DNA from: Prostheceraeus crozeri
Taxonomy: Eukaryota > Platyhelminthes > Polycladida > Euryleptidae
Reading direction: 5' to 3'
Length of the DNA: 64,000 nucleotides
Assembly (NCBI GenBank): GCA_907163375.1
Contig: CAJQUW010014381.1
Location: forward strand, 248,001-312,000
Below, piece by piece: positions 1-64,000 of this stretch. Numbering within the stretch: position 1 is the stretch's first letter; each line of letters opens with the position of its first letter. The position numbers were made by a program, and so were the translations under genes. The notes under the pieces were generated by a model that did no database searches, was not told the origin of the DNA, and was given only the letters and a program-made list of their open reading frames with translations.

Positions 1-226
1 ATTTGATTTTATCACAGACTTCTAATATGAAGAAGCTATGTTGCATCCCATGTTCACAGTTGCCAAAAATTCATGTGTCATTGAACTGCTTAAGTACATG
101 TTGCAAAAGTGATTCATACAAGACGGTTCAAAAAAAAGCAAAAGCAGGTCTCAAACACAAACGCAAACCCTAGAGGAGAAAAAGACCGTTACTTTGAGGC
201 AAATAAGCGATCCCTCTTAATAGACG
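1..226. other. Upstream flank of Maverick integrase
   Basis: AT-rich sequence before the integrase start. An in-frame TAG just upstream of the ATG at 227 supports that start. No terminal inverted repeat could be recognised. Confidence 0.4.
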
Positions 227-1250
227 ATGGATAAACATCTGAAATCAATTTACTATAACCCAAAGCATTATGCAGGTTATGCTTCAGTGAAAAAGTTGTC
301 ACAAGCAAGTGGTTATTCACAGAAACAAATGAAGAGATGGTTAAAAGCTCAACCTGCATATACATTGCACACACAAGCTCGAAAACGTTATCCTACCCGT
401 TCTTATATCGTTCATGATATTGATGAACAATGTCAAGCAGATTTGGCTGATGTTTCTTTATTAGCTAAAAAGAATAAAGGCTATCGCTTTCCCCTAATTG
501 TCATTGACTTATTTTCCCGTTATGCTTGGGTTCATCCACTCAAGACAAAACGTGGTGAAGAAGTGGCCGAGGCTTTTCAAAATATTTTCAGTGAAGGACG
601 CATTCCCACACGTATTCAGACTGATCAAGGGAAAGAGTTTGAAAACAGACATGTGCGTGCTTTATTTCGCGAACTGTTTAGTGTGAAAAGTGCATACAAG
701 GCTGCAGTGGTCGAACGCTTTAATCGTACACTGAAAACTCGTCTATGGCGCTATTTCACTGCATAGTAACGCAAAAGTGGACGGATGTATTACAAGATAC
801 TGTACACGCTTACAATCATTCTGTTCATCGCATGATTGGTCACAAACCTGCTGACATAACTCCAGACATGGTGGATACAATCCGTGAAATCAATGCCAAA
901 CGCAAGCAACCATCACAAGGTAAACGTGACTTTCAGATTGGTGACATAGTTCGCATTTCCAAGGTAAAAAGCGTGTTTGTTAAAGGTTATCTTCCCAATT
1001 GGACAGAAGAAATATTTACTGTCTCTGAGGTTAACAAGAAATTCAAGCCCACTACCTACAAGCTTCGTGATTATCATGGTGAAGAATTTGAAGGGAGTTT
1101 TTATCGTCATGAGATAACGCCCATCACCAAAGAAGATGATGACTACATGGTTGAAAAGATACTTCGTCACCAAATACGACAAGGGGAAAGTGGAGCCTGG
1201 TGAAATGGGTTGGCTATCCACATTCAATGAACAGTTGGATTCGTCATTGA
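227..1250 (+). pseudogene. Maverick integrase (RVE, chromodomain C-terminus), frameshifted
   Basis: Integrase inserting element DNA into the host genome. The first frame (227-766) holds the RVE catalytic core: the first acidic residue in QADLADVS, a second Asp in TDQGKEFEN and the Glu in VVERFNRTLK, giving a DDE triad. The stretch between the second Asp and the Glu looks shorter than usual for this family. The frame breaks near 760 and continues from about 745 to 1200 with an SH3-like segment (GDIVRIS, GYLPNWTEEIF). A second shift near 1185 leads into a chromodomain end (LVKWVGYP) with a stop at 1248-1250. The start ATG gives the usual N-terminus beginning with a short basic stretch and IYYNP. 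Nearest relatives are Maverick integrases of the F54H12.3 type. It cannot make a full protein as read. Confidence 0.88.
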
Positions 1251-1322
1251 CCTATATCGTGTTAGTCAACGTTCCTAAGCAAAGTAATGAATTGTGTAAA
1301 TATAAATATATAAAAAATACCT

Positions 1323-1710
1323 ATGGATCAAACTGCTATGTTTTATTCTGCTCCCTCCTATGCTAGTCATGGAGCTGGCTTTCCCGTTTATGCTGGATCG
1401 AGACGTCAAAAAGGGGTAGTCTATTGGGTGCTGTCAAAGGTATGATGCTCCCCACTTTCTCAAATGTGGGAAAATCAGCTTTAAAGGAGTTGTAGGATTA
1501 GCAGCAGATGTAGCAAGTGATGCACTTTCAGGAAGATTGCCGATTCGTGAATCGTTAAAGCGTCATGGAATACAGCGTTTGAAGAATGTCGGTAAGGCTG
1601 GTATCAGGTCTGTCATCAGTCATATCAATCCACTCTCTACTTCAGGCAAACGTAAGCGAAGAGCATCCCGTATACCTCCAACCAAACGCAGACGACGTGG
1701 ACTGTTTTAA
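1323..1710 (+). pseudogene. Maverick basic core-like (adenovirus pX/pVI-like) protein, frameshifted
   Basis: Small basic virion protein between integrase and capsid genes. The N-terminal reading (ATG 1323) has a Gly/Tyr/Ser-rich segment ending in GFPVYAGSRRQKG. After a frameshift near 1415 and another near 1485 the frame continues through a small-residue hydrophobic stretch (GLAADVASDALSG) to a strongly basic tail rich in KRKRR and RRRRG. The stop is TAA at 1708-1710. A glycine-rich start, small hydrophobic middle and basic end match the pX/pVI-like proteins seen in Maverick and adintovirus-type elements; this is inference from pattern and position. The capsid ATG at 1713 follows after 2 bases, so the two genes are tightly packed. 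Confidence 0.72.
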
Positions 1711-1712
1711 AT

Positions 1713-2990
1713 ATGGAATGTAAAAACTCATCCCTTTGCTTATTTGATAGAACACCTATAAAGACGGATATCATTAGAAATTATGTATCCATTCTCAATC
1801 CGCAGACAAGTATCGATTCCGGTAGTGTCATTGAGTTTTTAATACCAGGGAATGCTGCTGAGTACATCGCTGTAAATGACATCAATCTACATGTTAAGTT
1901 TAAGATAGTAAATAAGGACGGTACAAACCTGGACGACAAGGACAAAGTAGCCGTGAATAACTTGGCAATAGCGACGCTCTTCAAGGATATATCATTGACC
2001 ATCGGTGAAACTCGGGTTGAAGGTGGTCAACATAGTTATCCCTATCTCGGTTATTTTTCAACAGTCATGCAGTTCCAGCCACAAGCACAAAAGAGTCACA
2101 TGGCTGTTATGGGTTGGTGTAAAGATGAAGCTGGTAAATTTGATAGTGACAAAAACAAGGGATTTGTCACTCGTGAAAAGTGGACTGCAGAAAAATAGGG
2201 TGTGTGAATTATACGGTCCCCTATACTTGGACTTTTACCGTCAATCACGTTTCTTAATGTCAGAAGTAGACATGCGAGTTCATCTCTTGCCGAACGATCC
2301 TAAATTTGTATTGAATAATTATGGAGCAAAGACTGAATTTAAGATTGTGTTTGAAAGTGTTAGACTTTATGTGCGACGAATGACAGTGAATCCTTCGGTG
2401 ATTAATGGTCATGAGATGGGTTAGAAGAAGTATGATGCTCTTTATGATGTAAATCATACTGAGATCCATAGTTTCACTATTCCTCGTGCGCAAAAGAGCT
2501 TTGTTAAAGATAGTTTGTTTCCTATACAATCACCAAAAATGATCATTGTGGGATTGATTGCAAATGATGCATACAATGGTAATATATCGAAGAATCCCCT
2601 CAACTTTGAAAACTTTGGTTTAAATCAGATCGGACTGTATCGTGATACTGATTGCATTCCTGGTGCTCCTTTTTGTCCAGACTTCGCTAATGGACATTAT
2701 TCTCGCTCATATCAAAATACTATGGAGACAAATACTGGAATACTGATGACACCAATGGTTTGACCTATGATGAATTTGCTGAAGGTTATCCGCTTTATGC
2801 ATTTGATTTGACAGCAAACAATGAAGCAGGTGCTTCTTATCGTCCAGGAACTGCCACGAAGGGTCTTAAACTAGAATTCTTTTTTGAAGAAGATTTGACG
2901 AAAACAGTCAATGTACTCATCTATGCTGTGTTCGATTCCACCATTCGAATTAACAGGCTACGTGACGTTTCCGCTTCTTATACAAGTTAA
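1713..2990 (+). pseudogene. Maverick major capsid protein (double jelly roll), broken
   Basis: Major capsid protein of the F54H12.2-like family, expected to form the icosahedral shell. N-terminal features (VIEFLIPGNAAEYI, NDINLHVKFKI) and C-terminal features (PFCPDFANGHYSRSY, YPLYAFDLTA, a final INRLRDVSASYTS) are in family order. The length is about 425 codons. Reading runs in one frame to about 2195, shifts to a second frame, meets a TAG at 2422-2424, continues to about 2750 and returns to the first frame. Its TAA (2988-2990) overlaps the protease ATG by one base (TAATG), as in compact viral gene blocks. As read it encodes no intact capsid. Confidence 0.85.
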
Positions 2991-3505
2991 TGAGTTGGTT
3001 ATCTGATGCAGAGCTAGAGAGAGTCGTTCAAGAACATGGTGATGAACGCACTGTTGCAGCATTTCGTGGGGTGTTTTCTATCAATAATATGCCCACAGTT
3101 TTACCAAAGCCACCCTCGTTCATTATCATGAATACTGATACAGCACACTTACCCGGCAAACACTGGAAAGTTTTATTTATTGATAAAGACTATTGTGGTG
3201 AAATCTTTGATTCATTGACCTTACCAAACTGTGATTATGTCACACGTTTCATGAACCGTCATTCACGAAAATGGATTTGCAATGCTTTGGCCTATCAACA
3301 TCCCTTGTCCTCAGCATGTGGAGCATATGCCCTCTACTTTGTAATACAACGACTACATTGTGACTCTTTACATGACATTTGTAAACATTTTTCACATGAT
3401 GCCCTTGTCAATGAAAAGCGCATTCGTATTTTTATAAAAGCCTTCAATAAATATGTACGATTAAAATTTGTTTTCTTTATTATACTTCAATGCAAAAGTA
3501 GATGA
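2990..3505 (+). CDS. Maverick adenain-like cysteine protease, open throughout
   Basis: Maturation protease of the adenain/Ulp1 fold, expected to cleave virion precursors. The frame is uninterrupted over 171 codons. The catalytic His lies in LPGKHWKV, an acidic residue follows in GEIFDSL, the oxyanion Gln is in AYQHPL and the nucleophilic Cys is in SSACGAYALYF. Residue order and spacing (His near 57, Cys near 109) fit the family, whose members are commonly close to 160-200 residues. The last roughly 15 residues (FVFFIILQC) look unlike the family and may be read-through after a lost stop. It directly follows the capsid gene. It is the only long Maverick gene here without a visible break; whether it is expressed is unknown. 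Confidence 0.85.
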   Translation: MSWLSDAELERVVQEHGDERTVAAFRGVFSINNMPTVLPKPPSFIIMNTDTAHLPGKHWKVLFIDKDYCGEIFDSLTLPNCDYVTRFMNRHSRKWICNALAYQHPLSSACGAYALYFVIQRLHCDSLHDICKHFSHDALVNEKRIRIFIKAFNKYVRLKFVFFIILQCKSR

Positions 3506-3544
3506 TGTGATTGAATATGTTGTATTTAGTCATCAAACATGAAT

Positions 3545-3900
3545 AGGTAGAGATAAGAAGACGTTGCTCACTTGTCACGCACCTGCTTATGAGTGTTGGT
3601 CTGTTGAAGGCAAGTCATTATGCGAGGATGTATACTTTCTCTATACTTGTTCCAACTTGAGGATGTAAAATGTATAACACCATATTGATCATGAAGAGCA
3701 ATGAAATCTCGTCGAATAATGAATAGACGTCCACCTAGCTTGATGTAGGAAAAATTGGATGATGCATTATATATAGAGCATCGTGGAGGTCATCCATTTG
3801 AAAAGGTGACAAACTTATTTTAACTTGTCGATGAGTATCGTAAAAGGTAATGCGTCGAGCCTTCCATGTGACGTGACACTGAGAAGAGAGCTTGGCTATC
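3545..3900 (-). pseudogene. Possible small Maverick gene on the minus strand, decayed
   Basis: Read on the minus strand from about 3880 downwards, an open stretch includes FYDTHRQVKISLSPF and LHDALYIMHHPIF. A stop or frameshift near 3745 leads into RLFIIRRDFIALHDQYGV and SWNKYRESIHPR in another frame. The composition looks protein-like and the position between Maverick genes suggests an element gene of about 110-120 codons. I do not recognise the family. Weak call, based on continuity of plausible peptide across one break. Confidence 0.35.
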
Positions 3901-4020
3901 ATGGTTAGTTTTAGTCATACTAAAACTTTTGCTTAGTCTTCTCGCTTAAGCAAAGCGTTCATAAGAAATGGACGCAGATTAAATGGATGAAGATTAATCA
4001 TCATATTATCATTTGCAACA

Positions 4021-4542
4021 GTGACATTAGCGAGACGAGGATTAGATGACGCAGTTCGTCTCATCAAATCACCTATTCATGCAACAAGACCTATTGAAGA
4101 TGTAATTCTTTCCGGCATAGCCGATCCTTGGCAAAATCATGCTTACAAACTTCAGATTTAACGTCAGCGAATGGGTCATGCGTGGGAAATGGTGTTAACA
4201 GATTTTGGCTTTAGGCGATCGCCTGTAGGCGGCATCGATTTGATCAATCCTGTACGTCGCATTGCAATGGAATTAAAAAATAGCTGTCGGGTGAGCTCAT
4301 CAATAAAACGTGAAATATTTCATACCCTTACAGCTTTTAAACGTAGAAGACCAAGATATCAAGTAATATTTGGTTGTATCAACTATCGCAATATGAAAGA
4401 AGGCGGTACAAGCATACTTAGGGGAGTACATTATGTGAAAGGACAATCACTCTTAACCAAATTCCTAGGACGATAAAAAGTGCCTACTGTGAACAGATTG
4501 AAAGCAGCAGTTCGTTATGCCATGCGAAATAACGCCTAAGCA
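4021..4542 (+). pseudogene. PD-(D/E)XK-like nuclease in Maverick, with stops
   Basis: A single frame runs from about 4021 to 4542 with a TAA just before 4162 and another at 4474-4476; the segment 4171-4476 is fully open. The core reads GHAWEMVLTDFG, then GGIDLINPVRRIAMELKNS: an Asp, ten residues, then E-L-K. This is the spacing and motif of the PD-(D/E)XK nuclease fold, as in several type II restriction enzymes. A hydrophobic strand (YQVIFGCINY) follows. Upstream in the same frame is ADPWQNHAYKLQI, and downstream KAAVRYAMRNNA. It may act in element DNA processing or in degrading competing DNA. The nuclease assignment is inference from motif only. The Harbinger insertion begins 26 bases downstream. 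Confidence 0.5.
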
Positions 4543-4565
4543 AACGACGCTTTATGCTGATACTC

Positions 4566-4568
4566 TAA
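4566..4568. repeat. Left TAA target-site duplication of Harbinger
   Basis: TAA immediately precedes the left inverted repeat and matches TAA at 8166-8168. Confidence 0.9.
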
Positions 4569-4592
4569 AGGTCGAATTCGAATGACGCGACT
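4569..4592 (+). repeat. Harbinger left terminal inverted repeat (24 bp)
   Basis: Begins AGGTCGAATTCGAATGAC and matches the reverse complement of 8142-8165 at all 24 positions. Imperfect subterminal similarity continues inward. Confidence 0.92.
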
Positions 4593-4809
4593 GAAGCGAC
4601 TCCAGTCGTACGGCTCGAGCCACGCGTCTCTCAACTTGCACTGCTTTTCATTGTTTCCCATGACACCCTTTCCAACCACGCGTCTCGAGTCGCACGATCG
4701 GCGCGTCTATAGCAACGCGGCTCTAAGCACGCGACTCCAACCGCTTCGGAAGCAGTCATTTGCTTAGAGTCGTCGCGGCTGATTGCTGAGTCAGAGGAGC
4801 TGCAGTGAA

Positions 4810-4942
4810 ATGGATGATACAAGGTTGATCGAATTGGTACATCAACACCCGTGCATCTATGATGCAAAAAGCCAGCATTACAAGGACATCAACATGCGTG
4901 ATAATGTATGGAGGGAAATATCTGATTCATTGAATTTATCAG
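4810..4942 (+). pseudogene. Harbinger accessory protein, MADF domain exon
   Basis: ATG at 4810 opens a MADF (Myb/SANT-like) domain start: DDTRLIELVHQHPCIYD, then YKDINMRDNVWREISDSL. MADF proteins partner the Harbinger transposase in DNA binding and nuclear import. A consensus splice donor GTGAGT begins at 4943, and reading through gives a stop at once, so this is best seen as a first exon. The remainder of the MADF domain (a KKRWKNLRD-like helix) was not found and may be lost. The last part of the protein is probably at 7314-7736. Confidence 0.7.
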
Positions 4943-5398
4943 GTGAGTAGAGACCCTTCATGTTCTTGCTACAGCATCTATGAAAAATTGATCAGATTCC
5001 TTCACTTAAACATTTCCATCTAGATAGCAAGCAGATCAGACCTACTGATATTTTCTATCGCAAATTCAGAATAGCATGTGATTCGATGAATAAAATTCAA
5101 GTGAATCGCTTATAAGTAGGAGAAATGAGTTATCAAATTTATGAATTTAGAGATCAGAAGTAGTAGAAAAAATCGGAAGGAATACAATGATTTTTTTGGA
5201 TTCACGAATCAGTATCAGTTTTCATTACATGCTTCAATTGCCATGGAAGTTTCCCAGAATTTGTAAAATAAGACGTAAAGCGCTCTCTGACTTCAAAGCC
5301 ATCAACACTGCCAAAACCTCCGATTGCTCTCAATGAAATTAAGTTTTTCGTAGGTGATTTTTCCGAGGTGACTTTGAAGTAACATTCATCTTTTTTAT

Positions 5399-5995
5399 CT
5401 AGGTACGCATCTGAGCAAGTTGTGAAGACAACATGCTGTCATAATCAATGCATCTGTAACTTCGACATTCACAGCAATGGGTGCATAAAATATTCTGAAC
5501 ACTTGACTTGAGGGCGAAAGAGTTCTCAGAAACTCTCCTTGCACGTGAAAGCCTGTAATTAAAAATGGCTTTCGAGCTGTCGAGTCGGGCAATGCTTCTT
5601 GGATACGGTTTCATCATATGAGTTGACAGTTTAAATGCTTCATCACCCACACATACATGCGGCAATTCAAGATTATCATGCATTTGTTTCGGAGGTGGGT
5701 AAAAACCATCGCTCTTTATCAACTTTCCAATATTGGACTTCTCGATTATACCACTATCGCCTTCTTTTCCATATGAGCCAATATCGACCATCACAAATTT
5801 GTAATTAGCATCAACGAATGCCAACAAGACCACAGAGAAATGATCCTTGTAATTATAAAACTGAGAGCCACTTTTTCCTGAACAATATATGCGGACATGC
5901 TTGCCATCTACAGCTGAGATGCATGCTGGAAAGTTCCACTTGTCCTCGAAGACTTTCGCGATATGAGTACCATCATCATCGTGCTTTCCATCGCA
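5399..5995 (-). pseudogene. PIF/Harbinger transposase (DDE_Tnp_4), frameshifted
   Basis: Catalyses cut-and-paste of the Harbinger element. Reading on the minus strand is open from about 5995 to 5399. It holds the first catalytic Asp in ISAVDGKHVRI (codon at 5906-5908), VDANYKFVMVDIGSYG, the second Asp in CVGDEAFKLS, the MMKPYP signature, and the Glu in RARRVSENSF. After ENSFAL the frame shifts near 5510; the true C-terminus (YAPIAVNVEV, CCLHNLLR) is read in another frame down to about 5400. The N-terminal part expected upstream of 5995 could not be followed beyond a TAA at 5996-5998. All three DDE residues survive, but the frameshift and missing N-terminus make it a pseudogene as read. Confidence 0.88.
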
Positions 5996-7313
5996 TTAGC
6001 AATTGTCTGTATACATCAACATAGGCCCTGTATGCTGGCACATATACATGTATCTACGGACGTTGTCGTAGCATCACAACATATTTATCAAAATGACTTA
6101 TTGAACCTGAAATGACATTTGGAAAAAGGCAGCAGGTGCATTCGGTCAGTCACGTTCAACACTTGCGTAACCTCATTAACTTTCCAATCTTAATTTTTCA
6201 GGCCTAGTTAACTTATCCTAACGTTTTTTGAGTCTTTTTAGATTACGTTTATAATGCCTTTTTTCAGATGACGTCTGTAAAAGCCGACGGAAGAATATTC
6301 GAGACACTTTCATGAGACACGAGAGAGAAACTTGCCTACAGGTTCTTCACGAGCAAAGAAATCGCGAAAATGGCCGCTTATGGACCACCTGGCCTTCCTT
6401 GAGAGAGTAGAAACCGAGCGAAAGTGAGCGAATCAACTTATCCACTTCGATGACGATAACATGAATGTGCGCTATATCTACGATGTAATCAAAGACTAAA
6501 AGTCCTACTTCTTAAATAATTAAAGCCAGTTATCCTTGGCTATTTTTTTCGTAATCCCACTACCAAAATGCTCTAGAAGCAGAAGTGATATAGGGCGGTT
6601 CCATCTGCGATGGACGTACTTCACTGCAACTTCTAAATTTCGATATGCAACATAAGAAATATATGTTGCCATTAGACACTGGCTGCTATTGTACAAAAAA
6701 ATTCTAATTTTAAAAACCAACAGCTTAAACTGCAAGCCAAAAATAGCGAACAGCGCTTGTCTCTACACAGTTGTACTTGCATGTACCTATTGATTTGAAA
6801 GTGCTGCACTCTTAATCAGGGTTCCACAAACTCGGCTTTCCAGCCGGCATGCGGCTGGCAGGGGCGATCCAAATGCATCGGCTTTGTGGCTGGAGTGAAA
6901 TATATTTGCTTTCATGTGTACGTAAAATATGCCCAGAAATTATTCTTACATATTTGCAATCTTAATCTTTATCTTTCTTACATTGGAAGAAATAATCCCC
7001 AAAATTTACTTGCTCCATCAAGGCACGTGCTCGATGTGCATACTTTTGCAACAGTGAGGTGCATGCCCCCTGGAACGCGCCGCAACACTTTTGAAAGATT
7101 TTGGGTATTATTAGCTGATATCCTGGAATATTCTAAAAATAGTCTCGGAAAGTTCTAAAACAAGACTAGCGGGAGCAATGTTGATTTCTAAATGGTGTCA
7201 CACATAAAGCTGAAAGATAAGCCTATGCATTGAAATAAAACTTATGACAAAAAGCATCAGACACGACCGGAAAATTTGATGATTATTGTTTTGTCTCTGG
7301 ATAAATTGTAGAT

Positions 7314-7736
7314 GTGTCATGCATTTACCGGACAATTTCAAATACCATTGTGGACGAAGACGCAGGCATTAGCGAAGTACTCGAAAGTCCGCATCCAAGC
7401 GAAAATCAGATCGAGACTGAAAAGGAGCCATTGGGAGACCAATCACAAGTCAGTGACAAAATGGAGGACACACCGGATGAAAATTCGGACAAAGAGAATA
7501 ATGACTTGAAGCTAAAGTCAAGAAAACGGAGATATTCAAGTCGAAATAGTGCTGACAGGATAGAACTTTTTAAAAAAAATTCAATGGAAAGAAAGGAGTT
7601 TTTATTGAGAGCATTTGAAAAGGATGAAGAAAATCATCCTGTTGATGTCTTTTTTAAAAGTATGTCATTGTAAGTAAAAAAGATGGCGGAAGATCGTCAA
7701 ATTTTTGATAAAATGAAGATATCCAAATTGTAGGGA
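7314..7736 (+). pseudogene. Harbinger accessory protein, acidic linker and BESS-like tail exon
   Basis: The frame from about 7314 encodes an acidic, Glu/Asp/Ser-rich stretch, a basic cluster (KLKSRKRRYS, a likely nuclear signal) and ENHPVDVFFKSMSL. This is the start of a BESS motif, the usual C-terminal dimerisation element of MADF proteins. A TAA at 7671-7673 interrupts it, and the same frame continues with VKKMAEDRQIFDKMKISKL to a TAG, completing a BESS-like helix pair. A possible splice acceptor (pyrimidine-rich, ending TTGTAG) lies just before 7311. I read it as the 3' exon of the gene that starts at 4810. Confidence 0.6.
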
Positions 7737-8141
7737 AGGTAGAGCTTGAAGAACTTTTAAACCAAAAACGCTCTTGAAACCCAGTGAAAATGAAACATCA
7801 TCTGTCAACAGTGAATTCAATTTTCTACAAAACACGTGTGGTTCTGGTTTTTCTTAGACTGATTTTTTGAAAGTGTACTATGCTATCCGAGTGAAATATA
7901 GTAGTTGACTGACATTAACTAAGTGCCTGTCTTGAGTAATTTTCGATAAAACAGTCATTGCTTCTTCCTCTAAAAGAGCTATCACCAACGCACGCTTCGC
8001 CATCATTCACTCAAACACATGCAGTGGCAAAACGAAGTGGAAACTTCTGATGGTGTGACTCATTACAGTCGCGTTATTCGAAATCGATCACGCGACTCCA
8101 GCCGAACGGCTCCAGCCACGCGGCTCTAGTCGCGCAGTTGG

Positions 8142-8165
8142 AGTCGCGTCATTCGAATTCGACCT
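8142..8165 (-). repeat. Harbinger right terminal inverted repeat (24 bp)
   Basis: Reverse complement of 4569-4592. Ends in GAATTCGACCT before the TAA duplication. Confidence 0.92.
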
Positions 8166-8168
8166 TAA
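8166..8168. repeat. Right TAA target-site duplication of Harbinger
   Basis: TAA directly after the right inverted repeat. One base later is the ATG (8170) of a Maverick structural gene. Confidence 0.9.
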
Positions 8169-8169
8169 C

Positions 8170-9792
8170 ATGGAGTTTACAGCTGTGTTTCCCAGTAATG
8201 CTCAACCTGAGCGATATGAAAATACAGCTGCAGAGTTTGAGACTGATTTAACGCAGCCGATTGACTTAAATGGAGATTGGGAAGTAGCCCTGCAAGATGT
8301 CAGCTATGTGAATAATATAAGAACCATCGCAAATGAAGAGATTACATTAGGCACTGCAACGAATCAAGACTTGTACTTTCCAAAACTAGAGCGAAATGAT
8401 TAAAGTACATACCTACAACTTGAATGAACATGCAGCAAAGTGGAATTCTATTCCTACAGTAAACACCCGTCGGGGAAAGCGAGCTGTTGATGAGATTGTA
8501 AATGGTCCTACTTTAATAATCACTGCAGATACAGACATACCTATTGCTAAAAATGCTTCACCACTGAAATGGAAACAACCTACAAACCCATCATTTCGTC
8601 ATCGTTTAGAGCAATCATACTATTATATGAAAATGCAACGCCTATTGAATGTTATGAATGATATGGCAAAGGATCTATGGTTCTGGCAGATGGATCCAAA
8701 TCTACATAAAGTTACACTCTACATGAGACCCGACTACTCTTTCCCATGGATTTTATGGGAGTGGACCTCTGCAAAAGATATTGAATCTTAAATCACGTTT
8801 CTACCTATCACAAAATTTTCTGAAGTAAAAGGAAGTGGCGCCTTCCTTTTGAGAGCTCAAGTGTCCATGAAAGTATCAAAGCAGATTAAGAAATATCTAC
8901 ATTGGCACAGGAGAAAATTTCAGATTGCCTTACTTCCCCTTGATCGCATGCATGAGCGCTTTATACTTTTTAAATCTGGTACTGTTGTTGACTTGATCAA
9001 ACAGGTAAATGAAATAATGGGATTATCTATGTCCATCACTCGAGCACACAATAAAGCAAGGATTGATTTCCGAAATGATTATGAGCATTCACACATTGGA
9101 TTTGTTCACATCAATTCTAAATTTCGCGATTTGCTCTTTGAATACAGACGTCTTATGGTCACACTATGAATGGAGGAATGTGAAAATAACATCTGAACAG
9201 CTATCCGATTGTCGAATGGTCCTTTAATTCTAACGTACAGACCCTGTTTTAAGTCCCAGTCTTACATGGAAGCCGAATGAAAAGTTACCAATACCACCAA
9301 AGCATTATAGCAATGGCTATGATGTTTGGACATACTTGAACAAAGGTGTATCAAATCTACACTCATCATTTTGACTATGATCCTAAAGCGAATACATTCT
9401 GTATCAGTGTACATGGCAAAACGGTCATTCACATTTCAAAAGAGCCGACAGAGATTTTAGGATTCAAACGTGACATATTCTACGACGAGAAGTACTGTGG
9501 CTCAACATCCTTACTCGATATGAATATCATTTACATTTATACTAAATTTATCGATTCAACGCAAGTCGGTGGCCAAATGATTCCCCTTTTGAGATATATT
9601 CCTATTGACAGTGGAGACTTTGGTGTGATCATGCACAGGGAGTTCCTGAACAAGGTATACATTTCAGTCAATGTATTACGATTATCCCATTGCAAATTTA
9701 GTATCTATGATGATAGTGGTAATCCTATTCAATTCATTGGTGGGCGCACTGTCTTAACACTTCATTTTCGTCAGATAACATCAAATCATTAA
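8170..9792 (+). pseudogene. Maverick second structural protein, broken
   Basis: Large Maverick virion-associated protein of unknown precise role. The N-terminus reads EFTAVFPSNAQPERY, then LTQPIDLNGDWEVAL, a signature of this conserved Maverick protein. The C-terminus has PIQFIGGRTVLTLHFRQ. Together these mark both ends of one gene of roughly 540 codons. The reading frame shifts near 8395, meets TAA at 8789-8791, continues to a TGA at 9167-9169, shifts through about 9170-9350 (WKPNEKLPIPPKHY) and is open again at 9346-9792. Related genes occur in Mavericks and adintoviruses near the capsid cluster. Its ATG lies 4 bases after the Harbinger end, so the transposon landed in its 5' leader. Confidence 0.65.
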
Positions 9793-10249
9793 ATTTGTAT
9801 GTTGCGTGTGGCGCAGTCAATGTCTTTTCTTTCTTGATTAGGTGGCCGTTAAGGCCGTGGTCTCATAAAGACCGTTTGGGGCATTCTCTGGTCTCATCAA
9901 AGGGCTTTTCACTCCTGAAAGTCAGCCTCGTTTATGAAAGGCTCACTCTCAACCGTTTGTAGAGTGAGGTGCTTGCAGCATTCAATCATTCGTCTCTCTT
10001 CCTCTTCCTCTTTTTGTTGAAACTTTCTCTCAACTTCCTTCTTCGTAGGAGTTGAGTTAGAAAGAGGTATGAATGTTTCCTCTGTATCGGACAGGACTAT
10101 GATAGTGAAATGCAAGACATTCTTCTTAATATATGAGAATGATGCATTGTGATTGATAAATGGCTGTCGTCCAATGAGACAGCGCGAAGCAGGGAGAGAG
10201 AATCTATATAAGTGCGGTGCAATGACAATTTCCTCATAATATCATTAAA
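9793..10249. other. Intergenic region with possible divergent promoter
   Basis: Between the structural gene and the acidic-protein gene. The minus strand (9909-10115 and a little upstream) is open and encodes an acidic Glu-rich coiled segment (KKEVERKFQQKEEEEERR) but begins at a TTG with no upstream ATG in frame. It may be a decayed small gene. A TATA box for the + gene lies at 10205-10212. Confidence 0.3.
10205..10212 (+). promoter_or_regulatory. TATA box upstream of the acidic-protein gene
   Basis: TATATAAG about 38 bases before the ATG at 10250, at a spacing fitting a short 5' leader. Confidence 0.5.
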
Positions 10250-10625
10250 ATGAATACACCGTCGAATCCCTATGCCCTACTCATGCCAAATGCCCCACGC
10301 AAGAGGCAAGTGAAAATTATTTACGATGGTGAGGTCGAGCCGCTACAGTTGGACGAGGAAACCATCATCATTTCCGACGATGAATCCATCGCCATCTCCG
10401 ATGATGAGACGGAGAAGTTAGAGGTGGAGTATGGTGACTGTGAAATTCTGCGAGGTGCATTCCTCAGTGTCTCGGCAAAAGACATAGTAAATCAGTGATA
10501 TTAACATTTTACGAGGTTGGCAAGAGCTCTTCTCCCCAGATAGCCAAAATCGTAACGAAGAGGAGTTCAATTATGTTAATGTTATGTTTCGCCTGGTTGT
10601 GAAACGTATTGCCGCTTTGGAATAA
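10250..10625 (+). pseudogene. Small acidic Maverick-associated protein, one frameshift
   Basis: Unrecognised family. ATG 10250 opens a 82-codon frame with an N-terminal Asn/Pro-rich start, a basic patch (PRKRQVKIIYDGE), then a repeated acidic motif (IIISDDESIAISDDE) resembling SUMO-interacting or acidic binding motifs. It stops at 10496-10498. Without the frameshift near 10500 it would continue with LRGWQELFSPDSQ and VMFRLVVKRIAALE to the TAA at 10623-10625. The two parts look like one protein of about 125 residues. A TATA box lies upstream and an AATAAA overlaps the stop (10621-10626), so it may form a self-contained transcription unit. Confidence 0.5.
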
Positions 10626-10626
10626 A
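10621..10626 (+). terminator. AATAAA polyadenylation signal overlapping stop codon
   Basis: AATAAA overlaps the TAA of the acidic-protein gene, giving a minimal 3' end. Confidence 0.4.
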
Positions 10627-10639
10627 TGTGTATCATGAC

Positions 10640-11960
10640 AGTGTTGTTTTTCCTTCATATAAACTACTTGGCTTCGAAATGATCATCGAGTAAGCATATA
10701 GTCGATTGGGAGTTATTGTTAGAATAAGATATCCTATCATCTAGACACTTAACATATTTACTAGAAATAATTTAACATATGAAAAATGATTTTAGGTGAA
10801 TCAATTGAAGAATGTAACTTACTTTCAACACTCAAAGCTTGTTCAAACTTTACGTTTCATCTAACGGTTAACATTAACTTGTGCTATATAATCTATCTAA
10901 TCCCTAAATCCAACCGTAGATGAACCTATCCTTCAGCTGATGAACTTTAGGACTTGTGATGTGTGATATGACCAATGTGATGGACTTAGTGTTATCAAAT
11001 GTCATGTAACTTATTGCTAACCCTAGATTCACACACAACGTTTGTGACACGACTTTACCTGTGTTTATAAAACATTCAACACAGTGTAGCACACATCTCC
11101 ACTCAATATAAAACCTTTTAACACGGTGAAAGTAAGTTACAAAACAATCCACATAGTGCAGTAAAAACTTTTAGATACAACTTTCTAGCGGTGTGGTGAA
11201 CACTGTTTTCATATAACAACATTCTAAACCATCAGTCCCACTGCAGTAGAAGACTCCTTTAGTAAACCTGAATTTCTGTTGTGAGTACACAAGATAGTTA
11301 CTGCTTACTTTCAATTTGATGCAAACATCTTTGCCATACTTCACTGATCCCACCTAACATTTATAAAACGTGATGAGCATTTATTCTAGTTGATTCACTG
11401 TTGTGTCTATCTAATTTAACAAGTAAAACGTATTCGCTTCTACATTGCTTTGTATCCACTTTTAATCATGTAGCTAATACTGTATAGTTTCATACTTCAT
11501 GATTATCATTGATCATCTAACTTTATCATTCATGTCTAATGCTAGCATTTTAGAAGCCTTTGCGTTGTTGCATGGTTGACTTCAACACTTAGTGGGTTTT
11601 AGTTGTAGAACTCTTGTACATTGATAAGTTTTAAGTTTCATGCGATCGTCCTTCACTTGTATCCTTCATTCCAATGATTAGCAAAACGGAACGTCTGATC
11701 TAGTTGTCATAGGATTGAGTTGTTGATGATTTCTTTCGTCTTTGTGTTTGACGTGAAACTTGATGACCAGCGTTTAACTTACACACTTACCGATACGTCT
11801 TTCATTACTTTGAAACTATGTTGTCATGAAATGCAAGGTCATACTCCATTCAACACTTATTCCTATCCATCTCACTTTTTATATCCAACATGTTAAACTT
11901 AGACTTGGGTTTTTCATGACACATTCAAGTCGTCAAAAACTTGCATGCGTTGTCTAATAT
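10640..11960. other. Gene-free AT-rich sequence
   Basis: No coding signature, terminal repeat or tandem structure seen on either strand. The short minus-strand open frames here have no family features. It may be the distal Maverick flank or host DNA. Confidence 0.5.
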
Positions 11961-11978
11961 TCAATTCACTCTGTACAT

Positions 11979-12826
11979 CTAACATTGTTTTTGAACCAAA
12001 GATTTAACGTGACTCCAAAAATAAAAGTCCATCGGGGTCAAATCTGGACTTCGTGGAGCCCAATGGAATGGGCCATTGTTAGCGATCCAGCGGTTACCGA
12101 AGTTAGAATAAAGGAAAGAGTTCGTCGTGTTCGCCCAATGACATGGTACACCATCGTGCATGGAGATGGTTTTTGAAAAACGTCTCATCCTATTCATCGC
12201 AGGAATAGCACATTCTTGCAGCATTTCGAGGTAGTCCTTGGCCTTGACCGTCGATTCAAATAGGAATGGTCCTATCACTCGACCGCGATACATCCCTGCC
12301 CAAACACAAACTGTCGGAGATTTTATTGGTACTTCGTGAATTTCATGAGGATTGTTTTTTCTCCAGATAACGCAGTTATGGCGATTGATGCGGCCATTCA
12401 GATGAAATGTCGCCTCGTCGGAAAAAATACGCTGTTAAGATAGGCGTCATCCTCCGCTATTCTGGTAAGAAACTCGGTGCACATTTCAAGTCTGGCAGCT
12501 TTGTCAGATGGGCACAGGGTTTGAGCCGTTGTACTGTGAAAGGGCTTCATTCCTATATCCCTCTTCAAGTGATCTCGGATAGTTGAGTAAGGCATGCTCA
12601 ATTGATTAGATGTTGAAATAAGTGACGTTGATGGATGATCACTGAACAGCTGCTCGATCATATTATCATTTAGAGATGGTCGACCGCTTCTGTCACGGTC
12701 GTGAACAGAGCCAGTCTCTTTGAATTTTTTGAAGCACTCTCGAATGGTCTTTTCTGCTGGTGGCTTGCTATCATGCAGAGAATGCCACTTCCTCTGGACA
12801 GATGTCACAGATTTCAATTCTGCCAT
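11979..12826 (-). pseudogene. Tc1/mariner-superfamily transposase, frameshifted
   Basis: DDE/D transposase of the IS630/Tc1/mariner superfamily (Tc3-like). On the minus strand 12826-12398 has an N-terminal helix-turn-helix region (VTSVQRKWHS, KFKETGSVHDRDRSGRPS) and a second DNA-binding part (YSTIRDHLKRDIGMKP). The first catalytic Asp region (SDEATFHLNG) follows in another frame because of extra T residues in the run near 12422. The last part (12293-11979) contains MHDGVPCHWA, FGNRWIANNGPFHWAPRSPDLTP and FYFWSHVKSLV. The second Asp and the SPDLTP region are present. The 3' end is truncated soon after KSLV. No flanking inverted repeats were identified. Confidence 0.82.
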
Positions 12827-12829
12827 TAG

Positions 12830-13700
12830 CAGGACAATCGAGATGCGTTCTTCGGTTGATAGTATCGCGAAGTGAAATGAAAATAAACTTCTGTTCTCTT
12901 GATTTCATATCATATTTTTCAGCACTAACACACATCTGAGTGAATCGTATTAATCAAAAGCAGACAATATGAATCCAACTATTCGATTTATTTTGACAAT
13001 AGATATTTGATCACAATGGTTTTACACATAGCACAGAAGCATATAAAAGCATAGATATCTGAACGACATTGGTGTCGTTAGCCTAGGCACATGCATTTCA
13101 ATCTGGTCGCTTTGAAGCCGGTCAGCTATGTTCTCTATCGCATTGACACATATTAGAATCATCAAAAGCTTACAACACCGGGTTGCTTCCAAGAAAAAGA
13201 ATCCAAAAGGACATTCACTTCAGCATAAACTTAGACAGTGTTTGCAAGTTCTTAGCTCATTCATTTATATTTTCGTATTTCATCTGCTCAATTTTGTACG
13301 AAAGCATCTCTAACCCTTGAGCGATTGAATAGATTGTAGTAGATCAAAATGCTTGTTTTGATATAAAACTTTGGTACATTCTTAATTATGAGACGAAGAA
13401 TTAGACTTAAAAATATATTTGCTTTGAAACTACAGGCTTTCGAAATCAGGAAGAGACTTTCCGCTCATCCTGTAATGTAAAGACATGAGATGACTTGCTC
13501 GTAAACACTTATGCATGCCTTCATTGACTTCAGCAGGGTCGAAAACCCCAGAAAACCTCCAAAAATAACGAATTTAAATTTTTCAACTTTTTAGTACTCA
13601 TGAAATTTTATAAGTAGTCTGTAAATATAGGTCTGATCAATAGCTATCACATGCATTTCGAATCACCTCAATCGGTACACAGTTGTCCTTCCTTTTGCAA
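12830..13700. other. Gene-free stretch between Tc1-like and CR1-like relics
   Basis: AT-rich; no coding or repeat feature supported on either strand. Confidence 0.45.
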
Positions 13701-13711
13701 TGGGATTACTA

Positions 13712-14432
13712 CTAAGGTTGGTCGATAAATCCTGTTATAACATCCTGCGTATGTACAAGAGCTGTCGAGGTTGAGCCCATGGGTCGGAAAGCGTGCTGTT
13801 CACTGCCGTATAGATTCAGTAAGCTATTTTTCATTGTGCTCAAAATACTTTTTTCAAATATCTTGCTTAAGGCAGGAAGGAGAGATATTGGTATGTAATC
13901 TACAAGGCTTGGTTTCGTTGTCTTTGGTATATGGCAAATTAAAGCAGTTTTCCAACAGTCTGGAAAGACTCGACTGTGGACTGAACTCTCAAAAATGTGG
14001 CGGACAACATCGCAAATCAAGTAAGCGCTTTCTCTTAATAGACGAGGGGGAAATGGATCAGTTCCATTTGATTTTCTGTCGTTGATGCTACAGAGGTGAT
14101 GAAATACATTCTCTGACGTTATCGAACAATTCCATTTTTGTTCATCGAGATTCAAAGGAGTTTCGTCTGGGAGAGAGTTGAAATTGTCTTTAAAGGAATC
14201 GGAGAGAATCTGAAGACTTTCATACACTCCTGAAGAGAGACTGTTCAAAGACGCGGGGGGATCGTTTTCGGCCGCTGATATCGTTGACTAAACTCCAAAT
14301 ATTTCGATTTTTACTTAGGCTAGCTTTGGTCCACACATCTTTTGCTTTCTTAACTTCTGCTCTCACTTTAGTCTTTATGTGGTTGTAAACGTTCCATTGT
14401 TTCTTTCTGTAGGCTTCCCAGCGGTCGTCCAT
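13712..14432 (-). pseudogene. Non-LTR reverse transcriptase N-terminal half
   Basis: The linker region (14432-14220, WEAYRKKQWNVYNHIKTKV, NIWSLVNDISGRKR) leads into RT (14248-13712) with SNGTDPFPPRLLRES, FPDCWKTALICHIPK, YIPISLLPALSKIFEK and EQHAFRPMGSTSTAL. These correspond to RT motifs 0 to 2a. The frame stops at a TAG after VITGFIDQP. The palm motif with the catalytic Asp pair is absent downstream, so the element was truncated inside RT. Confidence 0.82.
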
Positions 14433-14536
14433 CAGTGTCTTTAAAACGGGTCATCCAAAGTTAATCAGAGGAGGAGAGAGCGATGAACTTTCTAGGATTA
14501 TGTTGAACAGCTTCGATCATCAATTCATAGAACCTT

Positions 14537-15217
14537 TCACGCTTCTCGCTTACTGAGTATGGATAAAAAATTGGACGAAATGGACGAAAAATTGGCACAT
14601 GATAAGGTATTTACAAACGCAGAAATGTGAGACCTTCTAAAGTCATAGACGTTTTGTATCGTCCTGATATTCGCCTTAGATGCCTTCTTTGCAGTGAGCA
14701 ACACACAGTTGTGATCAGAGGTCTTCAATGAGAAAAGGGTGTCATCAAAATTATTAAAATCACCACAAGATATCAATTGTCTTTCAGGATGTTTACATAG
14801 ATGCTCATCACCTACACTGACAATATAATCAGCAATGAGTACATGGTCACTTTTCAAAAGATTAGGTGGTATGTAGCACAGAAAAACAGAGGCGTTTATG
14901 TCAATTAGCTCATAGGATAAAACTTCAATGGTAGAAGGGCAGTTAATATCAGTTAAATGACAGGAGAAATTGCAATTCTGGTGTATCCAAGAACAGACAC
15001 CACCACCCTTTCTATCGTTGCGGTCTTTACGCAAAAAAGAATAATTGTTCAATCTCAATAAATCATCTGTGATACCAGAGTGGAGCCATGATTCTGTCAC
15101 AGCAATAACCATATGCCTTTTTAAAGCAATTAATGCAAAAAGTTCATAAAGTTTATAAAAAATCGATCTAGCATTCAGCAATAACAGTCGGAAAAGAAGC
15201 TCCATGTTTTGAAACAT
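14537..15217 (-). pseudogene. Non-LTR AP-type endonuclease domain
   Basis: Nicks target DNA to prime reverse transcription. Minus-strand motifs in order are LLNARSI, AVTESWLHSGI (catalytic Glu), RKDRNDRKGGGVC, and CGDFNN, with a late SDHNCVLL region that holds the SDH motif. These are the landmarks of the exonuclease-endonuclease-phosphatase fold. The segment between GDFN and SDH looks short, suggesting an internal deletion. The frame is open for 226 codons and ends at 14537, where RT linker sequence follows in other frames. Confidence 0.78.
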
Positions 15218-15760
15218 TTATAGAAAGTTTTTGGATGATTTGCATCGTCTTTCGAGCAGACCCTATCACGGTAGATGATCACATTTGCACCTTTATTACG
15301 ACGTGAGATCAATTCCTGTCTCAGTTGATGGAAGCGGTGTTGCTGGAAAGGTGTTCGATCGATGTTAATATATACGTTGGAAAATTGAAAATGTCGAAGA
15401 AATTTTACAGATCTCAAGATAGCATGTTTGTCAGTCACAGATTGACAAGTAATTGAAATAGGTCTTTTGCTATCCTCTCGAGGTTTGCCAATTCGCTTGA
15501 TGTTTGAAAGATTGATGCTGTTTAAGTTCAGGGCCTTAAAATTTTCAGAGCATTTGGCTTTGTCTGCTTCTTGTCTTTGTTGGAGACTGCCTTCACTTAT
15601 CTCTTCCAACCCAGATATTACGAGATTCAGCTTCCTTCTTTCACGCGACTCCATCTCTTCAACTATGTGGAAGATCACATCATTTATTCAATGTTTCTTC
15701 AAATTTCGACATGTCAACCCTCAATGCACTCATCTGAGTCTGAGTCTTCTTGATTTCTGC
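15175..15760 (-). pseudogene. Non-LTR ORF1 nucleic-acid chaperone-like protein
   Basis: Read from about 15760 downwards: a short coiled-coil-like segment (QTQMSALRVDMSKFEETL), a break near 15678, then RRKLNLVISGLEE, IKRIGKPREDSKRPI and KFLRHFQFSNVYINIDRTP with RQELISRRNKGANVIIYR. A coiled coil followed by an RRM-like fold and a basic C-terminal part is the layout of ORF1 proteins in CR1-like elements that bind element RNA. It overlaps the start of the endonuclease reading frame. Family assignment rests on pattern, not on a search. Confidence 0.6.
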
Positions 15761-15765
15761 GCTAT

Positions 15766-16480
15766 GCTGCATGCCTCAGATGAACCCACTTTCGAATTTT
15801 ATCGCAAACCAGCAAAGAAAAACCGTTTTGTACATTATCGTTCCCATATACCTCAAGCAGCGAAACTGAACTGAACGAAAAAGACAGGATATCAGAAGGA
15901 TGCTCGAATGATGCAACATATAAAAAATGTGAGAATAATTTAAATAGAACTCTTCAACGTAACGGTTATCCTGATTCAATGATAAAAATAGCAAGCAATA
16001 AAAAGAAAACGAAGTTAACAGAATGTTGAATACATGTATTTCCCACTTCCATTCGTCTCCGAAAAAGTAGACGAACAAATCAAGAACGTGTTTCGCTGAG
16101 AAAACATAAATATTAGAGTAATAAGGAAGAACAAAACCTTACGAAGTGCTTGGAAACAAAAACGAACGACTCCAGAGTGCACACTCCAAAATTGTCCCAT
16201 CAGAAATAACAAAATGTGTTTCCAAAGGTGTGTAGTATATCAAATTACATGTGACAAGTGCAAACAATTTTATATTGGCAGCACCGTTATACATTTGCAC
16301 CTACGATGTCGTGAACACACCACCAACATCAACTCATCTGTATTCAACCCTGCAAACATGAAACATCTATAGGACAATAATAAGAACAACAGTTTTGTGA
16401 TTTGATAATAATTCAACCAACCTTCGTTTGAGAGAAGCCTATTACATTAACAAGCTACAACCAAGGATCACATTTTCCGG
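15766..16480 (+). pseudogene. Penelope-like element fragment: RT end plus GIY-YIG endonuclease (copy 1)
   Basis: A + strand fragment begins within the RT C-terminus (EPTFEFYRKPAKKNRFVHYRSH). After a frameshift near 15872 it continues with RISEGCS and LQRNGYPDSMIK, then a linker (LPFVSEKVDEQIKNVFR). The GIY-YIG endonuclease follows: CPIRNNKMCF, VVYQITCDKCKQFYIGS, and LHLRCREH; a CXXC pair precedes the YIG motif. It ends near LREAYYINKLQPRI. Penelope-like elements join RT to a C-terminal GIY-YIG nuclease in this order. At least two frameshifts and stops are present, and most of RT is missing. Confidence 0.78.
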
Positions 16481-16664
16481 GATCTTGGGCGGTTCTACAT
16501 CCAATGCATTTCTCATTACAGGGTCCTTCGGATTTCTCAACGAATATTTCAGAGCAGGTTCAATTACAAATACTCTGAAATATTCGTTGAGAAATCCGAA
16601 GGAGACAAGACCCTGTAATGACAAATGCATTGGATGTAGAACCGCCGAAGATCCCGGAAAATGT
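16470..16664. repeat. Snap-back inverted repeat, arms about 85 and 92 bp, loop 18 bp
   Basis: Positions 16470-16554 are the near-perfect reverse complement of 16573-16664, with a few single-base differences and small gaps, separated by 18 bases. The right arm is coding sequence of the second GIY-YIG fragment; the left arm is an inverted duplicate of it. Confidence 0.92.
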
Positions 16665-16973
16665 CTTAAGAAAAATGTAATTTATGAAATCAAATGCTTG
16701 ATATGTGATCAAAGATACATTGGTGAAACGTCGAGAACAGTACAACAAAGAATTTACGAACATACGAAACAAAAATCATCACACGTAAAAATGCACATGG
16801 ACCTGCACCAGAATAATGATGAAACACCAGCTTTCTCCTGGAAGATCCTGCATCCCGTGAAAGCAAAGAAGTTGAGAAAAGCTACTGAAGCTCTCTACAT
16901 ACGAGATTGTGACCCACAAAAATTGATAAATGGATGCAAAGGGTGGTGGAATGTACCCATTTTCTTGACTTAA
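16560..16973 (+). pseudogene. Second GIY-YIG endonuclease domain (Penelope-type, copy 2)
   Basis: An open frame to the TAA at 16971-16973 encodes CNDKCIGCRTAEDPGKC, VIYEIKCLICDQRYIGETS, RIYEHTKQKSSH and, near the end, RKATEALYIRDCDPQKLIN. This is a full GIY-YIG endonuclease with a preceding Cys cluster. It is clearly diverged from copy 1 (YIGETS against YIGST). It is preceded not by RT but by an inverted copy of its own start (16470-16554). The nuclease part itself is open, but no RT is attached. Confidence 0.75.
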
Positions 16974-17154
16974 TCTCCCTCTGATAGACTTTTCTACATC
17001 TATTTACTTTTATTGGACATTCTTGTAGAATTTTTTTTATTAGAGCTTTCTGTATCATTTTTATGTTGCATTGTAGGATTTCTTGATAGGATAATTTTGA
17101 ATTCTGTATATAATCGTTAATGCATGATATATCTTTTAGCAGAAAATAATTCTT

Positions 17155-17440
17155 TTGATAAAGCCTACGGCGAAAATTTGGGAGAACAACCTAGTTGTTT
17201 TATTTGCGGAAGAAGGGGTAATAGGCCAACAATTGATTGATTTTAATTTCAAAAACATAACTTGATCCGCAATGGCCAAAATTTTGGACAAAATTACTCT
17301 TCTCTTGCCATAGTTTTGTATATCTTGTATATTTTTTTATACATCTCTTCATGTGAATTTTAAATTCCATTCTGTAAATCATTCACTTGCTGCCTGATGA
17401 TAGCTACAGATAGTAGCAGAAATATATTGCACTAATTAGC
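17155..17440 (+). ncRNA. Possible degenerate hammerhead ribozyme motifs at Penelope 3' end
   Basis: At 17394-17422 CTGATGA is followed by a stem (GCTAC/GTAGC) and GAAA, then a second potential stem (TTGC/GCAA) around 17427-17443: the order of a hammerhead core. A weaker analogue (TTGATAA, GCC/GGC stem, GAAA) lies at 17155-17175. Penelope-like elements are known to carry minimal hammerheads in their terminal repeats. I could not make a convincing stem I, so activity is doubtful. Confidence 0.35.
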
Positions 17441-17463
17441 AATTATACATGAATTCTACTAAT

Positions 17464-18260
17464 TTACTTGGCTCGTTCCAATTTCTGAAAAATAAAATGT
17501 CTAGCCAAGGAATATTCCCAATTGAATGGATAAGACCATTTCGTCGGATGAAGCGTTAACAATTCTGGGCCCTGACACCACAGTCTGCTGTCTTTCGATT
17601 CCGCAAAAGTCATTCCGTGTGTCGGAAGATCCCCAGATTCTCCGATGTTCAAACGTAGCGAAATTATGTTCCATCGAGATTTCGAATCTCTTTCAGGTGA
17701 TTTTCGACGAAGGTAGAGCGAAGCTTAGAGCTGTTGATCCAATGTAAGACACATTCGGAATCTGACTAAATGACACAGCGAGACAAGCGATGCGGGAGTT
17801 GCGAGATTAAGTAATTCATGATGAGAGAACCGATAAGGACACCAAATAATTCGAGCCGTGGAATAGTGATTTCTTTTGAAGGGGCGAGCGGCTTTCTTGA
17901 CAGGATCAATGAAGTGGAGATGAATTCATTTTTATTGAATCGGAGATAGGCACACGATGCGCAAGTTTGACCAGAAGCGTCACAGAAGCAGTGCAATTCA
18001 ATCGAACCAATCTTGTACACCAATGTAACGAGGAATCAACAAGGAAGAATTAGCAGCCAAGTCAAATATTAGGGCCTTCCCGATGTTTTTTTCATTGGTT
18101 CTGATGATCTTTCGCCCAAAGTCTTAACACTTTCGTTGGCTTCTCGAAACAATATTTTTCCTCTCACAGTTGCGGGAGAGAATAATCCAAGTGGGTCGAA
18201 TAACTTGGCAGTCGTACGAGCTCACTTTGTGAATGCACTCACTATTCTGAGGCATGGGCC
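17464..18260 (-). pseudogene. BEL/Pao RT thumb and RNase H-like region
   Basis: From about 18220 downwards on the minus strand: FDPLGLFSPATVRGKI, the signature joining RT to RNase H in BEL/Pao; then (18023-17766) IELHCFCDASGQTCASCAYLR and KEITIPRLELFGVLIGS, with the FCDAS catalytic Asp region. The end (17652-17464) has DLPTHGMTFAESKDSRLW and GPELL, corresponding to the BEL NPADLPTRG and GPEWL region. Frames change between the parts. It continues the element whose protease and RT lie at 23.4-25.1 kb. Confidence 0.82.
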
Positions 18261-18282
18261 GCAAATTTTCAGACTGATTGTT

Positions 18283-18461
18283 CATAGATATCTACTCAGA
18301 GTCTTGCATTTCCATTCAGCTAGTCGTCGGCAGAAGCGTTTCGATTGTTTGATGACATATCAATCATAGATATATTGTTCATAGATATCTACTCAGAGTC
18401 TTGCATTTCCATTCAGCTAGTCGTCGGCAGAAGCGTTTCGATTGTTTGATGACATATCAAT
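18283..18461 (+). repeat. About 86-bp direct tandem duplication
   Basis: A segment starting TTCATAGATATCTACTCAGA occurs at about 18283-18368 and again at about 18376-18461, separated by about 7 bases and nearly identical. It lies exactly at the edge of the insertion that splits the BEL/Pao element. Confidence 0.9.
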
Positions 18462-18469
18462 CAGTCTGC

Positions 18470-21326
18470 TGCTGCATCAAGCTTTCTCTCTCATCTGCTC
18501 ATAGACATCGATCCACTCATGTCTAAATGTTGCTCCTGCAATGGCTCCAACGCTAAATGCGTTAGCTGTGTCTGTGCTCGCAATAATGTCAGCTGTATAT
18601 CTTGCTACCCCTAACGCCATGGCAGATGTCAAAATACAGATAGTGTGCCAATTGTTACTGCGTGTAGGCCTACACCCTCTGTTTTTGTTAACAGCGATCA
18701 CGTTAGTGAGTCAGGCCAAGCCGATGATTCGAATGCAACTACCTCTAGTAATGTTGAGGATTTATCAGACCCCACGGTTTTCAAACCTGTAGTCCAAGCC
18801 ATCCGATCATGTCGTTCCTCTCAGTTAAAACACATTCCTAAATCTTCGCGTTTTTAGTTCACTAAGATTGATTCGTCATTCTCGCAAAACGACTATGTTT
18901 CATGGGCACGCCTACTACTCTTCCCGACTTTCTGCCTCCGCTTACATCCTCACAATGGTCGGAAACATTCGAGGAAATTATGTAGCATCATAAACGAGAG
19001 AATCGCAATTTTTGAAGATACAGCGGATGTTGACACACTTTTGAAATCGATTGGACCGACTAGCTCGACTTCGCATAAGAAAAAGAGACAGAATCAAGAC
19101 CAGCAGCTCCGATCTCTTGTTTCAGGCAAGATCAAGGACGGAGACGTTCTTAAGGCGGTTAGAATCGTAAGCTCGGAGGACAATGTAGCACCTTACACAC
19201 CTACTATCCTCTCCGCCTTGCAGGCGAAACACCCCAGTAGACCAAGTGATCGTCGTCCTTTTCCGTACCCAAGTCAATTGCATTCCTTCACAGTAGACGA
19301 AAACAGTGTTATCAAGGCCATCAAATATTTTCCAACCGGTTCAGCAGGTGGCATCACCCGTTTGCGCCCTCAACACCTGAAGGAATCGCTTGGCATTGAT
19401 GCCCCCAGCCTATCGGCTTCTATCGAGATCAGCTTCTATCGGCTTTGACTGATCTGACCAATGCCATCATCTCTAACAAGTTGCCCCGGGCCATTAAGGC
19501 TGTTTTACTAGGAGCCAATGTCACTGCTCTAAACAAGCGAGATGGAGGAATCAGGCCCATCGCAGTTGGGGAGACTTTTAGACGCATTGCTGCAAATGTG
19601 CAGTCTTTCATTCAGAGCAGGCATTCAAGGAATTGTTCGCTCCATCCCAGTTAGGATGTGGGGTGCGAGCCGGTTTGGATGCGGCCATCCACTTCACCAG
19701 AAACCGCGTCTATGCTCCACGCGAGGGGGAGATTCTGGTAAAGCTAGATATTAAGAATGCTTCAACACCATCAGGAGAGACCACATCGCTGAATGTTTGG
19801 ACAGGTATGCTCCTCATCTGCTTGATCTGTTCACTGCCTGTTACTCGGAGCCCAGTGTTGACTTATGGCGATTTTTCCTTTGAGTCTGACGAAGGCCTGG
19901 AGTTGGCCTGGAGTTGAATAGTAGCAAATGTGAATTGTCTGTTATTGGTAGCCTTGATCCGGCCATCCTCAATGATTTCAAAGAGCTCCTACCGAACTTG
20001 ACCTTTGTTCCCAAAGATAAAATCACCCTTTTAGGAGCTGCCTTGGGGGAAAATCCGCTTGAGACCCTGATTCTGCTCTGTTTCTACTGCGCAACTGTTT
20101 TTATTTGCCTAAGCTCCTTCATCTATTACGAACTTCACCTTCGTTTACAAGAACGGACCTTCTTCTACTTATTGATGAATCGATGATGCATGTTGTGTCT
20201 TCCATTTTGAATGTTCAGTTGAGCGATTTTCAAAAGAGACAAGGTGCGCTCCCAGCCAAGTTAAATGGACTGGGTATTTCCTCGGCGTCCTTCATAGCTG
20301 CTTCAGCATTCTTATCTTCCTTGTATGCTTCAGACTCTGTTTGTCAGCTTATTTCATGTCACTGGAAGCTCGAGGAAACGAAGTCGCACGACACAGCGCT
20401 CGAACATTGGTACTCGCAGTGTTCAGTCCCATCATATCCACTGCAACCCCTTACCAAGCAGAAATCATGGACACTTCCGCTTCACCGCCAGTCCTACGAC
20501 GACCTCCTCCGAAGTTCCAAGCTGCGTGACCGCACGCGACTGCTCTCCTGCGCCTCAAAGGGATCGGGCGATTGGATTAACGTCCTACCGTCCACATCGC
20601 TCGGTCTTCATTTGACGGACGACCAACTCCGCGTCGCTTCTGCCATCCGCATCGGAGCCCCGTATCCATTGAGCACATCTGCGCTCGTTGTGGCTCTAAG
20701 GCGGACGGCGGTGGCACGCACGGCTTCGTCTGTCCCCGCAGAAAGGGCCGACATCTGCGCCATACGCTGATGAACGAGGTGGTGGACCGGGCGATGCACT
20801 CCATCCAGTTGCCCACTATGCTGGAGCCTACTGGACTGCTGCTGGACAAGAACCTGAAGCCGGACGGCATCAGCCTGTCCCCGTGGGAGCTTGGAAAGCC
20901 GATCGCGTGGGATGTCACGTGTGCACATCCATCCGCGAAATCCTGGAGCTCTACGACTTCAAGTGGCGGATCAGTGGCGACAGCGGTGGATAAGAGAAAG
21001 TCGGTGAAATACTGTGACCTCTATGAGGACTTCGCATTCCAGCCCGTATCCGTAGAAACTTACGGTGCTTACGGCGAACAGACATTCTCCTTTCTGAGGA
21101 AACTTGGAAGCCGTATTGCCGCCAAGACCGGCGAGAAAGACGCATGGCTTTATTTGCGCCAACGCCTCGCTATTGCCACTCAAATAGGGAACTGTGCATG
21201 CATTCTTGAGACCCTTCCGGCACCCGGAGCTGCACTTCCCGACTTGTACTGACTTTTGATTTGCTTTGCTTTCTTGTTTTTAAGTTTCAATGCTAATAAA
21301 GGCTTTTTCGATAATAATAATAATTC
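18470..21326 (+). mobile_element. R2-group non-LTR retrotransposon with ATA-repeat tail
   Basis: ORF 18519-21252 is followed by a short 3' UTR with AATAAA near 21294 and a simple (ATA)n tail at about 21311-21325, a common non-LTR 3' end. The element lies within the BEL/Pao relic in the opposite orientation. The 5' boundary is uncertain. Confidence 0.68.
18519..21252 (+). pseudogene. R2-group non-LTR retrotransposon ORF (RT plus CCHC and RLE)
   Basis: ATG 18519 opens a Cys-rich cluster (KCCSCNGSNAKCVSCVC), followed by a stop near 18612. Then come a linker, an N-terminal RT region (RSLVSGKIKDGDVLKAV, FPTGSAGGITRLRPQHL), KRDGGIRPIAVGETFRR and KLDIKNA. The segment that should hold the YxDD box is missing: sequence jumps from about 19870 to LELNSSKCELSV. 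The C-terminus has a zinc motif (ICARCGS, THGFVC, about 20670-20740) and a PD-x15-D pattern (KPDGISLSPWELGKPIAWDV, 20859-20913), as in the restriction-like endonuclease of R2-group elements. The stop follows PDLY at 21252. Clade not determined; several frameshifts. Confidence 0.72.
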
Positions 21327-21329
21327 CGT

Positions 21330-22380
21330 AACTGCTGAGATATTGCGTATTCATCTTTATGCACTTAAATTAACAGTTGTTCTCCTCATCAACTCTGCGA
21401 GTTCTGACGCAGGAAAGTCGACAGTGCTTTCAAATCCGTGCGACCCATGGACTGTCCACCCACATGTGTAGTGGTTTACCAATTGAAATGCTTACAACAT
21501 GTGCTCGCTATTCGATTCGCTGTCAAGATATCTTAAATGTTGGTGGATAACGTATGCATCAAAGGATAGACCATGGTTGACTTCTGTCGTGTCGCGCACA
21601 TATAGCAGATTTTGTTAAACGTTTAGCGGATTTTCTGCACTTTGACTTGAATTCACGGTAAATAAAATTCATTATGAAATGATGAAATTGATGTTTTCAC
21701 ACTCGAGGTATAGGGTAACCCCTTCAGCGGCTCCAGAAGCCCAGTCACTGTGTCGTTCCTGGAAACAGTTACGACTAACTTCGACGTGAGAGACCTCGGC
21801 CCCGGACTCAAGTCCGGGTGCTTCTCTTTGGTGGGAAGGCGGAAGAGATCCGCTAATGAAGCAGTCGAAGGAAGAATAACTCATAGGGTTAGCGTACCAC
21901 CGATCCGGTCAATTGAAGTATGATCACCCTCAGAAACGGTTGGCCACCAGTTACTGTATGTCTAATTAGACATTTTAGCATTCCTCCCCTACCTGGGTCG
22001 GATGACCTGTCTGGGTGTAGTGTCGATCAAGCAACAACTTTGACAGTCTGAGAAGCTAGCAGGCACCCTGATTGGATCGACCGTCTGAGAAGGACCGGCC
22101 TGAGAGTGAAGACGGAAGCTTAAAGTTGCTTTCGATTCGCCAGCAGCTCCGATCATGAGATGGTGGCACGTCTCATCTTGTGGGTAGCTTTAAGGTAGGA
22201 TTAAATATGCTGAAATAATGACTCAGAAGTCCACACTACCAAAGACACCTAGATGCTCCTTGCAAAAATGTCAAATTCGATGTGCAGGTTGCGGCATAAA
22301 AATGTAAATAAAATTTCAATGTAGCACAACGTTTTAGCCATGTCTATGCATAATGTTTAAGTTCAGTCAATTCGTGCAAG
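21330..22380. other. Non-coding block with locally GC-richer sequence
   Basis: No protein family seen. A near-perfect hairpin (CCCGGACT, 2-base loop, AGTCCGGG) lies at 21801-21818. GTCTGAGAAG occurs twice, near 22046 and 22083. The sequence at 21720-22200 is richer in GC than its surroundings and may belong to an unrecognised element. Confidence 0.35.
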
Positions 22381-22820
22381 GTGGAAAAGAATGCGCGAGA
22401 AATAGAAAAAGTATGGAGAAGCGAGTATTTCCCAACTGTCGACGATGATGCCCTTCAACATGAACTAGAGACTTTACCAACATTAATAAAGCAGACCAAG
22501 TTCAATCCAACGTCGTTTGATGAATTCCTAGCGATGCAAAGATCAAGTCCTGAGACATTGTTGTTCTTTCCGGAGGTGATTCGGTTAGCAAGACTCTTAC
22601 TAACATTTCCTGTCTCTCTAGTGCTGAAAGAACGTTCAGCACTCTTTGAAGACTGAAAAATTGGCAAAGAAGGAGCATGGGACAGGAACGTCTTACTGTT
22701 TTGGCAGTGTGCAATATTCACAAGAAATTTCTCGACAACATCGACACGAATGACCAAGACATCATTTCCAAGACAGATGAACGACGAAAAGTGTTCTCTT
22801 CCAAGCGCGTGTGATTTCTT
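22381..22820 (+). pseudogene. hAT transposase C-terminal dimerisation end, broken
   Basis: Reading gives a hAT C-terminal region: IRLARLLLTFPVS, then after a shift near 22620 SAERTFSTL, a TGA in place of Arg, RLKNWQRRSMGQERLTVLA and NIHKKFLDN. SAERTFS...LK..+R..MGQERL..LA is the hAT dimerisation signature of the P52rIPK/ZMYM-like transposases. Only this C-terminal portion is present, in the + orientation, within DNA that splits the BEL/Pao element. Confidence 0.8.
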
Positions 22821-22854
22821 CCGTGCGAACAAGCACTTGTTTATAATAATCACG

Positions 22855-23420
22855 ATCAGTATGAGATTATATTGAAAGCCCTACACTAAAAGGTACTTAT
22901 TATTTGAATTTTGAATGGATACTTTTGAATAGGCTGCTTGCTTTTTCTTTCATTTCATTTAACATGGAAATAAAGTATAATGGTGTAGTACAGAAGTGAG
23001 ACATCGCTAAAATTTATACAATGAATTGATTTTTTAAGATAATCGATGAACAACAGTGATTTCAATTACACATGTGATACAACTATATTACTTCTAACAG
23101 AGCATTGGTAGTACTTGTATTTCATATGAACGATGTTCACTGTGATCAACAGATTTTGTCTATCAATTCGTCGAATTATATACATCTGCAACTTCTATCT
23201 AAGTCAGTGATTTATGAGTAGCTTTCATGATTATACTTTGCACTATGACAATAAATCAAATAATAATATGGATAGAAAAAATAGAGAAAATAAATAAAGA
23301 TACTGATGTAGATCAATAATGCTTACATTGTGATTGCGAAAAAATTGATTAACAGAATCTTTTATGTCATACAATCTTATTTTGATGAAGCATTGTACGA
23401 ATGTTATGCACCCCCCCCCC
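22855..23420. other. AT-rich non-coding sequence with a C9-10 run
   Basis: No coding feature. A run of C near 23411-23420 marks the approximate junction back into BEL/Pao RT sequence. Confidence 0.4.
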
Positions 23421-23439
23421 TCTCGAAAAATTGTTCCTT

Positions 23440-24220
23440 GCCCTGTTCTGCGGTCAGCCTGGGGGATACATACTGTTTCCTGCATTGTATTCTACAGCAA
23501 TCCAGGGTCTTTTATCGTTGTATCTACTGCCCTGTCCTGTGGGTTAATCGCCTCACGAAATTCATTTGGATATGCTGCCCATTCACGAAATTTTCATTTC
23601 TGCACTTGAAATCGTGATACAATCATAATGCTAGTGCTCGTAATGCGATAACGACATTGTCTACATAGATGCTGGTTTGTATTTCGGTCGCCGTGTCGGA
23701 GGGCTCTTGCATCAGATGATGCGAAATCATAGCGTTCAAAACAAAAGGACATTCAGTAGTGCAAAATGGATTCCGAGTTAATCGGAATATGCGTAAATCA
23801 TCGTATGAATGTTTCGCACGATCCTTCACCACAGAAAACGTGTAACATCTCGATAGCGCATCTGTAGGCCTGCTGAAAGAAATGCCTTTTCAATGTCACT
23901 CACAACAGCGATCGGTGACATTCGAAATCAAAGCAAAATCCCACATATGTCGAGTAAGAGTAGGAGGCCAGGGTCATAAGCGACGCGTAGCACACTATTC
24001 TCAACTTCGTCGTTCCACTGTCTTTCTTGACACGGTGAAGAGGGATATAGTGTATGTTACAACCGCTATCTCGAATGGAAGAGGGAATGTCTTCAATTAT
24101 TCCTTTTATCTCTTGGTCCTTGATTACTTCATCGCAAGTTGTGGGGAGTGAGTAATTCGCATTCAACTTGCTCCATAACGACTTTTGCCAATTCGTACTT
24201 TTGAGGTAATTCAGGACCAT
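23440..24220 (-). pseudogene. BEL/Pao reverse transcriptase
   Basis: On the minus strand 24220-23900 contains YIPLHRVKKDSGTTKLRIV, the BEL PHH-VIK and TTKLRIVFDAS region. 23832-23623 holds FRLTRNPFCTTECPFVLNA and SIYVDNVV (the YVDD-like box, with N in the fourth place, as in many Pao elements). Further on, KFREWAAYPNEFREAIN and TTIKDPGLL correspond to the LRKW...N...L and GL-W segments. Several stops. It ends near a C run at 23411-23420, where inserted DNA begins. Confidence 0.82.
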
Positions 24221-24490
24221 TCATGCGCCACGAAAATCGAACTTGATAGCTTCCATTTCCGCCTCGTATGCTTGAGTTGAATTGCTCAATTGCTTGATCC
24301 TTATCATCTTGAGTAGGAAAGTGTGATTCCTATAGCCTCAAGATTCCAAAATTTATCTTTTAGTCTACGCTGCTTTAATTCATCACACTTTAGGTGCAAC
24401 TGCTTTCATTCATTTCATGAATGAAACTTCGAAAAACATTCTTCCCTACTGGTGTGGTTTTTACGTTACTCTTAGGATGCGTTTCAAGAG

Positions 24491-25094
24491 CTACAGGATT
24501 TTCAACCGTGAGTAACGCCGTATTTGTAGAATTAGTGGATTCATTTTCTTCCTTTGCGGGTCCGGAAATGACACAACCGAAAAACTATCACGCTTTGCGA
24601 GTCCAAGGTTTTGATCTAGGATCACAGAATTATTTATGTAGACTTTGTTGACCAGATTCGATCCAATAATGACCAATCGATATATCCTCTGTATCGCAAT
24701 GTGGACGATCAGCAAGTGATAGCTGCTCAAGAATAGGACATTTGTTTGAGGACAAATCTGGGCGAGGGATACTCCCGGCAAGAACGGGAATCACATGGGC
24801 TCTTGTTTCCATTGCTTGACATTGATTGTCCATCAGCAGCATCTCAACAACAGGCACGTGAAAGCATTTGTACTTATCAGTTCCGAACGTACCTATCTGC
24901 AATCTTATGTGACCAGCCGTTTTCAATCCGAATTCATTGGCTATTGACTGTGTCATTTTTGCTCGTTGACTTCCTGTATCGAGGACTGCTCTTGTTCGGA
25001 TAAACTTATTCGTTTCTTGATTTCTGACATTAAACCAGGCTGACGGCATTAATACCTCCTCGTCACTCGACAGTAGAACGTTTTCATTTATCAA
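24491..25094 (-). pseudogene. BEL/Pao aspartic protease (DUF1758-like)
   Basis: The minus-strand frame 25094-24630 carries FIRTRAVLDTGSQRAKM, with the D-T-G-S catalytic motif of a retropepsin, followed by ANEFGLKTAG. The downstream part (24781-24491) includes LIGSNLVNKV and LILQIRR, matching the LIGSD segment between protease and RT in BEL/Pao. It processes the Gag-Pol polyprotein in active elements. One frameshift separates the parts. Confidence 0.78.
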
Positions 25095-25105
25095 TTGATT
25101 CTCAG

Positions 25106-25348
25106 TTACTGGCCCACTTTCATCACCAGCTTCATTGCTACTCTACCGTATTTTAAATAACAGATACTCGAATGATGATACGACGCCATACAAAATCGAC
25201 AAGCCTTTCTTTTTCTACAGATCGTGACTGTGTGCACTTCCGAGACGTAGCGTCGGCTGTATGATTTCAAATAATCCTTTCTAGCGTCTGCATGCGTAAT
25301 TTGAAAATAATCTTCAGATCTATGGTCACTTTTAGAAAATATGTACAC
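25106..25348 (-). pseudogene. BEL/Pao Gag zinc-knuckle region
   Basis: Minus-strand peptide has TICRKRKACRFCMASYHHSSIC, fitting the C-x-K-C...HH...C knuckle found just before the protease of BEL/Pao Gag. One expected Cys seems replaced. Its position between the 5' side and the protease supports the call. Confidence 0.6.
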
Positions 25349-25399
25349 GGGTTTAAATTCTTTGTTACTCCCTGAGGTAAAAACCCCTGGCGCTCTCCT

Positions 25400-26185
25400 G
25401 TTATGAAAGACAGATTTGATTGAAGAAACTCCATGTTTTTTTTCGGTGCTCAGCAGTCAATCTCAATCTCGACGAATTCACATAAATCCTCACAGCTCAA
25501 GGAGCACAAAATAGAAAACAAAATATAAAATAATATTACGCAGACTTAGTTTTTGGGGTGCCGCGGATTTGCGAAAAATTTTCATCCCTGGTAGATGAAA
25601 TGTCTGCAGATTAGTGACAACCACCACGCTCCTCCACCTCAACGGCAATGAATTATTTGACAACCGGTTCAGGAATGCGGCTAGCATGTGATGGAGCGAT
25701 TAAAACCAATATGCAAAATTTGGTCGAACTGCACTTATGAAGGATTAGAAGATTTGGGAAAATCATATTTTTATATGAAAAACCTTTTTATATACAAAAC
25801 ATTTTTATCTGCTGTTAAAAACCTTCGTCTCAGTCTCACAATTTTTTCTGTGCCTCGCTTCTTTTTTTAATTTAAGAATTTAATTTTGAAGGGTCACTAA
25901 ACATTAGCTATCTTCTCAACGTCATTGTCATTACATCCTAAGTTTTCTATAAGCTCCACCTATTGGTCAGCTTTTGAATATCAGAGGTTGGCAAAAAGTT
26001 GTTTTTTCTAAAATAGCACAATAAAACTATTTCTATGCTTGCAATATAATTTCGTCAATTTACAAATTTGTTCATCTCATTGGTGTCCGACACTGTTGTA
26101 GTCATGGGCTTCATATTGATCCTCATAGGATCTCTTCTTTGTCCCAAGCATACAGTCCACGAAAATGCGACAGAATTTATTCTCA
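25400..26185. other. AT-rich non-coding sequence
   Basis: No family features on either strand; possibly the rest of BEL/Pao gag and 5' LTR, too decayed to identify. Confidence 0.35.
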
Positions 26186-26188
26186 GAT

Positions 26189-27394
26189 ATTTATTTATTT
26201 ATTAAACGTACAATATTTTAGTGGCGTTATGTCAACACGACCTCAAGGCCACTGTACGGTAATGCTACAGTCCGTCAAAATCACAGTCTGTGGGAGAGAG
26301 TTCCAAATTCTGGCGGATGCCGACGGGAAAGCTCGGTTTCCGATCGAGCGTCGGAAGAAGGGCACGGACAAGGCGGATCTTGCTGCGGAACGCAGAAGTT
26401 GAAGAACTGGTAGCAGAATACAGCAAGACGGAAGTGGATCTGCTCCTGCATGCGCAGCCAGTGGAGGTCTATAAGGAGAGGAGTGATGTGGGAGCGGTTG
26501 GAGGAGTTGTGCAGGAGTCTAGCAGCAGCGTTTTAATACAGATTGGAGGCGGCGGTATTGTGCGTTAGGAAGACCGTCGACGACAGATGAGCAGTAGTCT
26601 AGGCGGGAGTGCACTAGCGACGTGATGAGGGAACGTAGGATGGATGTGGTAAGGGAGTTCCGGATCGACCGGATCTGCCGGAGAGCAGCAAAACAGCCAA
26701 GACCGGGAGATTGGAGATGGGTCGGTACGAGTCAGCAGATGAAGGGTCACGTTCACGGACACCTTTCTTCAGAACCGGGGTGACTTCTGTGGTTTTCCAG
26801 ATTGCCGGGAACTTGCCTGACGTGAGAGGTTAAACAGAGTAGTCAGAAAGGGAGAGATGATGTCAACGTTCTCCTTTAGCAGTTGAGTAGGCAGTGGGTC
26901 ACATGTGTTGGGGAGCTGGAGCAGCAAGCCTTGATGTCGGCAGCAGACACAGGGTCAAAGTTTTGCATGAGGCAGTCAGGAGGAGAGGTCACAAAAACCG
27001 GCTTTGTGGCAGGGGAGAGGAGAGAATGCGTAGTCATGACCCGGTGAAAAAAAATCGTCGGGGATGCCTCGTCAAAAATAGTCGGGCAGTGTCGGCTGTC
27101 AACCGTGTCGGCGCTCCGAGTGAATGCCGACACAAGTGTTGTCGGTAGCCATCGGCTAAGTGACGGCTGCACCGACATGATGATTAGAAAATCGGGAAGT
27201 GTCGGATTGTTTTCCCTATATGCCGACAGCAGCTCTGATTGGACCAATATTAGCCAAACTCGTCCACTCCAATTCGTGTGATCTATATTAAACACTGCTG
27301 TGATTAACAACAGAAGACTCCTGCTGCGCTCGAGGAGCATAGTCAGCACATTCTGCTTCTTTCCAAGTGGCACAGATGGAAGACAAAATGACAA
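26189..27394 (-). mobile_element. L2/CR1 non-LTR retrotransposon, internally deleted
   Basis: On the minus strand RT-leader sequence (EASPTIFFHRVMTT, FDPVSAADIKAC, about 27060-26880) is followed by LKENVDIISPFLTTL and YRPISNLP. It then jumps directly to the C-terminal domain (LVHSRLDYCSSVVDGLP, RSHITPLLIDLHWL). The 3' end is an (AAAT)n tail seen on + as ATTTATTTATTTATT at 26189-26203. The catalytic RT core is missing between about 26700 and 26640. The 3' tail and the C-terminal signature are typical of CR1/L2. Confidence 0.82.
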
Positions 27395-28630
27395 CCTCCT
27401 GCAAAAAGGATTACAGAATTCCTCATACGAGATATCAGGACCAGATTTCCGGCAGCATGTGATAAGTTAAGATATCAATACATGTCTACATATAGCGGCA
27501 GCTATAGGTCAACAGTTCTATCTCCGTAACTTGCATTTTCTTTTTGAGTGATTCAAAATGTAGATAGAATTACATGGAAATTCACAGAACATTCTGACAA
27601 GAAGAAAAACGCATTAGATGTGTGTATACAATCCTACATTAAAACAGCCCGATTTTAATCGGTGCATTAATCTGTTACACATTCTTTGCTGCAGAGCAGA
27701 AAATGTTGCTAGTACTCAAACGCAACGAGAAAGCAAACTAAAGAAAAAAAATTATCTGTCTATTTATCTGTCTATTTTCGCTATCTCCGAACGACCGTTA
27801 GTGATGAAAATTTTCCGGAAAATTTTGAAAGTTTTGATTTTTTTGATAGGCCCTATAATTTGAGCGCTTCAACTGCCAAGGTAGCTGAGTACCAATAAAT
27901 TGGGTCTAAAACTCTTGATTTCATTATTATTTGGATTAAAGCGATCGTAGCAATACGATTTTCGTCCGCGGATTTTTGAACATTCCTTTGCTACCGCATT
28001 TGCTTGGGTGTCCAGTCAATTAGGCCCCAGTACATTTAGGCCGCACAAGAAATGGTCATTTAGGCCCCATGTTCTTATGTTATTTTAACTACAAGATTAC
28101 AACCAAAACCAAGAAAATGTTATGATACATAGGAGCGATACATTACAGAAATATGCTTGGTTTTATCAAAGATGTCGCAGAATTGTCTAGGGAGTGGTAT
28201 GTGGATTGTTCGAGAATGTCAAAAACACCGGTTCATGATGTTATTTTAACCACGGCGAGTTGCAGCGTGTATGAGGTATCAAAAGACTGCAAATTTTCTG
28301 AAACCACCAGAAATGGCAATGGTTTTTACAAGAAATTGTAGTAGTTGTATTTAAATAGCAATAATTCAAAACTGGACATATTTCATTCACGTGATCATTA
28401 TGTTATTTCTATCCTGCAAACACATACAACAAACTTGGTATCATTGGATAGAGAATTGTTCACTCTAGCAGGAAATATCAACGCTTTTACAGAAAATGCT
28501 GACACAATGTCGGAAACTACTGATGTATTTTGTGCAAGGATGTTTCTGTCATAAATTCCTTTTAAATTTATGTTAGATTTTGTTTAAACGCTGCATGCAT
28601 TTCTAAACGTACCAGCTGGACGTGGAATTT
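27395..28630. other. AT-rich sequence without recognised features
   Basis: Several short frames with no family signature. The GTCGG/CCGAC words just before it (27040-27230) form many small inverted pairs but no clear element end. Confidence 0.4.
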
Positions 28631-30545
28631 TGTGGTCTGCCGCTATTAAACGTATTTGACTTTGAAAACGCATTTGCAAATGTTTAGAAAAATGTTCCAT
28701 GATTGGTCCGTTTTTTAATCAGTAGTATAGTTTATTTACTGAATTGCAGTTATAGCTTACAAAACTTCAAATCATCCGATGAATTAAACAACTACCTCGT
28801 AATACTAGTAATATTGCTACATTATTCAAAGAAAAGTACTAACATAATAAGCACTAATTTTTGCAACATTTGAGTTCAGAGAGGCAATAAACTCAAATGA
28901 TGGCACCAAAATGAAAAAATCAACCATCCATCCTCTTGATTGGCTTCAATGAATCGCCTGCAGCAGCTATGCCATGCTCCCGCCTTTTGTAAGCTTTTAA
29001 CAGTAGCACAGCTAAATCCGGACAAGGGCTCGACAACAGGCAGGGAATGGAAATTGCTGAACATGCACCAACATCACCAATTCATTTTGCAACAGTTTCA
29101 TTATAGTCAATTGCAGACATCTGAGCAGAATCAGCGAGCAGCTAAATAGTAAGGAAAAAATTCATTGCAGAATTTCAATTTTTTAGATGTGAATTTTCTT
29201 GATGCACCGGCTTTAGCAGAAATTGCATCAGTGCAAGCACAGTCACGCTCATCGAGATAAACAGCAATTTAATATTAAGATGATATTCAGTTACATTAGG
29301 CAAGCTCAAGTATATCGTGCAAACTCTACATTTCTCTCTGACAAATTGCAACAGCAATTAATTACTATGAATGATGATCAACTGTAGTAACCATCGGATG
29401 CCTGAGCCATAGCATTGAGGAACAAGAACACGTTTAACTCTTTCCTACGATATTATTGGACTTTGTTAGGCTGTGTCAATAATCTAATTTCCCAGCAACC
29501 GCTCTTGTTGTATTTATAGTCTCAAGTTTGTAATTTCGCAGCACGTGGGAATAGAATTATATCGATTGCTCCATTTCAATTACAGTAAACATACACAGTA
29601 CATAGTCTAAGCACCATTTTCTACTACAGAACGTGCGAGTTGGCATTTTTCTTCATTCTTTTTGACAATCCGATCTACAATTTGCCATGCGCAAACGTCT
29701 CGTTTGTACCAAAAATGTGACATTTTCTGAATTCTCATATAAACTATATGCGCTTGTCTTCCTATGCATCCTTAGATGACGCGTTTGTCCATGCTAAGCA
29801 TCTACACAATAGTCACAGGTACCTCCATGTCAAATTTCATTGTTGTATCGTGACATTTGCCATGCGCAAACGTCTCGTTCGTACCAAAAATGTGACATTT
29901 TCTGAATTCTCCTCTAAACTCTATGCCTTTTTCATCCTATGCACCTTGAGATGACGCGCTTGTCTATGCTAAGCATCTTCACAATAGTCACAGGTACCTC
30001 CATGTCAAATTTCATTGATGTATCGTGACATTTGCCATGCGCAAACGTCTCGTTCGTACCAAAAATGTGACATTTTCTGAATTCTCCTATAAACTCTATG
30101 CGTTTGTCTTCCTATGCATCCTCAGATGACGCGTTTGTCCATGCTAAGCATCTACACAATAGTCACAGGTACCTCCATGTCAAATTTCATTGTTGTATCA
30201 TGACATTTGCCATGCGCAAACGTCTCGTTTGTACCAAAAATGTGACATTTTCTGAATTCTCCTATAAACTCTATGCGTTTTTCATCCTATGCACCTTGAG
30301 ATGACGCGTTTGTCAATGCTAAGCATCTTCACAATAGTCACAGGTACCTCCATGTCAAATTTCATTGTTGTATCGTGACATTTGCCATGCGCAAACGTCT
30401 CGTTTGTACCAAAAATGTGACATTTTCTGAATTCTCCTATAAACTCTATGCGTTTTTCATCCTATGCACCCTTAGATGACGCGTTTGTCTATGCTAAGCA
30501 TCTTCACAATAGTCACAGGTACCTCCATGTTAAATTTCGTTGCAT
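28630..30545 (+). repeat. Third, partial copy of the large arm repeat (with satellite)
   Basis: 28640-28715 matches 52527-52612 (shared GAAAACGCATTTGCAAATGT and TGTTCCAT), and 29681-30545 matches the satellite of 52959-53885 in the same orientation. The material between differs in length (about 965 against 350 bp), so this is a diverged or rearranged copy. Confidence 0.75.
29681..30545 (+). repeat. 175-bp satellite array A (about five units)
   Basis: Units beginning TTTGCCATGCGCAAACGTCT start at 29681, 29856, 30031, 30206 and 30381, exactly 175 bp apart. Alternate units share variants (GTCTTCCTATGCATCCT against TTCATCCTATGCACCTTGAG), giving a 350-bp dimer. Short open frames recurring every 350 bp are by-products of this periodicity. 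Confidence 0.95.
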
Positions 30546-31568
30546 CTTGACGATTCCATTCAGAGGCATCTCGTTTCGTCCCAAAAAAACGGCAGAAGTC
30601 AAAAAACAAAAAGATTGTGCTCCTATGCAGAAACAAAGCGATGAGTGCTCGGGTAGACAGATTTTGTATCCTTACTCCCGTAACACTGGAGAGAAGCATT
30701 ACACTCCGATACAAGAGTTCTGACTACCGATTTACGGCGAGTCTGAAACCTCTTTCGAATTTGATTGAAAGAGGCCCTGACTTGTCATTTTCAGCTTTGT
30801 GGTTGGAAAGAGCCAGGGGTATTTTAAGGTATTACTATTATTATTGCTCTTATATACATGTACAAAATTTAATGTAGAAGTTTGAATGTATGAGATTAGT
30901 TTGAAAATGATATTTACTTGTTGATCTGAGCATGCGTTGTAATCAATAAATGTAACTCCTATTGATTGACTTATTCAGGACATTTCAAAAATTCAAATAA
31001 TGCATGTCGACAGAAAGAGCTGCATATCCTCTAGAGCTTCCGTAACACGAAATATCTGAAATTTCTGTGCCACAAGAATAAAACGCATAATTTATAACAT
31101 AAGACATTGTACTGTTAATGAAAGCAGCATTTCATTGGGGAATCAAGACACTCGAATGACTTGCTTATATCGGCTTATATTGTTGTCGACTGTTATCGTT
31201 TTTCATAGTAAATTTGTTGCCAAATAAGTCTGTGGAAGTAGCGACTCCTTCAACAATCTGAAGTGATACTCATATGAAGTAAAATGTGATAAATTACCTG
31301 TCTTTGAAGAGATAACTATTCCAAATCCAAAAAGATGATCCAGAAAATGATGTAAATTCGGCGCAGTATTATGTATCTCAGTCACAAAGTGGCGAGTGCA
31401 GTTTTTAAAGTAGAATTCTGCATCACACTTTGCGAAAACGTACTTGGCAATAACGTACTTGCATGAATAGCTTGAGTGAAAATGACAACATAACATTGAC
31501 CATGTCGACTATGTCGTCGCCAATTTCTTTAGCTCTGAGTACCATGGCATCAAAATATCTGTCAATAG
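30546..31568. other. Sequence between third arm copy and left arm
   Basis: Contains a possible non-LTR 3' end near 30730-30850 (RGPDLSFSALWLERARGI-like reading followed by TATTACTATTATTATTG). Otherwise no supported feature. Confidence 0.35.
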
Positions 31569-32118
31569 CTACCCAGAAGCGTTTTTGGCATGTTTATTCT
31601 TTCTTATGATTTTTTTGATATCGTATTCACGAATGGCAGCTTTTGTTTACCAGTACTCGTCCACCGTCCACCAATCCGGTGATTGCAAGATTTTTCCATC
31701 ACACTTTTCCATAACAAAGCACGTCATGCGGCGCATTTTCTATTTTGATATTACATGGTGTCGACAGACTTTCGATTTTAATTTTCCCGTATTTCTCCCG
31801 GTCTTTCCCAGATATCAGCAATATTTTTCAAGGAGTACTAAATTTGCCTTACAACTTTTTGAGAAATATTAGAAATAACGTATCTAATATATTCTCAAAA
31901 CCTCTCTATTTACAATGGTACTGAGAAACTCTGTCATCGATGTCCATAATCATGTTATCAAATTGGAAATCAGCTACATATATACTTAGGATAGTTTGGA
32001 CTTCCCATGTGTAAATCACATGTTTGTTCCAATAAAATCCTTAATACAGGAATGGGCTCAATTTCACGTAAAATCACATTTGTAATTTAACTGTTAACTA
32101 TTCAGGTTCAACTTCAGT

Positions 32119-32424
32119 TTGACTGTCAACTTCACCAATATTCCAGAATATCTAAAACATAAAATCCTCCAAGTCAAGAAACGGGCCTCCAAAATTATTG
32201 AAGTGATCATCGAGCCAAAATTTACGGACGCTGTCGGTAGCATGTGTAATTCATTATTGACAATAGTGATTGCCGATGAATCACATTCTCTGAGGGATTT
32301 GTTCTCTTCTAAGTTTCCGACATTATCCATCCGTAATAACTGTATCCTGCATCCTTCTTTGTCTTGTAACATGTGTTATTGTGGAATTGTATTGCGCTTG
32401 CCGAATATCACATATGATTTATGA
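32119..32424 (+). CDS. Arm-borne small ORF, left copy (unknown)
   Basis: 101 codons (MTVNFTNIPEY... to ...LPNITYDL). It has a basic patch (QVKKRASKIIEV) and Cys-rich end (HPSLSCNMCYCGIV). The right-arm copy at 56133-56441 (-) is open over the same span, with an in-frame one-codon length difference. No family recognised. It could be coding or simply a recent duplicate of non-coding DNA. Confidence 0.3.
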   Translation: MTVNFTNIPEYLKHKILQVKKRASKIIEVIIEPKFTDAVGSMCNSLLTIVIADESHSLRDLFSSKFPTLSIRNNCILHPSLSCNMCYCGIVLRLPNITYDL

Positions 32425-34033
32425 GCCAGGATGATATTATTACCACAGTATCTAAAACAATAACACCATCATGATTCATGCAAAAGATGAGGAATTTTGT
32501 TATTTCGATGATTTTATGTATTTCACCTTGTTTCAAAGGCTATTTTAGGATGAATTACTCCTAAAACCTCTAACTCTTCAAAACAAGGATAAACATTTCT
32601 AACATTGCATAAATCAATAAATGATTGGTAATTGCTCACTAAATTTAATTCATCATTCCAATCGACCCTCTTTAATCGATATGAAGAGCTTCTCTGAGGA
32701 AATCAATCACTTATAACAATCATTCTTTTGTTGATTTCATAAGAGACATCCAAATACCAAACTAATATAGGCCGATATGGCACAGTTTCCTTAAAGATAT
32801 CAGTAAAAATTGCATTCTACACTGAGCCAATTGTTCCAATCAGTTATCAGAAAATAACATTTCCGAATTTCAATAATTCAAAAAGTGCATGTTTAAAAAT
32901 TCAAAACAATGATGAGTTTTACTATGCTTTCATAAGAACCATGCTTCCTCCAACAATAGAATTCACTTATATGGGGAAATAGTCACATAGAAGGAAAGTC
33001 CTCGTGCAGTTCCAATGATGACCTCGTATTGTTTCAATGAAAGCTCCATAGGTATATCAAATATCCATTCGACTGTAAAACCTTTTGTACCACCTCGATG
33101 TAAACCGACTGGAATAGCATTTGGAATGCAATGCCATCATCAGTAACTGTATGTAATGTATCTGAATTGAGTGAAACGAAGATGAGAGCACTATAACTTC
33201 AGATCAACCAAGGACTCCTTGAATTGTACAGATGACTTTATGAACAAAGATATATACAATCAAGAAGTGATTGGATCAACCCAAATGAATTTTTCCACCA
33301 AATTTATGTTAGATAATGAATGATATTTGACTATCTACCGAACATCATTTTTTAAAAGTTACAATTATGTGAGCGGTGGTTCTTAAATTTATATGAATTT
33401 AAAATATAATAATAATACATAATTATATAAGCATATGCCTTTCCTCAATGAGCTGCAGCCAGTGAACTACTTACAGGATCTAAATGATTCCACATCAAAT
33501 AGAAAAGTTTATTTCCTGACCATGAATTTTCCAAAGATGAAAAAACCGCTTCATTATCATTATCTGATTCATGAAATTCTGAAAAGCTTCTATTTTTTAG
33601 CCGATTTTTTCAGACCTCAATTTTTCGAACATGCTAAGTTTGCAGCAACAAAATTGCATTTCGACATTGTTGGAACTGACGCGTATTCATGCAATGATAG
33701 AAAACCATAGTATCAAAATACACGTTAATACAATAGCACGATGACACCAATTTATCAAGAAATAACAAACAGAAGAAAACAGGAAAAAACGTGCCACGCT
33801 AGACGAAGACCGAGAAGGCTTAAGTATTCCATCTTATCATCCTTTTTGTATCAGTTTACGATAGAAACAATGGCAACAATGGCAAACCGTCAGTCACAAA
33901 GTTGTGTCTGATGTTTCCAACAACGTCAGGTATAATTCTGCAGAATCAAGGTTCCTCGATATTTCCTGATTCAACAAGGATAGCAATGACGTGTGCGAAG
34001 CAATAATGCCACCACTATATTGGAAGACAATAG

Positions 34034-37000
34034 AGCAGCCAGAGTGCACAGTTCCAGACCCAGCAGGGCCAGATACGCAGTAACCCAGCAGAGAACAGTG
34101 CTCCCAGAACTGCAGAATGCGCAGACCCCAGCAGTTGCCAGTTAAATCCAGGCCCAGAACAGAATTAGACAGACAGTTAACAGCGCAGCAGTATCAGTGT
34201 CTTAACCAGACGCCAAGGGAAGTCCAGTCCCAGCCCACCGCAGTAAGTTGTTCCCAGTTCTAAGAGTTAATCCCCCTCAGAGAGACAAGTCAGTCCCAGA
34301 CAGGCACCAGAGCAGACAGTCCAGTAACAGAAGTCAAGTCAGACAGTAAGTAGAGAAAGCACTCGTACACAGTTTTATCAGAAAGTCCAGTTGAGCAGAA
34401 GCAGGAAGTGAGACAGGTTTAGTAATCAGTACTCCAGTAAGTATAACGCCAGAACGATATACAGTTTGTAACAGGCTCAGAAGTCCAGTACTACAGGAAG
34501 TTCACACATATTCCAGATCCAGTTTAACAGAAGAGCAGTACCAGCAGAGTTCAGTTTTTCAGGCCCAAAGTAGCAAGTCAGCTCCCAGAAGCCAGCAGCA
34601 GCAGAAGCGCAGTGAAGGAAAGGAATTGCAGTCAGTCCCACAGAACAGCCCAGAGTCTGGTTCACCTCAGTCAGTTACAGTGTACCCCAGATAACAGACC
34701 AGGAAGAGAACAGCGAAACCCAGTTACAAGCAGTTCCCCAGAAGTTTGTTACAGTCAGATAGTTACAGAGACAGGTCAGAATCAGTAATCCGCAGTACCA
34801 GGAAGTGCCCCCCAGCCAGTCGCAGCGAGAAAGTTGCCCCCTGAAGCCATCAAAGTTTTTCATGGAAGTCAGTAGCAGAACAGGCAGAACAGCTAGAAAT
34901 TCCAGGGAGTGCAGAAAGTCAGACCCCAGGTTAAGCAGTGAATCATGAAGTTCTCAGTAGATTACCAGCAGGAAGCATGGTCCCCCAGCACAGGGTCTAA
35001 GTTATTCTTTCAGAACCAGCCTCCAGACAGTTCAGTCAGTCAGTTGACAGATTAAAGTCAGAAGTTTCCCCAGTCACAGCCAGAAGTCAGCGAGCACCGC
35101 AGAAGACCAAGGCCAGAAGCTCTCCGACAGAGCAGTCCAGATAGTTTGCAGACAGGAACATTGACCCCAGTAATCGCAGTTCCCCGAGGGTCAGTTCTGT
35201 TAACCAGATAATGGCAGAAGTTTCAGGCAAGGAAGTGTGCATGAAGTTAATATCCAGGACCAGACCAGAACAGCACAGAGTTAACACAGAACACCCAGTT
35301 CAGACAGAACAGCAGAACAGTGCAGACCAGACTCAGGAAGTTACAGCCTAGTGACATAGAAGTGAGGCACGTACCCAGCTCAGGAACACCGACAGACCCA
35401 GCCAGACTTTGTGAGCCCACTCAGACAGACCCCCGCCAGCACAGTGCCCCACAGTACAGCGCAGAATCACCCCCAGAACCCAGAAAGCTCACCCGCGCCA
35501 CGCAGAATCCAGTCAAGCGAGAACAGGATCAGCATGTTTCAGTGAGAAGTCGAACCAGTTCCCAGAATCAGCTAGAACCCAGCCCGCAGTGCAGAAAGCA
35601 GAATCCAGTTTCCAGCAGTATATCCCTCAGTAAGTTCCAGAACAGCATCAGTTATCCCGACTCAGAGTCAGACCCAGAACAGAAAGATCCAGTGCAGTCC
35701 CAGAAGTCCAGCCCCCAGTCCAGAAGTTGACTGCAGGGCGCCAGAATCAGCAGTATAAGCAGAGCAGCAGTGACAGCAGAAGTTTTTGTCAGCACAAGTA
35801 ACTAGGGAACTTGAGACTCTCCCAGACCAGCTACAGCCAGAACAGCAGTAAAGGTACACACAGCCAGATCAGGAATGTGGAGCAGGTTGCGCAGATCAGT
35901 TCCAGTTACAGTAAGCAGCCAGCCAGCAACAGTCAGACAGAGAATCAGAACCAGGCCCAGGCACAGAACTCAGTAGCCACAGCCAGGTTCCCCCAGTAAC
36001 CAAGACAGCAGAAAGAGTTTCAGCCCAAGAACAGACCCGCCCAGCCAGCAGATTACCCAGTCAGAACCAGTACCAGTAGCAGCAGATCAGCCCAAGAGAG
36101 TACAGACTCCAGACCAACTGACAGATGACAGGAACACAGCCAGCACAGGGAAACCAGTCCAGATGTGTACAAGATCAGTTACAGAACACAAGAAGCCATG
36201 AAGCAGTAAAAGTACAGAGAAGATTTAGTTCCAGGTTGGAAGCAGAATCCCAGGCAGACCAGGTTCATGGACCGACACAGGAAGTTTCTCCCAGAAGCCC
36301 CAGTTCCCAGAATGTCCAGATCACAGCAGAAGAAGTCAGCAAGGGTATACCCAGAGACAGCACGTCAGTCAGCCAGATCAGAGGACAGGTCAGAAGGGCT
36401 GAATCCCCAGAGGTTCACGAGGAGAATCAGTGCTTAGCCAGAATCCCAAGTAACCCATGAACAGACGTAAACCAGAGTTCAGAATCCCAGGTGCAGGTCC
36501 TGTACAGCAGCCCCACGTGCACCAGAACAGAATCCAGTTGTAAGTAATGTGCCAGACCAGCAGTAAAGAGTAAGTATAAATAAAAAATCGCGGCAGAATT
36601 CCGCCCAGAATCACAGAAGTGCAGGAACAGCAGAAGGACCAACCAGTGTAAAGCAGGTCCAGGCAGAAGCCAGCAGTTCAAGCCAGTTTCAGAGCTCAGT
36701 TACAGTAAGCAGCAGATCCAGAAGGCCAGTACCCAGTTAATTTCAGACCAGCCACAGAACAGAATGAGGCAGTCCTACAGACAGATTTTTCCCCCAGGCA
36801 TCAGAAATACGCCCCCAGAACAGTACAGAAGTTGTTCAGTCACAGGCCACAGTTAATCTCGCTTGATTGCCAGGAAACCAAAGCAGCAGCAGAAGAACGA
36901 ACTGTCAGAACAGAACCCCAGTCAGAACAGTAATACAGAATGAACACAGAATCATGGAAGTTCCCAGCATGAAGCCAGAACAGAACAGCAGGTAATGTCC

Positions 37001-37262
37001 GCAGTCTGTCAGTTACCAGGCCGCAGTTTCGTGCAGTTAATATGGAGGGCAGGGGGAACAGCCTCAGTACAGAGTGATCAGCTCTTACAGGAACTCAGCA
37101 GGACAGAAGCCCACAGACAGACAGAACAGCAGCCCGACAAGGAGCAGAGCTGAAACCAGCCAGGTGAAGTCCCCGCCAGGAAGTCCCAGAAGAAGCCTTC
37201 AGCAGTAATCCCAGCAGCTCCCCAGACGCAGAATGTGCAGGTGGAACGCCAGCCCCCAGACC
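34034..37262 (+). repeat. 3.2-kb CAG-dense cryptically simple block
   Basis: The sequence is saturated with CAG on the + strand and nearly lacks CTG; for example 34141-34200 has nine CAG and no CTG. The composition is A- and C-rich and T-poor, in sharp contrast to its AT-rich flanks. Words such as CCAGAAGTC, CAGTCAG and CCCAGAAC recur without a fixed period. It is absent from the right arm, where the two flanks join directly near 54551-54556. Open frames in it (for example 35320-35730, a Gln/Ser/Pro-rich reading) follow from the composition and are not supported as genes. Confidence 0.9.
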
Positions 37263-37892
37263 AGAAAGTTTCTTTAATCTGGTTTAATTTGACCTCAAGG
37301 TGACTTTGCATTCGTCATCCACATTATTCAAATTGCTTTCTTCCTTCACAATGCATAGCTTAATTCCGTCAGTTTCTTCTAATTGTTGTTTATTGAAATA
37401 TACATTACATACACCTGACGAATAACAAATTTCCAAAATATTAATTCCAATATCATTGAGAATACATAGCTTTTGAAACTATCATGTCTTAAAAAGGCAA
37501 TTTTGCTAACCTTCCAGCCTTGCGTGTTAAGAACACTTGAAGTCTGAAAAATTAGACTAAAGCAAAAATTGCCTGAAAAAAAGTTTTTAAACTTTATGAA
37601 TTAGTTGATGGAAATCAAAATATTTTCATGATTATATAAAAGTACAAAAAATTAGCCCTTCTATCCGTTAGTGCCATGTTCAAATCTTATGAATAGCTCA
37701 CGGGCTACAAGCCATTCAACAAAGACCTGAACCAACTGCGGTTCGCTTAAAATACAAAGAAACAATAGGCCTTGTAATATAAATTGCCATCGCACTTTTA
37801 GGATAGGCTACCAGTCAATCTCGCATTCTTGAAATATTTTCTTCAGTCGTCGATTAGCAATGCACTTTGTCAAGAATACATAGGCCCTAAAT

Positions 37893-38700
37893 TCAGAAAA
37901 TGTCACATTTTTGATACAAACGAGACGTTTGCGCCATGGCAAATGTCACGAAACATCAATGAAATTTGACATGGAGGTACCTGTGACTCATTAGTGAAGA
38001 TGCTTTAGCATAGCCAAAACGCGTCATCTAAGGGGTGCAAAGGAAGACAAACGCATAGAGTGTTAGAGGAGAATCACAAAATGTCACATTTTTGGTACAG
38101 AACGAGACGTTTGCGCAATGGCAAAATGTCACGATAACATCAATGAAAATTTGACATGGAGGTACCTGTGACCTATTGTGAAGATGCTAAGCATAGACAA
38201 GCGACGTCATCTCAAGGTGCATAGGATGAAAAACGCCATAGAGTTTAGAGGAGAATTCACAAATTTCACATTTTGGTACAAAACGAAGACGTTTTGCGCA
38301 TAAGGCAAATGTCACGATAACATCAATGAAATTTGACATGGAAGGGAACCTGTGACAATTGTGAAGATGCTTAGGCAGTCAGCCAAACGCGTCATCTAAG
38401 GGTGCATAGGAAGACACAAACGCCATAGAGTTTAGAGGAGAAATTCCACAAAATGTCACATTTTTGGTACAAACGAGACGTGGATTTTGCCGCATGGCAA
38501 ATGTTTCACGATACAAACAATGAAAATTTGACTTGATGGAGGTACCTGTGACTATTGTGAGATGCTTTAGCTTAGGACAGGCTCGTCATCTCAAGGTGGC
38601 ATTAGGATGAAAAACACCATAGAGATTAGAGGAGAATTTCCACAAATGTCACATTTTTGGTGCGAACGAGACACGTTATGCGCATGGCAAACAGCTTGAG
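37893..38700 (-). repeat. 175-bp satellite array B in left arm
   Basis: Inverted relative to arrays A and C, with about four to five units. Many single-base insertions compared with array C (for example extra G, A or T within otherwise conserved words). Confidence 0.9.
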
Positions 38701-39069
38701 AGGAGCGATGAATGTTGAAGTTGAGCATCTGATAGTATAAGTGTATACGTTTGACATTGAAAACCACTTCTCTTAGCCGGCTCACCAGGTTTGGGGTCGA
38801 ATTTTTCGAATATGAACTGGTTTATGGAGGAAATCAACCAATTTAAATCGTGCCATAACAATTGCAATGAGCCGTGCTGGATTGCCCACCACGTTCTCAC
38901 TACAGGCATCTGTGCAATATGTGATTGGATTGTGAGTCCATAATGTCAGACATAAAGGAATAATGACACATGATTTCACTCAAGTGGGGATAGTTGGGAA
39001 GTTCAAGATATTTCGAAAAAAATATAAATTTAATTTTGAGTGATTTGATTTGCTGAAAATGGACTAATG

Positions 39070-39073
39070 ATGG
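39070..39073. repeat. Left ATGG target-site duplication of gypsy element
   Basis: ATGG before the 5' LTR; matched at 47741-47744. The uninterrupted right arm has a single ATGG here. Confidence 0.9.
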
Positions 39074-40031
39074 TGTAACAGGGTTGCTTATTTGTTTATA
39101 TGTAGTAAAATTATAACTAGTACTTAACGTAAATATTTTAATTATAGGTGTTGGTATTTTCACTATTGATGTGAAGAACTAAATTGTACATAGGTATTGC
39201 TCACAAATCTGGGAGCATTGGCGCAATTTTCTGGTGAAGGGTTGTAAAGTTATATCACATTCAAGTGATAATTTGAGGATTTCACGGACATGTATGAATA
39301 ATTGTATATAATTGTAAGGTGTTGGTGGCTTTCCGATTTATGGGGTTTTGGGTGGTTCTGTCTGGTTAAAAGTATAGGCAGAACATAAGATAAACATGGA
39401 AATTAAGTATTCCTGGTGTTAGAATGTACCATTTTATTATAAATGCAATGAGTAAAGCTCACGGCGCTAGCGTGCAGCGCGCGGTTCAAGCAAAACGTTG
39501 CTCTCTTAAAATTATACGGCTGATGGTAAGTCCACTGCTACTCAACTGAACTAAGAAGTTTTAGGCAGAGTGGCGTAGGTTTATGACATAGGTTTATGAA
39601 ATTTCCATTGCGGCTAATTAATTAATCGTAAGCAGCGTTATAACTTTGCCGTCTAATCTGAGGGTTACGATAGATGTAAGAAGATAGCAAGACATAAATT
39701 CAGCGGAATTAGGAGGTTGGGGTTTTATGATACTTCTGTTTCAGCTTATTAACTGCTACCACACACAACCGTTATAACGTACATGGGTAATACCCACAGA
39801 TTCATTCGAGTTAGGGTATTACCTATAATACCTAGTTAACTGGTTAGGGCAGGCTTAATAACTAACCAGGCGCATCTTCGAGTGACGTTCGCGTGGCTGT
39901 CAGGTGCTCGTCCACATCATAAGGATTCGACGTGGTGAACTTGGAGTGACCGGATCGTGATACGGAGACTGTAGGTTTCTTACTGTAGTAATCAATTGGG
40001 TTAAGGGTCTCTCATAGCTCGGTCTGTTACA
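39074..40031 (+). repeat. 5' LTR of the Ty3/gypsy element (958 bp)
   Basis: Begins TGTAACAGGG and ends GTCTGTTACA. It matches 46807-47740 throughout but with numerous small indels, mostly extra bases in this copy. Confidence 0.95.
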
Positions 40032-40032
40032 C

Positions 40033-40045
40033 TGGTGGCAGCGGT
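40033..40045 (+). promoter_or_regulatory. Primer binding site, tRNA-Leu type
   Basis: TGGTGGCAGCGGT begins two bases after the 5' LTR and is complementary to the CCA-bearing 3' end of a tRNA-Leu with the CGCTGCCA acceptor. Thirteen matches from memory of the tRNA end. Confidence 0.7.
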
Positions 40046-40068
40046 TAAAACCCATACCAAATTGAGAA

Positions 40069-41400
40069 ATGGCTTTTAGCCCAAGTGTTGACTTATTTGA
40101 AACTGGCGACAGTGGGTTGTTTTTTTCGAATACACAAACTGACGCTGTCCGTGGTTTCCCACTTTTGGATAATGAAGTTCCAACCCAGTCCATGCCACCT
40201 TCTTACGCCACGTAGTTCAAATGTTGATTGCATTTATAAAAAAATAGGCAAGGTTGAACAAGGGATTGGGAATTGACCAGTCGTTTAGAGCACTTAATGG
40301 AAAATCAGAAAAGCACCAAGAAAGAGAAAATTCCAGATGATTTGTCTCAGCTGCAAAAGTTTAACGGTCCAAATCGATTTTCAGAGATGGGTTAAGTCAT
40401 TTGAATTTCTCTCGGCTGACCTTTCTGACGAGAAGAAATTACGTGTTTTGGTTGTAAAAACCGTGGGTAAGGCCAATGAGATTGTTATAGATAAGGCAGG
40501 GACACACACATATCGTGAGATTGTCGCGGATTTGAGCAATCGATTTTCACTCTTTAGGACTGCCGTGGAAGCGGAGACAGCTTATGATTCTAGAACACGT
40601 CGTTCAGCAGAGTCGGGTAGGGATTTTGCAGATGATTTATTAAGAATCGGAGCCCAGGCATTTCCTAGAATGACTGAAGTGGAACTACGCGAAAAGATTA
40701 TGCATACCATGATGGTGCGCGAAGCTAATCGGGACGTGAAACTTTCAATGAGTCGATTTCCACCATCATCGTTGAGTAATTACTTGGATATTGTCCGAGG
40801 ATTTGAAAGAATCGATAAACCCAGTACTACCACCGGTGGTACTGTTTCTCCTGTCCGACCAGTTATAACTGCTGTTGCGTCTAGTAATCCAGGCATTCGT
40901 TGCTTTAAATGTCAAGAATTCGGTCATATCGCTCGGGGTTGTCCTAAGTCTGTCAACGTCTTCCAACGGACCATGTCATGGCCGTCTCAGACTCCACGTC
41001 AAACTATGAACAGGCCGACAAATTCAACGTTTTTTCAGCAACCGTTCTATCAGTCACAAGCGGGTTAATTAATGCGCCATCGAACGTTCAGCCCGCAGTT
41101 CCGCAAGTAAGACCAATTTTGGGTCCTGACACAACGGTATCTCGGTCAACACTCCCAAGGGAATCGCGGTTGCCTGTTGTCGAGCAACCCACCAGTTATG
41201 GAAACACGGCTCAAAAATTGACTGGGTTTCCGGGACAAAATACTACGTATACTGGGGTTGCCGATGCATCGGCATCAGGCTACCAGCCACAGCAAAATAG
41301 GCCCGCTGGGTGCTTTGCAGCCTACTTTAACTGCTCGGCAGGGTCCATGTTATAATTGTGGACAGTATGGACACTTAGCTCGTAATTGTCCGCAGGGAAA
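40069..41400 (+). pseudogene. Ty3/gypsy Gag with two CCHC zinc knuckles
   Basis: Forms the virus-like particle and binds element RNA. ATG 40069 starts FSPSVDLFETGDSG but stops at 40213. A coiled-coil-like segment follows in shifted frames, then the capsid-like region (VKSFEFLSADLSDEKKLRV, REIVADLSNRFSLF, EVELREKIMHTMM) to 41068. The first zinc knuckle is CFKCQEFGHIARGC (from 40901). After a frameshift a Gln/Pro-rich stretch leads to a second knuckle CYNCGQYGHLARNC near 41349. Two CX2CX4HX4C knuckles are common in Gag of this lineage. At least three frame changes are seen. Confidence 0.85.
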
Positions 41401-44400
41401 CGAGCAGCGGCGATAGATACGTCCCGGCCTCTCGCCGGCTCTCGTTTGAAACGGGACTCAGCAAATATAGCAGAAATTCTTGTTGGTGACCAGATAGTTA
41501 AAGCTCTGGTTGATACCGGTGCAGATGTGTCGGTATGTAATAGTATATTAGTGCATGATCAGCATATTATCCCGATTCCTAATGTGTCCTGTATTCAAAC
41601 TACAAATGGCGAAAAACTTCATATTTTGGGAACTACTGTCATTTATTTTCAGATAGGAATTTGCACAGTATATCACACTTTTTTTGTTTCTGCCAATCTA
41701 TCCACTAACATGGTTTTAGGAATGGATTTCCTAGGTGATTATGACGGTGACGTGGACGTGGGCACTAAAACCTTGCATTTACCTCGACTGAGTGTTCAAG
41801 TACCTCTTCGCAAACGTCGTACTACGAACACTGTGCTTTTTAAAATCGCTATCAATAATACAGTTGTTCTTCAGCCGCACTCAGAACAGCTGCTTTCAGC
41901 AAGAATTTTGATGAAAGGAAAGGGTCCAGAACCGTTAACGGGTATGGTCATGCCCAGTTCAGAGACGGACGATCTTGGCGTGTTTGTTCTGCCGACAGTT
42001 TCGACCGTTAAGAAAAAGGAAGTCACCATATCTGTTTGCAACAACTCTTTGCAACATGTTACTCTAAAGAAAAATACAGCAGTAGCCAATTTCGAATTGA
42101 TTTCCGCAATGTATGATAGCGTAAATTATATTCAAGACGTTTTTCCAAGTGATGTTGCAGCTCAAGTAAATCATGTGACTCTTGAGTCGCAATCAGAGGA
42201 GGAGTCTTCCGCATTAACTGCTCGAGAACGTCAAGAATTGGATAGCATACTTAAATCGTATGCTGATGTGTTTATGCGAAGGAAAGCCATTAGGTAGGGC
42301 AGTGAACGCTCAGCATTTTATAAATACTGGGGATCACCCTCCTATTCGTCAACCTTGTCGACGGATTCCACCCTCTCAGAAGTTAGAAGTTAGCCGCCAA
42401 ATACAGGAAAATGTTGGATCAAGGCGTTGTTTCACATAGTAGTAGTCCCTGGGCTAGTCCATCGTTCTTGTCCAGAAGAAGGACGGGACTTTGAGATTTT
42501 GTGTTGATTTTCGAAAATTGAATCAATGTTGCCGATACGATAGCTATCCTTGCCCAGGGTCGATGATGCTTTGGATTCTATGGGAGGGGCTCAATACTTT
42601 TCGGTACTTGATTTGAAGTCTGGTTATTGGCAGATTCCCTTGGCGGAGGAGGATAAAGCAAAGTCTGCATTTGTTTGTCACAGGGTCTTTATGAGTTCAA
42701 TGTTCTTCCATTCGGTCTGGCATCAGCTCCTGCCACTTTTCAGCGCATGATGGACGAGAAGTTGAGAGGGTTAATTGGAGAAATTTGTTTAGTCTACCTT
42801 GACGATATTATTATTTTTAGTCGTAGTTGGCAAGATCATTTGTGTGATATTCAATTGGTATTAGACAGACTGCGACTTGCTAATCTGCAACTCAATACTA
42901 AAAAGTGCCAATGGGGACTTAGTTCTGTCAAGTATCTTGGTCACATCGTGACGTTCAAGGTATTAGGACTGATCCTGAAAAGACAAACAGAGTTAAAGAA
43001 TGGCCGACGCCAGCAACTGCTAAGCAAGTACGAGAATTTTTAGGTTTAGCGTCTTATTATCGCAGATTTGTGCAAGACTTTGCGAGATTAGCTAAACCGT
43101 TGCACGAATTAACTAACAAAGACAATACTTTTGTGTGGACTGATCGTTGTCAGGAAGCGTTTGACTCTCTTAAACGCTGTTTAACATCCACTCCGATTTT
43201 GACCATGCCAGATTTCACTGAGGCTGGTGGTGCTTTCATTCTTGATACTGATGCCTCTGGCTACGCCATAGGTGCTGTCCTCTCACAAGTACAGCATGAT
43301 GGAAAGGAAAGGGTTATCGCGTATGCAAGCAAAACTTTGAATCGAGCTCAAACTTCCTACGCCCCTACGAAAAGGGAGATGCTTGCCCTAGTAACATTCA
43401 TCGACCACTTTCACGTATACTCGACGGGTAAAAAGTTTTTAGCACGAACAGATCTCAAAGCACTTGAATGTTTGAAAGGCTTCAAAGAGCCTAGAGGGAT
43501 GCTTGCGCGCTGGTTGCAAATTTTGGAAGAATTTGATTTCGATTGCTTATACCGCGCCGGAACCTCGCACAAAAACGCAGATGCTCTCTCTCGCTTGACT
43601 AATGCGCCAGACGAAGAGACGTCAGACCCCCCGAATCGCATGGATGGTGATGATGTTGTTATTTTTAGTCTATGGTCCCAGGGGCTGGGGTAGATGAAAT
43701 GAAACGCAAGACTTCGGCTGATCAAGACTTGGCGCAAATTCTGTTCTGGAAAACTCGTTTATCCATCTTCGACAAGCCATCTTCTAGACAACTGGAAACA
43801 TGCTCCCAGGAAATAAAGAACATTGTTCGATTTTGGGAATTTCTTGTTGTGGAAGATGGTCTCTTATATCGGTTAGATGGCGATAAGAAAAAAATAATTC
43901 CACCAAAAGACGAGCGAATGGCTATTATCAACCAATGTCACTCAGGGATGGGCAATTCTCATTTGGGCCGTGATAAAACTTACCACAAACTGCGAGCGAG
44001 GTTCTGGTGGCCAGACATGAGACATGATACCACGACGTGTTTGAACAGATGTGAGGTATGCGTTACCTTTAAGGGGCCTATTCCAAAACTGCGACATCCC
44101 ATGATGCCAATCGTAGTCGGAAGACCAATGGAATGTGTTGAAGTTGATCTCATAGGTCACTGTGTAAGACTAAGAGAGGCAATCGTTACGTCTTGACTAT
44201 GGTTGACTTATTTTCCAAATGGGCTGAGGCAATTCCCCTTCCTAACAAGGAAACGTCTACGGTAGCTGGGGCATTCCTTAGAGAATGGGTTTGCCGTCAT
44301 GGAGTCCCTGATAGAATTCATTCTGATAAGGGGACAGAATTTGAATCAAAAATTTTTCGAGAATTGTGTAATCTTTTGGGTTCCATGAAGTCACGTACCA

Positions 44401-45045
44401 CTGCATATCATCCTCAAGGGAACGGAGGGGTTGAGCGTTTCAATCGAACGTTGAAGCAGTTAATGTTGTCCATGCGGATGTAGAGAGAGAGGAATGGGAT
44501 CTGACACTGTCCTACTGCTTTGGGCTTATAGGTCCAGTACACACAGCACAACAGGGTTCTCTCCTGCGGCCGTCACTTATGGGCGAGAAATGAGAATGCC
44601 CGTCGATTTCGAACTGGATATAGACACTGTTGTCGAACGAGAAACCTCCGACTATATCTATGAACTGCAAGAGCAGCTTCTGCGGACGTGGGAGACGGTG
44701 AAAAAATGTGCGGTAGTGGAGCAGGAACGCCAAAAGGAAAGCTATGACAGAAAGACTACAAGTACTTGCAAATACCAGATGGGTGACTTGGTAATGTATT
44801 TCAAAACTGCTGTCCAAAGGGACAAACAAAAGAAATTTTTCAGACCTTGGGTAGGTCCCTGGATCGTGGAAAGACGATTCTCAGATAGTACCTACCAGAT
44901 CAGAGATATTGGCGGCAGGAAAACTTTAGTTACTCATGTTGATAGGTTAAAGAAATTCCCATGTTCACCTCCTATCTCCCAGCAACGGGTTGGGGAGGTG
45001 GAAAGAGGAGAATTACCTACACGATTGTTGCAGATATCGAAGTAG
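41386..45045 (+). pseudogene. Ty3/gypsy Pol: protease, RT, RNase H, integrase
   Basis: Protease: IVKALVDTGADVSVC near 41500. RT (about 42300-43060): FCVDFRKLNQC, LDLKSGYWQIPL, FEFNVLPFGLASAP-type region and YLDDIIIFS (catalytic Asp pair at 42800-42805), with at least four frameshifts. RNase H (43070-43600): FILDTDASGYAIGAVLS, ARTDLKALECL, HKNADALSRL. Integrase: HHCC zinc finger (HSGMGNSHLGRDKTYH, CEVC, 43930-44070), DDE core with VEVDLIG, IHSDKGTEF and GGVERFNRTL, then a GPY/F-type module (WVGPWIVERRF, near 44850) ending KKF. Integrase after RNase H defines Ty3/gypsy. About eight or more frameshifts or stops break the polyprotein. Confidence 0.92.
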
Positions 45046-45419
45046 AAAGTAATGCGACAGATGAGACGGCAGAGATGATTTGCGATTCGGAATTGGATGG
45101 GGACATAGAAAGTAATGTAACAGAAGACACAGTAGAAATGATACAAGACTCTGATCCTGATGCGGGAATTAACAGTACCAGTAGTGACACTGTCGAAATG
45201 ATGGACGATGACATGTGTGAAATCGAGATCAATCATATTTCTTTACAGATGGCAACTGCTGCTGTACCAGAAGATGGTAAGACTACCAGAGACCAAGTAA
45301 TAGCATTTTTGTTAGCAGGACGGGCTTTGCCCGAATGTCCTGCCGGCTGGAACCGTAAAATGAAAGACAGATGTCTTTCCCGAGCAGTCGTCCAGGCGGC
45401 TCTCATAGCGCCGACCTGA
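44961..45419 (+). CDS. Acidic triple-repeat module downstream of integrase
   Basis: An open frame overlapping the integrase end. It has three imperfect copies of an acidic unit: ESNATDETAEMICDSELDGD, ESNVTEDTVEMIQDSDPDAG and NSTSSDTVEMMDDD. These are followed by ISLQMATAAVPEDGKTTRDQ, VIAFLLAGRALPECPAGWNR and KDRCLSRAVVQAAL, to a TGA at 45417-45419. It is not part of a standard Ty3/gypsy Pol. It may be the start of the additional protein that ends with the TatD domain, joined through 45420-45887. Function unknown; acidic repeats could mediate protein contacts. Confidence 0.45.
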   Translation: MFTSYLPATGWGGGKRRITYTIVADIEVESNATDETAEMICDSELDGDIESNVTEDTVEMIQDSDPDAGINSTSSDTVEMMDDDMCEIEINHISLQMATAAVPEDGKTTRDQVIAFLLAGRALPECPAGWNRKMKDRCLSRAVVQAALIAPT

Positions 45420-45887
45420 ACAGCAGTCAGCCCTGCAGGACAGGGTGCGCGAAATATGCTCCAGCTGGTCAGTTCCTCACCACCAGTTTATGAAATGCGC
45501 CATGCGTATGGGGGATTTGCCGGAGGATACCGGTGATCTCCATCCCAATCGACGGCGGCATGTCCGCAAGTTAAAAGGGCAGCAAAGGGCCCTGCGCTCG
45601 GGGAGGGATTCTGACTCTCGGGTGGGGCAGCTGGACGACGCCGTCCTGGTCGTCAGCGCAGAGGAGTCGCGTGGGGTTATCGACCCGTTGGCTCGGGCGG
45701 TCCTCCCAGTAGTGATAGGGAATCCAATTCCCACAGTCGCTAGGGGGGTTCGACTAGGTCCGGTTGGTGCTCCGCGTGATGACGCCGTGCGACTGCCAAT
45801 CATCATAGAGGATCCTCCTCAGCTGGTTGGGCAGGCTGAACCCCTCGGGGCCGGTCTACCTATAGCCGTGAAGAGGATCGTCCTGAT
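45420..45887 (+). pseudogene. Linker region before the TatD domain, frames unclear
   Basis: GC-richer than the rest of pol. One frame is open (45445-45891) with an Arg/Val/Pro-rich reading, but it may be a shadow. The correct frame linking the acidic module to the TatD domain could not be decided because of frameshifts. Confidence 0.3.
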
Positions 45888-46770
45888 ATGATGGCTCGAG
45901 GCGATCCGGGGGGCGAAGTTGAGCGCCCAGCTCCTGAGGGTTTGGAAATGCCCGAACCACTGTTACCATCAGGCCCAACCGTTTGGCGAGGTGACTCCCA
46001 TATTCATGTGTTTCGACAGCTGTCGCGCTGCTGGCCTTGCGGGGCATTTGGATGACATGGTGGACGCCATCAACGCCATGTCATGTGTAGTAGACATACG
46101 GGACAAAGTTTCTGTCTGGGACGAGTCGGACTTCCAGGATGATTTCCCTAATGTCCGCATCGTCATGGCTTTTGGGTTGCACCCACGTCATGCTGGAGAT
46201 TGGTCTCCATCTCTGGAGGCAAGGCTCCGTAGACGTGTGAACTCCAGCCTAAATGTCAGGGCGATCGGAGAGACGGGAATTGATCTCAAGTGGAACGTCC
46301 CCAATGGAGGCCCAACGTCGGTGTCTGGCTGACCAGGCACAGCTCGCTTACGAGCTTTCACTTCCTCTCATCCTTCACTGCAGGGAGAGGGAGTGGGGGG
46401 AAGTAGCTGCCCACAACATCTTGGCAGAGGAGCTGCTGCGGAATGTCAGCGCCGCTCAGATCATCGTCCTCCACTGCACGTATGTTGACCGCCAAATAGT
46501 GCGCTCACTGGCGGATCTCTTTCGTAATCTCTATTTCAGTATTGCTCCGATTCTCGTAAACGAATGGGTCACCGAGACTGTGCCAAGAGTCAAACCGTTC
46601 GGGCCATTCCGCTGGAAAGAATGCTGGTGGAGACCGATGCCCCACATCTGGCAAGAGTTCCTACAGCCACCGATCGAGTTATAACTAAAATCGCCATGCG
46701 TAGAGACATCAACGAAGAGCATCTCCGCAACATTTTAGAAGCCAATTTCATTCGAGTATTCCGACCGTAG
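45888..46770 (+). pseudogene. TatD-family metal-dependent DNase domain in retrotransposon, frameshifted
   Basis: TatD enzymes are TIM-barrel 3'-5' exonucleases/DNases using two metals. An ATG at 45888 leads through a Pro-rich stretch to WRGDSHIHVF, the HxH metal motif (from about 45989). After a shift near 46035 come CVVDIRD, FGLHPRHAGDW and VRAIGETGIDL (metal Glu codon 46270-46272). After a shift near 46300 come QAQLAYELSLPLILHCRE (His about 46376) and IIVLHCTYVD (His about 46472). After a shift near 46580 come IPLERMLVETDAPHL (Asp 46636-46638) and INEEHLRNILEANF, with a stop at 46768-46770. All ligand positions, HxH-E-H-H-D, are retained. Most like TATDN2-type eukaryotic proteins. It lies between integrase and the polypurine tract. 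Confidence 0.85.
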
Positions 46771-46792
46771 AATCGAGGACGATTCTATTTGT

Positions 46793-46803
46793 AAGGGGGG
46801 GAG
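46793..46803 (+). promoter_or_regulatory. Polypurine tract of the gypsy element
   Basis: AAGGGGGGGAG lies three bases before the 3' LTR; primes plus-strand DNA synthesis in active elements. Confidence 0.85.
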
Positions 46804-46806
46804 TAA

Positions 46807-47740
46807 TGTAACAGGGTTGCTTATTTGTTTATATGTAGTAAAATTATAACTAGTACTTAACGTAAATATTTTAATTATAGTGTGTTGGTTATTTTCACTA
46901 TTGATGTGAAGAACTAAATTGTACATAGGTATTGCTCACAAATCTGGGAGCATTGGCGCAATTTTCTGGTGAAGGGTTGTAAAGTTATATCACATTCAAG
47001 TGATAATTGAGGATTTCACGGACATGTATATATTGTATATAATTGTAAGGTGTTGGTGGCTTCCGATTTATGGGGTTTTGGGTGGTTTCTGGGTAAAAGT
47101 ATAGGCAAACATAAGATAAAGTTAAGTATTCCTGGTGTTAGAATGTACCATTTTATTATAAATGCAATGAGTAAAGCTCACGGCGGCTAGCGTGCGCGGT
47201 CAAGCAAAACGTTGCTCTCTTAAAATTATACGGCTGATGGTAAGTCACTGCTCTCAACTGAACTAAGAAGTTTTAGGCAAGTGGCGTAGGTTTATGACAT
47301 AGGTTTATGATATTTCCTTTGCGGCTAATTAATTAATCGTAAGCAGCGTTATAACTTTGCCGTCGCATCTGCGGGTTACGATATATGTAAGAAGTTAGCA
47401 AGACATAATTTCAGCGGAATTAGGAGGTTGGGGTTTTATGATACTTCTGTTTCAGCTTATTAACTGCTACCCATACAACCGTTATAACGTACCTGGGTAA
47501 TACCCACAGATTCATTCGAGTTAGGGTATTACCTATAATACCTAGTAACTGGTAGGGCAGGCTTAATAACTAACCAGGCGCATCTTCGAGTGACGTTCGC
47601 GTGGCTGTCAGGTGCTCGTCCACATCATAAGGATTCGACGTGGTGAACTTGGAGTGACCGGATCGTGATACGGAGACTGGTAGGTTTCTTACTGTAGTAA
47701 TCAATTGGGTTAAGGGTCTCTCATAGCTCGGTCTGTTACA
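46807..47740 (+). repeat. 3' LTR of the Ty3/gypsy element (934 bp)
   Basis: Same termini as the 5' LTR. Preceded by the polypurine tract. Confidence 0.95.
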
Positions 47741-47744
47741 ATGG
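47741..47744. repeat. Right ATGG target-site duplication of gypsy element
   Basis: ATGG directly after the 3' LTR. Confidence 0.9.
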
Positions 47745-47954
47745 AACATTTCTCTAAACATTTGCAAATGCGTTTTCAAAGTCGAATACGTGCTATTAAC
47801 GAAGCTATCAGCCTATATCTACGCACACGGCATGTTTCAAGGCAGCAGGGAAAGTAAGTAGCTTTTATTTCATTGCAATGAATGTTAAGTCTTATTGCAG
47901 GAGGTTAGATCAGTGGAATCGGCTTGAAGACTGATAAACGGAGCTTATGATTGC

Positions 47955-50900
47955 CAACTTTTTCCTTTCGGGATCTTTTCGTGCATATGCCAACTAGAAT
48001 TCCTTCCTCAATCCATTCCTGCTGAATTCACGCGCCCCCTCTTACCTGCTGCAATTGGCACATGTAGCTACATGTGGGTATAGGCCTGCATAACAATTGC
48101 ATGTACATGTAATTTGCATAACTTAGTTCCGTGGCTGTCAGTTTTTAAGGACATATTTAGACCTCTTCAGTGTCTTCCCTCCATGAAGTCCTAGCACTTA
48201 TCCATCACTTACAATACAACTCATTACTAAAATTTGTTCAACTGCAATACGGCCTATAACCATGCCTCCTTCGTAGCATATTTCTACTGTCCTAATCTGT
48301 TGTCAAACATTCCTAGCAATGCCTGGGTAATATGAGCATGCTCTATCACCTATGCAAACTTACCTGACACATGCCAACTACCATCACTATGACATGCAAG
48401 CCTATGCGCATGAAATATAGAAGTCATCTTTGTGAAACTTCAGCTCTTTCTTAAGACACGACCCAACACCGAAACCTAGGCAAACTTATACTCGTATTGA
48501 TCCTCTATTCACCTAGGGATTCGAAGCCCTCATCCCTGGAAACTAGCCCGTTCGCCAAACCTTACCCTAACACTAGCCGATTGCATATTCAAACACAAAT
48601 TTAACTGTTATTGGATTTGCGCTTCCCTTGTCTTGCCCATTCGCCTACTACCTTCCATACACTTAGCACATTATAAGAGCAAGTCATTAACTTCACATTT
48701 TATTCATATAGGAATTCAAACACTGACAAGTTTCAAAAACAGACTGATTTTCACATGAAAGATACAATTTGTCCAACTTTACCAAAACATATGTCAACAA
48801 AGTCGTGACACTGTCCCAGTCTACATACATGCCACTATCATACACAGGAATATCACAATCCACCAAAAATGCCACATCATGCTGAAACTCGTTCTGCACA
48901 ACGAGTTACACTAATTTCCACTATATTGAAGACTTCAGAACACTGAAGTGAAATAGAAGAGAAGTGCACTTCATATTCTAGCTGATTAATCCACAATCTT
49001 CTGCTCATTGAACAGCTTTCAAATTTGATTCATTGCACTGACCAACACAAAGACACATCGTTGACGGTTTCTGAAAATCCTTTGGGTTAGCGCAGACGAC
49101 CTGTTGAAGAAAAAAGGAATAATATTTACAAGATGTTAACTGTTTACTCGTAACATTAGAACTAAGGACTGACTGTCACAGTCAGATCCACAAATCACGA
49201 TCGACATTGATATTCACGAGCAGAAGCAAGTAAACACGTCTAGCTAGATCACGTATTTTCTGCGAAATGAAATTGGGTCATTGTTGACTGTGTCTTACAT
49301 AGAAAATGAAAATTATCACGTTCCTGATCCATTGGCGCATTCATGGGTTGTAAATAGTTTTGTCTCAGATTCCTGCTCCTTACCAGGCCACTGTGGCGCG
49401 GTTATTCCGACGCAAAAGTTCGCAAGAATTTATGCGTGCGAATACCGATTTCCTTTGTTTCTCACCATCGGTATGCTGATATTTGATTTTATTTTTTTAC
49501 AAGAATTTATAGATTCTCATACGATGATGAAAATCATCCCAGCAGCCATGTATAATGCACATACAGATACTTAAACAAATCAATCAAACTACCCTGGATG
49601 AATTAACGAGCAAGGTTTCGATGTCTCCTTAGTCAATGAATACTCGTACATGCAATCATGGAAACACGAAATAAATAAATATTATAATCAATTTATCATT
49701 CAATCTAATTAATCTTTTATATTTCAGAGATGAAGCAAAAATGTTGCGCACGAATCTCCAACAGCGTCAATCGTCATCATGCAGTGATCGAACTAGATAA
49801 TAAAAGGAACAACCTTCTAGACGTTTTATCTTTCGTTTTCAGCACGATGTAAATATATGGCTCATTGTACATGCGTTGGCATTCTGAGTTCATTGTGGAG
49901 TTGCACTTTAACCATACACTTTAACGAGGAGGTTATGAACCATGAAGGATATATTGCAGACCAAAATACATTTGACTTGGAGTGGAACAGGATGAAGACA
50001 GCTTGGTGCTGAAAAAGAGTGTGATCGCAGCAAAGGCTGGGCAGGCATAAGAGAGACCTGATGGTGGAATTCGGAAGTGGAAAGCGCTGACAAAGAAAAC
50101 AAGTTGCGTTTCAAGCAATGGCAGCAAAGCAAGTGTGAGGCAACTAAAGCTCTCTATGAAAATGTAAAGAGAAGTATCACTATCAAATGAGACCGATATG
50201 AAGTGCAATGAAAATTATTATTGATGAAGTTGAAGATAGTTGATGCAAAAAACGTCAAATTGACATAGGGCATATGCATCAAGCGTTCAAATATGACATA
50301 CGCATATCAAACATGCTCACTTATGTCCAATCTTTAAATTGCGCATGTAAGTTTATAGCAACGATCACAATTGGCATAAAGCATCTGCACTTACATGTGA
50401 TTATGCCGTGCCTCTCTGGAATGCTGTCATTCATCATTTTTGTGGCTGTAACAATTTGCAATACCTACCACGAGCAACGCAGTTCGTTCAGGCGAAGTGA
50501 AATTAATTTGAACATGTCCCGCACAAACTACATTACAGATCAGTCCACATCAAGCCAAAATCCTCTGACAGTGCCCCATCGAAAAAATGGGACTACATAC
50601 ATTTAAATTATATAGGCGAAAAATGGACCTAAACATACAAAAGAACTACAATTTTGAACATGCATATAGTCAGTCTTTTGATATCAAAATTGCCATACTT
50701 TTGCGAGAGTATTTTTTCAAATGATTGTCGTGAATTGCTAGCAGGCTACACGACCAATGATGTGACTTTGTATCGAAGTTGGCCTTTAGGATCATACTTT
50801 TAAAAAAATTTCCTGAAAAACATGCAAACATATTAATGACTCAGTCAGATTTTTATATGTATAGCATCTGAATGAAATCAGATTGCTTTACTCGTACTGA

Positions 50901-52375
50901 AGTAATTAAACTCTAAGTGATAAGTTGCACATAAAATTCAACTTTTCAAAATTTGCGGAAGTGCTTTCGAATTGTTCCTCACCTTCATTTTTCGCCTCTA
51001 TACCGTACCGCGCAACCGCGAAAAAAATTTAAATACTGATAGCACGAATCGTCAAACTCGATCACATGCACATAGAATTCCTGTGATACAGCAAATAAGA
51101 GCTTCATCTGTAATATTTCAATTTTAAACTACTAAATATTGGAAAATCAGTGAATTTGCATCATAGCCTCATGGCGCCTCTTTCAGAGCTGTGTCGGCTA
51201 GTGATAATCCAAGCGACAGCAACAAGCGACTTGCACTGAATCCTTACTTGTCTTTCGCCATTGAACAATGACTAATTGCATTTCCAGTCGCCCAGTGATA
51301 GACTTAGTATAGGCTAACGGATTATTCACTTCGACCACAATTGAGCTACAAGCTTGCTCTATGACTACAAAAGCATGAGAACCCAAAAAAACCCGAGTCA
51401 TTGAGTGGATCACCGAATGGTGCCTTTGAACCAGTTTCATCACTGATATACACACCATCATGCTGTAACTTTTTACTTTGTCACCGATATTCCTAGACAT
51501 TCCAAATGTAAAGAATGATTTTAGAAGTGTTTAATATAATCGCAGCTCCATCGCTGAAATTCATCCCCGGAGCCATTATTTCAAAAGAGAACCGAAGCCT
51601 CTTGTATTGACGAACTAGACTTCGAGGATAACTGCAATCATCATGCCTGATTGTTCGAATCTCTGTCTTAGTAGCCATGTATCTGAGGGTTGTTTCGAGG
51701 CACAAATCGAATTTCTCTGGTCGACCCGGCTTGCGAAGTTGTCGTGGAGATGTTCTTAGAATGATCTAGTTGTCATGGTGGTAGAAATCGATCACAGTAT
51801 CTGATGCATGCAAAAAGAGTCTGACATGTGGATTGGATTTCCAAAAATTTGATGGAATCATGACAATTTGAACACTCAGGCATCATGACTTAGATAAGTG
51901 CAAGCGATAGTTGCATTGGCATCCACTGCCAGCTCATCTATATGTGGTTCTATATCATTCATGTGCAATCAAAAGTCCGAGATCAATGTGTCTGGCTGAA
52001 GGTTAGGCGGGCTGAGCTTTCCCTAGTCCCCTGTTCACGCGTGCTGTAGGATGCAAAGCAGGACCAAGAAAGGTGAAGCAAGACAAACAAACAAATCAAG
52101 ACACACACTTATTTCATTGAGGGATTTGGAGTCAGAAATTTCTGAGCAACTAGACACGACAACAAAAATGGAAGATTGCTGCACCAGATAGCCGGTGTAA
52201 TAGATGCGAGACCAAATATTTGCCGACTCAACCTATGCAGTAGCCATAGCCATTCCACCAACATCTGCTTATTCATTACTCATTATTCATCTGCTGCATA
52301 TGCACAGTGCCCTACACATAGCACTCCTTTCTATTCTTTAGTTATCTATATAGGGTTGTTCCTAACTAAGCCAAG
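47955..52375. other. Spacer between the inverted arms
   Basis: 4.4 kb not repeated in the arms. No transposase, RT or known domain seen. A minus-strand stretch at 51760-51198 reads protein-like in shifting frames (RKPGRPEKFDLCLETTLRY, FEIMAPGMNFSDGAAIILN, VYISDETGSKAPFGDP). A + stretch at 49281-49574 has a hydrophobic segment (LFLTIGMLIFDFIF), and one at 50274-50606 another (LSGMLSFIIFVAVTI). None is supported as a gene. Confidence 0.45.
51198..51760 (-). pseudogene. Possible decayed gene in the spacer (unknown family)
   Basis: On the minus strand from about 51760: LRKPGRPEKFDLCLETTLRY and KTEIRTIRHDDC, then RLRFSFEIMAPGMNFSDGAA and a stop. Further down, in another frame, come VYISDETGSKAPFGDPLND and, in a third, ITGRLEMQLVIVQW. 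The composition and continuity suggest an old coding region with several frameshifts. I do not recognise it. It lies centrally between the two arms, where a mobile element with long terminal repeats would keep its gene. Confidence 0.25.
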
Positions 52376-52958
52376 CAATCATAAGCTCCGTTCATCAGTC
52401 TGCAAGCCGATTCCACTGATCTAACCTCCTGCAATAAGACTTAACATTCATTGCAATGAAATAAAAGCTACTTACTTTCCCTGCTGCCTTGAAACATGCC
52501 GTGTGCGTAGATATAGGCTGATAGCTTCGTTAATAGCACGTATTCGACTTTGAAAACGCATTTGCAAATGTTTAGAGAAATGTTCCATCATTAGTCCATT
52601 TTCAGCAAATCAAATCACTCAAAATTAAATTTATATTTTTTTCGAAATATCTTGAACTTCCCAACTATCCCCACTTGAGCGAAATCATGTGTCATTATTC
52701 CTTTATGTCTGACATTATGGACTCACAATCCAATCATATTGCCAGATGCCTGTAGTAGAGAACGTGGTGGGCAATCCAGCACGCTCATTGCAATGTTATG
52801 CACGATAAAATTGGTTGATTTCCACCATAAACCAGACATATTCGAAAAATTCGACCCCAAACCTGGTGAGCCGGCTAAGAGAAGTGGTTTTTCATGTCAA
52901 ACGTATACCCTATACTATCAGATGCCTCAACTTCAACATTCATCGCTCCCTCAAGCTG

Positions 52959-53885
52959 TTTGCCATGCGCAAACGTCTCGTTCGCACCAAAAATGTGACA
53001 TTTGTGAATTCTCCTCTAAACTCTATGTGTTTTTCATCCTATGCACCTTGAGATGACGCGCCTGTCTATGCTAAGCATCTTCACAATAGTCACAGGTACC
53101 TCCATGTCAAATTTCATTGTTGTATCGTGACATTTGCCATGCGCAAACGTCTCGTTTGTACCAAAAATGTGACATTTTGTGAATTCTCCTCTAAACTCTA
53201 TGCGTTTGTCTTCCTATGCACCCTTAGATGACGCGTTTGGCTATGCTAAGCATCTTCACAATAGTCACAGGCACCTCCATGTCAAATTTCATTGATGTAT
53301 CGTGACATTTGCCATGCGCAAACGTCTCGTTTGTAACAAACATGTGACATTTTGTGAATTCTCCTCTAAACTCTGTGCGTTTGTCTTCCTATGCACCTTG
53401 AAATGACGCGTTTGTCTATGCTAAGCATCTTCACAATAGTCACAGGTACCTCCATGTCAAATTTCATTGATGTATCGTGACATTTGCCATGCGCAAACGT
53501 CTCGTTTGTACCAAAAATGTGACATTTTGTGAATTCTCCTCTAAACTCTATGCGTTTTTCATCCTATGCACCTTGAGATGACGCGCTTGTCTATGCTAAG
53601 CATCTTCACAATAGTCACAGGTACCTCCATGTCAAATTTCATTGATGTATCGTGACATTTGCCATGCGCAAACGTCTCGTTTGTACCAAAAATGTGACAT
53701 TTTGTGAATTCTCATCTAAACTCTATGCGTTTGTCTTCCTTTGCACCCTTAGATGACGCGTTTGGCTATGCTAAGCATCTTCACAATAGTCACAGGTACC
53801 TCCATGTCAAATTTCATTGATGTATCGTGACATTTGCCATGCGCAAACGTCTCGTTTGTATAAAAAATGTGACATTTTCTGAATT
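52959..53885 (+). repeat. 175-bp satellite array C in right arm
   Basis: Unit starts (TTTGCCATGCGCAAACGTCT) at 52959, 53133, 53308, 53483, 53658 and 53833, 174-175 bp apart. Cleaner than array B. The same two unit variants are present but do not alternate strictly. Confidence 0.95.
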
Positions 53886-56132
53886 TAGGGCCTATGTATT
53901 TCTTGACAAAGTGCATTGCTAATCGACGACTGAAGAAAATTTTTCAAGAATGCGAGATTGACTGGTAGCCTATCAAAAGTGCGATGGCATTTATATTACT
54001 AGGCCTATTGTTTCCTGACATAATCAGAACCATAGAAAAATAACCATCATTAGGCCTGTACGTTTAATCATGCATTTAGTCAGTCAATTATATTTTAAGC
54101 AACCGCAGATGTTCAGGTCTTTGTTGAATGGCTTGTAGCCCGTGAGCTATTCATAAGATTTGAATGATTCAACGATAGAAGGGCTAATTTTTTGTTCTTT
54201 TAATAATCATAAAATATTTGATTTCCATCAACTAATTCATAAAGTTTAAAAACTTTTTTCATGCAATTTTTGCTTTTAGTCAATTTTTCAGACTTCAAGT
54301 GTCAAACACGCAAGGCTGAAGTAGCAAATTGCCTTTTTAAGACATGATATTTTCAAAAGCTATGTATTCTCAATGAATGGAATTAATATTTTTGAAATTT
54401 GTTATCGTCATGTTATGAATGTTATTTCAATAAACACCAATTAGAAGAAACTGACGGAATTAGCTATGCATTGTGAAGGAGAAGCAATTTGAATAATTGG
54501 ATGACGAATGCAAAGTCACCTTGAGTCAAATTAAACCAGATAAAGAAATTCTGTCTATTGTCTTCAATATAGTGGTGGCATTATTGCTTCGCACCGTCAT
54601 TGCTATCCTTTGAATCAGGAAATATCGAGACCTTGATTCTGCAGAATTATACCTGACGTTGTTGGAAACATCAGACACAACTTTGTGACTGACGGTTGCC
54701 ATGTGCCCATTGTTTCTACGTAAACTGATACAAAAAGGATGATAAGATGGAATACTTAAGCCCTTCACGGTCTTCGTCTAGCGTGGCAGTTTTTCCTGTT
54801 TCTTCTGTTGTTATTTCTTGATAAATTGGTGTCATCGTGCTATTGTATTAACGTGTATTTTGATACTATGGTTTTCTATCATGGCATGAATACGCGTCAG
54901 TTCAAAATGTCGAAATGCAATTTGTTGCTGCAAACTTAGCATGTTCGAAAATTGAGGTCTGAAAAATCGGCTAAATAGAACTTTTCAGAATTTCATGAAT
55001 CAGATAATGATAATGAAGCGGTTTTTCATCTTTGGAAAATTCAGGAAATAAACTTTTCTATTGATGTGGAATCATTTAGATCCTGTAAGTAGTTCATGGC
55101 TGCAGCTCATTGAGGAAAGGCATATGCTTATATAATTATGTATTATTATTATATTTTAAATTCATATAAATTTAAGAACCACCGCTCACATAATTAGTAA
55201 CTTTTAAAAAATGAGTTCGGTAGAGTCAAATATCATTCATTATCTAACATAAATTTGGTGGAAAATTCATTTGGGTTGATCCAATCACTTCTTGATTGTA
55301 TATATCTTTGTTCATAAAGTCATCTGTACAATCAAGGAGTCCTTGGTTGATCTGAAGTTATAGTGCTCTCATCTTCGTTTCACTCAAAATCAGATACATT
55401 ACATACAGTTACTGATGATGGCATTGCATTCCAAATGCTATTCCAGTCGGTTGACATCGAGGTGGTACAAAAGGTTTTACAGTCGAATGGATATTTGATA
55501 TAGCTATGGAGCTTTCATTGAAACAATACGAGGTCATCATTGGAACTGCACGAGGACTTTCCTTCTATGTGACTATTTCCCCATATTTGTGAATTCTATT
55601 TTTGAGAGGAAGCATGGTTCTTATGAAAGCATAGTAAAACTCATCATTGTTTTGAATTTTTAAACATGCACTTTTTGAATTATTGAAATTCGGAAATGTT
55701 ATTTTCTGATAACTGATTGGAACAATGGCTCAGTGTAGAATGCAATTTTTACTGATATCTTTAAGGAAACTGTGCCATATCGGCCTATATTAGTTTGGTA
55801 TTTGGATGTCTCTTATGAAATCAACAAAAGAATGATTGTTATAAGTGATTGATTTCCTCAGAGAAGCTCTTCATATCGATTAAAGAGGGTCGATTGGAAT
55901 GATGAATTAAATTTAGTGAGCAATTACCAATCATTTATTGATTTTATGCAATGTTAGAAATGTTTATCCTTGTTTTGAAGAGTTAGAGGTTTTAGGAGTA
56001 ATTCATCCTAAAATAGCCTTTGAAACAAGGTGAAATACATAAAATCATCGAAATAACAAAATTCCTCATCTTTTGCATGAATCATGATGGTGTTATTGTT
56101 TTTAGATACTGTAGTAATAATATCATCCTGGC

Positions 56133-56441
56133 TCATAAATCATATGTGATATTCGGCAAGCGCAATACAATTCCACAATAACACATGTTACAAGACAAAG
56201 AAGGATGCAGGATACAGTTATTACGGATGGATAATGTCGGAAACTTAGAAGAGAACAAATCCCTCAGAGAATGTGATTCATCGGCAATCACTATTGTCAA
56301 TAATGAATTACACATGCTACCGACAGCGTCCGTAAATTTTGGCTCGATGATCACTTCAATAATTTTGGAGGCCCGTTTCTTGACTTGGAGGATTTTATGT
56401 TTTTTTCGATATTCTGGAATATTGGTGAAGTCGACAGTCAA
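56133..56441 (-). CDS. Arm-borne small ORF, right copy (unknown)
   Basis: 102 codons, nearly identical to the left-arm ORF at 32119-32424 (first residues MTVDFTNIPEYRKKHK). The length change of exactly three bases keeps the frame, while sequence just upstream differs by a non-triplet indel. Function unknown. Confidence 0.3.
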   Translation of the reverse strand: MTVDFTNIPEYRKKHKILQVKKRASKIIEVIIEPKFTDAVGSMCNSLLTIVIADESHSLRDLFSSKFPTLSIRNNCILHPSLSCNMCYCGIVLRLPNITYDL

Positions 56442-56598
56442 ACTTGAGTGAAGTTGAACTTGAATAGTTAACAGTTAAATTACAAATGTGATTTTACGTG
56501 AAATTGAGCCCAGTCCTGTATTAAGGATTTTATTGGAACAAACATGTGATTTACACATGGGAAGTCCAAACTATCCTAAGTATATATGTAGCTGATTT

Positions 56599-56610
56599 CA
56601 GTGGTCGTAC
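56599..56610 (+). repeat. hAT left terminal inverted repeat
   Basis: CAGTGGTCGTAC, reverse complement of 63541-63552. Confidence 0.9.
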
Positions 56611-56699
56611 GGCTGCGTGAATTCACGCAGGGCTCACGCAGTGCGGGAATGTGAGAAAAAATTTGGCTCCTGTGTGAAAAATCTGAGCCACTCAGCGTG

Positions 56700-59600
56700 A
56701 ATTTTATGAATGATTGAAATTCTTTTTTGCTATTATTTTCCTAAATTCGTGATCGTTCAATATCTTGAAAATCTTTTTTACTTGTAAGCTTTATTATGGG
56801 TTCAGTAATATATGAATTTTTCGACTCTAATGCTTGTTTCATTGAAATAAGAAGATCAAGTTCTTCCAACAGGTGGTGAATGACTAGAAAGAATGGTGAA
56901 TACTAGAATGAATAGTATCAGGAGCCGTTATGTAGTGAAAATTCTTTGAATATCAAACGACCTTTGAGAATATCCGTCAATGGGAGCCGGAGTGCGTATT
57001 TGCTGATGCTTAAGATGCGCAGTGAAAGGAACTAAAGAATTTATACCTTCATCCGTTGTGAGCCGCTCTGCTACTTGGAGATTCGATGGAACTGAAGAGT
57101 ATTTCTTATCACGTCATAAGAATATCAGTTAATCGGAGCCATTATTTGAAACATGCATGTTCGGTATGTGTTATATGTGTTACAGATGCGTTAGCATTTA
57201 GCGGAATGACTGCTGTAATGCTGTGTCACATTTTACAAAAACAGTTGTTCATGTCGGTTAGCTGTTTGGTCTTTGAACTATGCAGTCATGGTGACTGAGC
57301 TGAACGTTATGGATAAAGCTGTTCATTTTGATTCATCTGTTTTCCACATCATTGCTATTTTGTGTAGCTAAGTCCTGAGCACTACTTGCAAGTGTGCTGA
57401 ACGACAACGTTGCTCTTTTGTCAGAACATGAAAATCTTCATATACGATTTGTTCTTTTTGATACCATGTACCACACACAAAACTTGTGCCTTATATTTCC
57501 TTTTGACAGAACTCATGACAGCGCACTATTCATAGTTTATTACGGGACAATGGACCATTTTAAAACGAGATAGTAAGGGCTAAACGACTTGTAGCAGCAA
57601 AGGCAAGGGTCAATGCGCTCAAGAAAAAGTTATCGGCAAATTAAGTTACAATATGAAAAGGTCAGCTAATCGCTAACAACTGATGTATTCGTATTATACT
57701 CTCCACTTGCCAAGTATTGCTGCTTATAGTAAATACCAAAGCTTGTTGCACTGAAGTGTGTTCAAAACATTCACTCGTGTGAAAAACTTCTCCACATCTT
57801 TGCTCTGTATGAACTCAGTCATGAGTGACTAACTTACATGATCTTAGAAGCAGTTTTTAAGTTACTCTAATCTACCGATAATGACCCCTTTGGGTTAATA
57901 GGTTAACAGCTATGAACCAGAGCATGTTGATCATTAAAAGTTGAGAACCTTGATCAACCGGTTGTCCCCGGCCCGTTCATGCCATTCAGAAAAAAATATC
58001 AAAGCATTCCACAAGTATGGTCTAAGCAGTATTTTATATCAAAAGTACATCGTAAGCCACTTCTTGACATTAGATCAGGCGGTATCTGTATTTCCGTATA
58101 CGTTGGTACATTTCAATATTTCTGAGTTTTTAATGCTTCATTCTCAGTTGTTGCTTTTTTTTCACTGTAATGCTTTTGATTTCTATTTTTCATTAGTGAA
58201 GATTTTTAGACGCTACCGTACACTAGAAGGAAAAAGTATCGAAGTATATTTGTTTAAAAGGTTGATATGGTTAGATAATCAAATATTGCTACCGTGATGA
58301 GCGATTCCTCAACGATTCTCAGGAAGGCATTTTCAAAATTATCAAGCCTAATACACAAGAGTTTTCATTTTTTCATCTTCTGTATGCAGTAGCCCACATG
58401 TATATGATCAAACAGTCCATTACATTGCTATGCACCGCAACCTGAGGAGTTATCATTACCGTCGCAAGGTGGAATCAGGTGAGATCTGTTCAAACAAGCC
58501 TGATATAAATGTCCAAATACTGACTCTTTACTTCAGTCTGTGATCAAGCCAGTGGCGAAACGTCAGATTTATTTTATTTATTTTATCAACATAAGCGGTC
58601 CGAAGACTTAAGCCTTCTCTCTTATTGCATTGCTAGTTAAACGATGAAAAGAATGAAGTAACGGCGCTGAATCCTTGCCATAAATTATACTTGTAGACAT
58701 GTTTTGCGCAGCTTGAATATCGTATTGGTAAAATAGCGTCTCAAAAGTGACAAGTATGATAAAATTATGTATGTATGTCGCCAATTAATGAAATGTGATT
58801 TCATGGGTTCGGCTTAGGTCAATTCAGAAGTATAGGTGTCCATATAGGAAACTTCTCCATAGACCACTGCCCTCTTTGCATAATGACGTTCTTATTGTAT
58901 GTATGCCATATTTTCATGAAATGTGCCTAATACACCTAAACATGTTGCTGTGTGCATACAAAGTTAGTTTTTTTTAGAATTTTAGGCGTAGAATTCTTAA
59001 TTTTATGTTAGAGTTGAGCATTTTTTCATTTAGCTGTCTCAATTCATCTTAAAGACGGTGTTCCCACAGTGGTCCAAATTTAGTTCATGAAAAATGGCCC
59101 GGATGCCCGAGTTTCATGGCCGTTGCCCGAATCAAATTTTCATGAAATTCGGACCGTCTGTTGAACATGCAGCCTTGTTATTGCACTTGCAGCCATTATT
59201 GGATAGCCTATTTGAGTTTTGCTTCTCTGAATCTGTGCTGCGAAAGTGATAGCTTCTCAACATAAACGATGTGCAATTATGATAAGGAAAGGAAGACCAA
59301 AGCTGCAATTTATGTTTTTTATATAAATTCGTTCTCCCAACATTTCGGCAGTCACCTTCTGCCCCTGAAGCTGTCTGTGACAGCTGAAATATTGGTTGTA
59401 GAGAACGAAAACCATTCAGTAAAAAACAACATACTCATAAAGAGCAGCTTTGGGCTTCTTTCCTTGTCATAACCAACTATGCTGCTAAAACGGAATTTTA
59501 TTCTACTTATATATGCAATAATTCAAAAATAATATCAATTATACCGGTAGGTACAGTAGGTACACCTTTGTTAAGGTTGGGTGGGTTGAATTTAAGATGG

Positions 59601-59934
59601 TTTTAAAAGTTCTGATTTAAAATAAATAAATTTTTTTGTGAAAACGCTCTGTGTATGCATAAGTGTACATGTATAGGACGATAAATGAAATATAAGCGAA
59701 GATGAGCTGACATTCCTTAATAAGTTAAATTAGAAAAATGCATTGTGAAAAGTTTTCAGGCTTTGGTTATTGAGATACAGCTTCTTTTCTCACATTTGAA
59801 AGAATGATAAGGACATTACAACCTCTTGAAGTATCTAACCTAGTGTGCATGCAGCCATTGAATTCAGCAAGCAGCTGGTTTTCCGATTTCAATAGTCAGC
59901 TGAAATTATTTTCATAAATATTATTTCGTTTCAG
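56700..59934. other. 5' non-coding part of the hAT element
   Basis: No domain recognised. A second CAGTGGTCC word followed by palindromic words (TTTCATGAAATTCGG-like, 59080-59160) begins near 59068 and could be part of a smaller nested element. A splice acceptor-like TTTCGTTTCAG precedes 59935. Confidence 0.4.
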
Positions 59935-60217
59935 GATTCGAAAAGTGAAAAGAAAAACCGTTTGGAATCCGAAGTGGCTGGATGAATATGATAAAAATAA
60001 TACCTTAATGAGGAAATGGTGTCGTCCATCGTCAGCGGATGGCACGAGAGCACATTTTTTCATATGCAAGAAAGACATAGCCATATCAGAAACAGGAGTA
60101 ACGGCTTTAAAATCGCACAGTAAGGCGATACAGTTGAGACAAGTGCCTCCTTCTTGCGCACTAATCATTGCTGTCAAGCATTTTCTGCTATGTTTCCAAA
60201 ATCATGTGCTTCTATGA
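59935..60217 (+). pseudogene. hAT transposase exon with BED-type zinc finger
   Basis: Begins after a splice-acceptor-like pyrimidine tract ending CAG at 59932-59934. It reads VKRKTVWNPKWLDEYDKN, then SSADGTRAHFFICKKDI and GVTALKSHSKAIQ. The aromatic-rich start, Cys pair position and G-x-x-AL-x-x-H end fit a BED finger, with one Cys replaced by Phe. BED fingers bind transposon ends. The frame then runs on to a TGA at 60215-60217. Confidence 0.55.
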
Positions 60218-60284
60218 TGTCTCTGAAAGAGGGAAAACAGCTTGTGTAATTAAAGATGGCATTTATCCATACTTCATGAAAAGG

Positions 60285-62285
60285 AATTAGTGAAGACCTA
60301 CGCAAATGCAACTTTGCCCTCCAAATCGATGAAGCAAATTTAAGTTGCGGGAAGCACTTAGGGAATTGTTGTTCGTTACTTGAAACCTGGGAGCTTATCG
60401 TTCAACATCATTCGATTATTCGGAACTGTTTAATACTACTGCTGAGTGTATATTACTGAGGAACATTATTGAAATACTTCAACGATCATGATATACCATT
60501 ACAGAATATTCTCTCGCAGTCATGTCCGATTCATGCTATACTATGCGCGTGTGCCAAAATCAGGGGTTATAGTACGCCTGAAAAAAGAAATCCGATCATC
60601 TTCTAGACGATCGGTGGGTGCATGCAGTCTGCATCTACGTGCACAAACAGTGTAAAGGCATGCTTGTGACGTTATCGATGCCAATTGAGCTTGGAACAAT
60701 TGATTTCTATGGCTACAATTTTTTTCGTAGATACAAATGACGATGCTGATTACAGACTGGCGTTCAGAAATCATGGGACGTTGGAGGACCACAAATTCCT
60801 TCGCACCATGTGGGAGGGAGACAAGGTGGCTTCAATTGTCTACCTGTCTATCGAAAGGTTGTTGGTAGCATAGTACGACGCCTTGGTCTTTTTTTTCACT
60901 TCTCTTGTGGAACGAAGTCACGTTCGTCCACTCAGCACTGATCGATTGGTGATGTTGAAACTAGCCACTTTGTGGACCCAATGACCCGGGCTTTGTTGAT
61001 GTTTTTATCTCATGCTCTGAGGCCTCTCAATTGCTTCGAAAAGATCTTTTCAAAGTTCGAAGGGAACCCATGATTTCACACCATTTGGGAGCAAATGAAC
61101 AAGAACCTTCTTCTCCGATGGATTTCCATGTTTAATGAAGGAAAAAAGTGCGATCGATAAGAGAGCTCCTTGGTGAAAAAGCATTGGAGGAAGGACGAAA
61201 TTTTGCCTGATCAGCAATTAGTAATCGGAGTAAGTTACACGAAATTGCTGGTCGCGTTACAATGAACGGACAGGCCAAAGAATATGCTTCTTTTCATCAT
61301 GGTGGAAGATAGATTCTTCATTGAATGCAGGCAAACGACTAGTTCCACTTAATTTGCCGTTTGATAATGGGCCATTTTGAGAAACATGCGAATTTTCTCG
61401 ATCACGAAAAAAGAACAGACTCGAGAATATTTAGAAAAAATGGCAATGAGTGTGGCGAAAGAGCATGCCAAAAATTGTTAACGGTGATTGATGATCAGAC
61501 TCAGGCTTCGCGTGGAAAATCCGCTGCATATACGTGCTTGACATTAGTCAGACTTCATCCCAGTGTTCTGCCGTGGAACACAGGATGATCTAATTGATTA
61601 CTGGGAAATTTGTTCATGACATTTAGAGTAACTTTCCACTCATGAAGCGTCTCGTTCGGGCTTGCTCTGATACTGCCACTCTCGGCAAAACTCTGACGGT
61701 GAGCGAACGTTTTCTACTCTCACGGAATTATTTTAACGAAAAAAGCGTTCCTGTTTAGAACCAACAGTGTAAGAAGCGCTCACTTTTATCATAATCCGTA
61801 CATCGAGTTCGGCAAATCTGCAGGTTGGTCACGAATGTGCCGAGTTACTCCTGGCTTGAGAGATAGTGTGGTTTTAATGCACGTACAAATGTAACCACTT
61901 GCGATTTGAAGAAAAGAAGCGCCCCAGGACAAAGAAAAAGGAAGATGAAGAAGCTAAGCGGTAATGTCCTATGAAGAAAAGCTGAGAGCTGAGCGAGAGA
62001 AAAGATCGGAAGTGCTGCTGAAAATAAAGGACAGGTTGAGAAGGTGGACCAAAAAGCAGTGGAGGGAGGCTTCGAAGTTGGAGGAAGAGAAGCATTCCAA
62101 ATGATGGAGCAAGCAACAAAGACTTTGGAAAATCTGCAGCTGATGAATGAAGACATCCACATGGAGAGCGAAGAATGGAAATTGGTTAACTAAACAGCTG
62201 AAAAAAAACGGGTAGCCGAAAGAGTGCTTGTCGACTTGTTCAGGCAAATTCATGAAGCTGAGAAAGAAAAGTTTGAATCTTTTTG
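60285..62285 (+). pseudogene. hAT transposase body and C-terminal coiled coil, heavily broken
   Basis: Scattered + strand matches in order: DLRKCNFALQIDEA with KHLG nearby (about 60295-60370), resembling the region around the first catalytic Asp; then, near 61690-61790, VSERFLLSRNYFNEKSV, resembling the hAT ERGFS-x-NK dimerisation motif. From 61905 to 62285 there is a charged coiled-coil tail (EEKKRPRTKKKEDEEAKR, YEEKLRAEREKRSEVLLKI, FRQIHEAEKEKFESF) with stops and shifts. A coiled C-terminal tail after the dimer motif occurs in some invertebrate hAT families. Assignment is inference; the terminal repeats support it. Confidence 0.5.
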
Positions 62286-62289
62286 TTAG

Positions 62290-63540
62290 CACGTGAAGCT
62301 TTTGTTAAATTTGTTCGGGAAATGAAAAATTCGTACATTCATGTACGTTAAGGACCTCAATGGAAAAACAGACGAGTAAATTTTATCTTGAAGCCAATGC
62401 ACATATCTATCTGTTGAAGTATTTTATTCTCTTAATAATTCAATATGAATGTATAATTGCTACCACAAAGGAATGGCGATGAGCCTCATCGATAGGTTGT
62501 CATTCTTCATAAATATCGACAATTTTTGGTCCATTAAGTCGCATAAGTACAAAACTGTGCGCTTTAGTTTCATGCCGTGCTTGTCTTTTCATTATTTGCC
62601 TATACAAGTGTTAATAAATTGTTGAACAATTTCAATGCCTCAACTTCATTCATAGATGTACATGATTTTCTCTCCATATAGATTTGGCTTTTCCGAAAAT
62701 TTTATGTATCAAGATGTTCAAGACTTCCGTAATTTGTTTCTACAAGGACTTCTGTTTAGTGATTTGTTTCTCTTTTATCTTTCATACCAAAATTTGATTT
62801 TCAATTGTATTGTACTATTCATGCCTCGAGATAATTGTATACTCTTTGTTTAATTGATGCTTGTTATAAGATAACAAAAGAACGTAAAATTATCCAGTTA
62901 AATTTTTCCTTGTGCCATGTAAAACTCTGGAGGTTCATATGCATTCCCCACTATGTAGGTTTCATGGTGATATACATGTGCATGGCATTTGTTGCAGTTA
63001 ATGTTATGTACAAAAAGTCTACAGGTTCGGAAGTATTTCTTATGTCGAAGGATGGTTAGATTTGTCATACTTACAGATATAAAACATGTTTCAAAGTCTT
63101 TAACTACTATAAGTTCAGCAATGCACATGTATGAGACATCGTCATTGGTGTACTTGAATTATAAGAACGTGATTATAGATTTTGCACCTACATGTTTAGG
63201 CTTATATCAACAATGATTTTCAGCTACTACATCCATGTGTGTGCTAATGCGTGGTGTGAATCAAGATGCAGTTTCGCACTTTATGTTGTCAATGGTCAAA
63301 TAGTATTAGAAAAGCTTTTTCGACGCTCATAATCAACATCATGATCTTTTCAAGTATGGTGAAGATGGCAGTTTTCAGTTTCCGATTTTCACATTTTAGC
63401 ATAACGCCATCCACGAAGATATTTACATTAGGCCGATATTACGTAGATTCTACAGCAGGCCTATACGCTTGTGATGTCATGTATGAGGTACCCTTGCGTG
63501 AATTTTCTGGCCCTGCGTGAAATAATGGGGAAATTGCCGC
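62290..63540. other. 3' non-coding part of the hAT element
   Basis: AT-rich, no domain. The last about 60 bases carry GCGTGAATT and CCTGCGTGA words that mirror the left subterminal region. Confidence 0.45.
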
Positions 63541-63552
63541 GTACGACCACTG
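63541..63552 (-). repeat. hAT right terminal inverted repeat
   Basis: GTACGACCACTG, matching the left end perfectly over 12 bases. Confidence 0.9.
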
Positions 63553-64000
63553 GTGGATTTCCCAATTTTTGATAACACATGATTATTGACATCGATGACA
63601 GGAGTTTCTTCAGTTAACATTGTAAATAGAGAGGTTTTGAGAATATATTCGTTTACGTTCTATTTCTAAATATTTCTCAAAAAGTTGTAAGGCAAATTTA
63701 GTACTCCTTGAAATAGTTATTGATGATATCTAGGGAAAGGCCCGGGAGAAAATACGGGAAAATGAAAATCGAAAGTCTGGCGACACCTCTGTAATATCAA
63801 AATAGAAATATGCGCCGCGATGACGTGCTTTGTTATGGGAAAAGGTGTGATGGAAAATACTTGCAATCACCGGATTGGTGGACGGTGGGGACGAAGCTAC
63901 TGGAAAAACAAAAGCTGGCCATTCGTGAATACGATATCAAAAAAAATCATTAAGAAAGAATAAACATGCCAAAAAACGCTTCTGGGTAGTCTCAATTGCA

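Follow-up and report, generated by a model that had tools for sequence, protein, structure and literature searches.

The closest precedent for the locus described here is provided by LTR retrotransposons of bdelloid rotifers, Vesta and Juno, in which ORF3 after pol encodes either a DEDDy 3'-5' exonuclease or a GDSL esterase and in which most lineages carry a dUTPase domain, as described in the consulted parts of PMC5408684. For the ORF3 products the authors suggest, without proof, a role in 3'-end processing, and the evolution of these ORFs did not deviate significantly from neutrality (same parts of PMC5408684). An AlkB-type domain that is active in vitro has been found in orchid Ty3/gypsy elements, where 38 consensus sequences of one species and 23 of another contain it (consulted section of PMC9289625), and LTR elements have also been reported to transduce fragments of host genes (PMC7264820, in the part consulted). 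Among the TatD nucleases, the HxH motif defines Group II, which includes TATDN2 and TATDN3 (PMC10085689, in part). For TATDN1, TATDN3 and the TatD paralogues of E. coli, AP endonuclease activity is reported alongside 3'-exonuclease or nuclease activity (PMC10085689 and PMC12709183, in part), and TATDN2, composed of a disordered N-terminus and a C-terminal TatD domain, has been described as an RNA 3'-exonuclease/endonuclease resolving R-loops (consulted part of PMC12709183).

No description of a TatD domain inside an LTR element was found in the open-licence literature, as judged by titles and abstract openings. TatD is mentioned neither in PMC5408684, nor in PMC6338049, which deals with accessory domains of retrotransposons, nor in PMC7264820, which deals with additional ORFs of plant elements, and it is not named in the consulted section of the orchid AlkB study (PMC9289625). 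An earlier note on this DNA had regarded a metal-dependent DNase as foreign to the standard Ty3/gypsy protein set; enzymatic ORFs behind pol, including a 3'-exonuclease, have already been described in the rotifer LTR elements (PMC5408684).

Within the window, by which we mean the whole stretch of 64,000 nucleotides that was analysed, positions 39074-47740 are occupied by a damaged Ty3/gypsy LTR retrotransposon, with the following boundary features:

39070..39073, no strand: target-site duplication ATGG, left copy (MAFFT/sequence)
39074..40031, + strand: 5' LTR, begins TGTAACA and ends TGTTACA (blastn and MAFFT)
40032..40052, + strand: putative primer-binding site adjoining the 5' LTR (by position only)
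46793..46803, + strand: polypurine tract, ends 3 bases before the 3' LTR (sequence)
46807..47740, + strand: 3' LTR, begins TGTAACA and ends TGTTACA (blastn and MAFFT)
47741..47744, no strand: target-site duplication ATGG, right copy (MAFFT/sequence)
52375..52755, - strand: empty target site, an inverted duplicate of both flanks without the element (blastn and alignment)

The pair of LTRs with TG...CA ends and the short target-site duplication are those of a Ty3/gypsy element. Blastn aligns the two LTRs over 966 columns at 95.4% identity, finding 12 mismatches and 22 gap openings, and 21 mismatches and 16 gaps are counted in the MAFFT alignment. The duplicate of the flanks at 52375-52755 is contiguous and inverted, and contains a single ATGG (52585-52588). 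Identity to this arm by blastn is 97.7% for the left flank, in an alignment of 174 columns containing 1 mismatch and 2 gap openings, and 99.1% for the right flank, in one of 214 columns containing 2 mismatches and no gaps; when the joined flanks (384 bases) are aligned with the arm (381 bases), the junction is free of mismatches and gaps, and the sole gap, of 3 bases, lies near the far left end. Because the empty site is seen in the inverted arm, TatD lies inside one inserted unit (39074-47740), and this block, TatD included, appears to be a single insertion into an older inverted duplication, which confirms the proposal of the earlier note that the domain is a part of the element and not its neighbour. 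The inverted repeat arms that flank the element (37802-38919 and 52585-53974) hold satellite arrays with a period of 175-183 bp, and the 11% indels in the left array versus 0% in the right one hint at uneven assembly quality.

The gag-pol region was resolved by Pfam into the following pieces:

40298..41065, + strand: gag piece with a CCHC zinc knuckle (PF00098, E 5.5e-5)
41386..42294, + strand: aspartic protease, with a dUTPase-like stretch behind it (PF13975, E 3.3e-7; PF00692, E 4.9e-6)
42657..43040, + strand: reverse transcriptase piece (PF00078, E 1.3e-22)
42923..43690, + strand: RNase H (PF17919, E 3.7e-32; PF17917, E 8.5e-31)
43669..44193, + strand: integrase zinc-binding domain (PF17921, E 5.3e-18)
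44148..44480, + strand: integrase core (PF00665, E 6.7e-16)
44464..45045, + strand: integrase C-terminal domain, then a stop at 45045 (PF22938, E 2.8e-11)

The domain order (CCHC, aspartic protease, dUTPase-like stretch, RVT_1, RNase H, H2C2, rve, Integrase_p58_C) includes the PR-RT-RH-IN succession of Ty3/gypsy elements, and pol resembles gypsy-type polyproteins. The dUTPase-like stretch between the protease and the reverse transcriptase (41806-42093, PF00692 E 4.9e-6) seems by eye to lack what we take to be the catalytic dUTPase motifs, and an active dUTPase with a role in uracil or abasic repair was set aside for this reason.

Behind the integrase stop follow, in this order, an acidic repeat linker, a further linker and TatD, whose end at 46770 lies 36 bases short of the 3' LTR and about 1.7 kb behind the integrase:

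45042..45416, + strand: frame-0 acidic linker, in which an imperfect repeat occurs three times at a spacing of 60-63 bp (translation and repeat search)
45322..46671, + strand: GC-rich block covering linker and most of TatD (GC 0.576, versus 0.440 elsewhere in the internal region; change-point)
45892..46329, + strand: frame-1 ORF whose later part is TatD, with GLHP and GETGID (PF01026 profile positions 53-98, E 5e-5, 23.3 bits, below the cut-off)
45909..46037, + strand: N-terminal TatD piece in frame 0, with HxH in DSHIH at 45993-46007 (three-frame translation, by eye)
46301..46560, + strand: TatD piece in frame 2, with LILHCRE and VLHCTY (PF01026 profile positions 101-180, E 1.3e-10, ORF 46253-46681)
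46591..46770, + strand: C-terminal TatD piece and stop in frame 1, with VETDAPHL (PF01026 profile positions 187-253, E 1.6e-9, ORF 46528-46767)

The TatD profile PF01026 is covered in Pfam at positions 53-253 by three collinear pieces, two of which exceed the curated cut-off of 27 bits, and the domain is thus a member of this family by profile match; three collinear matches of this strength are not chance. The first 52 profile positions are unmatched, and the N-terminal stretch with DSHIH receives no TatD score in Pfam. The ligand motifs DSHIH, GLHP, GETGID, LILHCRE, VLHCTY and VETDAPHL follow one another in order across the frames, the HxH being recognized by eye only. The NCBIfam profile TIGR00010 also hits these three pieces (E 9.7e-7, 2e-6 and 1.9e-8), with scores far under its whole-protein cut-off. 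Pairwise alignments to solved TatD structures link the GxHP...GE.G.D region to 3rcm (weakly, E 0.039), the HCRE region to 1j6o (E 0.0053) and the VETDAP region to 1yix (E 5.3e-4), and the proteins matched by the TatD pieces in the PDB are named TatD-family or YcfH, none of them TATDN2 or TATDN3. The arrangement given in the earlier note, a TatD domain with its ligand motifs between the integrase and the polypurine tract, inside LTRs with a 4-bp duplication, is therefore borne out by Pfam, by the HxH seen by eye and by the two ATGG copies.

By its HxH the predicted nuclease belongs to Group II, together with TATDN2 and TATDN3. It shares HxH and an identical motif order with TATDN2/TATDN3 and with bacterial YcfH/YjjV, and differs from all of these in being encoded within an LTR retrotransposon; the position of TatD behind a long linker also resembles TATDN2 as described in the consulted part of PMC12709183. 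With the orchid Ty3/gypsy elements, the element shares an extra enzyme that modifies nucleic acids, although the host there is a plant and the enzyme a demethylase instead of a nuclease (PMC9289625, in part). The resemblance to Vesta and Juno extends to the LTR structure, the dUTPase-like domain and the enzyme domain behind pol (PMC5408684, in part). The enzyme itself differs: TatD stands here where the rotifers have a DEDDy nuclease or GDSL esterase. The TatD fold is unrelated to that of either rotifer enzyme.

In this copy the TatD frame is not open: it passes through frames 0, 1, 2 and 1 across 45993-46770, and because of these breaks the domain is present while an extra ORF as such is not seen. 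The broken frame favours the alternative that TatD is a passenger, that is, a nuclease gene or gene fragment transduced by template switching, functionless and decaying, for which the reported transduction of host gene fragments by LTR elements offers a precedent (PMC7264820, in part) and which we nevertheless regard as unlikely. The gag-pol region of the element is likewise split over several frames, so that TatD is not specially decayed and the breaks do not single it out. Furthermore, the LTRs differ from each other more than the duplicated flanks do, a hint of uncorrected sequencing error in repeats, and the frame breaks may have arisen from such error.

The passenger explanation draws further on the composition and the borders of the segment. 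The GC-rich block at 45322-46671 yielded a log-likelihood ratio of 40.1 versus a maximum of 11.2 among 40 block shuffles, the shuffles being scanned in 30-base steps and the real sequence in 10-base steps, and this break implies that the history of the linker-TatD module differs from that of gag-pol. An exact 13-mer direct repeat, AGTAATGTAACAG, at 45111-45123 and 46802-46814 brackets the linker and TatD; an exact 13-mer repeat with copies at least 500 bases apart arose in 33 of 1000 first-order Markov simulations, and the repeat may be the trace of a capture by template switching or may be due to chance. Being both GC-rich and bracketed by this repeat, the linker-TatD module may have been captured. 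The same sharp GC block and bracketing 13-mer, along with the fact that no second copy was seen, could be explained by a later nested insertion of TatD into this one copy of the element only. We consider such an event quite improbable, given that no clear terminal inverted repeats surround the block or TatD, where the other repeats are short and imperfect, and that one copy of the 13-mer belongs to the linker repeat unit and the other spans the start of the 3' LTR, so that the repeat is not a plain target duplication and could be fortuitous. The GC break and the 13-mer would thus fit either a one-copy insertion or a passenger.

The distribution of TatD among related elements was assessed with RNase H as the query, which retrieved 3358 proteins at E <= 1e-10; the comparison was made on the best 120 of these 3358, among which Trichinella and a pseudoscorpion are represented. 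These relatives, together with the abundance of other transposons in the window, point to a probable animal host. None of the best 120 is annotated with PF01026 (0/120), and none matches the TatD pieces at E <= 1e-3, a test on pol proteins that sees only TatD fused to pol and that a separate ORF would escape. In the 111 of these proteins with a detectable integrase C-terminus, the tail behind it has a median length of 71 aa and reaches at least 250 aa in 9, and 8 of the 9 long tails contain, by eye and over at most 700 residues, further retroelement or transposon sequence. One gypsy polyprotein, P0054, resembles the element in its related pol (RNase H 50% identical) and in the long stretch behind the integrase, but its 529-aa tail (residues 1153-1681) is SGNH/GDSL-like, by eye only and with no support from Pfam or the PDB. 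The tail of P0054, as judged by eye, parallels the GDSL ORF3 of the rotifers. An alignment search with RNase H in the viral and prokaryote-genome collections produced nine gypsy loci (1 + 8), none of whose ORFs of at least 80 aa matches TatD with an E-value below 0.67; room of at least 1 kb behind the integrase or pol exists in 6 of the 9 loci and of at least 1.7 kb in 4 of them, and one locus (L005) ends before the integrase. The absence of TatD from these distant relatives, the best 120 of 3358 and the nine loci, is consistent with a passenger. Their RNase H is at most ~61% identical to that of the element, so that they say nothing about its own family.

Relatives of the TatD domain itself were sought with its frame-2 piece. 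Among polyprotein-length proteins, 177 candidates included none at E <= 0.001 (a short query against a huge database, without positive control), and among proteins of ~270-860 aa, 387 candidates included none at E <= 0.01 (again a short query without positive control); these searches could reveal fairly close relatives only and remote ones would escape. No TATDN2 sequence came up in either of them. Pattern scans gave no relatives either, with 20 TatD pattern stretches in viral contigs, 85 in genome contigs and, for the RNase H piece alone, 11 in viral contigs. Had a conserved host TATDN gene been captured recently, it should presumably have been visible in the protein searches. Although no relative was scored, the ligand motifs have been preserved, which argues against a passenger and suggests, from the sequence of this copy, constraint after an old acquisition of TatD rather than a fresh capture from the host.

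Taken as a whole, the locus can be explained as a degraded Ty3/gypsy element whose lineage took up a TatD nuclease as an extra 3' module acting on the nucleic acid of the element, a reading to which we give an even chance of being correct and against which speak the single copy seen, its broken frame, the GC break and the 13-mer, the lack of TatD in the best 120 proteins and in the nine loci (both weak tests), and the rotifer precedent, where no deviation from neutrality was significant. TatD would then sit where env or an enzymatic ORF3 is found in other elements, and the module would be translated with or after pol into a product probably consisting of the acidic linker and the C-terminal TatD domain, in a layout like that of TATDN2. 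This product would work before integration as a metal-dependent 3'-exonuclease/endonuclease, either shortening RNA or cDNA at the 3' end or clearing RNA from the hybrids that RNase H leaves behind. Trimming of 3' ends or of hybrid RNA, during or after reverse transcription, is the most likely role by analogy, as predicted from TatD chemistry and from the action of TATDN2 on R-loops (PMC12709183, in part), and we read TatD as a putative auxiliary 3'-end or hybrid nuclease of the rotifer ORF3 kind. For such a role we infer fixation of TatD in the lineage, its expression, its packaging and its substrate. A function in counter-defence, with TatD degrading host nucleic acid or silencing intermediates, could be proposed on the basis of the general nuclease activity of TatD proteins (PMC10085689, in part) and of a weak likeness between the QatD profile and the C-terminal piece (E 3.3e-5; 23.2 bits, where the cut-off is 230), which may reflect no more than general TatD likeness; as nothing links TatD to a host target, we consider this function highly improbable.

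If TatD is fixed in the lineage, it would be the second 3'-end nuclease fold that LTR retroelements have recruited at this position, which would point to end or hybrid processing as an unrecognised step of the retroelement life cycle, and invertebrate genes annotated as TATDN2-like would need to be checked for retroelement origin. More broadly, and only tentatively, we propose that an animal Ty3/gypsy lineage possesses a fixed Group II TatD module serving reverse transcription or integration, that some of the multicopy invertebrate genes annotated as TATDN2-like derive from such elements as fragments or by domestication, and that the slot behind pol repeatedly recruits 3'-end nucleases of unrelated folds, which would be DEDDy in rotifers and TatD here. 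A weak hint in this direction comes from the giant squid, where the ORFs of the Hox cluster include TATDN2 beside a pogo-type transposon gene and others (PMC6962438, in the part consulted).

The window is rich in other transposons detected with Pfam. At 224-3502, an integrase core (PF00665) lies near a C48-type protease (PF02902) in an arrangement that is Polinton/Maverick-like by eye, and the ORF between these two matches (1656-2195) has no Pfam match. A DDE_Tnp_4 transposase (PF13359, E 5.3e-19) is encoded at 5402-5995 on the - strand, and a GIY-YIG domain (PF01541, E 7.5e-7) at 16401-16970 possibly belongs to a Penelope-like element.
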